Source of the DNA: Acetivibrio thermocellus ATCC 27405
Lineage (GTDB): Bacteria; Bacillota; Clostridia; Acetivibrionales; Acetivibrionaceae
DNA: 64,000 nucleotides
Reading direction: 5' to 3'
Assembly: GCF_000015865.1 (NCBI RefSeq)
Contig: NC_009012.1
Span: 682,001-746,000, forward strand
Shown here: positions 1 to 64,000 of the stretch, one piece after another
Layout of the letters: the number at the start of each line of letters is the position of its first letter
How positions within the stretch are numbered: the stretch's first letter is position 1
Translations under genes and position numbers: made by a program
The notes under the pieces: generated by a model
What the model saw: the letters and a program-made list of their open reading frames with translations, nothing else
What the model was told of the DNA's origin: nothing
Databases searched by the model: none

Positions 1-1712
1 CTTACCACTTTTACGTCAATTAATTGATGAAGAGGTGAACTGCTGTCGTTTAATATTTCGAGCAGCCATTTGCTGACAGCTTTTTTATATGAAGGATTAT
101 GAGTTTTCGGGTATGGGCTTTTCTTTCTCTCAATTATATCATCTGGAAGTATGCCTTTTAGAGCCTGTCTTAAAAGCCCTTTTTCTCTTTTGTTGTACAT
201 TTTCAACTCCCATGGTATGTTCCATACGTATTGGACCAGTCTGTGGTCGCAGAACGGAACCCTTACTTCAAGACCCGATGCCATACTCATGCGGTCTTTT
301 CTGTCAAGCAAGGTGGCCATGAACCAGTTGATGTTTAGGTAAAAGATTTCTCTTCTTCTGGCTTCAATTCTGTTTTCCCCTTTTAAGTGCGGAACCTCGC
401 TTAGAGTTTCTCTATAACGTCTTTGGATGTATTCTTCAGGCTTTATCAAATTCAAAATCTCAGGGGACAGTATTTTTGTCCTTTCGTGTACCGAAACGGA
501 CCAGGGGAAAGTATCGGCAAACAGCATTTTCTCATTATGAAACCACGGATATCCTCCGAATATTTCATCCGCACATTCACCGGATAATGCCACAACCGAA
601 AATTTTTTCACCTCCCGGCAGAAAAGAAACAGGGATGAGTCAATATCTGCCATTCCCGGCAGGTCCCGTGCCTTTACAGCGTCAATAAGAGCGTCAACCA
701 GCTGTGGTGTGTCAAATTTTACATAGTGATGGCATGTATTAAAGCTTTCACTCATTTTTTTTATCCAGGGTTCATCGGAGTTTGGCTGAAACATGCTGGG
801 CTTAAAATAAATGTCATTGTCTACATAATCTACAGAAAAAGTGTTAAGCTGTCCTTTGCCCTGGGAGGCAAAAGTCTTTGAAGCAACAGCCGTAATGGCA
901 CTTGAATCAAGTCCGCCCGACAGAAAAGTACAGACAGGAACATCTGCCACAAGTTGCCTTGTGATGGCATCCAATACAAAATCTCTGACTTTGGATATGG
1001 TGGCTTTTTCACTGTCGGTATGGGGATAACTTTCCAGCGACCAGTATTTTCTGATCTGTATTCCGTTTATATCAAAAATCATTGAATGAGCGGGTTTTAG
1101 TTCATAAACATCTTTGAATATACCGTGTCCCGGTGTTCGGGCGGGTCCCAGCGCAAAGATTTCCGCTAAGCCTTCGGCATCCAATTTTGGCTCCACAAGG
1201 GGATTTGCCAGGAGCGCCTTTAATTCAGAGCCAAATATCAAAGAATCTCCTCTTTGGGCATAAAACAGGGGTTTTACGCCGAATCTGTCCCTTCCCAGAA
1301 AAAGCCTCTTTTTTCCTTCATCCCAAATTCCGAAAGCATATATTCCGTTTAGATGTTCGACACATTTTGCACCCCATTCAATATAGGAAACAAGTAAAAC
1401 TTCCGTGTCAGAGCTTGTTAAAAATTCATGGCCCCTGGATTCAAGTTCGTTTCGCAGGTCCGCAGTGTTGTAAAGTTCCCCGTTGTATGTAATAACGTAC
1501 GTGTTTTCACCCTGCCTGCGAACCATGGGTTGAATTCCGCCTTCCGGGTCGACAACTATCAAACGCTTATGGGCAATAAGCGCATTTGGAGAAATCCAAC
1601 TTCCCGATGCATCGGGTCCCCTGGGGGTCAGCCTGTCAATCATTGAATTTAATATTTCTTTTTGATTGGTCAAGTCTGATTTAAGATTTATCCATCCTGC
1701 AATACCGCACAT
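1..1712 (-). CDS. asnB: Asparagine synthetase (glutamine-hydrolysing), 3' end outside window
   Basis: Makes asparagine from aspartate, glutamine and ATP in the cytosol. Reading the minus strand from 1712 gives MCGIAGWINLK, in which Cys2 is the N-terminal nucleophile of the class II glutaminase domain, followed by RGPDASG and YNGELYN motifs (roughly residues 1-190). The synthetase domain follows with the ATP-pyrophosphatase loop SGGLDSSA near residue 255 and a later SGECADEIFGGY motif. About 570 codons are visible and the frame is open at the window edge, so the C terminus is missing. A GGGAG Shine-Dalgarno lies just before the ATG. The upstream leader carries an attenuator-like hairpin (separate entry). 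Confidence 0.93.
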   Translation of the reverse strand, partial: MCGIAGWINLKSDLTNQKEILNSMIDRLTPRGPDASGSWISPNALIAHKRLIVVDPEGGIQPMVRRQGENTYVITYNGELYNTADLRNELESRGHEFLTSSDTEVLLVSYIEWGAKCVEHLNGIYAFGIWDEGKKRLFLGRDRFGVKPLFYAQRGDSLIFGSELKALLANPLVEPKLDAEGLAEIFALGPARTPGHGIFKDVYELKPAHSMIFDINGIQIRKYWSLESYPHTDSEKATISKVRDFVLDAITRQLVADVPVCTFLSGGLDSSAITAVASKTFASQGKGQLNTFSVDYVDNDIYFKPSMFQPNSDEPWIKKMSESFNTCHHYVKFDTPQLVDALIDAVKARDLPGMADIDSSLFLFCREVKKFSVVALSGECADEIFGGYPWFHNEKMLFADTFPWSVSVHERTKILSPEILNLIKPEEYIQRRYRETLSEVPHLKGENRIEARRREIFYLNINWFMATLLDRKDRMSMASGLEVRVPFCDHRLVQYVWNIPWELKMYNKREKGLLRQALKGILPDDIIERKKSPYPKTHNPSYKKAVSKWLLEILNDSSSPLHQLIDVKVV

Positions 1713-1746
1713 ATTGATATCAACTCCCGATATTAGATAAAAATAA

Positions 1747-1843
1747 AAAGGTGCCCTTTAATGACTTGCGGCACCTTTGCCTGAAGTTTAAGTCTTTTAT
1801 ATCAATAATATATGCATAAAAGGCATGTTTTGTTGCTTCAAGC
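1747..1843 (-). promoter_or_regulatory. Structured leader with terminator-like hairpin upstream of asnB
   Basis: On the minus strand, AAAGGTGCC (1778-1770) pairs with GGCACCTTT (1755-1747) over a 14-nt loop and runs straight into TTTTTATTTTTA, the form of an intrinsic terminator, only 35 nt before the asnB start. Immediately upstream GCTTGAAG (1843-1836) can pair with CTTCAGGC (1786-1779), and a CTTTTAT/ATAAAAG pair lies inside that stem. This looks like a transcription attenuator; I could not assign it to a known riboswitch class. Confidence 0.5.
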
Positions 1844-2018
1844 CTGTATGAAAATTTATATGAAAATTAATCATTTTTTATTACTTTTAAATATTTTCCG
1901 AATGAATTTTTTCCGATACTTGTTACAGCGATTTAAATAACAGAGTTTATATGCATATATTTTTGACGGTTAAAATATGTATAATGCAGGATTAATAAGA
2001 AAATTGGAAGTATAAAAA
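1844..2018. other. Divergent intergenic region asnB / polysaccharide deacetylase
   Basis: AT-rich stretch between two divergent genes, which must hold promoters for both. On the plus strand TTGACG (1963-1968) and TATAAT (1980-1985) are present but only 11 nt apart, so they are not a standard pair. Nothing else is recognisable. Confidence 0.4.
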
Positions 2019-2789
2019 ATGAAGTTTTATGTTGTGAAAGTAAATAATCTCATAAAATATGCTTTTTTAGCAGTTATTGTATTGGCTGTCTCATTCTTTG
2101 TTTATTTTTCCCGGGAAGACGTTGTAGGTGCATTTCAACAAAAAAGAGAAATTCCCATTTATTCTGTGGATTATCCCGAAAAGAAAGTTGCCCTTACCTT
2201 TGACTGCGCCTGGGGGAGTGAGGATATACCGGACATTCTGAATACCCTGAGGGAGCATGATGTTAAGGCAACCTTTTTTATTATTGGGGTGTGGGCTGAG
2301 AAAAATCCCGATGAGGTAAAAATGATTGCGGATGAGGGACACGACGTGGCAAACCATTCCTATTCCCATTATAAAATGTCGAGCCTTAACAGTTCGGCGA
2401 TAAAAAGTGAAATATTAAAATGTGACAGAGTATTGAAGAAAATCACGGGAAAAGATGTGGAACTGTTCAGACCACCCTATGGCGATTACAACAATGACGT
2501 TGTGAGAATTGCAAGAGAACTGAATCACTATACAATACAATGGGATGTTGACTCTTTGGACTGGAAGCCCGGAATTACTGCTGAAGAAATAAAAAACCGG
2601 GTGCTTAAAAATGTAAACAAAGGCTCAATCATACTGTTTCATAATGATACAAAACATACAGCCAAAATACTTCCCGAAATAATAACTTCGCTTAAGCAGA
2701 AAGGATATGGGTTTATTCCTGTTTCCCAAATGATTATGAGGGAAAATTATGAAATTGATTACAGGGGAAGACAGATAAAAAAACAGTAA
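2019..2789 (+). CDS. Membrane-anchored polysaccharide deacetylase (PdaB/YlxY-like)
   Basis: 256 residues. A single N-terminal membrane segment (about residues 12-31) leads into a NodB-type carbohydrate esterase 4 domain facing outside the cell. Visible motifs are TFDCAWG (D62; the usual TFDDG has become FDCAWG, as in the sporulation-linked PdaB/YlxY branch), the metal-binding HSYSH (H113, H117), RPPYGDYN (R151) and the C-terminal ILFHN (H208). Expected role is N-deacetylation of peptidoglycan or another N-acetyl glycan, probably in sporulation or cell-wall modification. Length is typical. The start ATG is the only good one after the divergent intergenic region. Substrate is inferred, not seen. 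Confidence 0.85.
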   Translation: MKFYVVKVNNLIKYAFLAVIVLAVSFFVYFSREDVVGAFQQKREIPIYSVDYPEKKVALTFDCAWGSEDIPDILNTLREHDVKATFFIIGVWAEKNPDEVKMIADEGHDVANHSYSHYKMSSLNSSAIKSEILKCDRVLKKITGKDVELFRPPYGDYNNDVVRIARELNHYTIQWDVDSLDWKPGITAEEIKNRVLKNVNKGSIILFHNDTKHTAKILPEIITSLKQKGYGFIPVSQMIMRENYEIDYRGRQIKKQ

Positions 2790-2891
2790 CGCAAGTTTTT
2801 TGCCGGCATTTGCAGTGTGATTTTTATCCTTTTACATAAAATTAAGAAAAAAGTACATTATAAAATTACAGTTTATCAAAAGAAATGGGGT

Positions 2892-3551
2892 TTGAACCGG
2901 GTGCTGATAACAGCAATAGTTGGACAAAATGACAAAGAAAAAACTGCAAATGTCATTAATTCCATATTACACAATTCAAAGAAGCGAATCAGCATAGTTG
3001 ACTCAAAGAATTTGTCCGGCTTGGACGGCAAACGGTTGAAAAGTTATTTGGCAGAGCTGGAGAGAAATAATACTGATATTCTTATTCTGAAACTGGACTT
3101 AACAGATGTTTCTAAGGAAATTTATGACTATTTGAGATTTGATATTATTGTTTTTACTGATAAAGCCGATGAAATAAATGGAGAAATTGAACAAAATTAT
3201 ATGGATTTGATGAAACGGGCTTTTTCCTTGCTGAAAGAAAAAGGTATAGCCATAGTAAATGCTGATGATAATGAGCTTAACAAGTTTTTTAAAGACATTA
3301 AACATTATATTGTCACTTACGGTTTTAATCTCAAGGCCAGTATGACCACATCAAGCATAGGAGACCTTGTAGCCAAGGATAACATGTTGTGTTGCCTGCA
3401 AAGAAGAATATATACAAAAAACGGAACGGTAATTGAGCCGCAGGAATTTAAGGTTAAGACTGATCTTGAGAGCGTTGACCCGAATAATGTTTTGGCTGCG
3501 GCAACCTTTGTTTTGGTAAACGGTTTTGATATAAATCAAATGAAAAACTAA
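2892..3551 (+). CDS. Degenerate Mur-ligase-like central-domain protein
   Basis: About 220 residues. The start is uncertain: TTG 2892 or GTG 2901 place the fold's first strand (VLITAIVG) at the N terminus, while a GTG at 2817 would add 25 residues. The pattern VLITAIVGQNDKEKTANVI resembles the Mur ligase P-loop (GTNGKTTT), but its glycine is lost. Later NADDNE and DPNNVLAAATFVLVNGFDI match the end of a Mur ligase central domain. The C-terminal substrate domain is absent. In the same frame after the stop, residues reading TVGHFQV recall the conserved VPGRFE that normally follows, so this may be a truncated relic. Catalytic activity is doubtful. Confidence 0.5.
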   Translation: MNRVLITAIVGQNDKEKTANVINSILHNSKKRISIVDSKNLSGLDGKRLKSYLAELERNNTDILILKLDLTDVSKEIYDYLRFDIIVFTDKADEINGEIEQNYMDLMKRAFSLLKEKGIAIVNADDNELNKFFKDIKHYIVTYGFNLKASMTTSSIGDLVAKDNMLCCLQRRIYTKNGTVIEPQEFKVKTDLESVDPNNVLAAATFVLVNGFDINQMKN

Positions 3552-3903
3552 GGCAAGTCACACAAAAATACTGTCGGGCATTTTCAAGTTGGTCGATATA
3601 TAATATAATAATGATTACGAATGGTTTTTGGATATTACAGACAAAGTTAGAAGATGTTTTTTTGTTTTACTGAGGAAATCTAAAAAGTGGATTTATCCAT
3701 GCCGGATTCCTTTCTTTAGGAAACTGTAATTGAGTTTTATTCTGTATATTTATATAAAATTATTAGCTTCTTTCAGGAAATACCTACAAATTTAGCTAAT
3801 GTGTGAATAAAGTAATTCTAAAAAGCATCATTGGTGAATAACATTACATTAGATAAATTATTGGATATACGTAAGAAGCCTAAGAGAGGAGTGTGGGGGT
3901 CGG
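3552..3903. other. Intergenic region, no gene seen
   Basis: 352 bp, AT-rich, with stops in all frames. The first 40 nt may be remnant coding sequence of the truncated Mur-like gene. The end carries GAGAGGAGTGTGGGGG, the ribosome binding region of the next gene. Confidence 0.5.
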
Positions 3904-4620
3904 ATGGTCGGAAACATAATTGAGAACAACATGGTGACCATTTCCGGTAAGATAGTGTCAGAAGCAGTATTTAGTCATGAGGTTTATGGTGAGGGATTTT
4001 ATTGCTTTACATTGGAAGTTCCAAGACTGAGCGAGTGTACTGACAAAATTAATGTCACGGTGTCGGAACGTCTGATTTCGAAGGAAAGTTTGCAAATAGG
4101 CAAATTAATTGAGGTGGAAGGACAATTCCGTTCCTATAACAATTATGACAATCCTGAGGGAAGCAAGCTTATACTGACTGTGTTTGCCAGAGAAATCCGT
4201 TTCCTTGAGGATGATAAGAAAATCAAGAATCCAAATCAAATTTTTTTAAACGGCTTTATATGTAAAAAGCCGGTATACAGAACAACTCCTTTTGGAAGGG
4301 AAATTACGGATATATTGCTGGCTGTCAACAGACCGTACAATAAATCGGACTACATACCGTGTATTTGCTGGGGAAGAAATGCCAGATATTCAGCCGGACT
4401 TGAGGTCGGCCAAAACATAAAGATATGGGGAAGGATACAGAGCCGAGAGTATCAGAAAAAGCTGGATACGGGAGAAGTTGTAACAAAAGTGGCATTTGAG
4501 GTTTCAGTTTCCAAAATGGAAGTGTGTGATAAAATAAACCGAAAAGTGGAACCAAAAGAGGAGCAGGAGGAAAAACAGGAGGAAAGGCAAGAGGAAAAGA
4601 CGGAAGCGATGAAAAATTGA
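3904..4620 (+). CDS. Double OB-fold, single-stranded DNA-binding-like protein
   Basis: 238 residues with two OB-fold-like segments. The first spans about 8-101 (VTISGKIVSEAVFSHE, later GKLIEVEGQFRSYNN, as in SSB strand patterns). The second spans about 113-207 (IFLNGFICKKPVYRTTPFGREITDILLAVNR, then CICWGRNARYS and GQNIKIWGRIQSREYQK), which resembles the canonical bacterial SSB core. The tail from about 214 is almost entirely Glu/Lys/Gln and lacks the DDDIPF-type SSB tip. It is probably an auxiliary ssDNA-binding protein rather than the essential SSB. A strong purine-rich SD precedes the ATG, and a bidirectional terminator follows. Confidence 0.7.
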   Translation: MVGNIIENNMVTISGKIVSEAVFSHEVYGEGFYCFTLEVPRLSECTDKINVTVSERLISKESLQIGKLIEVEGQFRSYNNYDNPEGSKLILTVFAREIRFLEDDKKIKNPNQIFLNGFICKKPVYRTTPFGREITDILLAVNRPYNKSDYIPCICWGRNARYSAGLEVGQNIKIWGRIQSREYQKKLDTGEVVTKVAFEVSVSKMEVCDKINRKVEPKEEQEEKQEERQEEKTEAMKN

Positions 4621-4680
4621 TTGGTTTTGTTTTTAATAATGTTTTTTTAATGCGATTTACAAATAGGGCGGTAACGTAAA

Positions 4681-4714
4681 AAAAGGTGATCTGAAGTTTT
4701 GCAGATCACCTTTT
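4681..4714. terminator. Bidirectional intrinsic terminator
   Basis: AAAAGGTGATCTG (4681-4693) and CAGATCACCTTTT (4702-4714) form a perfect 13-bp stem over an 8-nt loop, with A/T tracts on both sides. It lies between convergent genes (SSB-like, plus; NADH dehydrogenase, minus) and can serve both. Confidence 0.85.
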
Positions 4715-4739
4715 ATGATGCCGTTTTTTAATTTTAAAC

Positions 4740-6515
4740 TTATCGGAAAAGGAAGAGCTTTATTTTTTGGTTTCTTACGAAATATCTCCACTGTCTCATG
4801 AGATACGGAATCAGATAATAATCCACTCCAAAGGACCTTCCCGCACCGGCGAGCATACAAATTGCAGCCGGGATGAACCACCAGGAGGTCTCATACAGTC
4901 CTGTTGACAGCAGGAAGTTGATATTCAGTGCCAATGCACCCAATCCTGCTAAAAATGTAAATGTTCCTGAAATAAACGCAATACCAAGGCCTATTTCTGC
5001 AAGCACTATAAGCCACTGGAAGAAAAGGGCGTTGGGAATTACAAGTTTTTCGGCTATAAAAGCATACCACGAAGGAGTATGAGATGATATAATTCTGAAC
5101 ACCTTTTCTCCGGTTTCGGTCACGGAAGCGCTGGTTTGACCGTCAACAGCCATGCCGGCAAGCATAGGAGTGCTGAGCCAGCCTTCTTTTAATTTGTTGA
5201 GTCCTTCCATAAGCCATGAGTATCCTAAAAAGAGACGCAATGGAACAAGCCAGAAAGTAGGACTGGTGACGGAGTAGTGCTTTTCCAGCAGGAATTTATC
5301 CTGTTTCTTTTGGAAAAATTCGTGCCTGATGTACTTAAATACAAGCTCAAAACCGCCTATTCCAAACAAATAGTGTATATTTACGAGGTATTTCATTAAT
5401 ATTGCCAAAAACCTTGGAAGCAGAACCCCCATAATCTCAGCAACGGCAAAGAAACTTCCGACGGAAACCATGACGCCGTGGAGCTTGGGCTTTATTTCCT
5501 CTCTTTCTTTGCCTCTGATATCATTGAGGACGTTTAATGCAGCTCCCTTTCCGGTCTGCAGCGCCGCCTCAACCAGCGCCGGGAGAGTGTGTCCGTTGTA
5601 CTCGAAACAAGAGGCATCTCCCACTGCATATACATTTTTAAATTGAGTTGCGGCGTATTTATCCACCTTTATCCTACACGCTCTTCCTTTTTCAAGAGAA
5701 AGATTGTCATTAAGACAGCATGCCCTTACACCGGCAGTCCAGATAAGGGTTTTGGTAGGTATTTTCCGTCCGTCTTTGAGCTCTACACTGTCTTCATTGA
5801 GCTTGCTTATCGCGCTGTTCAACAGAACATCAACCTTCAAAGTGTTTGTAAGATACTTCATGGCCTTGTTGATATTTTTGTCTTTCAGATTGCTTAGTAT
5901 CTTTGGTAAAGCCTCGATAAGCTTTAAGTCAACTTCTTCTCTTTTTATATTGTATTCCCTGCACAAAGATTTGACCCAGTGAGCGATTTCGCCGATGGTT
6001 TCAACACCGGTAAAGCCTCCGCCTCCCACAACAAAGGTAAGAAGGGTCTTCCTTGTTTCCGGATCTGTTGTCCGGGAAGCTTTATCAAAGCAGTCTTTTA
6101 TATGCTCTCTAATTGCAACGGCATCTTTGAAAGACCACAAAGGAAAAGCGTATTCTTCCATTCCCGGAATACCATAGTAATTAGGTTCGCTTCCCACCGC
6201 GAAAATAAGGTAGTCATATTGGTACTCATTGGTGTCGGATATAAGTTTGTTATTCTCCAAATCAATATTTTTTATTTCGTCTTTAACGATTTTTACATCC
6301 GTATATGCAAAGATATCTTTTAACGGTACTATGACGGCATCTTCGGTTATCCTGTTTCCCGCGACTTCATGGAGTTCTGTAAGAAGAGTGTGATAAGGAT
6401 TTTTGTCGATAATGGTTATTTCGATATCATCTTTTTTGCGTTTCTTTTTGTGGAGCGTCAAGGCAGCTTCAATACCTGCATACCCTGCTCCCAGTATTAA
6501 TACTTTGTGAGCCAT
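4740..6515 (-). CDS. Type II NADH dehydrogenase-like flavoprotein fused to a DoxX membrane domain
   Basis: 591 residues. The N-terminal part (about 1-390) is a two-dinucleotide-fold flavoprotein. It has the FAD motif VLILGAGYAGIEAA (G9-G11-G14), the NADH-site motif VVGGGGFTGVETIGE near 165-180, TLIWTAGVRA, and the FAD-contact YAVGDAS. This matches NDH-2 / NADH:quinone oxidoreductases. From about residue 410 to the end there are four hydrophobic segments starting PLRLFLGYSWLMEGLNKL, a DoxX-family membrane domain. The fusion suggests membrane-bound electron transfer without proton pumping; the acceptor is unknown. AAGGAGG precedes the ATG. Monocistronic, between a terminator and a long AT-rich upstream gap. 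Confidence 0.85.
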   Translation of the reverse strand: MAHKVLILGAGYAGIEAALTLHKKKRKKDDIEITIIDKNPYHTLLTELHEVAGNRITEDAVIVPLKDIFAYTDVKIVKDEIKNIDLENNKLISDTNEYQYDYLIFAVGSEPNYYGIPGMEEYAFPLWSFKDAVAIREHIKDCFDKASRTTDPETRKTLLTFVVGGGGFTGVETIGEIAHWVKSLCREYNIKREEVDLKLIEALPKILSNLKDKNINKAMKYLTNTLKVDVLLNSAISKLNEDSVELKDGRKIPTKTLIWTAGVRACCLNDNLSLEKGRACRIKVDKYAATQFKNVYAVGDASCFEYNGHTLPALVEAALQTGKGAALNVLNDIRGKEREEIKPKLHGVMVSVGSFFAVAEIMGVLLPRFLAILMKYLVNIHYLFGIGGFELVFKYIRHEFFQKKQDKFLLEKHYSVTSPTFWLVPLRLFLGYSWLMEGLNKLKEGWLSTPMLAGMAVDGQTSASVTETGEKVFRIISSHTPSWYAFIAEKLVIPNALFFQWLIVLAEIGLGIAFISGTFTFLAGLGALALNINFLLSTGLYETSWWFIPAAICMLAGAGRSFGVDYYLIPYLMRQWRYFVRNQKIKLFLFR

Positions 6516-6757
6516 CCAAATCCTCCTTGTATAGAAATAATCTAAACAATTATTGTAATTGAACAGATATTATATTTGATTATTTTATTATTTCTTTCAA
6601 TAAAAAACATTAATTCAACAAAGTGGAAATAGATATAATAATTTATACGTTGTGTAATACATATATTATATACCACGAATTTTTATATATAACACAAATT
6701 ATTCTTGTATTAGAAATTTTTATTTTAATATTAATTTTAAGATTAGGCTTTTTATAA
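6516..6757. other. AT-rich divergent intergenic region
   Basis: Separates the minus-strand NDH-2/DoxX gene from the plus-strand apbE gene. Very AT-rich, no ORF with a ribosome binding site. The NDH-2 promoter must lie here but no clear pair stands out. Confidence 0.4.
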
Positions 6758-6787
6758 TTGACATATCTTTTTTCGGTATAATATAAT
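6758..6787 (+). promoter_or_regulatory. SigA-type promoter for apbE operon
   Basis: TTGACA (6758-6763), an 18-bp spacer, TATAAT (6782-6787). Both hexamers are perfect consensus. They sit 144 bp before the apbE start. Confidence 0.75.
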
Positions 6788-6930
6788 TTTAACTTGAACA
6801 AAAGTTTTATATAACCTTGGAAGCATTAGATAAGGATATTTGAGAATATTGGAATAAATAAAATTACATTGATTGAATAATAATAATGCTTGTCAATAAA
6901 ATATGGCATTATTTGCTAATTGGTGATTAT

Positions 6931-7977
6931 ATGACAAAAAGATTTACGGTAATTATTTTAAGTATAGTTTTGTGCACAAGTGTTTTGTTTGTATCATGCG
7001 GCTATAATTCTTCCGATTTGTATGAAACTCAGGAATTTTTAATGGGGACTGTTGTTTTACAGAAAATATATCATGAAAATGCCGCTGAAATTGCAAAAGA
7101 GGTAAATGACAGAATAGCCGAAATTGAATCGACCATGACAATAAACAAGCCCGGTGGGGAAATAAATCTTTTAAACGACGCAGCGGGAAAAGAATATGTA
7201 AAACTTGGCGAGGATACTCTGTATGTGCTTGACAAAGCAAAACAATATGCAGAGATTAGCAATGGAGCCTTTGACGTTACTATAGGTCCTTTGGTAAAAG
7301 CGTGGGGTGTTTTTACAGACAATCCGAGGGTTCCATCGAAAAATGAAATTGATGAGCTTTTAAAACTGGTAAATTATAAAGATATAAATATTGACTTTGA
7401 AAATTCAACGGCTATGCTGGCAAAAGAAGGACAAATTGTGGATCTTGGCGGAATTGCAAAGGGATTTGCCGCGGATGAAGCGGTTGAAATATACAAAGAA
7501 CACGGTGTAAAATCTGCGTTGATAAGCCTTGGAGGCAACATTTTTACATTGAGCGGCAAACCTGACGGAAGTCCCTGGATGGTGGGCATAAGAAATCCCA
7601 GAGGTAACGATGGTTCGTATATCGGGATTGTTAGGGTGAAAGACAAAGCGGTAGTCAGTTCCGGTGACTATGAGAGGTTTTTTGAAAAAGACGGTGTGAG
7701 ATATCACCATATTTTGGACCCCAAGACCGGCTATCCTGCTGATACGGGACTTATTGGGACCACTATTATTTCGGACTTTTCAATTGATGCCGATGCTCTT
7801 TCGACAGCGGTTTTTGTGCTGGGTCTTGAGGAAGGCATGAAACTTGTTGAAAGCCTTGATGGGGTGGATGCGGTGTTTATTACCGCGGATAAGAAAATAT
7901 ATGTAACGGACGGATTGAAGGATACATTCATATTTAAGGATGAAAGCAAGGAATTTGAATATGTTGAAAAAAGGTGA
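6931..7977 (+). CDS. apbE: FAD:protein FMN transferase lipoprotein
   Basis: 348 residues from the ATG at 6931, chosen because the product then starts MTKRF with a lipoprotein signal peptide ending in a lipobox (FVSC, Cys23). An in-frame ATG at 6886 would put 15 residues before it. The mature part has ApbE hallmarks: EFLMGTVV, GGIAKGFAADEAVEI, SLGGNIF, and HHILDPKTGYPA followed by SIDADALSTAVFVLG (Mg2+/catalytic region). It attaches FMN covalently to extracytoplasmic electron-transfer proteins such as RnfG/RnfD. It overlaps the next gene by 17 nt, so they are co-transcribed. Confidence 0.92.
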   Translation: MTKRFTVIILSIVLCTSVLFVSCGYNSSDLYETQEFLMGTVVLQKIYHENAAEIAKEVNDRIAEIESTMTINKPGGEINLLNDAAGKEYVKLGEDTLYVLDKAKQYAEISNGAFDVTIGPLVKAWGVFTDNPRVPSKNEIDELLKLVNYKDINIDFENSTAMLAKEGQIVDLGGIAKGFAADEAVEIYKEHGVKSALISLGGNIFTLSGKPDGSPWMVGIRNPRGNDGSYIGIVRVKDKAVVSSGDYERFFEKDGVRYHHILDPKTGYPADTGLIGTTIISDFSIDADALSTAVFVLGLEEGMKLVESLDGVDAVFITADKKIYVTDGLKDTFIFKDESKEFEYVEKR

Positions 7978-8341
7978 TTTCTTTATTTTAGGATTTGTCC
8001 TGATATTGATAATTGTATCTTTTACCGGTGTTTACCTTTACAAGAATTCGGGTTCAAATGCTCATAAAATAGCGGTTATTATAAAAGACAACGAGGAAAT
8101 AAAAAGGATTGACATAGATAATGTAAATGAACCTTTGGAAATCAGTGTTTCAGGCGAATATAACAATATAATACTGGTGGAAAAAGGACGAATAAGGTTT
8201 AAGGAAGCCGATTGCCCAGACAGGGTATGTGTAAATACCGGTTGGCTTACGGGAAAAGGGGATACGGCGGTGTGCCTTCCCAATAAAACCATGATAAAAA
8301 TTGAGGGGCAATCGAGTGACGTGGACATAGTTACGTATTAG
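7961..8341 (+). CDS. NusG domain II-containing membrane-anchored protein
   Basis: 126 residues from ATG 7961 (AAGGA 8 nt upstream; an ATG at 7940 is less well placed). One N-terminal membrane segment (about 6-26) is followed by a small beta domain with the NusG_II-type ending DCPDRVCVNTGWL...VCLPNKTMIKIEG. Two Cys pairs lie in that stretch. In Firmicutes this family sits next to apbE and the Gx-transporter/heptaprenyl synthase genes, as here, which implies a role in prenyl/quinone or flavin maturation, but the biochemical function is unknown. Overlaps apbE. Confidence 0.75.
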   Translation: MLKKGDFFILGFVLILIIVSFTGVYLYKNSGSNAHKIAVIIKDNEEIKRIDIDNVNEPLEISVSGEYNNIILVEKGRIRFKEADCPDRVCVNTGWLTGKGDTAVCLPNKTMIKIEGQSSDVDIVTY

Positions 8342-8421
8342 TAATTTAAAAGCAGTATAATTTGGGGCGGTATATTTATACTAAAACATCAGATAAAAAC
8401 ATAATGCTATGAGGTATAAAT

Positions 8422-8934
8422 GTGAACAGAGTAAAAAAGACTGTTTTGCTGGGGTTGTTTGTTTCTCAGGCTTTGATTTTGTCAATAGTTGAATCATGGA
8501 TACCAATTCCCTCGCCGGTGCCGGGAGTAAAGCTTGGACTTGCCAATATAATAACCGTAATAACTATCATATTTTTTGGATTTAGGGAAGCAGTTTCGGT
8601 GGTAATTGCAAGGTGTGTTCTTTCATCTATATTTGGCGGAGGGGGATGGATGCTTTTCCTGTTCAGTGTAACGGGAGGAGTGCTTAGCTCTGTCGTCATG
8701 TCGATTCTTTATAAATCAGGACGTGATAAATTCAGTATAACGGGAATAAGTATAGCTGGAGCGGTTTCGCACAATGTCGGCCAGATATTTGTAGCAGCTG
8801 TTTTTATGAAAGACCTGGCGGTTGCCGTGGTTTTGCCGGTGCTTTTGGTATCAGGCTGTATAATGGGCTTTTTTGTAGGTCTTGTAAGCAGTTTTTTGGA
8901 AGGTGTGTTGAGAAAAACAAGGATATTCGATTAA
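8422..8934 (+). CDS. Gx-transporter family protein (annotated as heptaprenyl diphosphate synthase component I)
   Basis: 170 residues, about five hydrophobic helices and almost no soluble domain: an integral membrane protein. Sequences such as PSPVPGVKLGLANIITV and GGGGWMLFLFSVTGGVLS match the family usually labelled heptaprenyl diphosphate synthase component I, though the fold resembles ECF-type S components. GTG start with GAGGT upstream. Located 28 bp before the prenyl synthase, so functional linkage is likely; import of a precursor is an inference. Confidence 0.8.
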   Translation: MNRVKKTVLLGLFVSQALILSIVESWIPIPSPVPGVKLGLANIITVITIIFFGFREAVSVVIARCVLSSIFGGGGWMLFLFSVTGGVLSSVVMSILYKSGRDKFSITGISIAGAVSHNVGQIFVAAVFMKDLAVAVVLPVLLVSGCIMGFFVGLVSSFLEGVLRKTRIFD

Positions 8935-8962
8935 TTTTTTCTTTAAGAAGGGATATGAGAAA

Positions 8963-9919
8963 ATGTCGTCATCACATTATCCAGAAATAGAAAAGGAACT
9001 TGTTTTACTTGAGAAATTTATTCAAAAGAATATAAGGTCCAGAAACCGGCTTTTGAACGAGGCTGTAAGCAGTATTGTTAAGTCAGGCGGAAAGAGACTT
9101 AGACCTGCCTTTGTCATTCTTGCTTCCCAATTTGGAAAATATAACAGAAAAAAGGTTATTCCTGCTGCTGCGGCAATTGAAATTCTTCACACGGCCACAT
9201 TGATACATGATGATGTTGTAGACAGGACGAAGTTTAGAAGGGGACAAGTTACAATATCTGAAAAATTTGGTGTAGATATGGCTGTGTATGTGGGAGATTA
9301 TTTGTATACAAAAGCTGTTTTGCTTCTGGCCGGCAATGTTCCGGAAAAAAGGCTCAGTATTCTTGCGAAAGGTATAAAAGCGATATGTGAAGGTGAAGTT
9401 GACCAATATCAGCACAAATATTCCATTGATACATCGGTATATACTTATTTAAAAAGAATAGGCCGTAAGACAGCGGTGCTTTTCAGTGCTGCATGTGCTT
9501 TGGGAGCCTATATCGCCAAATGTCCACAGGAAGTTTCAAGAAGTCTTGTAAAGTTAGGACTTTATTATGGAATGGCCTTTCAAATAAAGGATGATATCAA
9601 TAATTACACAAAAGCTCAGTACGAGGAGGATAAACCTGTCGGCAACGATATTTTGGAAGGAATAATAACTCTGCCTGTAATATTGGGGCTTAAGCTGAAA
9701 CCTGAATTAAGGGAACCTCTCAAGAATTTTCTGGATAAAAAAGGAAACGTTACAGAGGATGAAGCCGCCCGTGTGGTACAATTGATTAAAGAATCAGGAG
9801 GAGTTGAAGAATCAAGAGTTTTTCTTAATAAATACGTTGAAAAAGCGTTAAAGGAAATCCAAAATCTTCCTGATAATGAATATAAAAAGGCTTTTGAAAG
9901 AATAATCAAAGCTTTATGA
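8963..9919 (+). CDS. Polyprenyl (heptaprenyl-type) diphosphate synthase
   Basis: 318 residues, normal for the all-trans prenyltransferase family. The first aspartate-rich motif is HDDVVD (D83, D84, D87), and the second is KDDINNY (D210, D211; the last Asp of DDxxD is replaced by Asn-Tyr). Also present are GGKRLRP for IPP binding and YVGDYLYTKA. It condenses IPP onto an allylic diphosphate to make a long-chain prenyl tail. Located after the Gx-transporter-like gene, as in other clostridia. The product chain length cannot be read from the sequence. Confidence 0.9.
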   Translation: MSSSHYPEIEKELVLLEKFIQKNIRSRNRLLNEAVSSIVKSGGKRLRPAFVILASQFGKYNRKKVIPAAAAIEILHTATLIHDDVVDRTKFRRGQVTISEKFGVDMAVYVGDYLYTKAVLLLAGNVPEKRLSILAKGIKAICEGEVDQYQHKYSIDTSVYTYLKRIGRKTAVLFSAACALGAYIAKCPQEVSRSLVKLGLYYGMAFQIKDDINNYTKAQYEEDKPVGNDILEGIITLPVILGLKLKPELREPLKNFLDKKGNVTEDEAARVVQLIKESGGVEESRVFLNKYVEKALKEIQNLPDNEYKKAFERIIKAL

Positions 9920-9998
9920 TAGAAAAGGGGCTTGAAAATATCTGGAATTTATATTATTGTATAATTAGGAGGTAAAATTAATATAATAGGAAGGATAG

Positions 9999-10418
9999 AT
10001 GCTGATGATTAAGGTTGTTTGTGGCAAAAAGGGGTCTGGAAAGACAAGGGCCCTGGTGGACTCTGCAAACAGTTTCGTGTCGACAGCTTTGGGCGACGCA
10101 GTTTTTATTGACGGAAGCAGTCAGCTAATGTGTGACCTCCATCACAAGGTAAGGTTCATCAATGTATCCGAGTTTCCGATCGACATCAGCAGTTCCTGTA
10201 CTTTTCTTGGTTTTCTCTGTGGTATAATTTCAAGTAATTTTGACGTAAAGTGGGTATATATGGACGATCTGATACGTATTGTCAGGAAGCCGCCTCATGA
10301 GATGAAAGAGTTGTTTGACGGCTTCAATGAACTTTCAGAAAAGTTTAATGTTGATTTTTATGTTTCCATTGAAGGCGATCCCGATTCCATGCCTGATTTT
10401 ATAAAAGTGTGTTATTAA
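9999..10418 (+). CDS. Small P-loop protein of unknown function
   Basis: 139 residues with a Walker A motif near the N terminus (VVCGKKGSGKTRALVDSAN) and a possible Walker B (VKWVYMDDLIRIV) near residue 90. Often mislabelled as PilT-like in clostridia, but too short for a PilT ATPase. No partner gene is adjacent. AGGAAGGAT precedes the ATG. After its TAA the same frame stays open for 34 more codons (see findings). Function not recognised. Confidence 0.7.
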   Translation: MLMIKVVCGKKGSGKTRALVDSANSFVSTALGDAVFIDGSSQLMCDLHHKVRFINVSEFPIDISSSCTFLGFLCGIISSNFDVKWVYMDDLIRIVRKPPHEMKELFDGFNELSEKFNVDFYVSIEGDPDSMPDFIKVCY

Positions 10419-10501
10419 AGGCTGGAAAAGGGATTTTGTTTTTGTACATTTTTCCCGTCTGAAGATGCTCCGAAAGTTTATGATTATATTGAATTTGTAT
10501 T

Positions 10502-10540
10502 AAGCCAGGGATATTAAAGGGTATCTTTGGCTTTTTATTT
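10502..10540 (+). terminator. Intrinsic terminator before priA
   Basis: AAGCCAGGGATA (10502-10513) pairs with TATCTTTGGCTT (10522-10533), 12 bp with two G-U pairs, then a T run. It separates the small P-loop gene from priA. The remaining gap up to 10717 is AT-rich; a TATAAT at 10674-10679 may be the priA -10 box. Confidence 0.75.
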
Positions 10541-10717
10541 GGCTTTACCAAATGTAATTAAAAAAGCAAAAAGTGAAGCGACTTATGTGTTCCAAGTTTT
10601 TTGTTATGCGTTGTTTATTATGTGTTATAATTATGTAATATAATAGTTGTTGGTGTTCAAATGGTGTACAATGTATAATAAAAGATATAGCAAAAAAATT
10701 TATAAAAGGGTGCCGTA

Positions 10718-13165
10718 ATGAACAATATTGCTTCAATTGCCATCAGCAATACCACAAGGAAATTTGACAAGGATTATCACTATATAATTCCTGATAAATA
10801 TATAGGCAGTATAGTACCGGGTATGAGGGTGATTGTGCCCTTCGGCAAGTCAAACCGGCTGGTGGAAGGTTATGTCCTGGATGTGCTGGAAAGCCCTGAA
10901 GTTTCTTCGTTGAAGGAGATAAGCAGGGTTATAGATGAAAAGCCGGTTTTGAAAGAAAATATGATAAGACTGGCATGCTGGATGAAAAGACAGTATATTT
11001 GCACTTATTATGATACAATAAAATGCATGCTTCCACCGGGAACAGGAGTAAGCAGTACAAAAGTTGTAAGGCTCAAAAAGTGTGAAGGCGGCTTTAAGGG
11101 AAATATTAAAAAGATAATTGATGTTTTGGCTGAGTGTGGCGGTGAAATGGAATATGAAGAATTAAAAAAGCAGGTAAATACCAAAACCTTTGCAAAATAC
11201 ATTAATAATCTGAAGGAGCAAGGTTGTATTGAGGTGCATGAAGAGTTTACTTCCAAAGTAAAGGAAAAATACGTTCGGGCGGTGTACCTTGCGAAGCCTT
11301 GGGAAGAAGTGGTTTATGATATTGAAACAAACAAGATTAAGAATATTAAGCATATAAGAATACTTGAACTGCTCGCTGAAAATGAGTACATTCCGGTGGG
11401 CGATATTGTGCGCTTTGTCGGTGTGTCGGCAGGCGTTCTGGATACTTTAAAAAAGAAGGGATATTTGGAGTTTGAAGATATTGAAGTTACAAGGGACCCT
11501 GCAGCCAACATGCCCTATGAAAGAACACTTCCAATGAAACCTACGCAGGAGCAGCAGGTTGTAATAGACAGAGTTAAAAGCATGCTGGATTCGGGAGAGT
11601 TTAACGAAGTTTTGCTGCATGGAATCACAGGAAGCGGAAAAACGGAAGTTTATCTTCAATTGATAGGACACTGCATTAGTATGGGAAAGCAGGCTATTGT
11701 CCTGGTTCCTGAGATATCATTAACTCCGCAAATGGTGAACAGGTTTAAAGGAAGATTTGGTGAGGATGTGGCTGTAATGCACAGCCGATTGTCCCTGGGT
11801 GAAAGATATGACCAGTGGAGGCTTGTAAGAGATGGCAGAACCAAGGTTGTGGTCGGAGCAAGGTCGGCAGTGTTTGCACCTTTTGATAATCTTGGATTGG
11901 TGATTATAGATGAGGAGCATGAAAGCTCCTATAAATCGGAAATTGTTCCCAAATACCATGCGGCTGAAATTGCAAGGCAGCGATGCATCATGGAAAATGC
12001 GGTGCTGTTGTATGGTTCCGCCACACCTTCGGTGGAGACTTATTACAGGGCAAAGACGGGAGAAATTGAGCTTTTGGAGATGACCAAAAGAGCCAACAAC
12101 ATGCTTCTTCCCGAAGTAAAAGTCGTTGACATGAGGAATGAACTGAATGCCGGAAACAGGTCTGTGTTCAGCCGATGTCTTCAAAATGAAATCAGAAAAA
12201 ATATTGACAGCGGACAGCAAACAATCGTTTTCCTCAACAGAAGAGGCTATGCGACGTTTATACTTTGCAGAAACTGTGGCTATGTTTTAAAATGCCCTTA
12301 TTGCGATGTTTCGCTGACGTACCATTCCCATGAGGAGCGGGTTATATGCCATTACTGCGGCTTTACAGTAAAGAACCCGGAGCATTGTCCGAAATGTAAA
12401 AGCAATCATATAAGGAACTTCGGCACGGGTACTCAGAAGATCGAGGAAGAAGTAAAAAAGCAGTTTGAGGGATGCACGGTAATAAGAATGGATTTGGACA
12501 CTACCACGGGTAAAAACTCTCACGAGGAGATACTCAGGAAATTCAGGGATGACAATATAAATGTAATGGTTGGAACCCAGATGATTGCCAAAGGCCATGA
12601 TTTTCCCAACGTTACACTGGTGGGAGTACTTGCGGCGGACAGCATTCTGAACACCGGAGACTACAAAGCGGCGGAAAGGACTTTTCAACTGCTTACGCAG
12701 GTTGCCGGGAGAGCCGGAAGGGGAACGATTCCCGGAAGAGTTATAATCCAGACTTACAACACGGACAACTACAGTATTGTCTGTGCCTGTGAGCAGGACT
12801 ATGTATCTTTTTACAACAACGAAATTCTTGTAAGAAAAAATCTTCAGTATCCGCCTTTTATTCATTTGGCATCGGTGATACTGAGCGGAGTAAATGACAA
12901 ACAGGTGTTAAACAGGGCACTTTTTGTCAAGAATGAACTGTGCAGACATTTTAAAGATAATGGTTCAACGGCACAAATTTTAGGCCCATTGAGAGCACCA
13001 TTGGCTAAAATAAAAAATAAATATAGATGGAGAATAGTAATAAAATGTGAAGAATCAGATAAACTTATAGATGTACTGACAAAAGTTTCAGACGGTTATT
13101 ATTCCAAAAGCGCGAAAAATTCTGTTGCTTTAAGTGTGGATATAAATCCGGTTAATATGTTATAA
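10718..13165 (+). CDS. priA: Primosomal protein N' (replication restart helicase)
   Basis: 815 residues. An N-terminal 3'-DNA-binding domain is followed by a superfamily 2 helicase core. Walker A GITGSGKTEVYL is near residue 305, DEEH at 398-401, and motif VI is QVAGRAGRG. Eight cysteines in CxxC pairs (CRNCGY, CPYC, CHYCGF, CPKC, about residues 516-556) form the two zinc sites of PriA. It reloads the replisome at stalled forks. First gene of a long operon-like run that continues with def, fmt and rsmB, the classic Firmicute order. Confidence 0.97.
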   Translation: MNNIASIAISNTTRKFDKDYHYIIPDKYIGSIVPGMRVIVPFGKSNRLVEGYVLDVLESPEVSSLKEISRVIDEKPVLKENMIRLACWMKRQYICTYYDTIKCMLPPGTGVSSTKVVRLKKCEGGFKGNIKKIIDVLAECGGEMEYEELKKQVNTKTFAKYINNLKEQGCIEVHEEFTSKVKEKYVRAVYLAKPWEEVVYDIETNKIKNIKHIRILELLAENEYIPVGDIVRFVGVSAGVLDTLKKKGYLEFEDIEVTRDPAANMPYERTLPMKPTQEQQVVIDRVKSMLDSGEFNEVLLHGITGSGKTEVYLQLIGHCISMGKQAIVLVPEISLTPQMVNRFKGRFGEDVAVMHSRLSLGERYDQWRLVRDGRTKVVVGARSAVFAPFDNLGLVIIDEEHESSYKSEIVPKYHAAEIARQRCIMENAVLLYGSATPSVETYYRAKTGEIELLEMTKRANNMLLPEVKVVDMRNELNAGNRSVFSRCLQNEIRKNIDSGQQTIVFLNRRGYATFILCRNCGYVLKCPYCDVSLTYHSHEERVICHYCGFTVKNPEHCPKCKSNHIRNFGTGTQKIEEEVKKQFEGCTVIRMDLDTTTGKNSHEEILRKFRDDNINVMVGTQMIAKGHDFPNVTLVGVLAADSILNTGDYKAAERTFQLLTQVAGRAGRGTIPGRVIIQTYNTDNYSIVCACEQDYVSFYNNEILVRKNLQYPPFIHLASVILSGVNDKQVLNRALFVKNELCRHFKDNGSTAQILGPLRAPLAKIKNKYRWRIVIKCEESDKLIDVLTKVSDGYYSKSAKNSVALSVDINPVNML

Positions 13166-13211
13166 TACATCTATATTTTTGTAGACTAAACAAATAGATG
13201 GGGGAAGGAAA

Positions 13212-13724
13212 ATGGCTGTAAGATTTATCAGAGAAGACGGAGACGAAATATTAAGGAAAGTATCAAAGAAAGTTGATGTTATTGATGAAAGAATAAAAAC
13301 ACTGCTTGATGATATGGCGGAAACAATGTATGCTGCCAACGGTGTTGGCCTTGCAGCGCCACAGGTGGGAGTTTTAAAAAGAGTGGTTGTAATTGACGTC
13401 GGAGACGGACTGATGGAACTTATAAACCCTGAGATAGTGGAGCAGGAAGGAGAACAGATAGATATAGAAGGTTGTCTTAGCATACCCGGAGTTGCCGGAG
13501 AGGTAAAAAGACCGGCAAGGGTTGTTGTTGAAGCTTTAAATCGCGAAGGCGAAAAAATAACGGTAGAAGGTAAAGAACTTCTTGCTGTTGCATTGTGTCA
13601 TGAGATTGACCACCTTGACGGTATTTTGTTTACGGACAAAGTTATACGCTTTATTGATGAGGATGAAATGGAAAGAAGAAGAGAAAATAAACGAAGAAAC
13701 AAAATAAGACAAAATAAAGGATAA
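13212..13724 (+). CDS. def: Peptide deformylase
   Basis: 170 residues. All three catalytic motifs are intact: GVGLAAPQ (44-51), EGCLS (86-90, metal-ligand Cys88) and HEIDH (130-134). Removes the formyl group from the N-terminal methionine of new proteins. GGGGGAAGG ribosome binding site 5 nt before the ATG. Directly upstream of fmt, whose product adds the same formyl group to Met-tRNA. The Lys/Arg-rich tail is common in clostridial members. Confidence 0.97.
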
Positions 13725-13782
13725 TAATGAAAAATTATGAATGACAGATAAAAAGCGGATTTTCGCAAATGAGGTGACAGCG

Positions 13783-14718
13783 TTGAGAATAGTTTTCATG
13801 GGTACTCCGGAATTTGCCATTCCGAGCCTTGAAATGCTTGTAAGAGAAAGATATGAAGTGGCGGCGGTTGTGACCCAGCCCGACAAACCCAAGGGCAGGG
13901 GAAAGAAGACAGCCATGCCTCCCGTAAAAGAGTTTGCAATAAAAAACAATATTGAGGTTTTGCAGCCGTCAAAGGTAAAAACTCCCGAGTTTGTAAGTAC
14001 CATCCGGGAACTTAGGCCCGATTTGCTTGTTACCGCGGCTTATGGAAAAATCCTTCCCCAGGAAGTTCTGGACATACCTCCCTATGGGTGCGTAAATGTT
14101 CATGGTTCGCTTCTTCCCAAATACAGGGGAGCGGCTCCGATAAACTGGGCTATTATAAACGGAGAAAAGGTTACCGGAATTACGACAATGTATACCGATG
14201 CCGGCATGGATACAGGGGATATGCTTCTTAAGGCCGAAATAGAGATATCCGACGATATGACGGCAGGTGAACTGCATGACAAGCTTGCCTGTCTTGGAGC
14301 GGAGGTACTTAGGGAAACTTTAAAAAAGATTGAGGACAGTACTCTCCAGAGGATTCCCCAGCCCCACGAGCAAGCTACATATGCGCCTATGTTGGACAAA
14401 ACTGTTGGATGTATTAACTGGTCAAAATCGGCAAGGGATGTTCACAATCTTGTAAGGGGAACAAATCCGTGGCCGGTGGCGTTTACATATTATAAAGGAC
14501 AAAAAATGAAAGTGTGGGTGACATCCGTTTTAGATGAAGAGAACCACAATTTTACACCGGGTACCATTTTAAAAGTGGGCAAGGATGGCCTTGTTGTTGC
14601 CTGCGGTGTTGGAAAAGTTGTTATAAAAGAAGTTCAGTTTGACTCTTCAAGGAGAATGACCGTAGAGGAGTATATTTGCGGACATAAAGTGGGTGAAGGT
14701 GAAGTACTTGGACAATAG
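13783..14718 (+). CDS. fmt: Methionyl-tRNA formyltransferase
   Basis: 311 residues from the TTG at 13783, chosen because GAGGTG lies 6 nt upstream and the product then begins MRIVFMGTPEFA, the conserved N terminus. An ATG at 13741 would add 14 unconserved residues. HGSLLPKYRGAAPI (H107) is the formyl-transfer active site, and the C-terminal OB-like domain begins near 205. Uses 10-formyl-THF to formylate initiator tRNA. The end overlaps the start of the next gene by 26 nt. Confidence 0.96.
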   Translation: MRIVFMGTPEFAIPSLEMLVRERYEVAAVVTQPDKPKGRGKKTAMPPVKEFAIKNNIEVLQPSKVKTPEFVSTIRELRPDLLVTAAYGKILPQEVLDIPPYGCVNVHGSLLPKYRGAAPINWAIINGEKVTGITTMYTDAGMDTGDMLLKAEIEISDDMTAGELHDKLACLGAEVLRETLKKIEDSTLQRIPQPHEQATYAPMLDKTVGCINWSKSARDVHNLVRGTNPWPVAFTYYKGQKMKVWVTSVLDEENHNFTPGTILKVGKDGLVVACGVGKVVIKEVQFDSSRRMTVEEYICGHKVGEGEVLGQ

Positions 14719-15463
14719 CTATAGAAATTTTGCTTCGTTAATGGGTACTGTACTTGTTTTGTTTGTGACAATATTGGCTGCTTTCGGCTTGTTGTACAGT
14801 TACTCGACAATAAATACCTATAATTTCATATTGCTGGTTTTGATACTGATTACAGTAATAGTTACATTGTTTTATTTTGTATCTTCTATAGCTATTATGT
14901 ATGTTTACAGACGCAAAAAAGCAAGCAGAATTGTTTTATGTATTTCGAGAACAGGATTGAGAATGCTTTTTCCCCTGGTTATTGTTTTGACCGGGTTGTT
15001 TGGTGGAAATAAAGACACAATAAAGAAATTTTACATTGATTTTAACAATTTGCTGGTAGACACCATGGACAAAAAATACAGTCCTGATGAAATAATGATA
15101 CTTCTTCCCCATTGTTTGCAGTATTCAGAATGCGAATACAAAATAACAAATGACATAAATAACTGCAAAAGATGCGGAAGATGCTGTATTGGTTTCATTG
15201 CTGACATATCGGCCGAAAAAAAAGTTCCGGCTTATGTGGTTACCGGAGGGACGGCCGCAAGAAATATTGTTTCAAAGAAGGAGCCGAAAATTATTATTTC
15301 CGTGGCGTGTGAAAGGGATTTGAGCAGCGGAATTGCCGATGTGGGGAGAATACCTGTTATTGGAATAGTTAATGACAGGCCCAACGGTCCATGCTATAAT
15401 ACAAATGTGGATGTTGATGCTATAAGGAATAAACTTGAAAGCATTATAAATGAAAAGGAGTAA
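14693..15463 (+). CDS. DUF116 membrane protein with Cys cluster
   Basis: 256 residues from GTG 14693 (GTG 14699 is also possible). Two membrane helices (about 12-34 and 38-65) are followed by a cytoplasmic DUF116 domain. It has LLPHCLQYSEC near 140, then NCKRCGRCCIG (four Cys in ten residues) and a later ACERDL and NGPCYNT. The clustered Cys suggest metal or Fe-S binding. Often found between fmt and the YugP-type protease in clostridia, as here. Biochemical function unknown. Confidence 0.8.
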   Translation: MKVKYLDNSYRNFASLMGTVLVLFVTILAAFGLLYSYSTINTYNFILLVLILITVIVTLFYFVSSIAIMYVYRRKKASRIVLCISRTGLRMLFPLVIVLTGLFGGNKDTIKKFYIDFNNLLVDTMDKKYSPDEIMILLPHCLQYSECEYKITNDINNCKRCGRCCIGFIADISAEKKVPAYVVTGGTAARNIVSKKEPKIIISVACERDLSSGIADVGRIPVIGIVNDRPNGPCYNTNVDVDAIRNKLESIINEKE

Positions 15464-15479
15464 AAAGGAGGGGTTTGCT

Positions 15480-16163
15480 ATGTATGGTATCGATCAATAT
15501 TATATAATTTTAGTTTTGCCCGCACTTATTCTTTCAATATTTGCGCAGTTCAAGGTGAAAAGTACGTTCAATAAATACAGCCGTGTCAGAAATACAAGCG
15601 GTATGACAGGAGCGGATGTGGCAAGACTGATTCTTGACAGAAACGGACTTAGTGATGTCAGGATTGAAAGAGTTGCAGGAGAACTTACGGACCATTATGA
15701 TCCCAGAACAAGAGTGATAAGGCTTTCCCAGTCGGTTTACGGCAGCAATTCCGTGGCGGCAATCGGAGTTGCGGCCCACGAAACAGGCCATGCCATCCAG
15801 CACAGTGAACAATATGGCCCCCTGGTTTTAAAACGCAATTTGGTTCCGGTGGCAAACATAGGTTCATGTTTGGGATTCCCATTGGCGATAGCCGGATTGT
15901 TTTTTGGTTTGCCTTTTTTGGTTAATTTGGGAATAATATTTTATTCTCTTGCAGTGGCATTCTACGTAATTACTCTGCCTGTTGAATTTAATGCGAGCAG
16001 CAGGGCAATACGCACCCTTGAAGATACCGGTGTGCTGAATTATGATGAAATTGACCCGGCAAAGAAAGTGTTGTCGGCTGCTGCCTTGACTTATGTCGCT
16101 GCTGCCGCTGTTGCAATCGGAAACCTTCTGCGTCTGATTATGCTTACGAAAAGAAGAGATTGA
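15480..16163 (+). CDS. Membrane zinc metallopeptidase (YugP family)
   Basis: 227 residues from ATG 15480, placed after AAAGGAGGGG; an in-frame ATG at 15450 lies inside the previous gene and lacks an SD. N-terminal membrane helix, then a zinc-binding HETGH (in VAAHETGHAIQH), and two or three more hydrophobic helices. Belongs to the Zn_peptidase_2/YugP family of unknown substrate. Its stop codon overlaps the rsmB start (ATGA-like arrangement at 16161-16165), so the two are translationally coupled. Confidence 0.88.
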   Translation: MYGIDQYYIILVLPALILSIFAQFKVKSTFNKYSRVRNTSGMTGADVARLILDRNGLSDVRIERVAGELTDHYDPRTRVIRLSQSVYGSNSVAAIGVAAHETGHAIQHSEQYGPLVLKRNLVPVANIGSCLGFPLAIAGLFFGLPFLVNLGIIFYSLAVAFYVITLPVEFNASSRAIRTLEDTGVLNYDEIDPAKKVLSAAALTYVAAAAVAIGNLLRLIMLTKRRD

Positions 16164-17530
16164 TGGATATGAGGACAAAAGTGGACAAAGTAAGGGAGAC
16201 TGCACTTAAGATATTGTACGATATCAATGAAAAGGGAGCATATTCGAATATCTCCCTGAATAAATATTTGAATGGCCAGGAATTTGAAAGTATTGACAGG
16301 GCGTTTATCACTGACATTGTGTACGGTACGTTAAAGTGGCAATATACCATTGATTATTTAATTGAAAAGTTTTCGTCAGTCAAAATTAAAAAGATTTCTC
16401 CGTGGATATTCAATATTTTGAGGATGGGTATTTACCAGTTGATTTACACGGACAAAATACCTTTTTTTGCTGCGTGCAATGAAAGTGTGAAGCTTGCGGC
16501 AAAGTATGGCCATGCTGCCAGCAGCAAATATGTTAATGCTGTTTTGAGAAATATAGCGAGAAACAAGGAGAATCTGCCGTATCCCGACAGAAACAATGAT
16601 ACGGCACACTATCTTTCTGTAAAGTATTCCCATCCAGTATGGATGGTAAAGGATTGGCTTGACTGCTTTGGTGAGGAATTTACCGAAGGGCTTTTGAAAG
16701 CCAATAATGAAGTTGCACCGTTTACTGTAAGAGTAAATGATTTAAAAATATCTAAAAAAGAGCTGGTGGATATTTTAACAAAGGACGGTTTTGAGGTTGA
16801 AAACGGCAAGTATCTGGATGAAGCACTGATAATAAGGAATCCTTCGGCGGTTCAAAAGATGGATGCTTTTGCGAAGGGATATTTTCAAGTACAGGACGAA
16901 AGCTCCATGCTTGTGGCAAAGGTATTGGATCCAAAGCCGGGAGAGACAATACTTGATGTCTGCAGTGCGCCAGGAGGAAAGTCCACCCATATAGCACAGA
17001 TTATGAAAAACCGTGGTACTGTGATATCCAGAGACATTCATGAACATAAAATTAAACTGATAGAACAGGCAAAAGAAAGACTGGGTCTGGAAATAATAAA
17101 AACTGAGGTGTTTGACGCCGCAGTTCTGGACGGTAAATTAATAGAAAAAATTGACAGGGTTTTAGTGGATGCTCCGTGTACCGGTTTTGGTATAATAAGA
17201 AGGAAGCCTGATATAAAGTGGTCAAAAAATTCGGAAGACAAGGCTGAGATTGTGAGCCTTCAGCATAAAATACTTTCAACGGCGTCAAAATATGTAAAAG
17301 ACGGTGGTGTGCTGGTATACAGCACCTGTACGTTAGAGCCGGAAGAGAACGAAAAAGCGGTGGAAAGGTTTATTGAAGAGAACAAGGACTTTTATTTGGA
17401 AGATATAACAGAGTTTCTTCCTGATGCTTTAAGAAAAGAAAGCGCAGGCAAAGGATACATTCAGCTATATCCGAATATAGACGGAATCGATGGATTTTTT
17501 ATTGCAAGAATGAGAAAAAGGAGCAAGTAA
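16163..17530 (+). CDS. rsmB: 16S rRNA (cytosine(967)-C(5))-methyltransferase
   Basis: 455 residues from ATG 16163, overlapping the previous stop by one base. N-terminal NusB-like RNA-binding domain (about 5-140), then a class I SAM methyltransferase. It has [16 protein letters not shown] (SAM loop), [16 protein letters not shown] (motif IV Cys near 339) and [12 protein letters not shown] (the catalytic motif VI Cys near 389). Methylates C967 of 16S rRNA. Followed after one base by rlmN. Confidence 0.96.
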
Positions 17531-17531
17531 A

Positions 17532-18581
17532 ATGGACGCAAAAGCAGACCTTCTGAGTATGACGATAGAGGAACTTGAGAATCTGATGGCTGAAATGGGA
17601 GAGCAAAAGTTTCGCGCAAAACAGATTTTTCAGTGGACCAATAAAGGAATTAAAGATATTGATGCCATGACGAATCTCTCAAAAGACTTAAGGGAAAAGT
17701 TAAAGGAAAGAGCATATATAAACAGGCTTGAAGTCATAAAAAAGTTTGTTTCGAAAATAGACGGCACAATTAAGTATTTGTTCAAATTAAATGACGGCAA
17801 TATAATTGAGAGTGTGCTTATGCAATATTTGCATGGCTATAGTGCCTGTATTTCTTCCCAGGTGGGCTGCAAAATGGGATGCAAATTTTGCGCATCCACA
17901 GGTGTCGGATTTGTAAGGAATCTTACGCCGGGAGAGATGCTTGACCAGATTCTGACCATACAGAATGATACAAAAAACAGAATTGGAAATGTAGTAATAA
18001 TGGGCATAGGAGAGCCTCTGGACAACTATGAAAACGTGGTGAAGTTCTTAAGGCTTGTAAATCACAAGGACGGTATTAATTTAGGGGCGAGACACATTTC
18101 GGTTTCAACCTGTGGGCTTGTTCCTGAGATTTTAAGGCTGGCAGAGGAAAAAATACCTGTTACCCTGTCCATTTCACTTCATGCTCCAAATGATGAAATC
18201 AGAGAAAAAATTATGCCTATAAATAAAAGGTATTCTATTGACAAAATAATTGAAGCATGTAAGATATATACTGAGACTACTAATAGAAGAATTACCTTTG
18301 AGTATGCTATGATTGACGGTTTGAATGATTCAAAGGAAAATGCGCTGGAACTTGCAAAAAGAATCCGGGGCATGTTGTGTCATGTCAATCTGATACCGGT
18401 AAATACCGTATCAGATACCGGGTTTAAGAGAAGTTCGAGGGAAAAAATAACGGCGTTCAAGGAAATCCTTGAAAGGTTTGGTGTTGAAACAACTGTAAGA
18501 CGCGAGCTTGGAAGTGACATAAATGCGGCATGCGGACAGCTTCGTAGAAACCTTGTGGAAAACGGACAATTGGTATATTAG
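17532..18581 (+). CDS. rlmN: 23S rRNA/tRNA dual-specificity adenine-C2 methyltransferase
   Basis: 349 residues, radical SAM. The [4Fe-4S] motif CKMGCKFC has Cys113, Cys117 and Cys120. [13 protein letters not shown] (GEP motif) and the conserved C-terminal Cys in INAACGQLR, which forms the methylated intermediate, are both visible. Methylates A2503 of 23S rRNA. Start ATG sits one base after the rsmB stop. Confidence 0.97.
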
Positions 18582-18645
18582 TATTTGGGCACTTTGAAGC
18601 TGGCGTAAAGGTACAAGACTTTAAGCTAAACAGGGGAGTGATAGA

Positions 18646-19383
18646 GTGAGATTTGCAGCGAAAAGTGACAGGGGAATAGTCAGGGAGCTCAATGAGGATA
18701 ACTATAAGTTGATAACAGGGTACGAAGATGTTCCGGATGTCTTTGTTGTTGCAGACGGAATGGGAGGTCACAGTTCGGGAGAACTGGCCAGCAGTATGGC
18801 TGTTGAGTTTGCGGAAAAGTACATATTGGAGCACCGTGAACTGTTCTCCAGTGAGGAAAGTGTACTTTCAACAATAAAAGAACTGATGGAAGAAGCAAAT
18901 ACGGTGATATTTAACAGAGCTGCAGAATCACAACTAAACTTCGGAATGGGCACCACCTTTATTACAGCCGTTATGCTGAAAGATAAAATGTATGTAGGCC
19001 ATGTCGGAGACAGCAGGGTGTATTTGATCAGAGACGGTAAAATAGAAAAGGTTACCACTGATCATTCATATATTGAGGAATTGATTAAAAACGGTTCGCT
19101 GACAAGAGAAGAAGCTGAAAATCATCCAAATAAAAATATCATTACGAGAGCCTTGGGCTGTGAGGAAAATATTCTTATTGATACAATTACCGTTGATGTA
19201 AAGGAAAAAGATATTTTTGTTTTGTGCACTGACGGGTTGACAAACATGCTGAAAGAAGATGAAATATTGGACGTAATTATGAAAAATGACGACCCGGAAG
19301 TGTCATGCAGTGAACTTGTGCGATTGGCAAATGAAAAAGGCGGCGAAGACAACATTACGGTTATTGTAGTAATAAACGACTGA
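18646..19383 (+). CDS. prpC: PP2C-type Ser/Thr protein phosphatase
   Basis: 245 residues from GTG 18646 with GGGGAGTGATAGA upstream. Metal-binding motifs are in place: RELNEDNY, VADGMGGHSSGE, VGHVGDSRVYL, CTDGLTNML, and GGEDNITVIVV at the C terminus. Dephosphorylates proteins phosphorylated by the kinase encoded next. The prpC-prkC-rsgA order is the standard Firmicute module for cell-wall signalling. Confidence 0.95.
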   Translation: MRFAAKSDRGIVRELNEDNYKLITGYEDVPDVFVVADGMGGHSSGELASSMAVEFAEKYILEHRELFSSEESVLSTIKELMEEANTVIFNRAAESQLNFGMGTTFITAVMLKDKMYVGHVGDSRVYLIRDGKIEKVTTDHSYIEELIKNGSLTREEAENHPNKNIITRALGCEENILIDTITVDVKEKDIFVLCTDGLTNMLKEDEILDVIMKNDDPEVSCSELVRLANEKGGEDNITVIVVIND

Positions 19384-19453
19384 TGGAAGAATGGCAAAAC
19401 AGCAGGGAGTCAGGTGTAATTTGATAATGCTATGAAAAGCAGAGGTGCTTAAT

Positions 19454-21565
19454 ATGGTTGGTCAAATTTTAGGAAATAGGTATGAATTGATTGAGAAAAT
19501 CGGCGGGGGAGGAATGGCCGATGTATATAAAGCAAGGTGTAAATTGTTAAACAGGTTTGTGGCAATTAAGATTTTAAAACCCGAATTTATAAATGATGAG
19601 GAATTTCTCAAAAGGTTTACAATAGAGGCTCAGGCCGCTGCAAGCCTGTCACATCCGAACATTGTCTCCATATATGACGTAGGCCAGGAGAATGATATAC
19701 ATTATATTGTTATGGAGTATGTAAACGGACAGACTTTAAAGGAGTACCTTGACGAGAATGGCGCTCTTTACTGGAAAGATGCTGTAAATATTGCGATTCA
19801 AATATGTCAGGCTATTGAACATGCACACAAAAATCATGTTGTTCACAGAGATATAAAGCCTCACAATATTTTGCTTACAAAAGACGGAATGCTGAAGGTT
19901 ACCGATTTCGGTATAGCAAGAGCCGTAAGTTCATCCACTATAACCATGGCGGGAAATGCAATAGGCTCGGTGCATTATTTTTCACCGGAACAGGCCCGGG
20001 GAGGATTTACCGATGAAAAATCGGACCTTTATTCATTGGGAATAGTACTGTACGAACTTTTGACCGGAAGAGTTCCCTTTGACGGAGAATCTCCTGTGGC
20101 TGTTGCAATAAAGCATATTCAGGATGAACCGGAAGAGCCAATAAATATTAAAGAGGATATACCCACGGGTGTTAACAGTATTGTTATGCGGGCCATTCAA
20201 AAGGATCAGGCATTAAGATATCAATCCGCGTCCGAGTTGCTGAATGATTTGTACAAAGTTTTGAAACAGCCCGACGCCCAGTTTGCAAAAGCCAGAACCA
20301 CGGAGGACAGTCCCACGGTAAGAATTCCGTCAATCAAGAAGAAAGAACTTGTTCTGGAGATGGACACATCGGGAAAAGCAGGTGATGATGCAGTGAAAAA
20401 GAAGAAAAAAGACAACAAAACCACTGTATGGGCGGTGGTAACATCAATTCTGGTGATTTTCGTTCTGGGCGCCTTGATGGTAAAGGGCTTGGGGCCTGTT
20501 GTTTATTCAATGTTCAACAAACCGGAGGATTTTATTGTTGAAGATTACACAAATCAAAATTTCTATGAGGTAAAAGGCAAATTGTCTCAATACAATATTG
20601 AGGCAATAGAGATAAGGAAGCATGATGATCAAATACCAAAAGATAGAATAATTTCTCAGGATAAAGCCGTTGGGGAAAGAATAAAACCCGGTGAATTTGC
20701 AAAGATTGAGTTTGTGGTGAGTGACGGTCCGTTGCTTGTAAAAATACCGGACCTCAGAAGGATGGAATACAGGCAGGCGGTGATAGAGCTCAGACAATTG
20801 GGACTTGAAGCAAATGTAATCGATGAGTACAGTGATGTCGTTTCAAAAGGTGTTGTAATCAGGACGGAACCGGATATAAACGCGGAGGTAAAACCGGGTA
20901 CGGTTGTGAATGTTTATAAGAGTTTGGGTCCGGAGATAAAATACAGCCTGGTTCCGAACTTGATAGGAAAGACAAAAAGCGAGGCATTGAACCTTTTGGT
21001 TGGAGCCAAGCTTACCATGGGTAAAATATACCCTGAAGACATGACTTATGCCAGAGATAAAATAGTAAGGCAGGAACCTGCAGCCGGAACTGAAGTTGAA
21101 GAAGGAACTCCGGTGAATATATACCTTGAGGATTATAATCCTGATCAGAAATATGTTACCCGTCTCATTGAACTTGACAATCCGGACAATTACGGAGAAA
21201 ATATAAAGTTTTTGGTAAATATAACAAGATCGGATACAAAGAGGGTTGAGACCTTATACAGTGAAGTACGGAAAAAAAGTGATTTCCCGATAACGATTTC
21301 CATACCGGTACCAAACGGCGGAAGTACTTTGGTGAGGGTATATCTCGATAATAAGAACTACATGGAGTTTACAGAAGAGTTTAATAAACGCAGTAATGAA
21401 ACTAATACCGGTAATACTGCCAACAATAACGGTAATTCCAACAATAACGGTAGCGGTAGCGGTACCGATAATATTAATGATACCAATAATACTGACAATG
21501 CCAACAACGATAACGAAAGAACGGAAGAGTCCGGTGAAACAAACCATGCAGAAGCTGCAGGATAG
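19454..21565 (+). CDS. prkC: PASTA-domain transmembrane Ser/Thr protein kinase
   Basis: 703 residues from ATG 19454 (GAGGTG 6 nt upstream; a GTG at 19445 is part of that SD). Hanks-type kinase domain: GGGGMADVYKAR glycine loop, VAIKILKP lysine, HRDIKPHNILL catalytic loop and DFGIARA. A Lys-rich stretch precedes one membrane helix near 325-347. Outside the cell are three PASTA repeats (about 357-560) that should sense muropeptides, then a further beta-rich segment. The final 50 residues are almost only Asn, Gly, Thr, Ser and Asp, probably a flexible wall-spanning tail. Confidence 0.95.
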   Translation: MVGQILGNRYELIEKIGGGGMADVYKARCKLLNRFVAIKILKPEFINDEEFLKRFTIEAQAAASLSHPNIVSIYDVGQENDIHYIVMEYVNGQTLKEYLDENGALYWKDAVNIAIQICQAIEHAHKNHVVHRDIKPHNILLTKDGMLKVTDFGIARAVSSSTITMAGNAIGSVHYFSPEQARGGFTDEKSDLYSLGIVLYELLTGRVPFDGESPVAVAIKHIQDEPEEPINIKEDIPTGVNSIVMRAIQKDQALRYQSASELLNDLYKVLKQPDAQFAKARTTEDSPTVRIPSIKKKELVLEMDTSGKAGDDAVKKKKKDNKTTVWAVVTSILVIFVLGALMVKGLGPVVYSMFNKPEDFIVEDYTNQNFYEVKGKLSQYNIEAIEIRKHDDQIPKDRIISQDKAVGERIKPGEFAKIEFVVSDGPLLVKIPDLRRMEYRQAVIELRQLGLEANVIDEYSDVVSKGVVIRTEPDINAEVKPGTVVNVYKSLGPEIKYSLVPNLIGKTKSEALNLLVGAKLTMGKIYPEDMTYARDKIVRQEPAAGTEVEEGTPVNIYLEDYNPDQKYVTRLIELDNPDNYGENIKFLVNITRSDTKRVETLYSEVRKKSDFPITISIPVPNGGSTLVRVYLDNKNYMEFTEEFNKRSNETNTGNTANNNGNSNNNGSGSGTDNINDTNNTDNANNDNERTEESGETNHAEAAG

Positions 21566-21584
21566 TTTTAAGGAGGTATAAAGT

Positions 21585-22469
21585 TTGCCATCAGGTATTA
21601 TAATCAAAGGTATTGGAGGATTCTACTATGTAAAAACGGAGAACGGAATTTATGAATGCAAAGCCAGAGGCGTTTTCCGTAAAGATTCCAAGATTCCTTT
21701 ACCTGGTGACGAAGTAGTTATATCGGTTATAGATGAAGAAAAAAAGAAAGGATATATTGAAGAAATTTGTGAAAGAAAAATACAGTTGATAAGACCGGCG
21801 GTGGCAAATATAAACCAGATAGCTTTGGTTGTTTCGGTGAAATCACCGTTGCCGGATTTTGTTCTTTTGGATAAGCTTTTGATAACCGTAATGCAAAAAG
21901 AATTAAATGCGATAATTTGCATAAATAAAATAGATTTGGATGAAGGATATAAGGACGTTATAATCGACTGCTATAAAGGTACCGGAGTTGAAACAGTATG
22001 TGTCAGTTCGGTTTTAAATGTGGGATTTGAACAACTGGCGAAAATGCTGGAAGGAAAGACTACTGTTTTTGCCGGACAGTCGGGAGTGGGAAAGTCTACC
22101 ATACTAAACAAAATTTTGGATTCATATGTTATGGAGACGGGCGAGATCAGTGATAAAATTGAGAGAGGAAGACATACAACAAGACATGCGGAGCTTTTGG
22201 AACTAAAGTCAGGAGGGTTTGTTGTGGACACTCCCGGCTTTAGTTCTTTTGAACTTTCGGAAATTGAACCGAAAGAACTTCAAAACTATTATCCTGAGTT
22301 TAGAGACTATATCGGCAAATGTAGATTTGCCGGATGCAGCCATATCAGTGAACCCGGATGTATGGTCAAAAGCGCATTGGAGAACGGAATGATAAACAAG
22401 GACAGATATGGCCGCTATATAATATTTTACAATATGTTAAAGGACAAGCAGCGACGTAAGTATTCCTAA
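21585..22469 (+). CDS. rsgA: Ribosome small-subunit-dependent GTPase A
   Basis: 294 residues, TTG start 8 nt after AGGAGG. N-terminal OB fold, then a circularly permuted GTPase: NKIDL (G4) comes before GQSGVGKST (G1) and DTPGFSSFE (G3). A C-terminal zinc site is visible (CRFAGCSHISEPGC). Assists late 30S maturation. Directly downstream of prkC, as in Bacillus. Confidence 0.95.
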   Translation: MPSGIIIKGIGGFYYVKTENGIYECKARGVFRKDSKIPLPGDEVVISVIDEEKKKGYIEEICERKIQLIRPAVANINQIALVVSVKSPLPDFVLLDKLLITVMQKELNAIICINKIDLDEGYKDVIIDCYKGTGVETVCVSSVLNVGFEQLAKMLEGKTTVFAGQSGVGKSTILNKILDSYVMETGEISDKIERGRHTTRHAELLELKSGGFVVDTPGFSSFELSEIEPKELQNYYPEFRDYIGKCRFAGCSHISEPGCMVKSALENGMINKDRYGRYIIFYNMLKDKQRRKYS

Positions 22470-22627
22470 GAAGTTTGGATATAAAGTTAATATATAAAAG
22501 TCAAAACTTTTTTATTGATTGAATATGTGTTGAAGCTATTTTTTTGGTATATATTTGGCATATATATTTTTTGTTTGTAAAATATATTGAATGTGCATAG
22601 ATTTAATTATTTGAAAGGATGTGCTTA

Positions 22628-23290
22628 ATGTTGATTAAAATTGCTCCATCCATACTTTCGGCGGATTTTTCAAAGCTTGGCGAAGAGGTACTTCGGATAG
22701 AAAAAGCCGGAGCTGATCTGGTACATATAGATGTTATGGATGGACATTTTGTACCTAATATAACAATTGGTCCTCCTGTGGTAAAGTCGCTAAAAAAGGT
22801 GTCAAAGCTGCCCTTTGACGTTCACCTGATGATTGAAAATCCTGACATGTACATAGAAAGCTTTGCCGATGCCGGAGCTGATATTATTTCAGTTCATGCG
22901 GAAGCTTGCCGTCATCTTCATAGAACAATTCAGAAGATTAAGCAGCTCGGGATAAAAGCTGCTGTAGCCTTAAATCCTGCCACTCCTTTATGTGCTGTGG
23001 AATGGGTGATGGAAGATGTGGATATGATTCTTCTTATGACGGTCAACCCGGGGTTTGGGGGGCAGAAGTATATAAACGGAGTAACCCGTAAAATAGAAGA
23101 GTTGGAAAGGATTGTCGAAAGCAGAGGACTTAATATTGATATAGAGGTGGACGGCGGAATAGACACTGAAACTGTTCAATACGTTACAAAAGCCGGTGCA
23201 AATGTCATCGTGTCAGGTTCTACCATATTTGCTGCGGAAGATACTGCAAAAATAATTCAAGAGCTTAGAATGAACTCGTACAGGAAATAG
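22628..23290 (+). CDS. rpe: Ribulose-phosphate 3-epimerase
   Basis: 220 residues from ATG 22628 (GAAAGG 9 nt upstream; the ATG at 22619 overlaps that site). TIM barrel with IAPSILSADF, HIDVMDGHFVPN, DVHLMIENPD, MTVNPGFGGQKY and EVDGGI: all active-site strands are intact. Interconverts ribulose-5-P and xylulose-5-P. The 158-bp gap before it is AT-rich and may carry its own promoter. Confidence 0.96.
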   Translation: MLIKIAPSILSADFSKLGEEVLRIEKAGADLVHIDVMDGHFVPNITIGPPVVKSLKKVSKLPFDVHLMIENPDMYIESFADAGADIISVHAEACRHLHRTIQKIKQLGIKAAVALNPATPLCAVEWVMEDVDMILLMTVNPGFGGQKYINGVTRKIEELERIVESRGLNIDIEVDGGIDTETVQYVTKAGANVIVSGSTIFAAEDTAKIIQELRMNSYRK

Positions 23291-23302
23291 GCCGGTGAAG
23301 AT

Positions 23303-23941
23303 ATGATGTATGCTCTTATTGTTTGTAACGGAAGCATTATAGATTATTCATTTTACAGAAAATTTTTTGATGAAGCTGATTTTATTGTTTGTGCCGACGG
23401 TGGAGCTTTACATCTGCAGAGGCTGGGAATAAAGCCGGATGTTCTGTTGGGAGATTTTGATTCTATAGAAAGTGAACATCTTGAATACTACATGAAGCAG
23501 AATGTGGAGATATTGAAGTTTCCGGCGGAAAAGGACATGACGGACACGGAGCTTGCGGTAAATACGGCCATTGACAGAGGTTACAAAAATATTGTGATAA
23601 TCGGAGGCACCGGTACAAGACTGGATCACACTTTGTCGAATATTTTTCTGCTAAAGCTGATGCTTGACAGAGGAGTAAAGGGCAGAATCATAAATGAATA
23701 CAATGAAATGTTTTTGATTAATGACAGTACTGAGATTGAAGCCGAAGACGGATGTTATCTTACACTGTTGCCTCTTACTTCAAAGGTGGAAGGTATAACT
23801 ACGGAAGGACTTTATTATCCCCTTAGGGGAGAGGCTATTGAAATGGGGTCAACCAGAGGGGTAAGCAATTGTTTTGTTGAAAAAAAGGCGCGGATATCAA
23901 TAACATCAGGTATTTTGATTGCTATAAAAACAAGAGAATAA
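23303..23941 (+). CDS. thiN: Thiamine pyrophosphokinase
   Basis: 212 residues. CADGGALHLQRLGIKPDVLLGDFDSI and FPAEKDMTDTELAV are the nucleotide and metal sites of the family, and GGTGTRLDHTLSNI and SSTRGVSN-like TRGVSN near the end bind thiamine. Converts thiamine to TPP, complementing the biosynthetic operon at 51975-57274. Last gene of the long operon, followed by a terminator. Confidence 0.94.
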   Translation: MMYALIVCNGSIIDYSFYRKFFDEADFIVCADGGALHLQRLGIKPDVLLGDFDSIESEHLEYYMKQNVEILKFPAEKDMTDTELAVNTAIDRGYKNIVIIGGTGTRLDHTLSNIFLLKLMLDRGVKGRIINEYNEMFLINDSTEIEAEDGCYLTLLPLTSKVEGITTEGLYYPLRGEAIEMGSTRGVSNCFVEKKARISITSGILIAIKTRE

Positions 23942-23972
23942 ATATTTTGATGATTTGATGAACTGTAAAAAA

Positions 23973-24003
23973 AGAGAAGAGCTTTGAACTCTTCTCTTTT
24001 TTG
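23973..24003 (+). terminator. Intrinsic terminator after thiN
   Basis: AGAGAAGAG (23973-23981) and CTCTTCTCT (23989-23997) with a 7-nt loop, flanked by A and T runs. It closes the priA-thiN operon and may also act on the minus-strand cellulase transcript. Confidence 0.85.
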
Positions 24004-24079
24004 ATTATCTTAAAATATCTTCTCAATTTTTAGTTTATTATTTTAGCTTTAGCTTTTTGTTTTAAAGAATACGATAATC

Positions 24080-26290
24080 TCATGAATTTCCGGGTATGGT
24101 TGGTATGATTTTCAAGACATAACGTTTAAGGTATGAATAGTCTGTAGAGTTTACCCTTCCGTCTCCGTTTACATCTGATGCTATTAAGCTCCGTTCCGGA
24201 TCAGCGGTTGGGAAAACATCTATGGACTTCACAATATATCTTTTTAACAGTGTAACATCTGAAGAGTTAATTTTTCCGTCCAGATTGATGTCACCGTAAA
24301 GAATATCCGATGTTGGCGTAGGTGAAGGTGAAGGATTTACGGACGGTTTCGGCGTTGGTGTTGCAGGACCGGTACCATTGGGTTCTACACCGAATATGAG
24401 AATTCCGTCTTCATAAACAGGCATTTCTTTTACAACTTCACCGTTTTTCTTGATTCCCTGATAGGAGAAGTCGTTGGTGTTGTCCCAAGGTGCGCCTGCA
24501 GGAGGCTGTATTCTAAATTGGGTTTCTTTCTGGTGGTCTGAGTTGCTTCCGGGGAATATCTTGGTACCGGAGAGATCGATTTCGCAATAATATATGTTTT
24601 TGGATGCGTCATAAAGTATTGGTTTTGAAATTTTTGCAGTTGGTGCTGCACTGTAAATTATAGAAACAGTTATATCATTAGGATTGTATCCGGCGGATAC
24701 ATATTCCGTAAGGTCCATGAAATATCTGAAGGAAAGCTTGTCGCAAACTCTTGCCGGCCATCCGGATTTATTGTAAAGGTATGTTTTCAATTCGACACCG
24801 TTATTTGAATTGGCGGTAGCTTCAACATAAATTTCTTCATTTGTTTTTTCTTCTATAGCCATGAAGTTTGGTATGGGGTTTCCGCCATATTTTTCATACA
24901 TCTTGGCGAGCAATCCTACAAAACCGGCATTGTAGTCGCAGGCAACCTCATTTGTTACATAGTTTCCTATATCATCAACATAAGCATCGCTGGCATCAGG
25001 TCCGCCTACGAGTGCTCCGTAAAGAACGTGTCTGTGGTATTCAGGAACTTTTTGACTGTCACACCATGAGCTGTGGGCAGTTCTGTGGTGCGGATGCTGC
25101 GGAGGATTTACACCAAATCCGACTACATAACTTCTGCCGCTGCTGCCTAAGGCATAGTCAGCCTGTTTCTTGGCAAAATCTATGTAAATATTGGCTTTTT
25201 CCCTTGGACATTCTGACCAGTCGGAATAAACACATGCAAGGAATGCAGTAGTAGTGGCATGTCTTAATACACCCCAGTCAGTGAGGTGAGCAAGACCCTT
25301 TGGTGTATATCTGACTCTCTGACCATTAAATCCAACTGTCCAATAGTCCAGGTGTCTTTCTATCGCTTCTTTGTATAAGGATTTGTTTGTAATCTTTGCC
25401 AAAAGAAGTGCTGCTCCGTAGTGAACGTCGTCCCAGCAGTGACCCCATGAATAAGCAATGTAAGTTGTCTGGCTTTCGATTGGCCATTTATCCACATACT
25501 TTTCAGCTTTTTCAAGATAAGTTTCGTCACCGTCTGCAAGATAAATCCATGCACCTGCCCAGGAAAGCTCGTCATACCATCCACTGTGAGATGTGTAGAA
25601 ATTCAATGCTGCGGTATATCCTTTATCACTCATAGTGGTTTCAGCAAAATCAAAGAGTTCTTTTGCATGACGTATGCACAGAGCGGCATATGCCGGATCA
25701 GTGTCTTTGAATACCAAGGCAGTTGCAGCAAGTGCGGCAGCTGTACCCGCAGTAACTGTGGAACCGGGATTTGACAGATCTACTTTGTAAGACGGTCTTG
25801 GTGCCTGAACATCTATACATTCTGCCGGCACCCACCATCTGTGGTCCATGTCACCGTTACCCACTTGATAATAATATACATATTTTTCGGGATGGCATCT
25901 TATGAAGTAGTCCGATGCCCATTTAATCTGATCCATTAAATAGCCCAATTGACCGCTTTTTTGTAACGCGTCCTTGTACTCATACACAGCCCATGCAAGC
26001 ATAGTGGCTGTGTAAGCCATAGGCAGATTGAATTTTACATGGTCACCGGCGTCAAACCAACCTCCTGTGAGGTCAAGACCTACATCGCTTCCGTCTCCGA
26101 GACATGAATCACCGCGCCAGTTGTTACGGATGTTGTCGGGAAGCTTTCCGGACATTTGAAATTCATAGAACATAATTGCTTTTTGGAGTGCTTCTCCATA
26201 GTTATAGTCTGCTGCAAAAACAGGCAACTGCGGTATAAGAGCAGTTAAAAGGACAGCAGATACTATAACAGTGATAATGAGTTTTTTCAC
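24080..26290 (-). CDS. celR: Cellulosomal GH9 endoglucanase with CBM3c and dockerin
   Basis: 736 residues from the GTG at 26290, chosen because GGGAG lies just upstream and a signal peptide then starts at once (VKKLIITV...PVFA, cut near residue 26). The GH9 catalytic domain runs about 28-470, with [10 protein letters not shown] (D80/D83, base) and [11 protein letters not shown] (acid Glu). A CBM3c-type module follows (about 480-635), then a Pro/Thr/Ser linker. A type I dockerin closes it, with two Ca-binding repeats starting [18 protein letters not shown] and [18 protein letters not shown]. Architecture and length fit the processive endoglucanase Cel9R of C. thermocellum; the close paralog CelF cannot be fully excluded without alignment. 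Acts outside the cell, docked to the scaffoldin. Confidence 0.85.
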
Positions 26291-26843
26291 TATATATCTC
26301 CCCCTTTTTAAAATTTGATTGTTCACACTTGTGTTTTGGATAAGCTTCAGAATAGCGATATTGAAATTCATGAATTAACTGGATATTTGCGAGTAAAATA
26401 AATGCGAACAAATGATTCTATTTTTAATTATATCATAATTATATCATAAAAATTGTATCATAAATTATAATTTTGCTGATACATAACATTCTTGCGGCAA
26501 TTTTTGCTCAATTGAATATTAAAAATATAAGAGGCAAATAACAGGGAATGATTTTGTTTAATTCTCTGAAACGTTGTCTTTTTATGTATTATCATTGTCT
26601 TCATGTTATACAGGTAATATAATGTAATTATACCGGATATGTATTTTGCAATACACGAACCTTTTAATGGGTAAAGTCAATGTAAAAATCAATCTGAAGG
26701 TCTAATAAAAAATATTTTTTCGAAAATCTATAGAATTATAAAATGCTTTTGAAAGTTATAATAAGATAAGGCAACGGGTAAAAACACTTTAAATGTGTTG
26801 GAAAACGTATGATAAACTTGATTTAAAAAGGAGGAGTAAGTTT
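26291..26843. other. Divergent intergenic region, cellulase / nitroreductase
   Basis: 553 bp, AT-rich, no gene. Two near-identical ATTATATCATA units occur around 26425-26450, and on the minus strand they offer TATAAT-like -10 boxes for the cellulase. No convincing -35 partner or operator is seen. AAAAGGAGGAG at the right end is the nitroreductase SD. Confidence 0.4.
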
Positions 26844-27365
26844 ATGCTGTATGACCTGCTGAAATCCAGAAGAAGCATCAGAAAATTTCAAAACAAAGAA
26901 GTGGAGAAGGAAAAAATAGATATAATCTTAAAAAGCGCTTTGATGGCGCCTTCGTCCCGTTCGAGAAGACCGTGGGAGTTTATTGCGGTTACTGACAAAG
27001 AAAAACTTGAAAAGCTTTCAAAGATCAGAGAACACAGTTCAGATTTTTTGGCAGGTGCTCCATTGGGCATCGTTGTTGTGGCAAATCCGAAAACTTGCGA
27101 TGTATGGATAGAGGATTCATCAATAGCTGCGATTATAATTCAGCTTTCCGCTCAGTCTCTCGGGCTCGGGTCATGCTGGATACAGGTCAGGGAAAGATTT
27201 GGACGTAACAATAAGAGGGCAGGGGACATTGTAAAAGAGATTTTGCAAATACCCGATGAATATGAAGTGGAATGCATAATAGCCGTGGGTTATTCCGCAG
27301 AAGAGAAGAAGCCGTATAATGTAGATGAATTGCCTTATAACAAGCTTCATTTTGAAAGCTTTTAA
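26844..27365 (+). CDS. Nitroreductase-family flavoprotein
   Basis: 173 residues from ATG 26844 (AAAGGAGGAG upstream; the ATG at 26793 has no SD). Starts MLYDLLKSRRSIRKF, the FMN-binding signature of the family, with ALMAPSSRSRRPWEF and a C-terminal IIAVGYSAEEKKPY. Short single-domain NAD(P)H-dependent reductase; the substrate cannot be deduced. Monocistronic, closed by a terminator. Confidence 0.88.
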   Translation: MLYDLLKSRRSIRKFQNKEVEKEKIDIILKSALMAPSSRSRRPWEFIAVTDKEKLEKLSKIREHSSDFLAGAPLGIVVVANPKTCDVWIEDSSIAAIIIQLSAQSLGLGSCWIQVRERFGRNNKRAGDIVKEILQIPDEYEVECIIAVGYSAEEKKPYNVDELPYNKLHFESF

Positions 27366-27395
27366 CGAAGAAAGCTTTATAAGAAAAGACAAAGA

Positions 27396-27426
27396 CTTCC
27401 GGCTAATGCTGCCGGAAGCCTTTTTA
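27396..27426. terminator. Intrinsic terminator between convergent genes
   Basis: CTTCCGGC (27396-27403) pairs with GCCGGAAG (27411-27418) over a 7-nt loop, then CCTTTTTAA. It lies between the nitroreductase (plus) and the aminotransferase (minus). Confidence 0.8.
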
Positions 27427-27431
27427 AGTCT

Positions 27432-28625
27432 TTATTTTATAAGATTAAAGTCTTTGGCCAATGCTTCGAAAGCCGGCAGTGATTTTTTTATGATATCCAT
27501 GCTTACGCAGTAGGAGAGTCTGAAGTGCCCCGGTAAACCAAAGCCGGTGCCCGGAACCAAAAGAATGTTGTATTTAACCGCATGTTTGATAAATTGTATA
27601 TCATCTTCAATAGGGGATTTGGGGAAAATGTAGAAAGTTCCCTGGGGCTTTATGCATGAAAAGCCCAGACGGGTTAAAGTGTCATATATTAAATCCCGCC
27701 TTTGTTTATAGCTTTCAACATCAATATCCGCATCCAGAGAGTCGGCAATTGCCTTTTGGAACAATGCAGGAGCATTGACGTAACCTAAGGTACGGTTGCA
27801 GAATATCAAGCTTTCCAATATAAGTTCCAGTTCGGGAATCTCCGGATTTACCGCAATATAACCGATTCTTTCCCCCGCAAGAGCCAGGGATTTGCTGAAA
27901 GAGTTTACGATAAAGGATTTTTTATACAGTCTGAAAAGAAAAGGAAGTTTTACATTGTCGTAAACCAGCTTGTAGTAAGGTTCATCGGAAATTGCATATA
28001 TACTGGAATTATATTCCTTTTCTTTCTTTTCAAGAACTTCAAAAATCTCCTTCAGGGTTTCTTCGCTGTATATGTAACCCGATGGATTATTGGGAGAATT
28101 TATGATTATGGCTTTAGTTTTTTCGGTGATGCTGTTTTCAAGTATTTTTAAGTCAGGTTTAAAACTGTCCTTTTCCGGTGGTACTATAACCACTTTTCCG
28201 CCGTGATTTCCCACATAGAATATATACTCTGCAAAGTAAGGTGCCAGTATGATGACTTCTTCTCCGGGGTTGAGAAGAGTTTTCAGTACAACGTTGAGAG
28301 CACCGGCAGCGCCGCAGGTCATGATTATATGCTGAGATGATATGGAAGACAGCCCGGAGGTTCTGTTCAGATAGTCTGCCACTTTTTGTCTCACATCTTC
28401 ATATCCTGCGTTATTCATATAACGGTGTATGCCCGGTTTGTCTTCGGTAACAATTTTTTTAAGTGTTTCTTTTACCGAAGAGGGCGGTTCGTGGTCGGGA
28501 TTTCCCAAAGTAAAATCATAAACGTTGTCGGCCCCGTGAATTTTACGAAGTTTTTCTCCCTCTTCAAACATTGCCCTTATCCAGGAGGCTTTCTTTAAAC
28601 TGTTTACAACACTTTCTGATATCAT
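27432..28625 (-). CDS. PLP-dependent class I/II aminotransferase
   Basis: 397 residues, aspartate-aminotransferase fold. GNPDHEPP near the N terminus, TCGAAGALNVVLKT (phosphate loop), NSPNNPSGY, ISDEPYYKL, and the PLP-lysine motif SFSKSLALAGERIGY. Substrate unknown; the family includes aspartate and aromatic aminotransferases. Lies 13 bp downstream of rqcH on the same strand, likely one transcript. Confidence 0.88.
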   Translation of the reverse strand: MISESVVNSLKKASWIRAMFEEGEKLRKIHGADNVYDFTLGNPDHEPPSSVKETLKKIVTEDKPGIHRYMNNAGYEDVRQKVADYLNRTSGLSSISSQHIIMTCGAAGALNVVLKTLLNPGEEVIILAPYFAEYIFYVGNHGGKVVIVPPEKDSFKPDLKILENSITEKTKAIIINSPNNPSGYIYSEETLKEIFEVLEKKEKEYNSSIYAISDEPYYKLVYDNVKLPFLFRLYKKSFIVNSFSKSLALAGERIGYIAVNPEIPELELILESLIFCNRTLGYVNAPALFQKAIADSLDADIDVESYKQRRDLIYDTLTRLGFSCIKPQGTFYIFPKSPIEDDIQFIKHAVKYNILLVPGTGFGLPGHFRLSYCVSMDIIKKSLPAFEALAKDFNLIK

Positions 28626-28638
28626 TTACTAACACTCC

Positions 28639-30405
28639 TTATCTATTTTCCATTCTTAAATTATTGACTACATTTTCATCAGGTGTGACAATAATAGTTT
28701 TATAATTATCGTAGATTACCATTCCGGGTTTTGCACCGTTAGGTTTTTTTACATTTTTGACCTTGGTGTAATCAACCTCCACATGGGAAGAATTCTTTGC
28801 CTTGCTGTGATAAGCCGCCAGCATGGCTGCCTGAAACAGGGTGCTGTCGGGTATTTCTCCTCTATCTTTTCTTATTATGACATGAGAGCCCGGAATATTC
28901 TTCGTATGAAGCCAGATGTCATTGGAAGATGCAAATTTCAATGTCAAAAAATCATTTTGCACATTGTTTTTTCCCACATAGATATAAAAACCGTCTGTGG
29001 ACTTGTAAGTATAAGGAGTAAAGTTTTTTGAATTTTTCTTTTCCGGCCTTTTTTTCTTTGAAGGCAAATACCCTTGTTCGGCAAGTTCCTGCCGTATATC
29101 GTCAATATCTTCGAAAGAATTGCTGTTTTCAAGGCTGTGAAGCACACTTTCAAGATATGAAAGTTCGCCGCGGGCTTCTTCAAGTTGCTGTGTGGCATGA
29201 ATGTAAGCGGCTTTTGCCTTTGCGTATTTTTTAAAATACCTCTGGGCGTTCTCCTGAGGAAGGAGGTTTTCGTCAAGAGGTACTTCAACATACTCGCCGT
29301 TTTCGCTGTAGTAGTTCAAAAGTGAAACTTTGCTTGCATTTTTAGGTATACAATATATGTTTGCAGTGATAAGCTCTCCATAGAGTTTGAACTTTTCCCT
29401 TTCGGCAACTTCTCTAAGTGTGTCCATGTGGATGGATATTTTCTTATTGCAGCGGTCAATGCAGTTGTTTAAAATTTTCGCGAGATCTGCCTTCTTCTGT
29501 GCAAGTCTCTCGGAAGTATCTTTGATCGTATAAAACAAATCCAAAACTCTGCTGATGGATGGATAAAAATCCACCGTATTATATTGTTTTATTTCCAAAG
29601 AATGGAAATCTACGGCTTTTTGCCTGTCATCACCGTTCCATATTATACATGGTGTAAATTCTGAATTCTCAATTTTTGAAATTATTTCTTTCAATACTTT
29701 CTTTAAGTTTTGAATAGTATCCTCTGAAAGGCTTGAAACCGGCAATCGAGGGTCAACATCCGCACGATGGCATATTTCTTCACATAAAAGGGGACTGAAT
29801 CCTTTGATATTGTTTAAAAAGAACTTTGAAATACGGGGATCCCCTTGTTCCTTTGCTTTTGAGAAAAGCAAATCAATATCAAGCTCCAGAGGATTGATTT
29901 TGTCCTGGCCGGGAGGAAGGGTATAGGGTCTTGCCGGCATGACTTCTCTTACCCGGCTGATATCACTGTCTACATGCTTTATTGAATCAATTATTTTATT
30001 TTCATTGTTTACAAGTATAATGTTGCTATGTTTACCCATTATTTCAACCACAAGTTTTTTAAAAGTCAAATCACCCAATTCGTCAATGGTTTCTATATGT
30101 ATTGTAACAACTCTTTCAAAGTCATGAAAATCTATTTTTGTTATCTTTCCTCCTGAAAGATGCTTTCTTAAAAGCATGCAAAAAACAGGAGGGTTTATAG
30201 GATTCTCCTTTGTAACGTCGGTAAGATGAATCCTTGGATAGCTTGCATTGGCGGATAATAAAAGTTTGAGGTTTTGGCCTTTTGTTCTTAAGTTTATTAT
30301 TATCTCATCCGGCTCGGGCTGATAAATTTTTTCTATTCGGGCGCCTGTAAGGATGTCCGACAGTTCGCTGACTATGTTTTTGGTTACTATACCGTCAAAA
30401 GGCAA
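28639..30405 (-). CDS. rqcH: Rqc2 homolog RqcH (NFACT protein, formerly fibronectin-binding FbpA)
   Basis: 588 residues, TTG start with AGAGGTG upstream. NFACT-N domain (MPFDGIVTKNIVSELS, later MLLRKHLSGGKI) and a long helical middle with coiled-coil segments around 300-440. The C-terminal NFACT-R domain has STDGFYIYVGKNNVQND and DIWLHTKNIPGSHVII. In bacteria it recruits tRNA-Ala to obstructed 50S subunits and adds alanine tails to nascent chains. A tRNA-Ala gene lies 4 kb away, probably by chance. Confidence 0.92.
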   Translation of the reverse strand: MPFDGIVTKNIVSELSDILTGARIEKIYQPEPDEIIINLRTKGQNLKLLLSANASYPRIHLTDVTKENPINPPVFCMLLRKHLSGGKITKIDFHDFERVVTIHIETIDELGDLTFKKLVVEIMGKHSNIILVNNENKIIDSIKHVDSDISRVREVMPARPYTLPPGQDKINPLELDIDLLFSKAKEQGDPRISKFFLNNIKGFSPLLCEEICHRADVDPRLPVSSLSEDTIQNLKKVLKEIISKIENSEFTPCIIWNGDDRQKAVDFHSLEIKQYNTVDFYPSISRVLDLFYTIKDTSERLAQKKADLAKILNNCIDRCNKKISIHMDTLREVAEREKFKLYGELITANIYCIPKNASKVSLLNYYSENGEYVEVPLDENLLPQENAQRYFKKYAKAKAAYIHATQQLEEARGELSYLESVLHSLENSNSFEDIDDIRQELAEQGYLPSKKKRPEKKNSKNFTPYTYKSTDGFYIYVGKNNVQNDFLTLKFASSNDIWLHTKNIPGSHVIIRKDRGEIPDSTLFQAAMLAAYHSKAKNSSHVEVDYTKVKNVKKPNGAKPGMVIYDNYKTIIVTPDENVVNNLRMENR

Positions 30406-30465
30406 ATTATTACACCTCTTTTGTTAAACATTTTTATTATAATTTTATTTTATAATTAATTTGAA

Positions 30466-30530
30466 ATAAAAATTTCTTAAAATAAAAATTTAAAGAAAAA
30501 ATTTAAAGTAAAAATTTAAAACAAAAATCA
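30466..30530. repeat. AT-rich imperfect tandem repeat upstream of rqcH
   Basis: Four to five imperfect copies of a roughly 13-15-bp unit with core AAAAATTTAAA in the 256-bp gap between rqcH and the histidine kinase gene. Possibly a bendable upstream element; no coding potential. Confidence 0.45.
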
Positions 30531-30661
30531 ATTAATGGCAAATTAAAGCTATTAGAAATATATGAATATATAAAACAATAGCTTTAATTATTTTCCTTTG
30601 AATATCATACCACTTGGAAAGATTTTTAACAACATAAAATGTGATTGGAGATATTTACATA

Positions 30662-32425
30662 TTATTTTTGCATGCTGTTTTCTTTATATATGGGGAATTT
30701 TATTATAAATTTGCTGCCTTTCATTTCTTCGGATTCTACTTCTATTGTACCGTTAAATTCTTTGACAATTCCGTAACTTATTGACAACCCGATGCCGGTA
30801 CCTTTTCCAACTTCCTTTGTAGTAAAGAAAGGCTCAAAGATTTTATTGATAATGGATTTGGAAATACCAATTCCGTTGTCAGTAATTTCAATAATGACAT
30901 GTTTATTATCCGAAAAGGCTTTTATAGTTATTTTTTTATCCGGGGGGACAATTTGTCCGTCAGCGTCATTTTCGGATACCAGGCGTTGTTGGACTTTTTC
31001 ACGTTCATTCAAGGCATCTTTTGCATTTATAATAAGATTTAAAAAAACCTGTTCCAGTCTGTTATGATCGGCAAGAACATATGGAAGGTTTTCTTCGATG
31101 TCCATATCAACACTGATTTGTTGTCTTTTCAGCTGTTCGCCAATAAGTTTGAACACGTCCGTGAGAGGCATTTTAATGTTTACCGGTGTTTTAGTTTGGT
31201 CGGATTGCCTTGCAAAGGTGCGAAGGTGTCCGATTATTTTATCAATACGATCCACCTGCTCTATAATGGCGTTGAGCTTTTCGAGCAACATTTCATCGGT
31301 CAGTTTATTCCGCTTTTTTGCCAGAATAAGCCCCTGGGTAATCAGACTTATACCTCCCAAAGGCTGATTTATTTCATGAGCTATACCGGTGGCCATTTCC
31401 CCCAGAGTGGCAAGTTTTTCCGACTGTACCAGCTGTGCGTCTTTTTCGCGCAGCTCACGGGTCCTCTCCTTTACCATTTTTTCAAGATTGTCGGCATATT
31501 CCTTTATTTCTTCTATCAAGCGTTTTCGCTGAATCCCTGTTGTTATTTCATTGGCAACAAGGCTTAAGATTTGGCTTTCTTTGAGAAGAAAGGTTTTCTG
31601 AGGTTCAGAAACAACAATGTGAAGTATTCCCATGATTGAAACGTCCGATATCAGAGGAATGTGAATTATGAAGTTTTCACCTCTGCCGGGTAAATGTGCT
31701 TCCATGTATTCATAGATGGCATGTTCCGAAAGGGGAGAGTGGTTTATTGTAAGCTGTGTGTAAGTTTTGAAGCAGCCTTTTATGTTTTCCGCCACATCTT
31801 TGGCGCAGGTATGGTAGCCGCAGGTGTGTCCGGTGCAGTTTTTGCACAAACCAGTCATTGCATTTATGTAAAAAAAGTTGCCAGGACGGTCAAAAAGACA
31901 AATAAATACCGCCGGCAAGCCGAGGAAGCTGCTTATGGCATTGCATACCTCGGAACACATCTGGTCTATGGAGGATGATGAATTTATAAGATGTGTGATT
32001 TCAATCAGTACACTGTTGAATTGGTCCAAAAGCTTGTATCTTGTAATATCTCTGGTAAGAATCAATAAGCCCAGTGTTTTGCTGTTTTTGTTGACTCTGG
32101 GGGTTGAGGTAATGGAAATGGGGATAAAAGTTCCGTCTTTTCTTTTGGCATACATTGTTTGGTCTATCAGGCGCGATTTTGTTTCATTGTTGGGTACGAA
32201 AAGAAATTCATTGTTTGGCAAACCTTTTCTGTGAAGGTCGGGAGGAAACTGCTTTCCCAGCATTTCTTCCTTTGAGTAGCCGTAAATGAGTTCAGCACCC
32301 TTGTTCCAGATAATTATCCTGTTGTGGATGTCAGTAGCGATAATGGCATATTCCGTTGAGCTAATAACGATGCTTTCCAATATGTCTTCCGGAAGATTCT
32401 CATTAATGTGCAGATTTTTCCTCAT
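30662..32425 (-). CDS. PAS-GAF sensor histidine kinase with Cys cluster
   Basis: 587 residues, no membrane helix. PAS domain about 12-130 (VISSTEYAIIATDIHNRIIIWNKGAELIYGY). A GAF/PocR-like domain at about 135-300 holds Cys194, Cys197, Cys202 and Cys207 (CKNCTGHTCGYHTC), which could bind a metal or Fe-S cluster. Coiled coil 300-335, HisKA with H350 (TGIAHEINQPLGG), and HATPase with N, G1 and G2 boxes (NLIINAKDAL, DNGIGI, GTGIGLSISYGI). It probably pairs with the regulator encoded directly upstream on the same strand. A doubled GGAGGTCAA lies before the start. Confidence 0.9.
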   Translation of the reverse strand: MRKNLHINENLPEDILESIVISSTEYAIIATDIHNRIIIWNKGAELIYGYSKEEMLGKQFPPDLHRKGLPNNEFLFVPNNETKSRLIDQTMYAKRKDGTFIPISITSTPRVNKNSKTLGLLILTRDITRYKLLDQFNSVLIEITHLINSSSSIDQMCSEVCNAISSFLGLPAVFICLFDRPGNFFYINAMTGLCKNCTGHTCGYHTCAKDVAENIKGCFKTYTQLTINHSPLSEHAIYEYMEAHLPGRGENFIIHIPLISDVSIMGILHIVVSEPQKTFLLKESQILSLVANEITTGIQRKRLIEEIKEYADNLEKMVKERTRELREKDAQLVQSEKLATLGEMATGIAHEINQPLGGISLITQGLILAKKRNKLTDEMLLEKLNAIIEQVDRIDKIIGHLRTFARQSDQTKTPVNIKMPLTDVFKLIGEQLKRQQISVDMDIEENLPYVLADHNRLEQVFLNLIINAKDALNEREKVQQRLVSENDADGQIVPPDKKITIKAFSDNKHVIIEITDNGIGISKSIINKIFEPFFTTKEVGKGTGIGLSISYGIVKEFNGTIEVESEEMKGSKFIIKFPIYKENSMQK

Positions 32426-32452
32426 TTTGACCTCCAGTTGACCTCCAAAATT

Positions 32453-33637
32453 TCAATTCTCTTTTAAGACTTCAACACCTAATATCGTCATGTCATCAGT
32501 ACACCTATTGCCCGAGAAATCTTTTACGGCTTTCATTATTTTATCAATGGTAGTTGAAATAGGTTCATTTTTGCAGCTTTCGAGAACTTTAACCATGTTT
32601 TCATAGCCGAAAATTTGATTGCCGTCAGAACTTTCATCACTTGAATCCGAAGGACTTTCAATAATGCCGTCTGTGAAAAGCAATACTTTGTCTCCGGGTT
32701 CCAACTGGTTTACAGCACATTTGTAGGTTGAATCTTCAAAGACTCCAAGAATAGGTCCTGTTGATTCCAACGGCACCAATCCGTTTTCTTTCATTATGTA
32801 CTGTGGAATATGGCCGGCCGATACAGTATAGAGCTTTTTGCTGTTTTTATCAATAAAGCCTAAAAACAAGGAGGCAAACACATTTTGCGCCGTATTGGAC
32901 AGAAGTTCCAGATTCAAATCCAAAACTATTTCAGGAAATCTTCTCTTGTTGATTCCCTGACGATAGTTGTATTCTATATTTTGAAGAAAACTTTTTATTA
33001 TTATTGAAATAACGGCGGCAAGAATGCCATGATGGGATACGTCAAAAACATAAAAACATATATAATCTCCTATATCACACACATCGTACATGTCACCGCC
33101 GACACCGTCACAGCTTTTGTAGTCCACGGCAAAGTTGAAGCCCTCTATATCCGGCAGGTTTTTTGGCAGCATGTTGAGCAGTATTTTTGCCGCAGAATCA
33201 TGAAGACCTTGTAAATAGTTTCTGTGAGCCAGCAATTCCTGGGTCATTCTTTCATTTTCCATGAGAAGTTTCTTTCTGTTTATGGCGTTATTTATAGCTA
33301 TTGATAAATCCTGGGCTGTGACCGGTTTTCTGAGATATTCAAAAGCTCCTTCTTTCATTGCAAGAATTGCATTGTCCAAGTCACCGTGCCCCGTAAGGAT
33401 GATTACGGCCATATGAGGCGTGATTTTTTTAATTTCTCTTAGAATGTCCATGCCGGACAGCTTTGGCATTTTCATGTCGGTAATGACAACATCGATGGAG
33501 TTGCAGTTTTCTGTAAAAATCCTGAGTCCTTCTGTACTGCTGGAAGCCGTCAGTACTTCATTGCCGTCAATTTCCAGAAGAAATTTAATGTTCTGAAGAA
33601 TGGTACTTTCATCGTCTATTACAAGAATCTTTGCCAT
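32453..33637 (-). CDS. Response regulator with SpoIIE/RsbU-type PP2C output domain
   Basis: 394 residues. REC domain 1-120 with phospho-acceptor D54 (VVITDMKMPKLSG) and acidic pocket DDE near 8-10; helical linker 120-175. The PP2C-like phosphatase domain covers about 175-394 (GGDMYDVCDIGDYICFYVFDVSHHG, LLFTDGIIES, DDMTILGVEV). Regulators of this type usually dephosphorylate an anti-anti-sigma factor. Neither such a protein nor an anti-sigma gene is in the window, so the target is unknown. 27 bp upstream of the kinase gene. Confidence 0.9.
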   Translation of the reverse strand: MAKILVIDDESTILQNIKFLLEIDGNEVLTASSSTEGLRIFTENCNSIDVVITDMKMPKLSGMDILREIKKITPHMAVIILTGHGDLDNAILAMKEGAFEYLRKPVTAQDLSIAINNAINRKKLLMENERMTQELLAHRNYLQGLHDSAAKILLNMLPKNLPDIEGFNFAVDYKSCDGVGGDMYDVCDIGDYICFYVFDVSHHGILAAVISIIIKSFLQNIEYNYRQGINKRRFPEIVLDLNLELLSNTAQNVFASLFLGFIDKNSKKLYTVSAGHIPQYIMKENGLVPLESTGPILGVFEDSTYKCAVNQLEPGDKVLLFTDGIIESPSDSSDESSDGNQIFGYENMVKVLESCKNEPISTTIDKIMKAVKDFSGNRCTDDMTILGVEVLKEN

Positions 33638-33766
33638 TTTCCTTACTCCTATTCAGTATTACTTAATTATTATAGCAAGTTTTATATGAATTTTCTATAA
33701 TCATAAAGTTTGTGTTATAATAGTAGGAGCGGCATGGACATAAAAATTTTATTGTAGGTGATGTTT

Positions 33767-34057
33767 ATGGTTGTAGGTGTTTGCAGAGTGATTTTAAATA
33801 TTAATGAAGCTTTTTCGCTGAAAGAGAAGAGACAGGTTGTAAAAAGTATTGTTGAAAGAGTTAAGTCGAGATTCAATGCTTCCGTGGCGGAAGTGGGGTT
33901 CAACGACAAATGGAAAAATGCGATAATAGGGATATCCTGCGTATCCAATGAGGCCGGACATACGGACAGTATGATGGCGAATATTGTGAATTTTATCGAA
34001 AATGACGGCAGGGTAGAATTGGTGGACTACAGCACTGAAAATATATATGTGGATTAA
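33767..34057 (+). CDS. DUF503 (YlxP-like) protein
   Basis: 96 residues from ATG 33767 (AGGTGATG upstream; GTG 33758 and ATG 33761 also possible). MVVGVCRVILNINEAFSLKEKRQVVKSIVERVKSRFNASVAEVG is the typical N-terminal half of YlxP, a small ribosome-associated ferredoxin-fold protein usually beside infB/rbfA. Here it stands alone, just before a tRNA gene. Confidence 0.88.
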   Translation: MVVGVCRVILNINEAFSLKEKRQVVKSIVERVKSRFNASVAEVGFNDKWKNAIIGISCVSNEAGHTDSMMANIVNFIENDGRVELVDYSTENIYVD

Positions 34058-34151
34058 TTATAAAGGTTAAAGTTTTTTTATTTTTCCAAAAAAGACTATT
34101 GAATTACGGGAAAAAATATATTAAAATATGTATTGCTGTTGTTAATATTTT

Positions 34152-34227
<76 letters not shown>

Positions 34228-34378
34228 GGATTATAAGGCAGAATGGGTTATTACCTGTTCTGCTTATTATTTTTTTCCGGAATTTTTTGTTATGAAGTAA
34301 AAAACGGTGTAACACTTTTTTAATTGTTTGAATACTATGATACCGTGAAGCAAAACAAAATAGGAAAGGATGAGAGGT

Positions 34379-34510
34379 ATGGAGGAGAATAGAGGTTTTG
34401 GCTGCTTTTATGGTAATGACATTATTTGGTTGATAATTATAATTTTGTTTATTCTGTGCTTGTGTCCGGGAATTTTCGGCGGTTTTGGCGGATGCGGCTA
34501 TAAGAATTGA
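34379..34510 (+). CDS. 43-residue Gly/Cys-rich membrane miniprotein
   Basis: MEENRGFGCFYGNDIIWLII... then a single hydrophobic helix and a tail FGGFGGCGYKN. AGGAAAGG and GAGAGG precede the ATG, and an intrinsic terminator follows, so it looks like a genuine monocistronic gene. Composition recalls small YjcZ-type sporulation membrane peptides of Firmicutes, but this is only a resemblance. It is the last gene before the CRISPR leader. Confidence 0.6.
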   Translation: MEENRGFGCFYGNDIIWLIIIILFILCLCPGIFGGFGGCGYKN

Positions 34511-34538
34511 CCGACTGCATGTACATAAGAATCTAAAG

Positions 34539-34566
34539 AGGGGAGGTAATTGCCTCCCCTTTTTGT
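34539..34566 (+). terminator. Intrinsic terminator after the miniprotein gene
   Basis: AGGGGAGG (34539-34546) and CCTCCCCT (34553-34560), 6-nt loop, then TTTTTG. Insulates the CRISPR leader from upstream transcription. Confidence 0.85.
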
Positions 34567-34797
34567 TATAATAGGGATATGCGGGGAATTAACTGAGTTG
34601 ATGGGAGTAATTTTATTTATAAGTTTATGGTTTGTCGATGTGGAGTAGTGTAAAAAACCCGGGAGATCGACAAAGTTTGTTGATGTCTTTTAAATGCAGG
34701 ATTATGAATAGTTTGAGTGATTTTTTTTATTTTTGTTATTGATTTTTATTTTATATGTTATTAAAATAAAAAGTAGGAATTATGCAGGTTCTATGGG
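34567..34797 (+). promoter_or_regulatory. CRISPR leader (AT-rich)
   Basis: 231 bp without a gene. The 100 bp before the first repeat are very AT-rich (runs such as TGATTTTTTTTATTTTTG and TTATTAAAATAAAAAG). Placed as leader because repeats on this side are perfect while those at the far side are degenerate, so new spacers enter here. Confidence 0.75.
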
Positions 34798-37700
34798 GTT
34801 TGTATCGTACCTATGAGGAATTGAAACTAAAACAAAGGAGAATTGTAAATGGAAGAGTATTTGAGTTTGTATCGTACCTATGAGGAATTGAAACTCGAGA
34901 TTTTGGAACTTTGTTTCGCCATTCGTGTCTGTTTGTATCGTACCTATGAGGAATTGAAACTCCGCAAAAGAGAGAATCAGAGCTGCCGAACTTTTGGGTT
35001 TGTATCGTACCTATGAGGAATTGAAACCGTTTCATGGATTTGATAAGTTCAAGCTCTATCTCGTTTGTATCGTACCTATGAGGAATTGAAACGATTCAGA
35101 ATTGAACGAGTACGTCAAAAGCGTTTTAGTTTGTATCGTACCTATGAGGAATTGAAACTAGATGAATCAAATAGTTCTACTGGACTTGGAGATACGTTTG
35201 TATCGTACCTATGAGGAATTGAAACAAATAAATCTAAAGGGTATGCCACGGAAACGTTATAGTTTGTATCGTACCTATGAGGAATTGAAACCCCAGTATG
35301 GAATGGCGGTGGAACTGTCCGGCTGGCGTTTGTATCGTACCTATGAGGAATTGAAACGCTCTAACAGTAATTCAATTATTTTTGTATTCATTTGGTTTGT
35401 ATCGTACCTATGAGGAATTGAAACCGGGCCGCGCCTATTTGCGTGGGAACCCTTATAATGGGTTTGTATCGTACCTATGAGGAATTGAAACCGGTACTGC
35501 TGTGGTTATCGACGAGATTCAGACTTGGTTTGTATCGTACCTATGAGGAATTGAAACACGGAAGAGAAAAAACAGCAGATAATACAAAGCGTAGTTTGTA
35601 TCGTACCTATGAGGAATTGAAACTCATTTTTTTCACGACTATACAATATACCATTTGAATGTTTGTATCGTACCTATGAGGAATTGAAACTGGCTGAAAG
35701 GTTATAGGTTGAAAGGAAAAGTCCCGTTTGTATCGTACCTATGAGGAATTGAAACTCTCGCCTTTTGGCGGTTCGACTTTTGCCGCTTTCAGTTTGTATC
35801 GTACCTATGAGGAATTGAAACGAATTGCCATTAAGTCTTTGGTTTCTTGTCTTGTCATGGTTTGTATCGTACCTATGAGGAATTGAAACTACAGCCTCCT
35901 TCATGCTTTCTCCTTTGTCAGCTAACTCGTTTGTATCGTACCTATGAGGAATTGAAACAAGGCTGGGGTGAGTGGGTTGAAGTAACTGAAGGTGGTTTGT
36001 ATCGTACCTATGAGGAATTGAAACTTATTTTTAGTACATCATTATTTGTGATTATTCTAGTTTGTATCGTACCTATGAGGAATTGAAACTTTGCCCTCTC
36101 CTTTCTTTTCTTTTGTTTGTTTTAGCGGTTTGTATCGTACCTATGAGGAATTGAAACTCTACCTGTTGAGCTTCTGCCACTTGTTCTAATGTAGTTTGTA
36201 TCGTACCTATGAGGAATTGAAACTTGTTCAGCCTCCTTTCTAAGCAATGTAATAATAAAAGTTTGTATCGTACCTATGAGGAATTGAAACCTTCATAATC
36301 TTTAGGGGTTCTTTTCTTCATATTGTCAGTTTGTATCGTACCTATGAGGAATTGAAACCAACACTCCTTTATTATTATTATTTTTCCTGCCTTTGCGTTT
36401 GTATCGTACCTATGAGGAATTGAAACTAGGCCAGCTCGAAAAAGCCGGCGCTAACACCGAAGGTTTGTATCGTACCTATGAGGAATTGAAACATGTGCCT
36501 CCGCCACGTCTTGTTATAATTGCTTCTCCGTTTGTATCGTACCTATGAGGAATTGAAACCATTGTTGCCTAGTTGTTTTTTTGGTTTTACTTCTCGTTTG
36601 TATCGTACCTATGAGGAATTGAAACATTGCCGGCGGCAAGTCTGAAGCGCCAAGAATTGACCGGTTTGTATCGTACCTATGAGGAATTGAAACCCGACTG
36701 TTCGACGTAGACGTCGACAGGAGGAAAGAGTTTGTATCGTACCTATGAGGAATTGAAACCCTCAATTTCATTGTATCACCGGAGCAGTGGAGCGTGTTTG
36801 TATCGTACCTATGAGGAATTGAAACCAGAAAACTTGTGAACTACCGCCACTTATAGAAGTGGTTTGTATCGTACCTATGAGGAATTGAAACTTGTTCTGC
36901 AACTTATGTAAACATGTAGTCGAAATCAGTTTGTATCGTACCTATGAGGAATTGAAACTCTATCATGTAAACGGTAATGCATCCCATACACGCTGTTTGT
37001 ATCGTACCTATGAGGAATTGAAACCCTCAATTTCATTGTATCACCGGAGCAGTGGAGCGTGTTTGTATCGTACCTATGAGGAATTGAAACCCCCATTCAA
37101 GAATATTCACTGCTATTCACCTTCTTGTTTGTATCGTACCTATGAGGAATTGAAACATAATTCACATAATGCAAATGTTGCACAACTTGTATGTTTGTAT
37201 CGTACCTATGAGGAATTGAAACCCGATAAGCTAAATGTCAACGCTGAGATGATGGTAAGTTTGTATCGTACCTATGAGGAATTGAAACAATCCCGCCCAT
37301 TCGGCTGCCAAATCAATTCCGCCTAGTTTGTATCGTACCTATGAGGAATTGAAACTATTGTGCCAAGTGTCAATACTTTTGGTACAATATTTGTTTGTAT
37401 CGTACCTATGAGGAATTGAAACCAAATAGGTCTGTATACATTCTATTTTGATACAAGTGTTTGTATCGTACCTATGAGGAATTGAAACTTGTGGCGACAG
37501 AACGGCGGGAATAGCAGTGTTGCAGTTTGTATCGTACCTATGAGGAATTGAAACATGTAACCAGCCCATGTCATTTCTGCCTTTTGCTCCAGTTTGTATC
37601 GTACCTATGAGGAATTGAAACTGAGGATAAAATACAGCAGTACCTTGAACTAGATGAGGTTTGTATCGTACCTATGAGGAATTGAAACATAAAACTATTT

Positions 37701-38141
37701 ATTTTTTGTTCACAATTGTGTACAAGTTTGTATCGTACCTATGAGGAATTGAAACAAAAATGGCGAGCAGGCAGGGGGTTAGGACCCACCCGTTTGTATC
37801 GTACCTATGAGGAATTGAAATCGATTTTGCAGACAGTCAAGAAGATGCAGAACGTAAACGTTTGTATCGTACCTATGAGGAATTGAAATAGCAAATATTT
37901 GATTCAAAAATAGAGCTAGTAAAGAATGTTTGTATCGTACCTATGAGGAATTGAAATTTTTTCAAACTTGCAGGGCTAGGCAGGAATCGAACCTGCGTTT
38001 GTATCGTACCTATGAGGAATTGAAACTGACAAATTGATGCACGTTTGTATCGTACCTATGAGGAATTGAAACTCCCAAGTATCTGTATCTAACTGATATC
38101 CTGCAGGACCTGTGTGTATCGTACCTATGAAGAATTAGAAT
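34798..38141 (+). CRISPR. CRISPR array, 51 repeats / 50 spacers, type I-B-like repeat
   Basis: 30-nt repeat beginning GTTTGTATCGTACC and ending ATGAGGAATTGAAAC. I counted 51 repeat starts from 34798 to 38112. Repeats 46-48 end in T instead of C, and the last (38112-38141) has about five mismatches. Spacers are mostly 35-39 nt; spacer 49 (38027-38042) is only 16 nt. Spacers 30 (36760-36795) and 34 (37025-37060) are identical. The GAATTGAAAC end matches the 3' handle of Cas6-processed type I-B/III systems. No cas gene lies in the window, so processing and interference must be supplied from elsewhere. Confidence 0.98.
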
Positions 38142-38177
38142 TAAGTATCATCTATATAATCAAATCTATTATAACCA

Positions 38178-38338
38178 GTTTTTATCCTAGATGTAACAAA
38201 ATGAGACTTAATAACTATGATGCCTTTAGCAATTTCACTTCTGTTTCTGTTGCACTTGTGATGAATTGAAATAGGCAGTAAATCTAATTTTATTAATATA
38301 CAATAATTGCCTTTCTTGTACCTACAATAAAATAGGAC
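38178..38338 (+). repeat. Three decayed CRISPR repeats continuing the array in register
   Basis: Past the last recognisable repeat (start 38112), copies at 38178-38207, 38243-38272 and 38309-38338 match the repeat at about 20, 22 and 17 of 30 positions, at spacings of 66, 65 and 66 bp, the array's own period. They are read as fossil repeats with intervening 35-36-nt ex-spacers. The array end is cut off by the IS3 copy at 38370. Confidence 0.75.
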
Positions 38339-38605
38339 AAAGTTTTGCCTTTTGTCTTCATATACTTTATATAATGCTCCCCATTGTCAAGACAGTTTTT
38401 TAGCTTTTCTAAGTTAGCTCTCCTTTCTTAATTTTGTATAATCTTTACAACTGTGCACTCTGTTGGAGGATGTCAAGGGCGAGCGTAAGCGAGTTCATCT
38501 TGACCCTTGACATCCTTTGGACATATATCCTTTTGCTTTCCGGTCTGTTATGACAGACCGGCTGCCTTCCGGTGAGGACGGGGTTTGGGGCGGAGCCCCA
38601 TAATT

Positions 38606-39553
38606 CTATACAACTGCCAGTAGCTGGTCATATCCTCCAAAGTAATACTCTGCCGGTGTTTTGTAATCCAATGACTGGTGCGGTCTCCTATGGTTATAGT
38701 GCTCCACATATTCCTTTGTGATTTGTCTAAGTTGTTGTACCGTTTCGCACTCTTCAAGATAAAGTTTCTCCCACTTGTAGGAACGGAAAAATCGTTCTAT
38801 CCTTTGGTTGTCTAATGCTCTTCCTTTTCCATCCATAGATATTTTGATACCGTTATTTTTTAATAGATTTATGTAATCATCACTGGTAAACTGTGAGCCT
38901 TGATCACTGTTCATGATTTCAGGCTTGCCATATCGCTTTATGGCCTTTTGGATTGCTTCTATGACGAATGTCTTATCAAGAGTGTTTGATAGTTCAAACC
39001 CAACAATATACCGAGAATACCAGTCTATTATTGCAACCATATACATGAAACCGCGTTTCATTCGGCAATAGGTCACATCTATGGACCATACCTGATTAGG
39101 ATGATCAATTTTCAAGTTTCTCAACAGATATGGATACAAATTCTTACCATGTATTCGTTTGCTGAGGTTGGGGCCAGGACAGAATCCATGTATGCCCATT
39201 TCCCTCATATAACGCCGGGTCCGTTTTCGATTGATATGAATGTGATAATCCTTGTTCAATATACTTGTCATCCTGCGATAGCCATATTCCGGATAAGACG
39301 CGTAAATTTCATCAATGATACGCTTAATCAGGTATTCCTCCTCATTTACCGGAGCAGGCTTGTAGTAAACGCTCGTACGGTTTAAGCTCAATAATTCTGC
39401 TTGCCTTGTTATGCTGAGTTTCTTCTCATTTCTATCAATCATTTTCATGCGGTCTTCTCGGGATTTAGAGGAGGCCAGATTTTTTTTTAAGCCAGGCAAC
39501 CTCATATGATAGTTGACCAATTTGCTTAAGCAGTTCGTCCTTCTCCTTTTCAT
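38606..39553 (-). CDS. IS3-family transposase, OrfB (copy 1)
   Basis: Integrase-type DDE transposase frame. The catalytic domain has WSIDVTYCRM (first D), GFELSNTLDK, MNSDQGSQFTSDDY (second D) and DNQRIERFFRSYKWE (E), with an N-terminal HTH_21-like segment. 315 residues are open, but the true translation start is probably reached by frameshifting from orfA across a run of nine A (T on the plus strand). Same protein as copy 2. Confidence 0.93.
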   Translation of the reverse strand: MKRRRTNCLSKLVNYHMRLPGLKKNLASSKSREDRMKMIDRNEKKLSITRQAELLSLNRTSVYYKPAPVNEEEYLIKRIIDEIYASYPEYGYRRMTSILNKDYHIHINRKRTRRYMREMGIHGFCPGPNLSKRIHGKNLYPYLLRNLKIDHPNQVWSIDVTYCRMKRGFMYMVAIIDWYSRYIVGFELSNTLDKTFVIEAIQKAIKRYGKPEIMNSDQGSQFTSDDYINLLKNNGIKISMDGKGRALDNQRIERFFRSYKWEKLYLEECETVQQLRQITKEYVEHYNHRRPHQSLDYKTPAEYYFGGYDQLLAVV

Positions 39554-39758
39554 ACGACTGTTTGACCTTCTCTACTTCATCAGTTTCCTTGCTGAATACT
39601 CTGCCCGCATTGCTTATGAATTCAGTCTTCCAGCGACTTAACAGGTTTGGATGAATTCCATATTCTGCAGCAATCTCATTCAGCGTTCTTTCTCCCTTGA
39701 TGACCTCAATCACTATTTTTGCTTTTTGTTCAGGTGTAAAATGTTTTCTCTTTTCCAT
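39465..39758 (-). CDS. IS3-family OrfA, helix-turn-helix (copy 1)
   Basis: 97 residues, MEKRKHFTPEQKAKIVIEVI..., the HTH_Tnp_1 type DNA-binding domain (YGIHPNLLSRWKTEF) followed by a coiled-coil region. Differs from copy 2 by one residue (ERTLNE against ERTLSE). Overlaps orfB. Confidence 0.93.
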   Translation of the reverse strand: MEKRKHFTPEQKAKIVIEVIKGERTLNEIAAEYGIHPNLLSRWKTEFISNAGRVFSKETDEVEKVKQSYEKEKDELLKQIGQLSYEVAWLKKKSGLL

Positions 39759-39864
39759 AGTTCCATTCTAACTTATTTGGGCTGTTTTGTCTGTCTTAAT
39801 TTTTGGTATCATTATATTATGTCAATACGCTTTTTGAATTTACGACAAATTGTACAATACAATT

Positions 39865-41259
39865 GATAGTGTCTTGTCAAGTGGTGTAAAATGATTTCTA
39901 CTTTATCATTTTTTCACCTCATTTATGTAATAAAGCTACTGGTGTCAATGTAAATTCATTTATCGATGTAATCTTTGACATTGATTCCAGACTGAAATAG
40001 CGCCGCCCTACTTTCCATTCATCATTTTGTTCCATGAGCATTGCTCCTACCAATCGGATTACCGCCTCACGATTTGGAAATATGCAAACAACATCCGTTC
40101 GACGGCGAATTTCCCGGTTAAGTCTCTCAAGAGGATTGGTGGAGTGTATCTGTGCCCAATGCTCACGGGGAAAAGCCATATATGCCAGGATTTCTTCTTC
40201 TGCTTCTTCAAGAATTTTCATTGCTTTTGGAAAACGATTTTTAAGCTCATCTACTACATGCCTTAACTGTTCCCTCGCAGATTCCTGATCATTCTGGGCA
40301 AATATTGTCCGTATTATCGATGATACCATTCCCTGATAATGCTTTGGTACCTGGCTTAATACGTTTCTCATAAAATGTACACGGCATCTTTGCCATGCAC
40401 TTCCCGTTAAAATCTTCTTTATTGCAGCCTTCAGCCCTTCATGTGCATCACTGATTACAAGCCTTACACCTTTTAGACCCCTTGCTACCAGCCTTCTTAA
40501 AAACTCCTCCCAAAAAGCCCCGTCTTCACTCATCCCTACATCAAAACCTAATATTTCCCGTTCACCTTGTTGATTAACTCCTACTGCTATAACTAGTGCC
40601 ATACTGCATACCCTGCCTCCTTCCCGAACCTTGGGGAAAGTGGCATCAAGCCAAAGGTAAGGATATTCTCCTTCCAGTCTACGGTTTTTAAATTCTTCTA
40701 CAAATTCATCCAGTTGCTTACTGATTCTTGATACTTCGCTTTTATCAATCCCTTTCATTCCAAGAGCTTCTACAAGTTCATCCACCTTCCTGGTACTTAC
40801 TCCATGAACATAGGCTTCCTGAACTACATTCAATAATGCTTTCTCTGACATTTTCCTCGGTTCTAAAAGACTTGGAAAATAACTTCCGTGACGTAACTTG
40901 GGAATGCTTAACTGTAATGTTCCTACTCGAGTATCCCATTCTCTTAGACGATATCCATTGCGATAGTTGTTTCTATTATTATTTCTTTCATACTTTTCAG
41001 CACCTATTATTGATGTAACTTCCGCATCCATTAGGGCATTAATGAGTAATGTTAATGCTTCTTTTAAAAAATCTTTATCTTTTTCAACAACATACTTGCT
41101 AAGTTGTTCTAAAAGTGCCATTCTATTATTAGTAGCCACGGTATGACCTCCTCTACTTTATTTGTTTTGTTTTGTTTCCCTAATAAAGTAGAAATCATAT
41201 CGTGGTTACTTTTGTCAATTAGCCTCCACGAAATTTACACCACTACTTGAGACTATAAC
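39865..41259 (-). mobile_element. IS256-family element, copy A (1395 bp)
   Basis: Ends defined by comparison with the inverted copy B at 48436-49830; both are 1395 bp. Termini are imperfect inverted repeats around AGTGGTGTAAA and TTTACACCACTTG. The flanks AATTGTAC and AATTGTAT suggest an imperfect 8-bp target duplication. A 16-bp subterminal inverted repeat (ATGATTTCTACTTTAT and its complement) lies inside each end. Only 48 bp separate it from IS3 copy 1. Confidence 0.92.
39919..41139 (-). CDS. IS256/Mutator-family transposase (copy A)
   Basis: 406 residues, GTG start after GAGGAGGT. Mutator-type features: YLWLDATFPKVREGG (first D), VISDAHEGLKAAI (second D), WQRCRVHFMRNVL with the C-x-x-H pattern, and the late NPLERLNREIRRRTDVV (E). 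Protein identical to copy B by reading. Confidence 0.95.
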   Translation of the reverse strand: MATNNRMALLEQLSKYVVEKDKDFLKEALTLLINALMDAEVTSIIGAEKYERNNNRNNYRNGYRLREWDTRVGTLQLSIPKLRHGSYFPSLLEPRKMSEKALLNVVQEAYVHGVSTRKVDELVEALGMKGIDKSEVSRISKQLDEFVEEFKNRRLEGEYPYLWLDATFPKVREGGRVCSMALVIAVGVNQQGEREILGFDVGMSEDGAFWEEFLRRLVARGLKGVRLVISDAHEGLKAAIKKILTGSAWQRCRVHFMRNVLSQVPKHYQGMVSSIIRTIFAQNDQESAREQLRHVVDELKNRFPKAMKILEEAEEEILAYMAFPREHWAQIHSTNPLERLNREIRRRTDVVCIFPNREAVIRLVGAMLMEQNDEWKVGRRYFSLESMSKITSINEFTLTPVALLHK

Positions 41260-41614
41260 GTACAATTTACTTCTTAAATTCTATTCTCTGTATCATTCCG
41301 TTATAAAAACTAAATGTAAAAGATTAAAAATCAAAATTAAATTTGATTATTATGCATCTTATGGTAATATACTTATGTAACTTTAAGTTGTTAATTGGAA
41401 AATAAACTATGTTCGTTACGTTACTAATTTGAAAGGTTTGGTTTGATTCCAAGCTGTGCAAAATGAGATGTTTTGCACATGGTTAAAGGATGTGAGGAAA
41501 TGTAGGAACGATATGCAAAATTATACAGTATTCTGACATTATCAAAAAATTAAAAAAGATTGCAAAAAAATAGTTTACCTAAAATTGATTATGCTGAAAA
41601 GAGGGAGGATTAAA
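41260..41614 (+). promoter_or_regulatory. Upstream region of the disrupted stalk-domain gene
   Basis: 355 bp with no ORF, between IS256 copy A and the original ATG at 41615. Contains a perfect 9-bp hairpin, TGTGCAAAA (41455-41463) with TTTTGCACA (41471-41479), and ends in GAGGGAGGATTAAA, a good SD. No clear promoter pair found. Confidence 0.45.
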
Positions 41615-41710
41615 ATGAAAAAAAATATTTTTTTTAGGTTCGTTGTAAAATTAAATGCAACAGTAAAATGAAATAAAAAATTGACAACCATAGTGAGAAA
41701 TCATGTATGA

Positions 41711-42820
<1,110 letters not shown>

Positions 42821-42852
42821 GCCCTTCATCCAAGATATTTTAAAGCTCATTT

Positions 42853-42909
42853 GAGGGTAGTCAAGGGTAAAGACTTTGTCTTATCTATCGATAACCCTTG
42901 ACTACCCTC
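42853..42909. repeat. Perfect 16-bp hairpin downstream of IS30 transposase
   Basis: GAGGGTAGTCAAGGGT (42853-42868) with ACCCTTGACTACCCTC (42894-42909), loop of 25 nt, no T run after it. Its GTCAAGGG/CCCTTGAC core reappears in the hairpin at the end of the unrelated IS3 copies. Confidence 0.75.
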
Positions 42910-44132
42910 TGCACTCGCTCAAGATAGTAGTTAAGAAGGGCTAAAAGATGATGTTGTACTTTAGCACCTAAAATTATGGATGATTTCCACTATAGGTGTT
43001 GCATTTAATATTGCAATTTACAAATATTTTTTTTAAGAAGATTGGGATTATTGCTGTATTATCTGTTTTTATTTTTACTCTTATTATAGGTTTTACGAAC
43101 CAAACGGCGTTAGCTTCAAACTCGGTGCATCGCGAACTCAAAATATATGTCGATGATAAAGAATTGCAATTTACAGATGCAAAACCTTACATAAGTGAAT
43201 TTGGAAGAACTATGATTCCAATTCGCGCAGTTACAGAGAGTTTCGGAGCAAATGTTGACTGGAACGGTATTCTGAAAAAGGTTACAATTACTTATGATGA
43301 TATAGAAATATATTTTCTTGTTGTTCATCCTGATAATATTGTAGTAATCAATGATTTAAAAACGAATCAAAGCAAATCTGTTCCAATGGACTCCAAGCCT
43401 GTTATAAAAAACGACAGAACGTTTGTGCCTTTGCGAGTTATTGGTGAAGCATTTGGTTATAAAGTTCACTGGGATGCGAGCGAATACAAAGTTATTATTG
43501 ATACAAAGAATAAACAGCCTGTATTTTTTATAAATCCTGCTTTAAGCGATACTTATTATCAATGTGTTGCTAATTTGAATACAGATTTTGAAAATCTTAT
43601 ACCGCAATTGAAAAGAGCCAGCGGTAGAGTTAAGCTTACTGATGAAGAGAGAGAAGATTACTTGTCCACAGCAAAATCACATGTTGAGAATGTTATCGGA
43701 AATGTGGATTATAGCAAAGAATTTGCTCCATACTATCCGGATGCTCCATTTACAGGAATTATGAAATCTGTATATGATGATGCTGTAAAAAAATTCAATA
43801 ATAAGGGAAGTGAAGTTTATTGCGGATCCTTCTGGCGTTGATGTTCTTGAAGAGGTAGAGGTTTTTGCATTAGGACCTACAGAAGTAATAGTTGTCGGCA
43901 GACTGGAATTTATATATCATGAAGCATCCGATGAATATCTTGAAAAGTTTGAAGGTAAGCTTAAAAAAGGTGTTTGGTACGGTACGAATATAGCAGTTAT
44001 ATTTACTTTATACAGACCAGCTGGCAGTATGGAAGTTGATAAAATTATTTTAGACAATACATTTGAAGAGATACTATAATGATACCAAAAATTAAGACAG
44101 ACAAAACAGCCCAAATAAGTTAGAATGGAACT

Positions 44133-44426
44133 ATGGAAAAGAGAAAACATTTTACACCTGAACAAAAAGCAAAAATAGTGATTGAGGTCATCAAGGGAGA
44201 AAGAACGCTGAGTGAGATTGCTGCAGAATATGGAATTCATCCAAACCTGTTAAGTCGCTGGAAGACTGAATTCATAAGCAATGCGGGCAGAGTATTCAGC
44301 AAGGAAACTGATGAAGTAGAGAAGGTCAAACAGTCGTATGAAAAGGAGAAGGACGAACTGCTTAAGCAAATTGGTCAACTATCATATGAGGTTGCCTGGC
44401 TTAAAAAAAAATCTGGCCTCCTCTAA
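44133..44426 (+). CDS. IS3-family OrfA, helix-turn-helix (copy 2)
   Basis: 97 residues, one substitution (Ser for Asn in ERTLSEIAAEYG) relative to copy 1. Ends in CTT AAA AAA AAA TCT..., a nine-A run (44403-44411) at the overlap with orfB. Confidence 0.93.
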   Translation: MEKRKHFTPEQKAKIVIEVIKGERTLSEIAAEYGIHPNLLSRWKTEFISNAGRVFSKETDEVEKVKQSYEKEKDELLKQIGQLSYEVAWLKKKSGLL

Positions 44427-45285
44427 ATCCCGAGAAGACCGCATGAAAATGATTGATAGAAATGAGAAGAAACTCAGCATAACAAGGCAAGCAGAATTAT
44501 TGAGCTTAAACCGTACGAGCGTTTACTACAAGCCTGCTCCGGTAAATGAGGAGGAATACCTGATTAAGCGTATCATTGATGAAATTTACGCGTCTTATCC
44601 GGAATATGGCTATCGCAGGATGACAAGTATATTGAACAAGGATTATCACATTCATATCAATCGAAAACGGACCCGGCGTTATATGAGGGAAATGGGCATA
44701 CATGGATTCTGTCCTGGCCCCAACCTCAGCAAACGAATACATGGTAAGAATTTGTATCCATATCTGTTGAGAAACTTGAAAATTGATCATCCTAATCAGG
44801 TATGGTCCATAGATGTGACCTATTGCCGAATGAAACGCGGTTTCATGTATATGGTTGCAATAATAGACTGGTATTCTCGGTATATTGTTGGGTTTGAACT
44901 ATCAAACACTCTTGATAAGACATTCGTCATAGAAGCAATCCAAAAGGCCATAAAGCGATATGGCAAGCCTGAAATCATGAACAGTGATCAAGGCTCACAG
45001 TTTACCAGTGATGATTACATAAATCTATTAAAAAATAACGGTATCAAAATATCTATGGATGGAAAAGGAAGAGCATTAGACAACCAAAGGATAGAACGAT
45101 TTTTCCGTTCCTACAAGTGGGAGAAACTTTATCTTGAAGAGTGCGAAACGGTACAACAACTTAGACAAATCACAAAGGAATATGTGGAGCACTATAACCA
45201 TAGGAGACCGCACCAGTCATTGGATTACAAAACACCGGCAGAGTATTACTTTGGAGGATATGACCAGCTACTGGCAGTTGTATAG
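44338..45285 (+). CDS. IS3-family transposase, OrfB (copy 2)
   Basis: Same DDE transposase as copy 1 with intact catalytic triad. The frame lies +1 relative to orfA (equivalently -2). The nine-A run offers a slippage site for producing a full OrfAB fusion. A possible internal start is ATG 44444. Confidence 0.93.
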   Translation: MKRRRTNCLSKLVNYHMRLPGLKKNLASSKSREDRMKMIDRNEKKLSITRQAELLSLNRTSVYYKPAPVNEEEYLIKRIIDEIYASYPEYGYRRMTSILNKDYHIHINRKRTRRYMREMGIHGFCPGPNLSKRIHGKNLYPYLLRNLKIDHPNQVWSIDVTYCRMKRGFMYMVAIIDWYSRYIVGFELSNTLDKTFVIEAIQKAIKRYGKPEIMNSDQGSQFTSDDYINLLKNNGIKISMDGKGRALDNQRIERFFRSYKWEKLYLEECETVQQLRQITKEYVEHYNHRRPHQSLDYKTPAEYYFGGYDQLLAVV

Positions 45286-45375
45286 AATTATGGGGCTCCG
45301 CCCCAAACCCCGTCCTCACCGGAAGGCAGCCGGTCTGTCATAACAGACCGGAAAGCAAAAGGATATATGTCCAAA

Positions 45376-45423
45376 GGATGTCAAGGGTCAAGATGAACTC
45401 GCTTACGCTCGCCCTTGACATCC
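45376..45423. repeat. 12-bp hairpin at the non-coding end of IS3 copy 2
   Basis: GGATGTCAAGGG (45376-45387) with CCCTTGACATCC (45412-45423). Matching hairpin in copy 1 at 38467-38515. Preceded by smaller hairpins (GGGGCTCCGCCCC; CCGGTCTGTCATAACAGACCGG). No T run, so not a classic terminator. Confidence 0.75.
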
Positions 45424-45595
45424 TCCAACAGAGTGCACAGTTGTAAAGATTATACAAAATTAAGAAAGGAGAGCTAACTTAGAAAAGCTAAAAAACTGTC
45501 TTGACAATGGGGAGCATTATATACCGTCAAATAAAGAGTAAACACGAGAAAAGCGGTATAACAAATTGACACGGTTAAGTCATGGTGAATGACAG

Positions 45596-45642
45596 AGGAG
45601 GACTATTGCCCGGGTAATTAGCAATTGTCCTCCTAATTTTTT
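45596..45642 (+). terminator. Strong hairpin-terminator directly before the methyltransferase gene
   Basis: AGGAGGAC (45596-45603) with GTCCTCCT (45627-45634), extended inside by ATTGC/GCAAT, then AATTTTTTAA. It probably terminates the stalk-domain gene transcript. It ends only 17 bp before the methyltransferase start, so it could also attenuate that gene. Confidence 0.8.
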
Positions 45643-45659
45643 AATTGGAAAGGAGAAAT

Positions 45660-46325
45660 ATGATGAGCATCAAATGGGAACAAGAATGGGATAGGATTTA
45701 TAAAGAACAAGGAGAAGTCCAATCTGAAATACTTCCTACTGTAAAAGTGGAAAAAGATATTTTTAAGAGATTTGGATGCAAAAAAGTAATGGACTTGGGA
45801 TGTGGTACCGGGCGGCATACAATATATCTTGCCCAAAACGGATATCAGGTTTTTGCTGTGGATATTTCAGAGACCGGAATAGAAGTAACCCGGGCAAAAG
45901 CGGAAAAACTTAACCTTACAAATATTGAGTTTGCACAACTTGACATGAGAAATCTGTCTGTTGACGATAACTTGATGGATGCAATTATGTGTGTATGGAC
46001 AAGTGGACACGGCACTTTTGAAGATGCGCGTAAAAATTTGAAAGAGATGTATAGAATTCTTAGGCTGGGCGAAATTTTGGTTATTGATTATGTTTCGAGA
46101 GAAGATGAGAATTATGGCAAAGGGACGGAAATTGAGAAGAATACATTCATCAATAACGTTGAAGGTGAAGAAAACATTCCTCATCATTATTTTGCCAAAG
46201 AAGAGATTGAAGAATTGTATACGGACTTCTCAGATGTCGATATAAATCCTGTAGACTATTATTTTACTGATAGTTATGGAACCAGGCACACCATAAAGGC
46301 ATTTGTTGTTATAGCAGTAAAATAA
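45660..46325 (+). CDS. Class I SAM-dependent methyltransferase
   Basis: 221 residues from ATG 45660 (ATG 45663 also possible), with AAAGGAG upstream. Motif I VMDLGCGTGRHTIYLAQNGY, then VFAVDISETGIEVTRAKAEKL (acidic loop) and LDMRNLSVDDNLMDAIMCVW: a complete Methyltransf_11/25-type fold, with a C-terminal YYFTDSYGTRHTIKAFVVIAVK. Substrate unknown; resembles small-molecule methyltransferases. It lies between two broken stalk-domain paralogs and IS elements, with no obvious partner gene. Confidence 0.8.
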   Translation: MMSIKWEQEWDRIYKEQGEVQSEILPTVKVEKDIFKRFGCKKVMDLGCGTGRHTIYLAQNGYQVFAVDISETGIEVTRAKAEKLNLTNIEFAQLDMRNLSVDDNLMDAIMCVWTSGHGTFEDARKNLKEMYRILRLGEILVIDYVSREDENYGKGTEIEKNTFINNVEGEENIPHHYFAKEEIEELYTDFSDVDINPVDYYFTDSYGTRHTIKAFVVIAVK

Positions 46326-46602
46326 GCCGAGTTAACGGTTTAGCAACCCGTTTCCATCGATGCTTGCTTGGAATAATTCAGCCGGATTAGTTTCCGACGG
46401 GCCGATTTTATCATAATTTTATGTTAATTTTATTTCAATTATAAGGAATCTTGTGGTAATATTTTATATAGTATGGACTGTTAATCGAAGTATGCACATT
46501 AAATATGGTATGTTGCATTAAGGTCAGTTCAACATATCAGATTTTCCGGAACGGGATGTTTTATGGAAAGTTCAATTTGCCTTAAAAAAGGGAGGAATCA
46601 AA
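46326..46602. other. Intergenic region upstream of second stalk-domain gene
   Basis: 277 bp, no ORF. Ends in AAAGGGAGGAATCAAA, an SD almost identical to that of the first paralog, showing that the two genes share a common upstream origin. Confidence 0.45.
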
Positions 46603-47646
46603 ATGTAAAAGAATTTTCTATTTAGAAGGACAGGGGTTATTGTCACGTTGTTTGCTCTTATCTTGGGTTTTGCATGCAACATATCGTTTGCTTCAACACC
46701 AATGCAGCGCGAACTTAAGGTATATGTCGATGACAGAGAAGTGAAATTTCCGGATGCAAAGCCTTACATAAGTGAAGCTGGAAGAACAATGGTTCCGATT
46801 AGTGCAGTTGCAGAGAGCTTTGGAGCAAAGGTTGATTGGGATGCCGTCTTGAGAAAGGTTACAATTACTTATGATGACATAGAAATAGAATTTTTGCCGG
46901 ATTATGTCGAGGATGTAATGCTTGTTAGAAGTATAGAAAAGAACCAAAGAAAAACCGTTCAATTAGACTCTAAACCTGTTATCAGAAACGATCGGACATA
47001 TTTGCCTTATCGTGCTATCAGTGAAGCGTTTGGCTATAAAGTTTACTGGGATGAAAAAGAATATAAGGTTATTGTAGATACTAAAGACAGGCAACCCGTA
47101 TTTTATATAAACCCCGGCTTAAGTGATAACGATTATGAGTGTATCGCAAATTACAATACAGATTTTGATAATCTTGCACAAGTTTTAAAACGCACTGATG
47201 TTGAAATTCAACTTACTGATGAAATGAGAGAAAGCTATTTATATCGGGCAAAAAATTATATTGAAAATATAATTGGAAATGTTGATTACAGTAAAGAATT
47301 CGAGCCGGAATTTCCCACCGCTCCGTTTACACCGGTTATGGAAGAAGTATATAATGATGCTGTCAAAAACTCTATAATACGGGAAGTAAAATTCATTGCA
47401 GACCCTTCCGATATTGAAGTTCTTATGATACATCCGATCGAAAACAGACCGTATAAGGTAATGGTTTTGGGCAGATTGGAATTCATATATCATGAAGCGT
47501 CCGATGAATATCTTGAAAAGTTTGGAGGCAAGTTGAAAAAGGGTGTCCGGTACAGTACAAAAATAGCTGTAACATTTGAGTTGAAACCGAATGATGCGGG
47601 TCTTGGACATGCTATTTTAGACAATACATTTGAAGAAATAGAATAA
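46603..47646 (+). pseudogene. Second copper-amine-oxidase-N (stalk) domain protein, nonsense at codon 2
   Basis: The natural start (SD GGGAGG, ATG 46603) is followed at once by TAA, then an uninterrupted frame KNFLFRRTGVIVTLFALILG that looks like the rest of a signal peptide. The body is a full-length match to the broken paralog upstream: two stalk repeats (ISEAGRTMVPISAVAESFGAKVDW; NDRTYLPYRAISEAFGYKVYWD) and a C-terminal domain ending DNTFEEIE. A TTG at 46648 could start a 332-residue protein, but it has no SD and would leave a shortened signal peptide. Probably silenced by a one-base change (AAA to TAA). Confidence 0.7.
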
Positions 47647-47667
47647 AAGGGACGAGCCTAAAATTAT

Positions 47668-47725
47668 AAAGTCTGAAGGCAATGACGAAAAATTGGTCTT
47701 TCTGCCTTCAGACTTTAAATTTTCT
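47668..47725 (+). terminator. Long-stem terminator after second stalk-domain gene
   Basis: AAAGTCTGAAGGCA (47668-47681) and TGCCTTCAGACTTT (47703-47716), 14-bp perfect stem, followed by AAATTTTC. Confidence 0.75.
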
Positions 47726-47767
47726 AACTGTCAAAAATAACTGCCAGGATGCCCATAAAAGTGAGAA

Positions 47768-47968
47768 TTAAGGATTGACGATTAAGCGTTTTCTCATGTT
47801 TTCATAGATACATTTGTACATTTTGAAAGTTTTCTCGGAATTTTCATCGTCGCAATTAATATCAGGATGATATTTTTGAATGATACCGTTCCAGCCGATT
47901 TTTAAGATTTCTTCCTGGATTTCGTTGAATTTGTTTATTAGCTGCTTGTTGCGCTGAATTGATTCCAT
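47768..47968 (-). CDS. 66-residue J-domain-like miniprotein
   Basis: Reads MESIQRNKQLINKFNEI...IIQKYHPDINCDDENSEKTF..., with HPD at 34-36 in the right setting for a J domain (helix II - KYHPD - acidic loop - helix III). The length is just enough for a minimal J domain. GGGGGGAG lies 6 nt before the ATG, so translation is likely. No glycine/zinc or client-binding region. If it is a J protein it would contact a DnaK-type chaperone; the partner is unknown. Confidence 0.6.
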   Translation of the reverse strand: MESIQRNKQLINKFNEIQEEILKIGWNGIIQKYHPDINCDDENSEKTFKMYKCIYENMRKRLIVNP

Positions 47969-48151
47969 AAAATACTCCCCCCGAAAAAAATACTTTATAT
48001 GAATCTAATTGCATAGATCAACCATGTATTAACAACGATTATTGGTATTATGTTTTCTATATTTATAAGTAAATTATACCATCAGAAAAGTTTTATATCA
48101 ATATGTTCGCAGCGAAATAGGACTGTATGATTATTCCTGAATTATGTAAAT

Positions 48152-48200
48152 AAAGCTTAAGATAACAGTGAATGAATATAGTTTCATTATCTTAAGCTTT
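48152..48200 (-). terminator. Perfect 14-bp stem terminator
   Basis: AAAGCTTAAGATAA (48152-48165) with TTATCTTAAGCTTT (48187-48200), 21-nt loop, placed 13 bp past the stop of the minus-strand miniprotein gene. Confidence 0.75.
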
Positions 48201-48212
48201 ATTTTAATATTT

Positions 48213-48341
48213 TCATTTTTTCTTTTTCGATTTTGCTTTTATACCTTCAAGCTTTTTATCTGCAGAACGTAGAAGGAGAAAGAATGAAACACCAAGAATC
48301 GCAACAACGGCTAGCAAATAAACCCAAGTTTGCCATGGCAT
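48213..48341 (-). CDS. 42-residue single-pass membrane miniprotein
   Basis: Reads MPWQTWVYLLAVVAILGVSF... then LLLRSADKKLEGIKAKSKKKK: one membrane helix and a strongly basic cytoplasmic tail. GGAGGTGAT lies 8-9 nt upstream of the ATG, the best SD in the region, and a perfect terminator follows. No recognised family. Confidence 0.65.
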   Translation of the reverse strand: MPWQTWVYLLAVVAILGVSFFLLLRSADKKLEGIKAKSKKKK

Positions 48342-48435
48342 ATTTTTTTATCACCTCCACCAATAATAATGAATTTTATCATAAAATATGTACAAAATCA
48401 ATTGAAAAAAGGCAGAAGAATTGGCAACAAGAAAA

Positions 48436-49830
48436 GTTATAGTCTCAAGTAGTGGTGTAAATTTCGTGGAGGCTAATTGACAAAAGTAACCACGATATGA
48501 TTTCTACTTTATTAGGGAAACAAAACAAAACAAATAAAGTAGAGGAGGTCATACCGTGGCTACTAATAATAGAATGGCACTTTTAGAACAACTTAGCAAG
48601 TATGTTGTTGAAAAAGATAAAGATTTTTTAAAAGAAGCATTAACATTACTCATTAATGCCCTAATGGATGCGGAAGTTACATCAATAATAGGTGCTGAAA
48701 AGTATGAAAGAAATAATAATAGAAACAACTATCGCAATGGATATCGTCTAAGAGAATGGGATACTCGAGTAGGAACATTACAGTTAAGCATTCCCAAGTT
48801 ACGTCACGGAAGTTATTTTCCAAGTCTTTTAGAACCGAGGAAAATGTCAGAGAAAGCATTATTGAATGTAGTTCAGGAAGCCTATGTTCATGGAGTAAGT
48901 ACCAGGAAGGTGGATGAACTTGTAGAAGCTCTTGGAATGAAAGGGATTGATAAAAGCGAAGTATCAAGAATCAGTAAGCAACTGGATGAATTTGTAGAAG
49001 AATTTAAAAACCGTAGACTGGAAGGAGAATATCCTTACCTTTGGCTTGATGCCACTTTCCCCAAGGTTCGGGAAGGAGGCAGGGTATGCAGTATGGCACT
49101 AGTTATAGCAGTAGGAGTTAATCAACAAGGTGAACGGGAAATATTAGGTTTTGATGTAGGGATGAGTGAAGACGGGGCTTTTTGGGAGGAGTTTTTAAGA
49201 AGGCTGGTAGCAAGGGGTCTAAAAGGTGTAAGGCTTGTAATCAGTGATGCACATGAAGGGCTGAAGGCTGCAATAAAGAAGATTTTAACGGGAAGTGCAT
49301 GGCAAAGATGCCGTGTACATTTTATGAGAAACGTATTAAGCCAGGTACCAAAGCATTATCAGGGAATGGTATCATCGATAATACGGACAATATTTGCCCA
49401 GAATGATCAGGAATCTGCGAGGGAACAGTTAAGGCATGTAGTAGATGAGCTTAAAAATCGTTTTCCAAAAGCAATGAAAATTCTTGAAGAAGCAGAAGAA
49501 GAAATCCTGGCATATATGGCTTTTCCCCGTGAGCATTGGGCACAGATACACTCCACCAATCCTCTTGAGAGACTTAACCGGGAAATTCGCCGTCGAACGG
49601 ATGTTGTTTGCATATTTCCAAATCGTGAGGCGGTAATCCGATTGGTAGGAGCAATGCTCATGGAACAAAATGATGAATGGAAAGTAGGGCGGCGCTATTT
49701 CAGTCTGGAATCAATGTCAAAGATTACATCGATAAATGAATTTACATTGACACCAGTAGCTTTATTACATAAATGAGGTGAAAAAATGATAAAGTAGAAA
49801 TCATTTTACACCACTTGACAAGACACTATC
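48436..49830 (+). mobile_element. IS256-family element, copy B (1395 bp)
   Basis: Inverted twin of copy A. The 16-bp subterminal inverted repeat spans 48497-48512 and 49789-49804. CTACTTTATT...AATAAAGTAG upstream of the SD can fold over the transposase ribosome binding region. Flanks (CAAGAAAA / ACAGAAAA) give at best an imperfect 8-bp duplication. Confidence 0.92.
48556..49776 (+). CDS. IS256/Mutator-family transposase (copy B)
   Basis: 406 residues, GTG start after AGAGGAGGT. Same protein as copy A with intact D, D and E positions (LWLDATFP, VISDAHEG, NPLERLNREIRRR). Both copies look active. Confidence 0.95.
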   Translation: MATNNRMALLEQLSKYVVEKDKDFLKEALTLLINALMDAEVTSIIGAEKYERNNNRNNYRNGYRLREWDTRVGTLQLSIPKLRHGSYFPSLLEPRKMSEKALLNVVQEAYVHGVSTRKVDELVEALGMKGIDKSEVSRISKQLDEFVEEFKNRRLEGEYPYLWLDATFPKVREGGRVCSMALVIAVGVNQQGEREILGFDVGMSEDGAFWEEFLRRLVARGLKGVRLVISDAHEGLKAAIKKILTGSAWQRCRVHFMRNVLSQVPKHYQGMVSSIIRTIFAQNDQESAREQLRHVVDELKNRFPKAMKILEEAEEEILAYMAFPREHWAQIHSTNPLERLNREIRRRTDVVCIFPNREAVIRLVGAMLMEQNDEWKVGRRYFSLESMSKITSINEFTLTPVALLHK

Positions 49831-49946
49831 ACAGAAAATTCTATGTAAAGATGTCATTTAAGTTTAATAAATGTTTCATTATTATGAAAGAATAAAACTG
49901 TATTACATAATTTATTATATCAGAAAAGATGATATGAGGAAATGAC

Positions 49947-51014
49947 ATGAAGACGACATTAATACTTGGTGCAGGTTTTTCAAAAAATTCCGGATTGCCC
50001 ATACAATCTGAAATACCTGCGTTGCTGACAAAGTACAAAGAAAATAGCAATTTTGAGCGCAGTGTTTCCCTTGTACTGGAAAGCTTTATGAGGGATGTTT
50101 TTGGTTTTGAAAAAGACATATACCCCCAGCTTGACGATTTGCTTACTTGCATAGATATATCCACCAATTCAGAACATCATCTGGGGATAAACTATTCTCC
50201 TGTTCACCTTAAAGCTTTAAAGAGGCTGATAATTTACAGGATTTTTACAATTTTGGAAGACAGCTTTACATATTCCAAAGAGGTAGAAAAGCTGATAAGG
50301 TTTTTTATTGAAAATAGGCTTGAGTATACGGGTTTTTTGGTACTAAACTGGGATACGGTGCTTGAAAAATATATTTCTGCAATTGCTCCAAAGGCCATAA
50401 TAGATTATTGCAATGGTGGCAGGTACCTTACGGAAGACCTTCGTTTTGAAGAAAAAAGGGATGGAAAAAGAAAAGTTGAAATTCTGAAAGTCCACGGGTC
50501 GTGCAATTGGCTTTATTGTGACAACTGTAGAATATTGATAAATGATACTGTGTCCCGGGTGCCTAATATAAGGAAGGTTGGGTTTAAAAAATCTGATTTT
50601 AAGCTGTTTGATGAAATGAAAAAAGTAACGGACAAAGTTTTTTTTGAGGATGTCCGATGCTTTATATGCGGAGATATTGTTTCTGCTCATATAGCAACTC
50701 AAAGTTACAGGAAATCTTTTAGGACAAATTCCTTTCCCAGCATATGGGACAAGGCCGAGGATATGCTGACAAATTCTGAAAAGTGGGTTTTTATCGGGTA
50801 TTCACTTCCTCAGGCGGACTATGAATTCAAGCACCTTTTAAAAATTTGCGAGCATAAACTTGGGCACAAAAAAGACAGAAGACTTTCTATTGATGTGGTG
50901 CTTTTTGACAGTGAAACTACAGCCATGAGGTATAAAAGTTTTTTCGGAAATAAAATCAACAGGATTTTTAACAGTGGGATTGGTGAGTATATAAGTTATC
51001 TTGAAAGCACTTAA
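49947..51014 (+). CDS. SIR2-like NAD-binding domain protein with zinc knuckles
   Basis: 355 residues. N-terminal LILGAGFSKNSGLP (G8-G10-S12-S15-G16) is the NAD-binding start of the SIR2 fold. LNWDT (N134-W135-D136) and KVHGSCNW (H183) correspond to the later catalytic positions. C191/C194 and C238/C241 make two CxxC pairs, suggesting a zinc ribbon. The C-terminal half (WVFIGYSLPQADYEF) completes the Rossmann fold. Standalone SIR2-like proteins of this kind often act as NAD-degrading phage-defence effectors, but no partner gene is beside it. GAGGAAATGAC precedes the ATG. Adjacent to IS256 copy B. Confidence 0.72.
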   Translation: MKTTLILGAGFSKNSGLPIQSEIPALLTKYKENSNFERSVSLVLESFMRDVFGFEKDIYPQLDDLLTCIDISTNSEHHLGINYSPVHLKALKRLIIYRIFTILEDSFTYSKEVEKLIRFFIENRLEYTGFLVLNWDTVLEKYISAIAPKAIIDYCNGGRYLTEDLRFEEKRDGKRKVEILKVHGSCNWLYCDNCRILINDTVSRVPNIRKVGFKKSDFKLFDEMKKVTDKVFFEDVRCFICGDIVSAHIATQSYRKSFRTNSFPSIWDKAEDMLTNSEKWVFIGYSLPQADYEFKHLLKICEHKLGHKKDRRLSIDVVLFDSETTAMRYKSFFGNKINRIFNSGIGEYISYLEST

Positions 51015-51092
51015 ATATTTTCCGGATAAATGTTATAATACCGTTTGGGCTACGATTTCCGATGTAGAAGTTAAATTTAGGGAGTGATGAAG

Positions 51093-51710
51093 TTGAAACT
51101 GAATCTGAATTTAAACAATGCGAGATTTGAGATTACGGCTGTAAGACCGGAACAGTATCCGAAAAATGATTTACCGGAGATTACATTTGTGGGAAGATCC
51201 AATGTGGGAAAATCATCACTCATAAATACAATGCTGAACAGAAAAAATCTTGCAAAAGTTGCTGCAACACCGGGGAGAACCAGGGTTATAAATTTTTACA
51301 ACATAGATGACAAACTTTATTTTGTCGATCTTCCGGGCTATGGCTTTGCAAAGGTGCCAAAAACTATGAAGACCGGCTGGAAAGATATAATTGAAACTTA
51401 TCTTATAGAAAGAAAACAGCTGAAGAAAGTAATCATGCTGGTGGATATCAGGCATTCGCCGACTTCTGACGACGTGCTTATGCATGAATGGCTGAAAGCT
51501 ATGAGAAAATCCTATGTGGTTGTAGCTACCAAACTTGACAAAATACCACGCACAAAAATAAAAGAGAGGATTTCGGATATACGCAGCATCCTGAAGCTTG
51601 AGGATGATGTAAAAATAATTCCCTTTTCTTCAGAAACAAGACAGGGAAGAGATGAGTTGTGGGATGAAATTTTGGATGAATCATATTTTGTTGAATCATA
51701 TTTTTCATGA
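51093..51710 (+). CDS. engB: Ribosome biogenesis GTPase EngB (YsxC/YihA)
   Basis: 205 residues from TTG 51093, 8 nt after GGGAG; ATG 51087 is too close to the SD. P loop GRSNVGKSSLINTML, switch II region VDLPGYGFAKV, and TKLDKI (G4). Essential GTPase for 50S assembly. The start is uncertain by two codons. Confidence 0.94.
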   Translation: MKLNLNLNNARFEITAVRPEQYPKNDLPEITFVGRSNVGKSSLINTMLNRKNLAKVAATPGRTRVINFYNIDDKLYFVDLPGYGFAKVPKTMKTGWKDIIETYLIERKQLKKVIMLVDIRHSPTSDDVLMHEWLKAMRKSYVVVATKLDKIPRTKIKERISDIRSILKLEDDVKIIPFSSETRQGRDELWDEILDESYFVESYFS

Positions 51711-51726
51711 AATAGACAATTTTGAC

Positions 51727-51756
51727 TTTACAACTTAATTGCCGTTGATATATAAT
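51727..51756 (+). promoter_or_regulatory. Promoter of the thiamine operon
   Basis: TTTACA (51727-51732), 18-bp spacer, TATAAT (51751-51756), just upstream of the TPP aptamer. Confidence 0.6.
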
Positions 51757-51773
51757 GAATAAAAAAATAGTTC

Positions 51774-51866
51774 ATCACGCTAGGGGTGCCATTGTGGCTG
51801 AGAAAGAGACTTAAGTCTCTTAACCCTTTGAACCTGATGCGGTTAGTACCGCCGGAGGGAAGCGGA
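51774..51866 (+). ncRNA. TPP riboswitch (THI element)
   Basis: Contains the conserved blocks AGGGGTGCC, GGCTGAGA, ACCCTTTGAACCTGATGCGG and TAGTACCGCCGGAGGGAAG in order. It is followed by an intrinsic terminator before thiS. It should stop transcription of the operon when TPP is abundant. Confidence 0.97.
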
Positions 51867-51890
51867 AAATATTGTTTTTTAGCTTATTGA

Positions 51891-51918
51891 CGCTTATCCT
51901 TCGGGATAAGCGTTTTTT
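51891..51918 (+). terminator. Riboswitch expression-platform terminator
   Basis: CGCTTATCC (51891-51899), UUCG-type tetraloop TTCG, GGATAAGCG (51904-51912), then TTTTTTAG. It ends 57 bp before thiS. Confidence 0.93.
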
Positions 51919-51974
51919 AGTTCTATGAAATTTCATTGGTTGCGTGAAATTTTATTTAGCAGGGAGGTGACAGG

Positions 51975-52175
51975 ATGTTTATAACGTTAAACGGCAAGCA
52001 GACTGAAGTGGATAACGGGACGACACTTGTGGGTTTGATCCAAAGCAAAGGTCTTGAGCCGGAAAGCATAGTTGTTGAGTACAACTATGAGGTTCTTCCG
52101 AGGGAAAAGTGGGACAGTGTTGTTTTGAAAGAAAACGATAATCTTGAAGTACTGCGATTTGTAGGGGGTGGATAA
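51975..52175 (+). CDS. thiS: Sulfur carrier protein ThiS
   Basis: 66 residues, ubiquitin-like fold ([28 protein letters not shown]) ending in the required Gly-Gly (VLRFVGGG, with one extra Gly). The terminal Gly is adenylated by ThiF and then carries sulfur as a thiocarboxylate for thiazole synthesis. GGGAGGTGAC SD. Two bases separate it from thiG. Confidence 0.95.
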
Positions 52176-52177
52176 AA

Positions 52178-52945
52178 ATGGATGATAAATTGATTATTGG
52201 GGGCAGGGAAATTATCAGCAGGCTTTTCATCGGTACCGGTAAATTTCCCGCAAACAGGATAATACCTGATGTTGTAAGGATGTCAGGAGCTCAGGTTGTC
52301 ACTGTGGCATTAAGAAGGATTGACTTTGATTCTGATGAGGAGAACATGCTAAGATACATTCCCAAAGACTGTATTCTTATGCCAAATACATCCGGAGCAA
52401 GAAATGCCGAAGAGGCTGTAAGAATTGCACGGCTTGCCAGAGCTTCCGGGTGCGGCAATTTTATCAAAATTGAGGTGATATCGGACAATAGGTATCTTCT
52501 TCCGGACAACCTGGAAACCATAAAAGCAACGGAGATATTGGTAAAAGAAGGATTTATAGTGCTTCCGTACATGAATCCGGACCTTATGGATGCCAGAAGG
52601 CTTAAGGATGCCGGAGCGGCTGCCGTGATGCCGTTGGGAGCACCGATAGGGACCAATAAAGGACTTAAAACCAGGGAAATGATTAAAATTCTGATTGATG
52701 AAATTGATATTCCTGTGATAGTGGATGCCGGTATAGGCAAGCCTTCTGATGCCTGTGAAGCTATGGAACTGGGGGCTGATGCTGTTTTGGTTAATACCGC
52801 AATTGCCACTGCGGGAGATCCGGTGGTTATGGCCGAAGCTTTTGCAAATGCGGTGATAGCCGGAAGGAAGGCATATCTTTCCGGTTTGGGTCCGGTAAAA
52901 GAATATGCGGAAGCTTCATCGCCTCTTACGGGTTTTTTAAGATGA
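52178..52945 (+). CDS. thiG: Thiazole synthase
   Basis: 255 residues, TIM barrel. [19 protein letters not shown] start, TVALRRID with the Lys/Arg-lined pocket, and the phosphate-binding [32 protein letters not shown]. Condenses DXP, dehydroglycine and ThiS-COSH into the thiazole phosphate. Works with ThiH, encoded next. Confidence 0.96.
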
Positions 52946-53073
52946 CAGGATAAAAAAGCTGTTTGACGGATTAAAGGAAGTTATTTGCCGGATAAGAAAT
53001 CTTGCTTAAATTATTCGTTTAATAAATTATGTTAAATAAAAAAATTATTTGCACGGTGAATGGGGAATGAACA

Positions 53074-54183
53074 ATGAGCTTTTATGAAAGATATCTGGAG
53101 TACAAAAATTTTGATTTTGAAAATTTCTTCGACCAAGTAACGGACAGGGATATTATTAATATAATAAACAAAGACCGGCGGCTTTCGGAACTGGAATTCC
53201 TCATGCTTCTTTCAAAAAAAGCTGTAAAATACCTTGAACCCTTGGCTCAAAAGGCAAACAGGATTACGGTGCAGAATTTCGGAAAGGTCATATTCCTGTA
53301 CACGCCGATGTACCTTGCAAATTACTGCGTAAATCAATGTATTTACTGTGGTTTTAACATAACCAACAATATAAAGCGAAGAAAACTTACTTTGGATGAG
53401 GTTGAAAAAGAAGCTTATGCAATTTCATCCACGGGTCTTAGGCATATTCTGATTTTAACGGGAGAGTCCCGAAAGGAAAGTCCTGTTCAATACATAAAGG
53501 ACTGCGTTAAAATTCTTCAAAAGTATTTCAGGTCCATATCAATAGAGGTTTACCCTCTTGAGGAGAACGAGTACGCCGAACTGATAGAGGCGGGGGTTGA
53601 CGGTCTTACCATCTATCAGGAGGTATATGATGAAGAAAAATACAAGGCTCTTCACCTGAAAGGTCCCAAAAGAAACTACTTATACAGGCTTGATGCTCCT
53701 GAAAGGGCATGCAAGGCATCAATGAGGAATGTAAACATAGGTGCCCTGCTGGGACTTCATGACTGGCGGACGGAGGCTTTTTACACGGGACTTCACGCTG
53801 ATTACCTGCAAAACAAGTATCCGGATGTGGAAATTGGTTTGTCCCTTCCAAGAATAAGGCCCCATCCCTGTGGAAGTTTTGTACCTGATTGCAAAGTGGA
53901 AGACAGGGATCTGGTACAGATAATGATAGCCTACAGATTGTTTATGCCAAGAGCCGGGATAGCAATTTCTACAAGAGAAAGAGAGAGCCTTAGAAATAAT
54001 CTTATTGGTCTGGGAGTTACCAAAATGTCTGCCGCGTCAAGTACAGAGGTCGGAGGTCACACCCTTGGCGATAAAAGTGACGGACAGTTTGATGTAAATG
54101 ACAGGCGCGGTGTTGAAGAGATGAGACAAATGATATACAGCAAAGGTTATCAGCCGGTGTTTAAAGACTGGCAGGCAATATAA
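53074..54183 (+). CDS. thiH: 2-iminoacetate synthase (tyrosine lyase)
   Basis: 369 residues, radical [13 protein letters not shown] (CxxxCxxC) near residue 90 binds the cluster, and [13 protein letters not shown] and [15 protein letters not shown] follow. Cleaves tyrosine to dehydroglycine and p-cresol, the anaerobic route to the thiazole precursor and thus fitting for a clostridium. A 128-bp gap separates it from thiG; no terminator is seen there. Confidence 0.95.
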
Positions 54184-54259
54184 AAAACAGCAATATGGAA
54201 ACGCAATATAGAAAAAGCTTTATGGAATAACAGGTGGTACAGAAATTTGGGAGGCGGCT

Positions 54260-54904
54260 ATGAATGAATTTGAAATTGGGCTTATGTCTTATCTAGGCAG
54301 GGAAAAGCTTGAAAAGCTCGGTAAAGTAAAGGTGGGAATCGCCGGGGCCGGAGGGCTTGGTTCCAATTGTGCATTGCACCTGGTGAGAAGCGGTTTTAAA
54401 AATTTAAAAATAGTGGATTTTGACGTGGTGGAACCATCTAATCTGAACAGGCAGTTTTTCTTCCTGGATCAGTTGGGACGTCCCAAGGTTTTGGCTCTAA
54501 AGGAGAATTTGGCAAGAATCAACCCTGATGTAATGATAGAGGCTATACAGCAAAAAGTAGACAGAAATAATGCAAAGCAGCTGTTTGATGACTGTGACGC
54601 TGTGGTGGAGGCTTTTGATAAAGTTGAGTGCAAAACCATGATGGCGGAGGCTTTTGCCTCGTCGGGAAAATTTTTTGTATGTGCATCGGGACTTGCCGGT
54701 TGGGGAAACAGTGATGAAATAAGAATACGAAAAGTACATGACAGGTTCTATATAGTCGGGGATTTTGTTACCGGAGTCAAAGAAGGCATACCTCCCATTT
54801 CTCCCAGGGTTAATATTGCAGCAGCAAAACAGGCGGACTTGATTTTAAGCTTCTTTTTGGATGATGCGGATAATACCGTAAATGTGAATTGTCAGGAAGG
54901 ATGA
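54260..54904 (+). CDS. thiF: ThiS adenylyltransferase
   Basis: 214 residues, E1-like fold. KVGIAGAGGLGSNCALHLVRSG binds ATP, with VDFDVVEPSNLNRQFF and DQLGRPKVLALKENLARINPDV. It is the short clostridial form without visible CxxC zinc motifs. Activates the ThiS C terminus. TGA overlaps the next start. Confidence 0.93.
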   Translation: MNEFEIGLMSYLGREKLEKLGKVKVGIAGAGGLGSNCALHLVRSGFKNLKIVDFDVVEPSNLNRQFFFLDQLGRPKVLALKENLARINPDVMIEAIQQKVDRNNAKQLFDDCDAVVEAFDKVECKTMMAEAFASSGKFFVCASGLAGWGNSDEIRIRKVHDRFYIVGDFVTGVKEGIPPISPRVNIAAAKQADLILSFFLDDADNTVNVNCQEG

Positions 54905-55974
54905 TGGGATTGGACAATCTTTACAGAGTGCTGGATGCCAATGTCAACAGGACATCGGAAGGGCTTAGGGTTTTGGAGGATTTGGCAAGATTCTGTTATA
55001 ATGACAGACTGCTTTCAAAGAGGATTAAGGAACTAAGACACAGTGTAAGAAAGAATATTGCAGGATTGGTTCCAAACCTTATAAGCAGCAGGGATTCGGT
55101 GAATGATGTGGGTTTAAAAACGTCAATGGAGATGGATATCGACCGAAAAGCCTCACTTTTGGATCTTGCCCGGGCAAATTTCAAGCGGGTTCAGGAAGCT
55201 TTGAGGACTGTGGAGGAAAGCCTTAAAGTTTTGAATGAAAATGACCTTTCCAAGTTTTATGAAAGTTGCAGGTTTGAAACGTACAGCATTGAGAAGGAAT
55301 ATTTTAAAGTTTTGACTTTCGAAAATAAGAAAGGCAGATTGAATGAAATAATAACCGGTCTTTATTGTATTACATCGGAAGAACACTCCAAAGGGCGCAG
55401 TAATATTGAGGTTGTGGAGAAAATGATAAAGGCCGGGGTAAAGATAATTCAATACAGGGAAAAAAAGAAGAGTCTTTTGGAAAAATACAACGAATGCAAA
55501 AAAATAAGGGAAATGACCTTAGATTCGGGCGTTACATTTATCGTAAACGACAACATTGATATTGCAATGATGGTAAAGGCCGACGGAGTACATATAGGTC
55601 AGGATGATCTTCCCATAGAAAAAGTAAGAGAGCTTGTGGGGGATGAGATGATTATCGGGATATCCACCCATTCTCCAACGCAGGCGGAAGACGCGGTAAG
55701 ACGCGGAGCTGATTATATAGGAGTGGGTCCTCTTTACAGAACATATACAAAGGAGGATGTCTGCGAACCTGTAGGGCTTGAGTACCTTGACTATGTTGTG
55801 AAGAACATAAATATTCCCTATGTTGCCATAGGTGGCATAAAGGAACACAACATGGATGAGGTTTTGGCCCGGGGAGCCCGGTGTATAGCCATGGTTACAG
55901 AGATTGTGGGCGCGGATGACATAGAAGAAAAAATTTCCAAAGTAAAATCAAAATTTTCGAGAGGGGTTTTATAA
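54901..55974 (+). CDS. thiE: ThiD2-ThiE fusion: thiamine-phosphate synthase
   Basis: 357 residues. The first 140 or so ([25 protein letters not shown]...[15 protein letters not shown]) are the ThiD2 domain, an alternative HMP-phosphate kinase. Residues about 150-357 are a ThiE barrel: [66 protein letters not shown] and VAIGGI. The fusion would phosphorylate HMP-P and join it to the thiazole. No separate thiD lies in the operon, which fits. Start ATG 54901 or 54904 overlaps thiF. Confidence 0.93.
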
Positions 55975-55975
55975 A

Positions 55976-57274
55976 ATGTATACAACTCAGATGGATGCAG
56001 CCAAAAAAGGAATAATAACCGATGAAATGAGAATAGTGGCCGAAAAAGAGGGTGTGCATGTTGAGAAGTTGCGAGAGCTTGTTGCATCAGGCAAAGTGGT
56101 CATACCGGCCAATAAAAACCACAAAAAACTTGAGCCTCAAGGAATAGGAGAAGGTTTAAGAACAAAAATCAATGTTAATATCGGAATATCGAAGGACTGC
56201 TGCAATTTTGAGATGGAGTTGGAAAAGGCAAAAAAGGCAATTGAGCTTAAAGCCGAGGCGATAATGGATTTAAGTTCCTACGGAAAGACAAGGGAGTTTA
56301 GGCGAAAGCTTGTGGAAATGTCTCCTGTAATGATAGGTACTGTGCCGGTATATGACGCGGTGGGGTTTTATGAAAAAGACCTTAAAGATATTAGCGCTGA
56401 AGAATTTTTCGAAGTGGTGGAAAAGCATGCCGAAGACGGTGTGGACTTTATGACAATTCATGCCGGCATAAACCGGGAGACCGCAAAGAGATTTAAGGAA
56501 AACGGCAGACTTACCAATATCGTATCCAGAGGGGGTTCTTTGATATTTGCATGGATGGAGCTTACGGGAAATGAAAATCCCTTCTATGAGCAGTATGACA
56601 GGCTGCTTCAAATATTTGAAAAGTATGATGTCACCATAAGTCTTGGGGATGCATTAAGGCCGGGAAGCATAAATGATTCCACCGATGCGTCGCAAATACA
56701 GGAACTTATTGTTTTGGGAGAGCTTACCAAAAGAGCATGGGAGAAGAACGTACAGGTTATGATTGAAGGACCGGGGCATATGGCCATAAATGAAATTGCC
56801 CCAAACATGGTTTTGGAAAAAAAGCTTTGTCACGGTGCACCTTTCTATGTTTTAGGACCGATTGTCACGGACATTGCACCGGGATACGACCACATAACCA
56901 GTGCTATTGGAGGAGCCATTGCGGCTGCAAACGGTGCGGATTTTCTGTGTTATGTCACTCCCGCGGAGCATTTGAGGCTTCCTGACATAGATGACATGAA
57001 AGAAGGAATTATAGCAGCCAGAATTGCGGCCCATGCCGCAGATATAGCGAAAGGAATCAAAGGAGCAAGGGAATGGGACTACCAAATGAGCGAGGCAAGG
57101 AGAAACCTTGACTGGAACAGGATGTTTGAGCTTGCAATAGACAGGGAAAAAGCGGAAAGATACCGCAAAAGCTCGATGCCTGAAGATGAAGACACCTGTA
57201 CCATGTGCGGCAGAATGTGCGCAGTCAAAAACACAAACAAAGCCCTTAAGGGTGAAAAAATAAATATTCTTTAA
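55976..57274 (+). CDS. thiC: Phosphomethylpyrimidine synthase
   Basis: 432 residues, the short anaerobe/archaeal form. [57 protein letters not shown], and a C-terminal cluster motif CTMCGRMC (CxxCxxxC). Converts AIR to HMP-P using a [4Fe-4S] cluster and SAM. It follows thiE after one base, last gene of the TPP-controlled operon. Confidence 0.95.
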
Positions 57275-57317
57275 AGTGTATGGAAGTATACTCTTAAGGG
57301 AGGAAAAATCAAGGGGG

Positions 57318-57341
57318 CAAGGGGGATAACCCCTTGTTTAT
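57318..57341 (+). terminator. Possible terminator after thiC
   Basis: CAAGGGG (57318-57324) and CCCCTTG (57330-57336), short loop, followed by TTTATTA, a weak T tract. The 57342-57754 region beyond is AT-rich with no ORF or recognisable signal. Confidence 0.5.
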
Positions 57342-57754
57342 TAATACCTGGGTATTTAGTGCTTTAAGGTATCTAATTAATTTTTTATATATATAATTTA
57401 GGAGCTTGCTTAAAGTTTGATACAAAAAACTGCAGCTTAAAGAATGCCGCAGGTAATGTATATTAATGTATAGAGGAAAAAGTATGTTAAAAAGTTTCCA
57501 AGTACGTTATTAGTATATTACAACTATATGGTTTAGGTAATTGGTAAACTGAACAATAATTAAAAAAAATAAGTCTCGTTTTTTGGTGAAAATACTACAA
57601 AAACAATAATGACTTTTTATGTATTTTATATAAAATTTGTTGTATAAATCGCAAAAAATATGATTTTAAAAGGATTTTTAGCGGATTGCGAAGAAATATA
57701 TAAAATAATGACTTGATGTTATTTTGTGCTAAATGAGTTGTTGAGGAGTTCTGA

Positions 57755-58279
57755 ATGTATCCTTTGAATATTGACGGTGAAGAGTTGTACCTTAGGGACT
57801 TGAAAATAAATGATTTGCCGAATTTGTTGAAATGGTACAACAATATTGATGATTTTTCACTTGCAACGGGTGTTTACAAGCCCATAACTCTAAAGGAAAT
57901 ACTGGAAAGATATTTTAAATGTCAGTCTTCATCTAAAGATTTCTTTGCCGGAATATACATACGTAAATCAGGTGAAATGATCGGCGTTCTGAAAGGCTGG
58001 TTAGATTGTGAGAAGGATTTATCCGCATGGATTAATTCCATAATAATAGACCCGGGCTTTCAGAGGAAAGGGTACGGAAGCAAGACGGTAAATCTGTTTA
58101 TCCGGCATGTAAAGGAATGTTGCAATGTAAAGAGAGTGTATCTTTCGGTGGCAGAAGAAAACTTCAAAGGAATGAGTTTTTGGAAGCAGCAGAGTTTTAG
58201 AGAAGTGAAAAAGATAAGCAAAGATAGGGATTCTGTGAGTAAATGCAAGAGCATAGTGATAATGTGCAGAGAAATATAA
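57755..58279 (+). CDS. GNAT-family N-acetyltransferase
   Basis: 174 residues. LYLRDLKINDLPNLLKWYNN start (RimJ-like), NSIIIDPGFQRKGYGSKTVNLFI (acetyl-CoA pyrophosphate loop Q/RxxGxG) and VYLSVAEENFKGMSFWKQQSFREV. Substrate unknown. GAGGAG lies 8 nt before the ATG. Confidence 0.85.
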   Translation: MYPLNIDGEELYLRDLKINDLPNLLKWYNNIDDFSLATGVYKPITLKEILERYFKCQSSSKDFFAGIYIRKSGEMIGVLKGWLDCEKDLSAWINSIIIDPGFQRKGYGSKTVNLFIRHVKECCNVKRVYLSVAEENFKGMSFWKQQSFREVKKISKDRDSVSKCKSIVIMCREI

Positions 58280-58418
58280 ATTAGATATTGACTCAATGTC
58301 CATATGTTTTTTGCCGACGGGTTAAAATATCAGCGAAAATTGTCGATAAATATTACAAAAGATACTTTTTGTTTCGATCGGGCAAACAATCCGGTTGACA
58401 AATTTGCGACCCGGCAAT

Positions 58419-58447
58419 TTGACAAATGGAAATTAGAAATATATAAT
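58419..58447 (+). promoter_or_regulatory. Consensus SigA promoter of the NlpC/P60 gene
   Basis: TTGACA (58419-58424), 17-bp spacer, TATAAT (58442-58447). A second TTGACAAAT lies 24 bp upstream (58395-58403). The leader is about 110 nt and contains no recognised riboswitch. Confidence 0.82.
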
Positions 58448-58564
58448 ATTTGTGGTTGTATAAAATTTACCATGTGTTTTTTGTATGAAGTTTATGTGGA
58501 GCGTTGTTTAAAGTCATTTGGTTTTGCAAAAGGAATAGGAAAGAAAAGGAACGGAGGATAAAGG

Positions 58565-59677
58565 ATGTTAAAGTTTAACAAGGTTTTCATGTACATAACT
58601 GCTTCGGCTTTGTCTGTTTCTTTATGGACATGTACTTCTTTTGCACAGCAGAACAAAACGGGAGTAACTACTGCAAGCATGCTTAATATGCGTGAAAATC
58701 CCAGCACTTCGACGAAAATCATAGACCAAATTCCAAATGGAACCAAGGTTGATATAATAGAAACTTCAAACGGTTGGTATAAAATTTCGTACAATGGCAA
58801 GACAGGATGGGTTTACGGTTCTTATGTTAAAGTAACGGAGACACCAAAACTGACTGTGACGGATGAAACGATATTGGCGACTTTGAATAAAGGTTCTACC
58901 GGTAATTCTTCAACCAATTCTTCTACAAATAATTCTGCTGTCAACAATTCTTCCAGTCAAGTGGTCGATGAAACCATTCAAAAACCTGCTCAAAATGCTG
59001 CATCCGGAGAAAACACTGAAAATACCGTTGTAAAAACAGGAATTGTGAAAGCTTCGGCTCTGAATGTAAGGCAGGGACCGGGTACTTCCTATAGTATTAT
59101 TAATCAGCTTTCAAACGGCGCAAAGGTAAATATAATAAAAGAAGAGTCCGGCTGGTATCAAATCAAGCTGGCAAACGGTTCTACAGGTTGGGTTTCAGGT
59201 ACATATGTGAATGTCAATACTACCATTGCTTCAAGAGGAGGACTTTCTGAAAATTCAGCTCCGGCAGCTTCAAATAACAGCGATGTGTCCGGTGTGAGAC
59301 AGCAGGTTGTTGAATATGCCAAGAAATTTTTAGGAGTCAAATATGTATATGGAGGAAATTCGCCTTCTCAGGGATTTGACTGTTCCGGTTTTGTAAAATA
59401 TGTGTTCAGCAATTTTGGTATTAATCTTGAAAGGGTTGCCGCAAGTCAGGCAAAGCAGGGTACATGGGTTTCCAAGGATCAATTGCTGCCCGGCGACCTC
59501 GTATTTTTCGATACCGACGGAGGACATAATTATATTAACCATTCCGGCATATACATAGGAGATGGAAAGTTTATTCATGCATCATCGGGAAGCGGCAAGA
59601 AGAGTGTTGTTATAAGTGACCTTACGAGCGGGTTTTATGCCAACACTTATATGACCGCGAGAAGAGTTTTAAATTAA
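58565..59677 (+). CDS. Secreted NlpC/P60 endopeptidase with two SH3b domains
   Basis: 370 residues. Signal peptide 1-27 (ASALSVSLWTCTSFA). SH3b domain 1 at about 33-95 (GVTTASMLNMRENPSTSTKIIDQIPNG), a Ser/Asn/Thr linker, and SH3b domain 2 at about 158-220 (GIVKASALNVRQGPGTSYSIINQL). The NlpC/P60 domain runs about 243-370 with catalytic Cys in FDCSGFVKYVF and His in NHSGIYIGDGKFIHASS. Cleaves peptidoglycan stem peptides (gamma-D-Glu-diamino-acid bond). GGAGG SD, terminator after it. Confidence 0.94.
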   Translation: MLKFNKVFMYITASALSVSLWTCTSFAQQNKTGVTTASMLNMRENPSTSTKIIDQIPNGTKVDIIETSNGWYKISYNGKTGWVYGSYVKVTETPKLTVTDETILATLNKGSTGNSSTNSSTNNSAVNNSSSQVVDETIQKPAQNAASGENTENTVVKTGIVKASALNVRQGPGTSYSIINQLSNGAKVNIIKEESGWYQIKLANGSTGWVSGTYVNVNTTIASRGGLSENSAPAASNNSDVSGVRQQVVEYAKKFLGVKYVYGGNSPSQGFDCSGFVKYVFSNFGINLERVAASQAKQGTWVSKDQLLPGDLVFFDTDGGHNYINHSGIYIGDGKFIHASSGSGKKSVVISDLTSGFYANTYMTARRVLN

Positions 59678-59718
59678 ATGAATTTAACTAAAAATATAAT
59701 TTAAGGGGAATTTACGAG

Positions 59719-59747
59719 AAAAGCTCCTTACTCGAAGGAGCTTTTTA
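59719..59747 (+). terminator. Intrinsic terminator before comEC
   Basis: AAAAGCTCCTT (59719-59729), loop ACTCG, AAGGAGCTTTT (59735-59745). It ends about 10 bp before the comEC start, so its 3' arm (AAGGAG) may double as comEC's Shine-Dalgarno. Confidence 0.83.
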
Positions 59748-59756
59748 AAGTGCAGA

Positions 59757-62093
59757 ATGAAAAGACCGCTGGTTTGTTTTAGTCTGTCTCTTATGGCCGG
59801 AATTTTATGCACCAATTTAACCCATTCATACTTGTTTGCTTTTTTGTCCTGTGTGGTAATTGGTGTTATTGCGTTTATTCTATTAAAGAACAAGGATAAC
59901 GCCAAATTTATAGTTGGCGGAATTGTTCTGTTTTACTTTATTGGTGCGGTATATTACTTATACGGCTACAACCGGAACCTTCATAAATTTGAAGAGTTTG
60001 CCGGGAAAAATGTTGTAATAAGGGGATATATTGATTCGGCGCCGGAAATTAAAGGGTCAACAATCAGATATGTACTAAAGACGGAGGAAATTCGGCTAAA
60101 AGAGGATTCAAACCAGGAAAAGAAGATTCGGGGAAAAATTTTACTTTCCGTGCAGAAAAGCGATGAAGTTCCGCTTTTTGAATATGGAAGGGAAATAAAA
60201 ATATCGGGTAAAATAAGTATTCCTAAAGGCAGAACCAATCCCGGGGGATTTGATTACAGGAAGTATCTCAACCACTCCGGGATTTCCGCCACTGTTTTTG
60301 TTGTCGGCAGAAATATATACCCGCAGAAAAACGTAAAAGGCAATATATTTGTCAAAGCAGGCCTAAGTATAAGAGAAAGGATTGTAAATGTAATAAACCA
60401 GAGCCTTCCGCCTCAGCAGGCGGGACTACTTAGCGGCATGTTGATAGGCTACAGGGAAGGACTTTCCGAGGAAGTGGAAGAAGCTTTCAGCAATTCCGGG
60501 CTGACTCATTTAATGGCGGTCTCAGGAGCAAACGTTGCTTTTATCATGCTTCCTCTTGTCTTTATATTTAAAAAACTTAGGTTTAGGCAAAACATCTACA
60601 ACATTATAATCATTGGTATCCTCTTGTTGTTTACCTTTATTACAGGATTTGAACCGTCAGTCCTGCGTGCGGTAATAATGGCGATAGTTATCCTCGTGGG
60701 GCAGATTTTAAAAAGGGAGACGGATATTTTTACCAGCATTGCCTTTGCTGCAATTCTGCTTCTTTTATTAAATCCCGGAAACCTTTTTAACATAGGGTTT
60801 CAATTGTCCTTTGCAGCAACAATTTCACTGGTTTTGTTCTATACCAATTTAAAAAACATGTTAAATTTCGGCTTTCTTCCGGAATTTATAACCGATGTGC
60901 TGGCGTCTACACTGGCGGCTCAAATAGGAGTATTGCCGATAACGGTGTTTTATTTTAATAAAATATCTCTTATATCGGTTTTGTCAAACCTCATAGTTGC
61001 ACCAGTAGTGGAATTTATTACAATTATGGGGTCCTTGATGGCTGTTTTGGGACAAATACATATAATCTTCTCCGTATTGATAGGTTATTGCAACAACGCT
61101 CTTTTAAGTTTTGTGCTCTTTGTCACAAAAACGACGGCAGAGCTGCCTTATTCGGTTATAACCGTTTCAACGCCTTCTGTTGTTTTAGTGATAATTTATT
61201 ATATTTTTATATTGTTTTTATTTTGGTACAAGCCTAAATACAAGGTAAAACTAAACTTAAAGTATTGCGTATTGGCAGGGGCTGTATCTGTAGCGTTGAT
61301 AGCGGTTAGCTTCCTCTGGCCTAAAGGAATGGAAGTGGTGTTTTTGGACGTTGGGCAGGGGGATGGTGCTTTTATCAGAACATGCAGCGGCAAGACTATT
61401 TTGATTGACGGTGGTCCGGAAAGTGCTGGAGAAAACGCTGTTGTACCGTTTTTATTGGATTATGGTGTGACAGAAATTGACCTGGTGGTTGTAAGCCATG
61501 GACATGACGACCATTATAAAGGGCTTTTGCCCGTACTTGAAAACTTCAAGGTGAGAACTCTTATAATTCCCGACGTTGATACTGATGAAGGACTGCTGGA
61601 TGCAATTGAAATTGCCCGAAAAAGAAAAATTTCGGTGGAAAAGTGTGAAAAGGACGATGTAATTACCCTTGACAAAAAAACGTATATTGAGGTTTTGCAT
61701 CCAAGGGAAGGGATTTATTTCAATGAGTCCGGCATAAACAACAGTTCTTTGGTGTTAAAACTCAATTTCAAAGATGTGAGCATACTGTTTACGGGAGATA
61801 TTGAAAAAGAGGCCGAAAGGCTGCTTTGTGAGGATGAGGTAAATCTCGATGCGGATGTGTTGAAAGTGGCGCACCATGGCTCTTCTACATCTTCCACGGA
61901 GGAATTTTTGGACAGTGTTACTCCCGATGTGGCTGTTATAAGCGTGGGTAAAAACAATTTCGGGCATCCTTCCGAAGAAGTTCTTCAGCGTATGGAATCA
62001 AAGGGTATATATGTCTTAAGAACCGATATATCCGGGGCCGTAGTACTGAAAACTTATGGGGAAAAGATTAGGATAAGACCAACCGTACCGTAA
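59757..62093 (+). CDS. comEC: DNA-uptake channel ComEC/Rec2
   Basis: 778 residues. N-terminal DUF4131 region with two helices. The multi-helix Competence domain is at about 220-500 (GLLSGMLIGYREGLSEEVEEAFSNSGLTHLMAVSGANVAF is its signature). The C-terminal metallo-beta-lactamase-like domain spans about 520-778 (VVFLDVGQGDGAFI, VVSHGHDDHYKG, LFTGDIE, KVAHHGSSTSSTEEF). Transports single-stranded DNA across the membrane. Whether this species is naturally competent is not shown here. Its SD region lies in the upstream terminator. Confidence 0.94.
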   Translation: MKRPLVCFSLSLMAGILCTNLTHSYLFAFLSCVVIGVIAFILLKNKDNAKFIVGGIVLFYFIGAVYYLYGYNRNLHKFEEFAGKNVVIRGYIDSAPEIKGSTIRYVLKTEEIRLKEDSNQEKKIRGKILLSVQKSDEVPLFEYGREIKISGKISIPKGRTNPGGFDYRKYLNHSGISATVFVVGRNIYPQKNVKGNIFVKAGLSIRERIVNVINQSLPPQQAGLLSGMLIGYREGLSEEVEEAFSNSGLTHLMAVSGANVAFIMLPLVFIFKKLRFRQNIYNIIIIGILLLFTFITGFEPSVLRAVIMAIVILVGQILKRETDIFTSIAFAAILLLLLNPGNLFNIGFQLSFAATISLVLFYTNLKNMLNFGFLPEFITDVLASTLAAQIGVLPITVFYFNKISLISVLSNLIVAPVVEFITIMGSLMAVLGQIHIIFSVLIGYCNNALLSFVLFVTKTTAELPYSVITVSTPSVVLVIIYYIFILFLFWYKPKYKVKLNLKYCVLAGAVSVALIAVSFLWPKGMEVVFLDVGQGDGAFIRTCSGKTILIDGGPESAGENAVVPFLLDYGVTEIDLVVVSHGHDDHYKGLLPVLENFKVRTLIIPDVDTDEGLLDAIEIARKRKISVEKCEKDDVITLDKKTYIEVLHPREGIYFNESGINNSSLVLKLNFKDVSILFTGDIEKEAERLLCEDEVNLDADVLKVAHHGSSTSSTEEFLDSVTPDVAVISVGKNNFGHPSEEVLQRMESKGIYVLRTDISGAVVLKTYGEKIRIRPTVP

Positions 62094-62283
62094 ATTGTTT
62101 TATGGGTGCCTAAAGGTATTTAAAGGATTGTTCAAATAAGACAATGCATTATAAAATTTAACAGTTTAAATAATAAATAAATCACGGTTTATTTGTTATA
62201 ATTTATAGAGTATGGTTAAATTAAATTATTATGGTTAAATAAAATTTATTCAGAATTATTCTAAGACTTGGCGGGGTGAATAC

Positions 62284-63333
62284 ATGGACTATATAAATAT
62301 ATTAAAGGATTTAAGTACATATCCCGGGGTATCCGGGCAGGAAGACAAGCTTTCCGGGTACATTGCAAAGCTGTTTGAAAAATACTGTGACAGTGTGGAA
62401 ATAGATGAATTCTACAATGTTATCGGGATAAAAAAGGGCATAGGCGGTTCCGGAGGCAGAAGGATTATGGTTACAGCCCATCTTGACGAAATAGGTTTGA
62501 TGGTAAAAAGTATTGACGAAAAGGGGTTTATCACTGTCTCAAACATTGGGGGTGTGGACAGCAAGGTCCTTCTGGCCCAGGAAGTTGTAATTCATGGAAA
62601 GAAAGAGATATATGGCATTATAGGCGCAAAGCCTCCGCACCTTTTGACTCCGGAAGAGATAAAAAAGGCGGTTAAGATGGAGGACTTGGTTATAGATACG
62701 GGGCTTTCTGCAGAAGAAGTGAGAAAATATGTATCTGTGGGAGATATTGTGACTTTTAAGGTCGAGCCGTTAGTCCTTCAGAACAACAGATTTAGTTCAA
62801 AGTCTCTGGACAACCGGGCGGGAGTTGTTGCTTTGCTGGACATAATGGAAAATTTGACTTTGCTCAATCACAAAGATGATGTATGGTTTGTGGCTACGGT
62901 TCAGGAAGAAGTGGGGCTTAGGGGAGCCAATATTGCCGCCTATAATATAAACCCGGATTTGGCAATAGTGATTGATGTCTGCCACGGCCAGATACCCGGC
63001 ACACCGAAGGAATCGGTGTTTCCTGTAGGTAAAGGTCCGGCTGTCGCCGTCGGTCCGAATCTTCATAGAAAATACACAAAAAAGATGATTGAGCTTGCCA
63101 AAGAGGAAAATATACCTTACCAGATAGATGTGGAGCCCGGGGACACCGGTACCGAGGCTTGGGCCGTACAGGTTTCAAGAGAGGGAATTCCGACGCTTTT
63201 GGTTTCAATTCCTCTAAAGTACATGCATACGGTAATAGAAACTTTAAGCATAGATGATATAAAAAATACCGGAAGACTGATTGCAAGATTTATTTCAATG
63301 ACAGGAAACGAAATGGAGGAAGGACTGTGCTGA
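62284..63333 (+). CDS. M42-family aminopeptidase
   Basis: 349 residues. Metal-site motifs VTAHLDEIGLMV (H, D), SLDNRAGVVALL (D), TVQEEVGLRGAN (catalytic Glu pair) and a C-terminal MHTVIETLS His. Cobalt/zinc tetrahedral aminopeptidase fold, often mislabelled endoglucanase. Degrades peptides in the cytosol. GGCGGGG region 7 nt before the ATG; overlaps the next gene by 7 nt. Confidence 0.93.
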   Translation: MDYINILKDLSTYPGVSGQEDKLSGYIAKLFEKYCDSVEIDEFYNVIGIKKGIGGSGGRRIMVTAHLDEIGLMVKSIDEKGFITVSNIGGVDSKVLLAQEVVIHGKKEIYGIIGAKPPHLLTPEEIKKAVKMEDLVIDTGLSAEEVRKYVSVGDIVTFKVEPLVLQNNRFSSKSLDNRAGVVALLDIMENLTLLNHKDDVWFVATVQEEVGLRGANIAAYNINPDLAIVIDVCHGQIPGTPKESVFPVGKGPAVAVGPNLHRKYTKKMIELAKEENIPYQIDVEPGDTGTEAWAVQVSREGIPTLLVSIPLKYMHTVIETLSIDDIKNTGRLIARFISMTGNEMEEGLC

Positions 63334-64000
63334 TAAAAGAATTGACGGAGTTAAACGGGGTATCCGGAAATGAGGATGAGGTAAGAAAATTTATAAAAGA
63401 AGAGGCGCAAAAGTATGCAGACAGCATAACCGAGGACTCAATGGGAAATTTGATTTGCTATAAAAAAGGCGGATCCTCAAAATACCGCGTAATGTTGTCC
63501 GCCCACATGGACGAGGTCGGATTTATGGTAACGGGGTATGATGACGGTCTGATCAAATTTGCAAGTATTGGTGGAATAGATGAGAGAATACTTCCGGGAA
63601 AGAGGGTTTTGGTCGGGGAAAAGCGGATTCCCGGTGTTATAGGTTCAAAGCCCATTCATCTGCAGGAAAAGGCTGAAAGGGGAAATAATATCAAGCTGAA
63701 AAACATGTATATAGACATAGGTGCCGAAAAAAAGGAAGAAGCCGAAAAACTTGCTCCTTTAGGTGAATACATAGCCTTTTACAGCATGTATACTGAGTTT
63801 GGTGACGGCTGTATAAAGGCAAAGGCTTTGGATGACCGTGTCGGTTGTGCCATACTTCTTGAAATATTGAAAGAGAGGTATGGATTTGATTTGTATGTAT
63901 GCTTTACCGTTCAGGAGGAGATAGGATTAAGAGGCGCAGGCGTTGCTGCGTTCAGGGTAAATCCTGATATTGCAATTGTTGTTGAAGGAACCACCTGCTC
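63327..64000 (+). CDS. Second M42-family aminopeptidase, 3' end outside window
   Basis: GTG start (63327) inside the end of the previous gene, with GGAGGAAGG upstream. 224 codons are visible: ELTELNGVSGNEDEVRKF, MLSAHMDEVGFMV, ALDDRVGCAILLE, TVQEEIGLRGAGVAA. Paralogous to the gene before it, and translationally coupled; the two may form a mixed dodecamer. Open at the window edge. Confidence 0.93.
   Translation, partial: MLIKELTELNGVSGNEDEVRKFIKEEAQKYADSITEDSMGNLICYKKGGSSKYRVMLSAHMDEVGFMVTGYDDGLIKFASIGGIDERILPGKRVLVGEKRIPGVIGSKPIHLQEKAERGNNIKLKNMYIDIGAEKKEEAEKLAPLGEYIAFYSMYTEFGDGCIKAKALDDRVGCAILLEILKERYGFDLYVCFTVQEEIGLRGAGVAAFRVNPDIAIVVEGTTC

Follow-up and report, generated by a model that had tools for sequence, protein, structure and literature searches.

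We analysed a 64,000-nucleotide stretch of the Acetivibrio thermocellus ATCC 27405 genome (the window), which sits within one 3,843,301-bp contig. Besides a GH9-dockerin gene, the window contains a CRISPR array, array A, followed by three worn repeats and by insertion sequences (Table 1). A repeat was counted as callable with at least 24 of 30 matches to the consensus. Steps from repeat to repeat in array A are mostly 65–69 bp. The leader lies opposite the fossil tail, i.e., the DNA before position 34798 is conserved with the leaders of two sister arrays, array B (first repeat at genome position 1712609, 97 repeats) and array C (first repeat at 2741081, minus strand, 169 repeats). Judged from the ATTGAAAC end of the repeat and from prior knowledge, array A would be of an I-B-like subtype. 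The genome has two cas1 genes, one at 2741669–2742502 adjoining the array C leader and one at 3816446–3817321. Both are far from array A, which would therefore be served in trans. Elsewhere in the genome, a 64-bp stretch (2449058–2449121) has 78% identity to part of the leader. No repeat was matched beside it, and it is a possible orphan leader fragment.

Table 1. Array A, its decayed distal end and the neighbouring insertion sequences. Positions are those of the window unless stated otherwise; scores are matches to the 30-nt repeat consensus.
Feature	Position	Strand	Remarks
Leader of array A	34600..34797	+	~80% identity to DNA upstream of first repeat in arrays at genome positions 1712437 (+) and 2741246 (-)
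Callable array A	34798..38141	+	51 repeats, consensus GTTTGTATCGTACCTATGAGGAATTGAAAC, spacer median 36 nt
Final callable repeat	38112..38141	+	25/30
Ex-spacer 1	38142..38177	+	36 nt, GC 0.19
Fossil repeat 1	38178..38207	+	20/30
Ex-spacer 2	38208..38242	+	35 nt, GC 0.29
Fossil repeat 2	38243..38272	+	22/30; last 8 nt ATTGAAAT, as in main repeat type of array C
Ex-spacer 3	38273..38308	+	36 nt, GC 0.17
Fossil repeat 3	38309..38338	+	17/30, TTGTACCTA kept
End of recognisable tail	38339..38369	+	reaches insertion sequence
IS3-family copy	38370..39816	-	ends TATAATG...CATTATA; bounds by comparison with 7 other copies; domains rve, HTH_21, HTH_Tnp_1
Remnant between two insertion sequences	39820..39864	.	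45 bp; best in-register 30-mer 39827, 14/30
IS256/Mutator-type copy	39865..41259	-	bounds from near-identical genome copies; Transposase_mut E=2.7e-139
Transposase, HTH_38 + integrase-core domain	41750-42820		further downstream

One 36-nt spacer of array A is present twice, four units apart (36760–36795 and 37025–37060), which suggests duplication or repeated acquisition. Repeated spacers were also found in arrays B and C. Moreover, the 37-nt spacer at 34961–34997, in the third unit from the leader, is identical to the array C spacer with index 92, and another spacer is common to arrays B and C. Spacers shared between arrays may reflect either the same target or inter-array transfer. The spacer at 37958–37996 resembles the T-arm end of a tRNA and weakly matches the tRNA-Trp of an Arthrobacter phage; outside the array, it had no match in its own genome within three mismatches. 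The repeats at 37792–37957 form a block of three that end in T. In array C, there is a clean switch at the last base of the repeat (genome positions 2733418 and 2733353), where older units end in C and newer ones in T. These last-base switches in arrays C and A are dated repeat changes.

Past position 38141, an earlier note on this DNA had described three decayed repeats in register with array A. We reproduced their positions, their steps of 66, 65 and 66 bp and all of the scores. Repeat identity is above chance and drops away from the leader, from 30 of 30 in intact units to 25 in the final callable repeat and 20, 22 and 17 in the fossil units. The segments between these repeats, the ex-spacers, are spacer-sized with 36, 35 and 36 nt compared with the array median of 36 nt. 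The note had put random 30-mers at about 8 matches, and 8 was indeed the commonest score on the plus strand of the window outside the array; there, 30-mers scoring at least 17 were rare and a score of 20 was reached once. For a chain search, we started at the final callable repeat, allowed steps of 63–71 bp and summed the scores of three units. The best three-unit chain scored 59 and fell exactly at 38178, 38243 and 38309. The in-register score also withstood the shuffle check that the note had proposed, as none of 20,000 dinucleotide shuffles of 38142–38369 reached 59 (mean 36.6, SD 2.4, maximum 48). Real window DNA outside the array gave the same picture, with a chain maximum of 46 and no chain at 59 among 113,364 anchors on both strands. 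Compared singly with mononucleotide shuffles, the units had p < 0.0001 (38178), p < 0.0001 (38243) and p ~0.008 (38309). The fossil tail is hence confirmed as real.

Downstream, the IS3-family copy is flanked by a 3-bp duplication, TTA, at 38367–38369 and 39817–39819. Once this first insertion sequence is removed, the next unit would be due at about 39825–39827, near the place where the earlier note had seen a weaker candidate (39827). With the insertion sequence set aside, this 30-mer follows at a step of 68 bp with 14 of 30 matches, which is at chance level (p ~0.2), and the candidate was given up. Beyond the second insertion sequence we found no convincing in-register unit. The insertion sequences would have landed later, in unselected DNA downstream of the tail, so that anything further out would be broken up or decayed past recognition.

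We compared the distal end of array A with others. Array B closes with scores of 28, 16 and 16 of 30 and array C with 28, 24 and 19, each in register, and a similar late step in divergence was found on these sister arrays and on the arrays of several relatives. Our survey covered 15 distal ends from the own genome and from relatives, each scored with its own array consensus. Tail depth was counted with a threshold of p < 0.03 per unit, a simple criterion applied to a small survey. With three units, array A has the deepest tail of the 15 ends. Depth 2 was reached by array B, the units of which are each marginal (p ~0.026), and by one relative, G012, where the depth really reflects a mixed array. 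Array C and two relatives have depth 1 and the other nine ends have depth 0. G012 (L041:7–299) has three GGATTTATCGTACCTATGAGGAATTGAAAC repeats and, continuing in register at 65–66 bp, two copies of another repeat, GCTTGTGACCCGTGTATAGGGGATTGAAAC. Four relatives (G006, G004, G022 and G051) end otherwise, with an exact 5′ part of the repeat and then unrelated sequence. A common origin of tails A, B and C was rejected, since local alignments were at shuffle level (p of 0.16, 0.84 and 0.05, with B–C marginal). In a DNA search of 60 relatives, we found no tail homologue at the locus and short matches only (E ~3e-4 to 1e-2). A 26-mer from the tail was absent from the genome-contig collection searched.

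Divergence along array A rises in a step. The first 45 repeats are perfect; of the five that follow, three carry a single change, C to T at the last base. After these 50 near-perfect units, mismatches jump to 5, 10, 8 and 13, i.e., to Jukes–Cantor distances of 0.19, 0.44, 0.33 and 0.65 for the last four repeats. A model with age linear in position gave a log-likelihood of −158 and one with age squared −144, compared with −95 for two classes with a break after unit 50; this comparison leaves out age to the fourth or higher power, which is outside the rate grid. A simple clock fits the divergence profile poorly. The step reflects either a long acquisition pause or the removal of intermediate units.

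New CRISPR units join an array at the leader end through copying of the leader-proximal repeat. From this polarity, the tail units would be the oldest that survive, and it is reasonable to regard the ex-spacers, by their position, as the oldest immune record here. We propose with high confidence that 38112–38338 is the leader-distal remnant of the type I-B-like array A, stranded and decaying after its repeats diverged. The tail repeats have drifted neutrally by point mutation with their spacing unchanged, and the intact units nearer to the leader would keep turning over via recombination between identical repeats. Terminal repeats, once diverged, would drop out of recombination and be left stranded to decay further, which would account for the abrupt divergence step. 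Most likely, the tail is far older than the neighbouring units since its repeats, once diverged, would no longer be deletable by repeat–repeat recombination, a trapping step that we infer.

We favour removal of intermediate units over a pause because of what is published on spacer loss. Loss is attributed mainly to repeat misalignment (PMC11472070). Trailer-end spacers are lost less often owing to their differing last repeat, which is considered to escape such misalignment (PMC4466440, PMC11472070), and repeats that have degenerated were reported as insusceptible to recombination (PMC9458426). Mutations in repeats build up distally (PMC4869251). If there was a pause, the old array would be the tail itself, followed by a long stop in acquisition and a recent burst of 50 units, with neutral decay and no role for recombination. 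This would yield the same abrupt step, and it agrees with the first 45 repeats all being perfect. However, arrays B and C and the arrays of several relatives have a similar step at their last few units, which would then require a coincidence of independent pauses, whereas trapping predicts such steps generally. We consider the pause a serious but rather unlikely alternative.

Decay by point mutation is supported by the kind of changes found. Transitions account for 19 of the 31 mismatches in the three fossil units, compared with a fraction of 0.327 in 172 chance matches (binomial p = 0.001), and none of 4,000 shuffled chains reached this excess. Such an excess is what point mutation of true repeats should leave, and it hence argues for decay and not for mere resemblance. 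In the four decayed repeats, each derived from 11 GC and 19 AT sites, we counted 17 GC-to-AT and 13 AT-to-GC substitutions. The repeat substitutions therefore lean AT-ward, like the ex-spacers, whose GC content of 0.17–0.29 compares with an array mean of 0.41 (SD 0.11), as expected if this DNA was long unconstrained and drifted AT-ward.

Five of the six pairs of decayed units have 0–2 non-consensus states in common, so the units mostly look like separate, star-like decay from one consensus. The sixth pair, 38178 and 38309, has five (identical in 5 of 6 co-changed states), which exceeds simple independent decay, and an older repeat variant may contribute. Were an older, slightly different variant the ancestor of the tail, part of the mismatch would be ancestral and would not stem from post-integration decay. 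Array repeats do change over time, with G or T at position 5 between arrays and T or C as last base in blocks. Against such an ancestor speak the few states shared by the remaining fossil pairs and the tails of A, B and C, which were not alignable beyond the repeat. Moreover, no intact repeat with the shared states was found among the arrays surveyed. We therefore regard an older variant as an improbable explanation, less so than chance or a functional guide (see below) and more so than a pause.

Significance, register, transitions, mostly star-like decay and the sister tails together bear out the earlier claim that the array was formerly longer and that its distal end was worn by point mutation. 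The note had added that this erosion proceeded "rather than by deletion", which holds inside the tail only. Upstream, repeats pass in one jump from near-perfect to about 30% divergent, which implies either a pause or the loss of intermediate units. Furthermore, the spacer at 38027–38042, just upstream of the tail and between perfect repeats at 37997 and 38043, is only 16 nt long, with other spacers close to 36 nt, and this shows a deletion-like event close to the distal end.

The tail is probably without immune function today. With its ATTGAAAT end, the unit at 38243 could supply a crRNA 5′ handle; the downstream partner at 38309, however, is heavily worn. Similarity of the ex-spacers to all intact spacers of arrays A–C was at chance level. 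Compared with phage records, they gave one match (best E = 0.3) and no protospacer; as the whole of array A also gives weak phage matches only, the absence of an ex-spacer match is uninformative. Searches for small ORFs and promoter-like matches in and near the tail gave nothing convincing or above expectation. It is very unlikely that the degenerate repeats provide a functional CreTA-like guide, i.e., a crRNA-like RNA directing Cascade to a nearby promoter, even though degenerate paired repeats flank a spacer-sized insert beside the array and the unit at 38243 agrees with the consensus at 7 of its last 8 nt. Seed matches of the ex-spacers in the window were 8–10 nt long, within shuffled controls, and no long stretch was shared with the flanks. 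Both cas1 genes (2.74 and 3.82 Mb) are distant from array A, and four decayed units in a row, all in register, are more in keeping with the end of an array than with a module of one or two repeats. Chance likeness in AT-rich intergenic DNA, parts of the repeat being AT-rich as well, is refuted by the chain-score controls and by the transition excess, which it leaves unexplained, and deserves practically no weight.

Tentatively, stranding as proposed for array A may extend to a general age break at array ends, in which perfect units turn over through recombination and diverged units are trapped, so that tails would be durable and roughly datable by repeat divergence. If true, tails normally trimmed from annotations would preserve a far older record than any intact spacer does. 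Default callers drop decayed units, so that the oldest part of the record goes uncounted. The sharp divergence step is a simple, testable signature of how arrays lose units, and decayed tails could serve as slow markers in comparisons between strains.

The tail of array A resembles the degenerate trailer-end repeats described with CRISPRDetect (PMC4869251), where identity falls at the array period past the called end and ordinary callers miss the units. The default trim of CRISPRDetect retains repeats of >66% identity (PMC4869251), and the unit at 38309 (57%) would therefore normally be dropped. Compared with these described ends, array A has three units past its last callable repeat; the other 14 surveyed ends have 0–2. 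It is also similar to Streptococcus agalactiae CRISPR1 (PMC4466440), where the terminal repeat is 50–70% identical to the consensus and trailer-end spacers are retained. In contrast, S. agalactiae has a single terminal repeat that is degenerate mainly at its 3′ part, as in the endings of G006, G004, G022 and G051 (cf. PMC4466440), and the repeats of array A are worn throughout. Like array A, CreTA has degenerate repeats that no longer recombine and are hence stable (PMC9458426); unlike array A, where none was found, CreTA needs a guide that matches a nearby toxin promoter. Distal decay and protection from deletion are thus already published. The tail of array A is ordinary in kind but unusual in its length and clarity, and it leaves CRISPR knowledge unchanged in kind.
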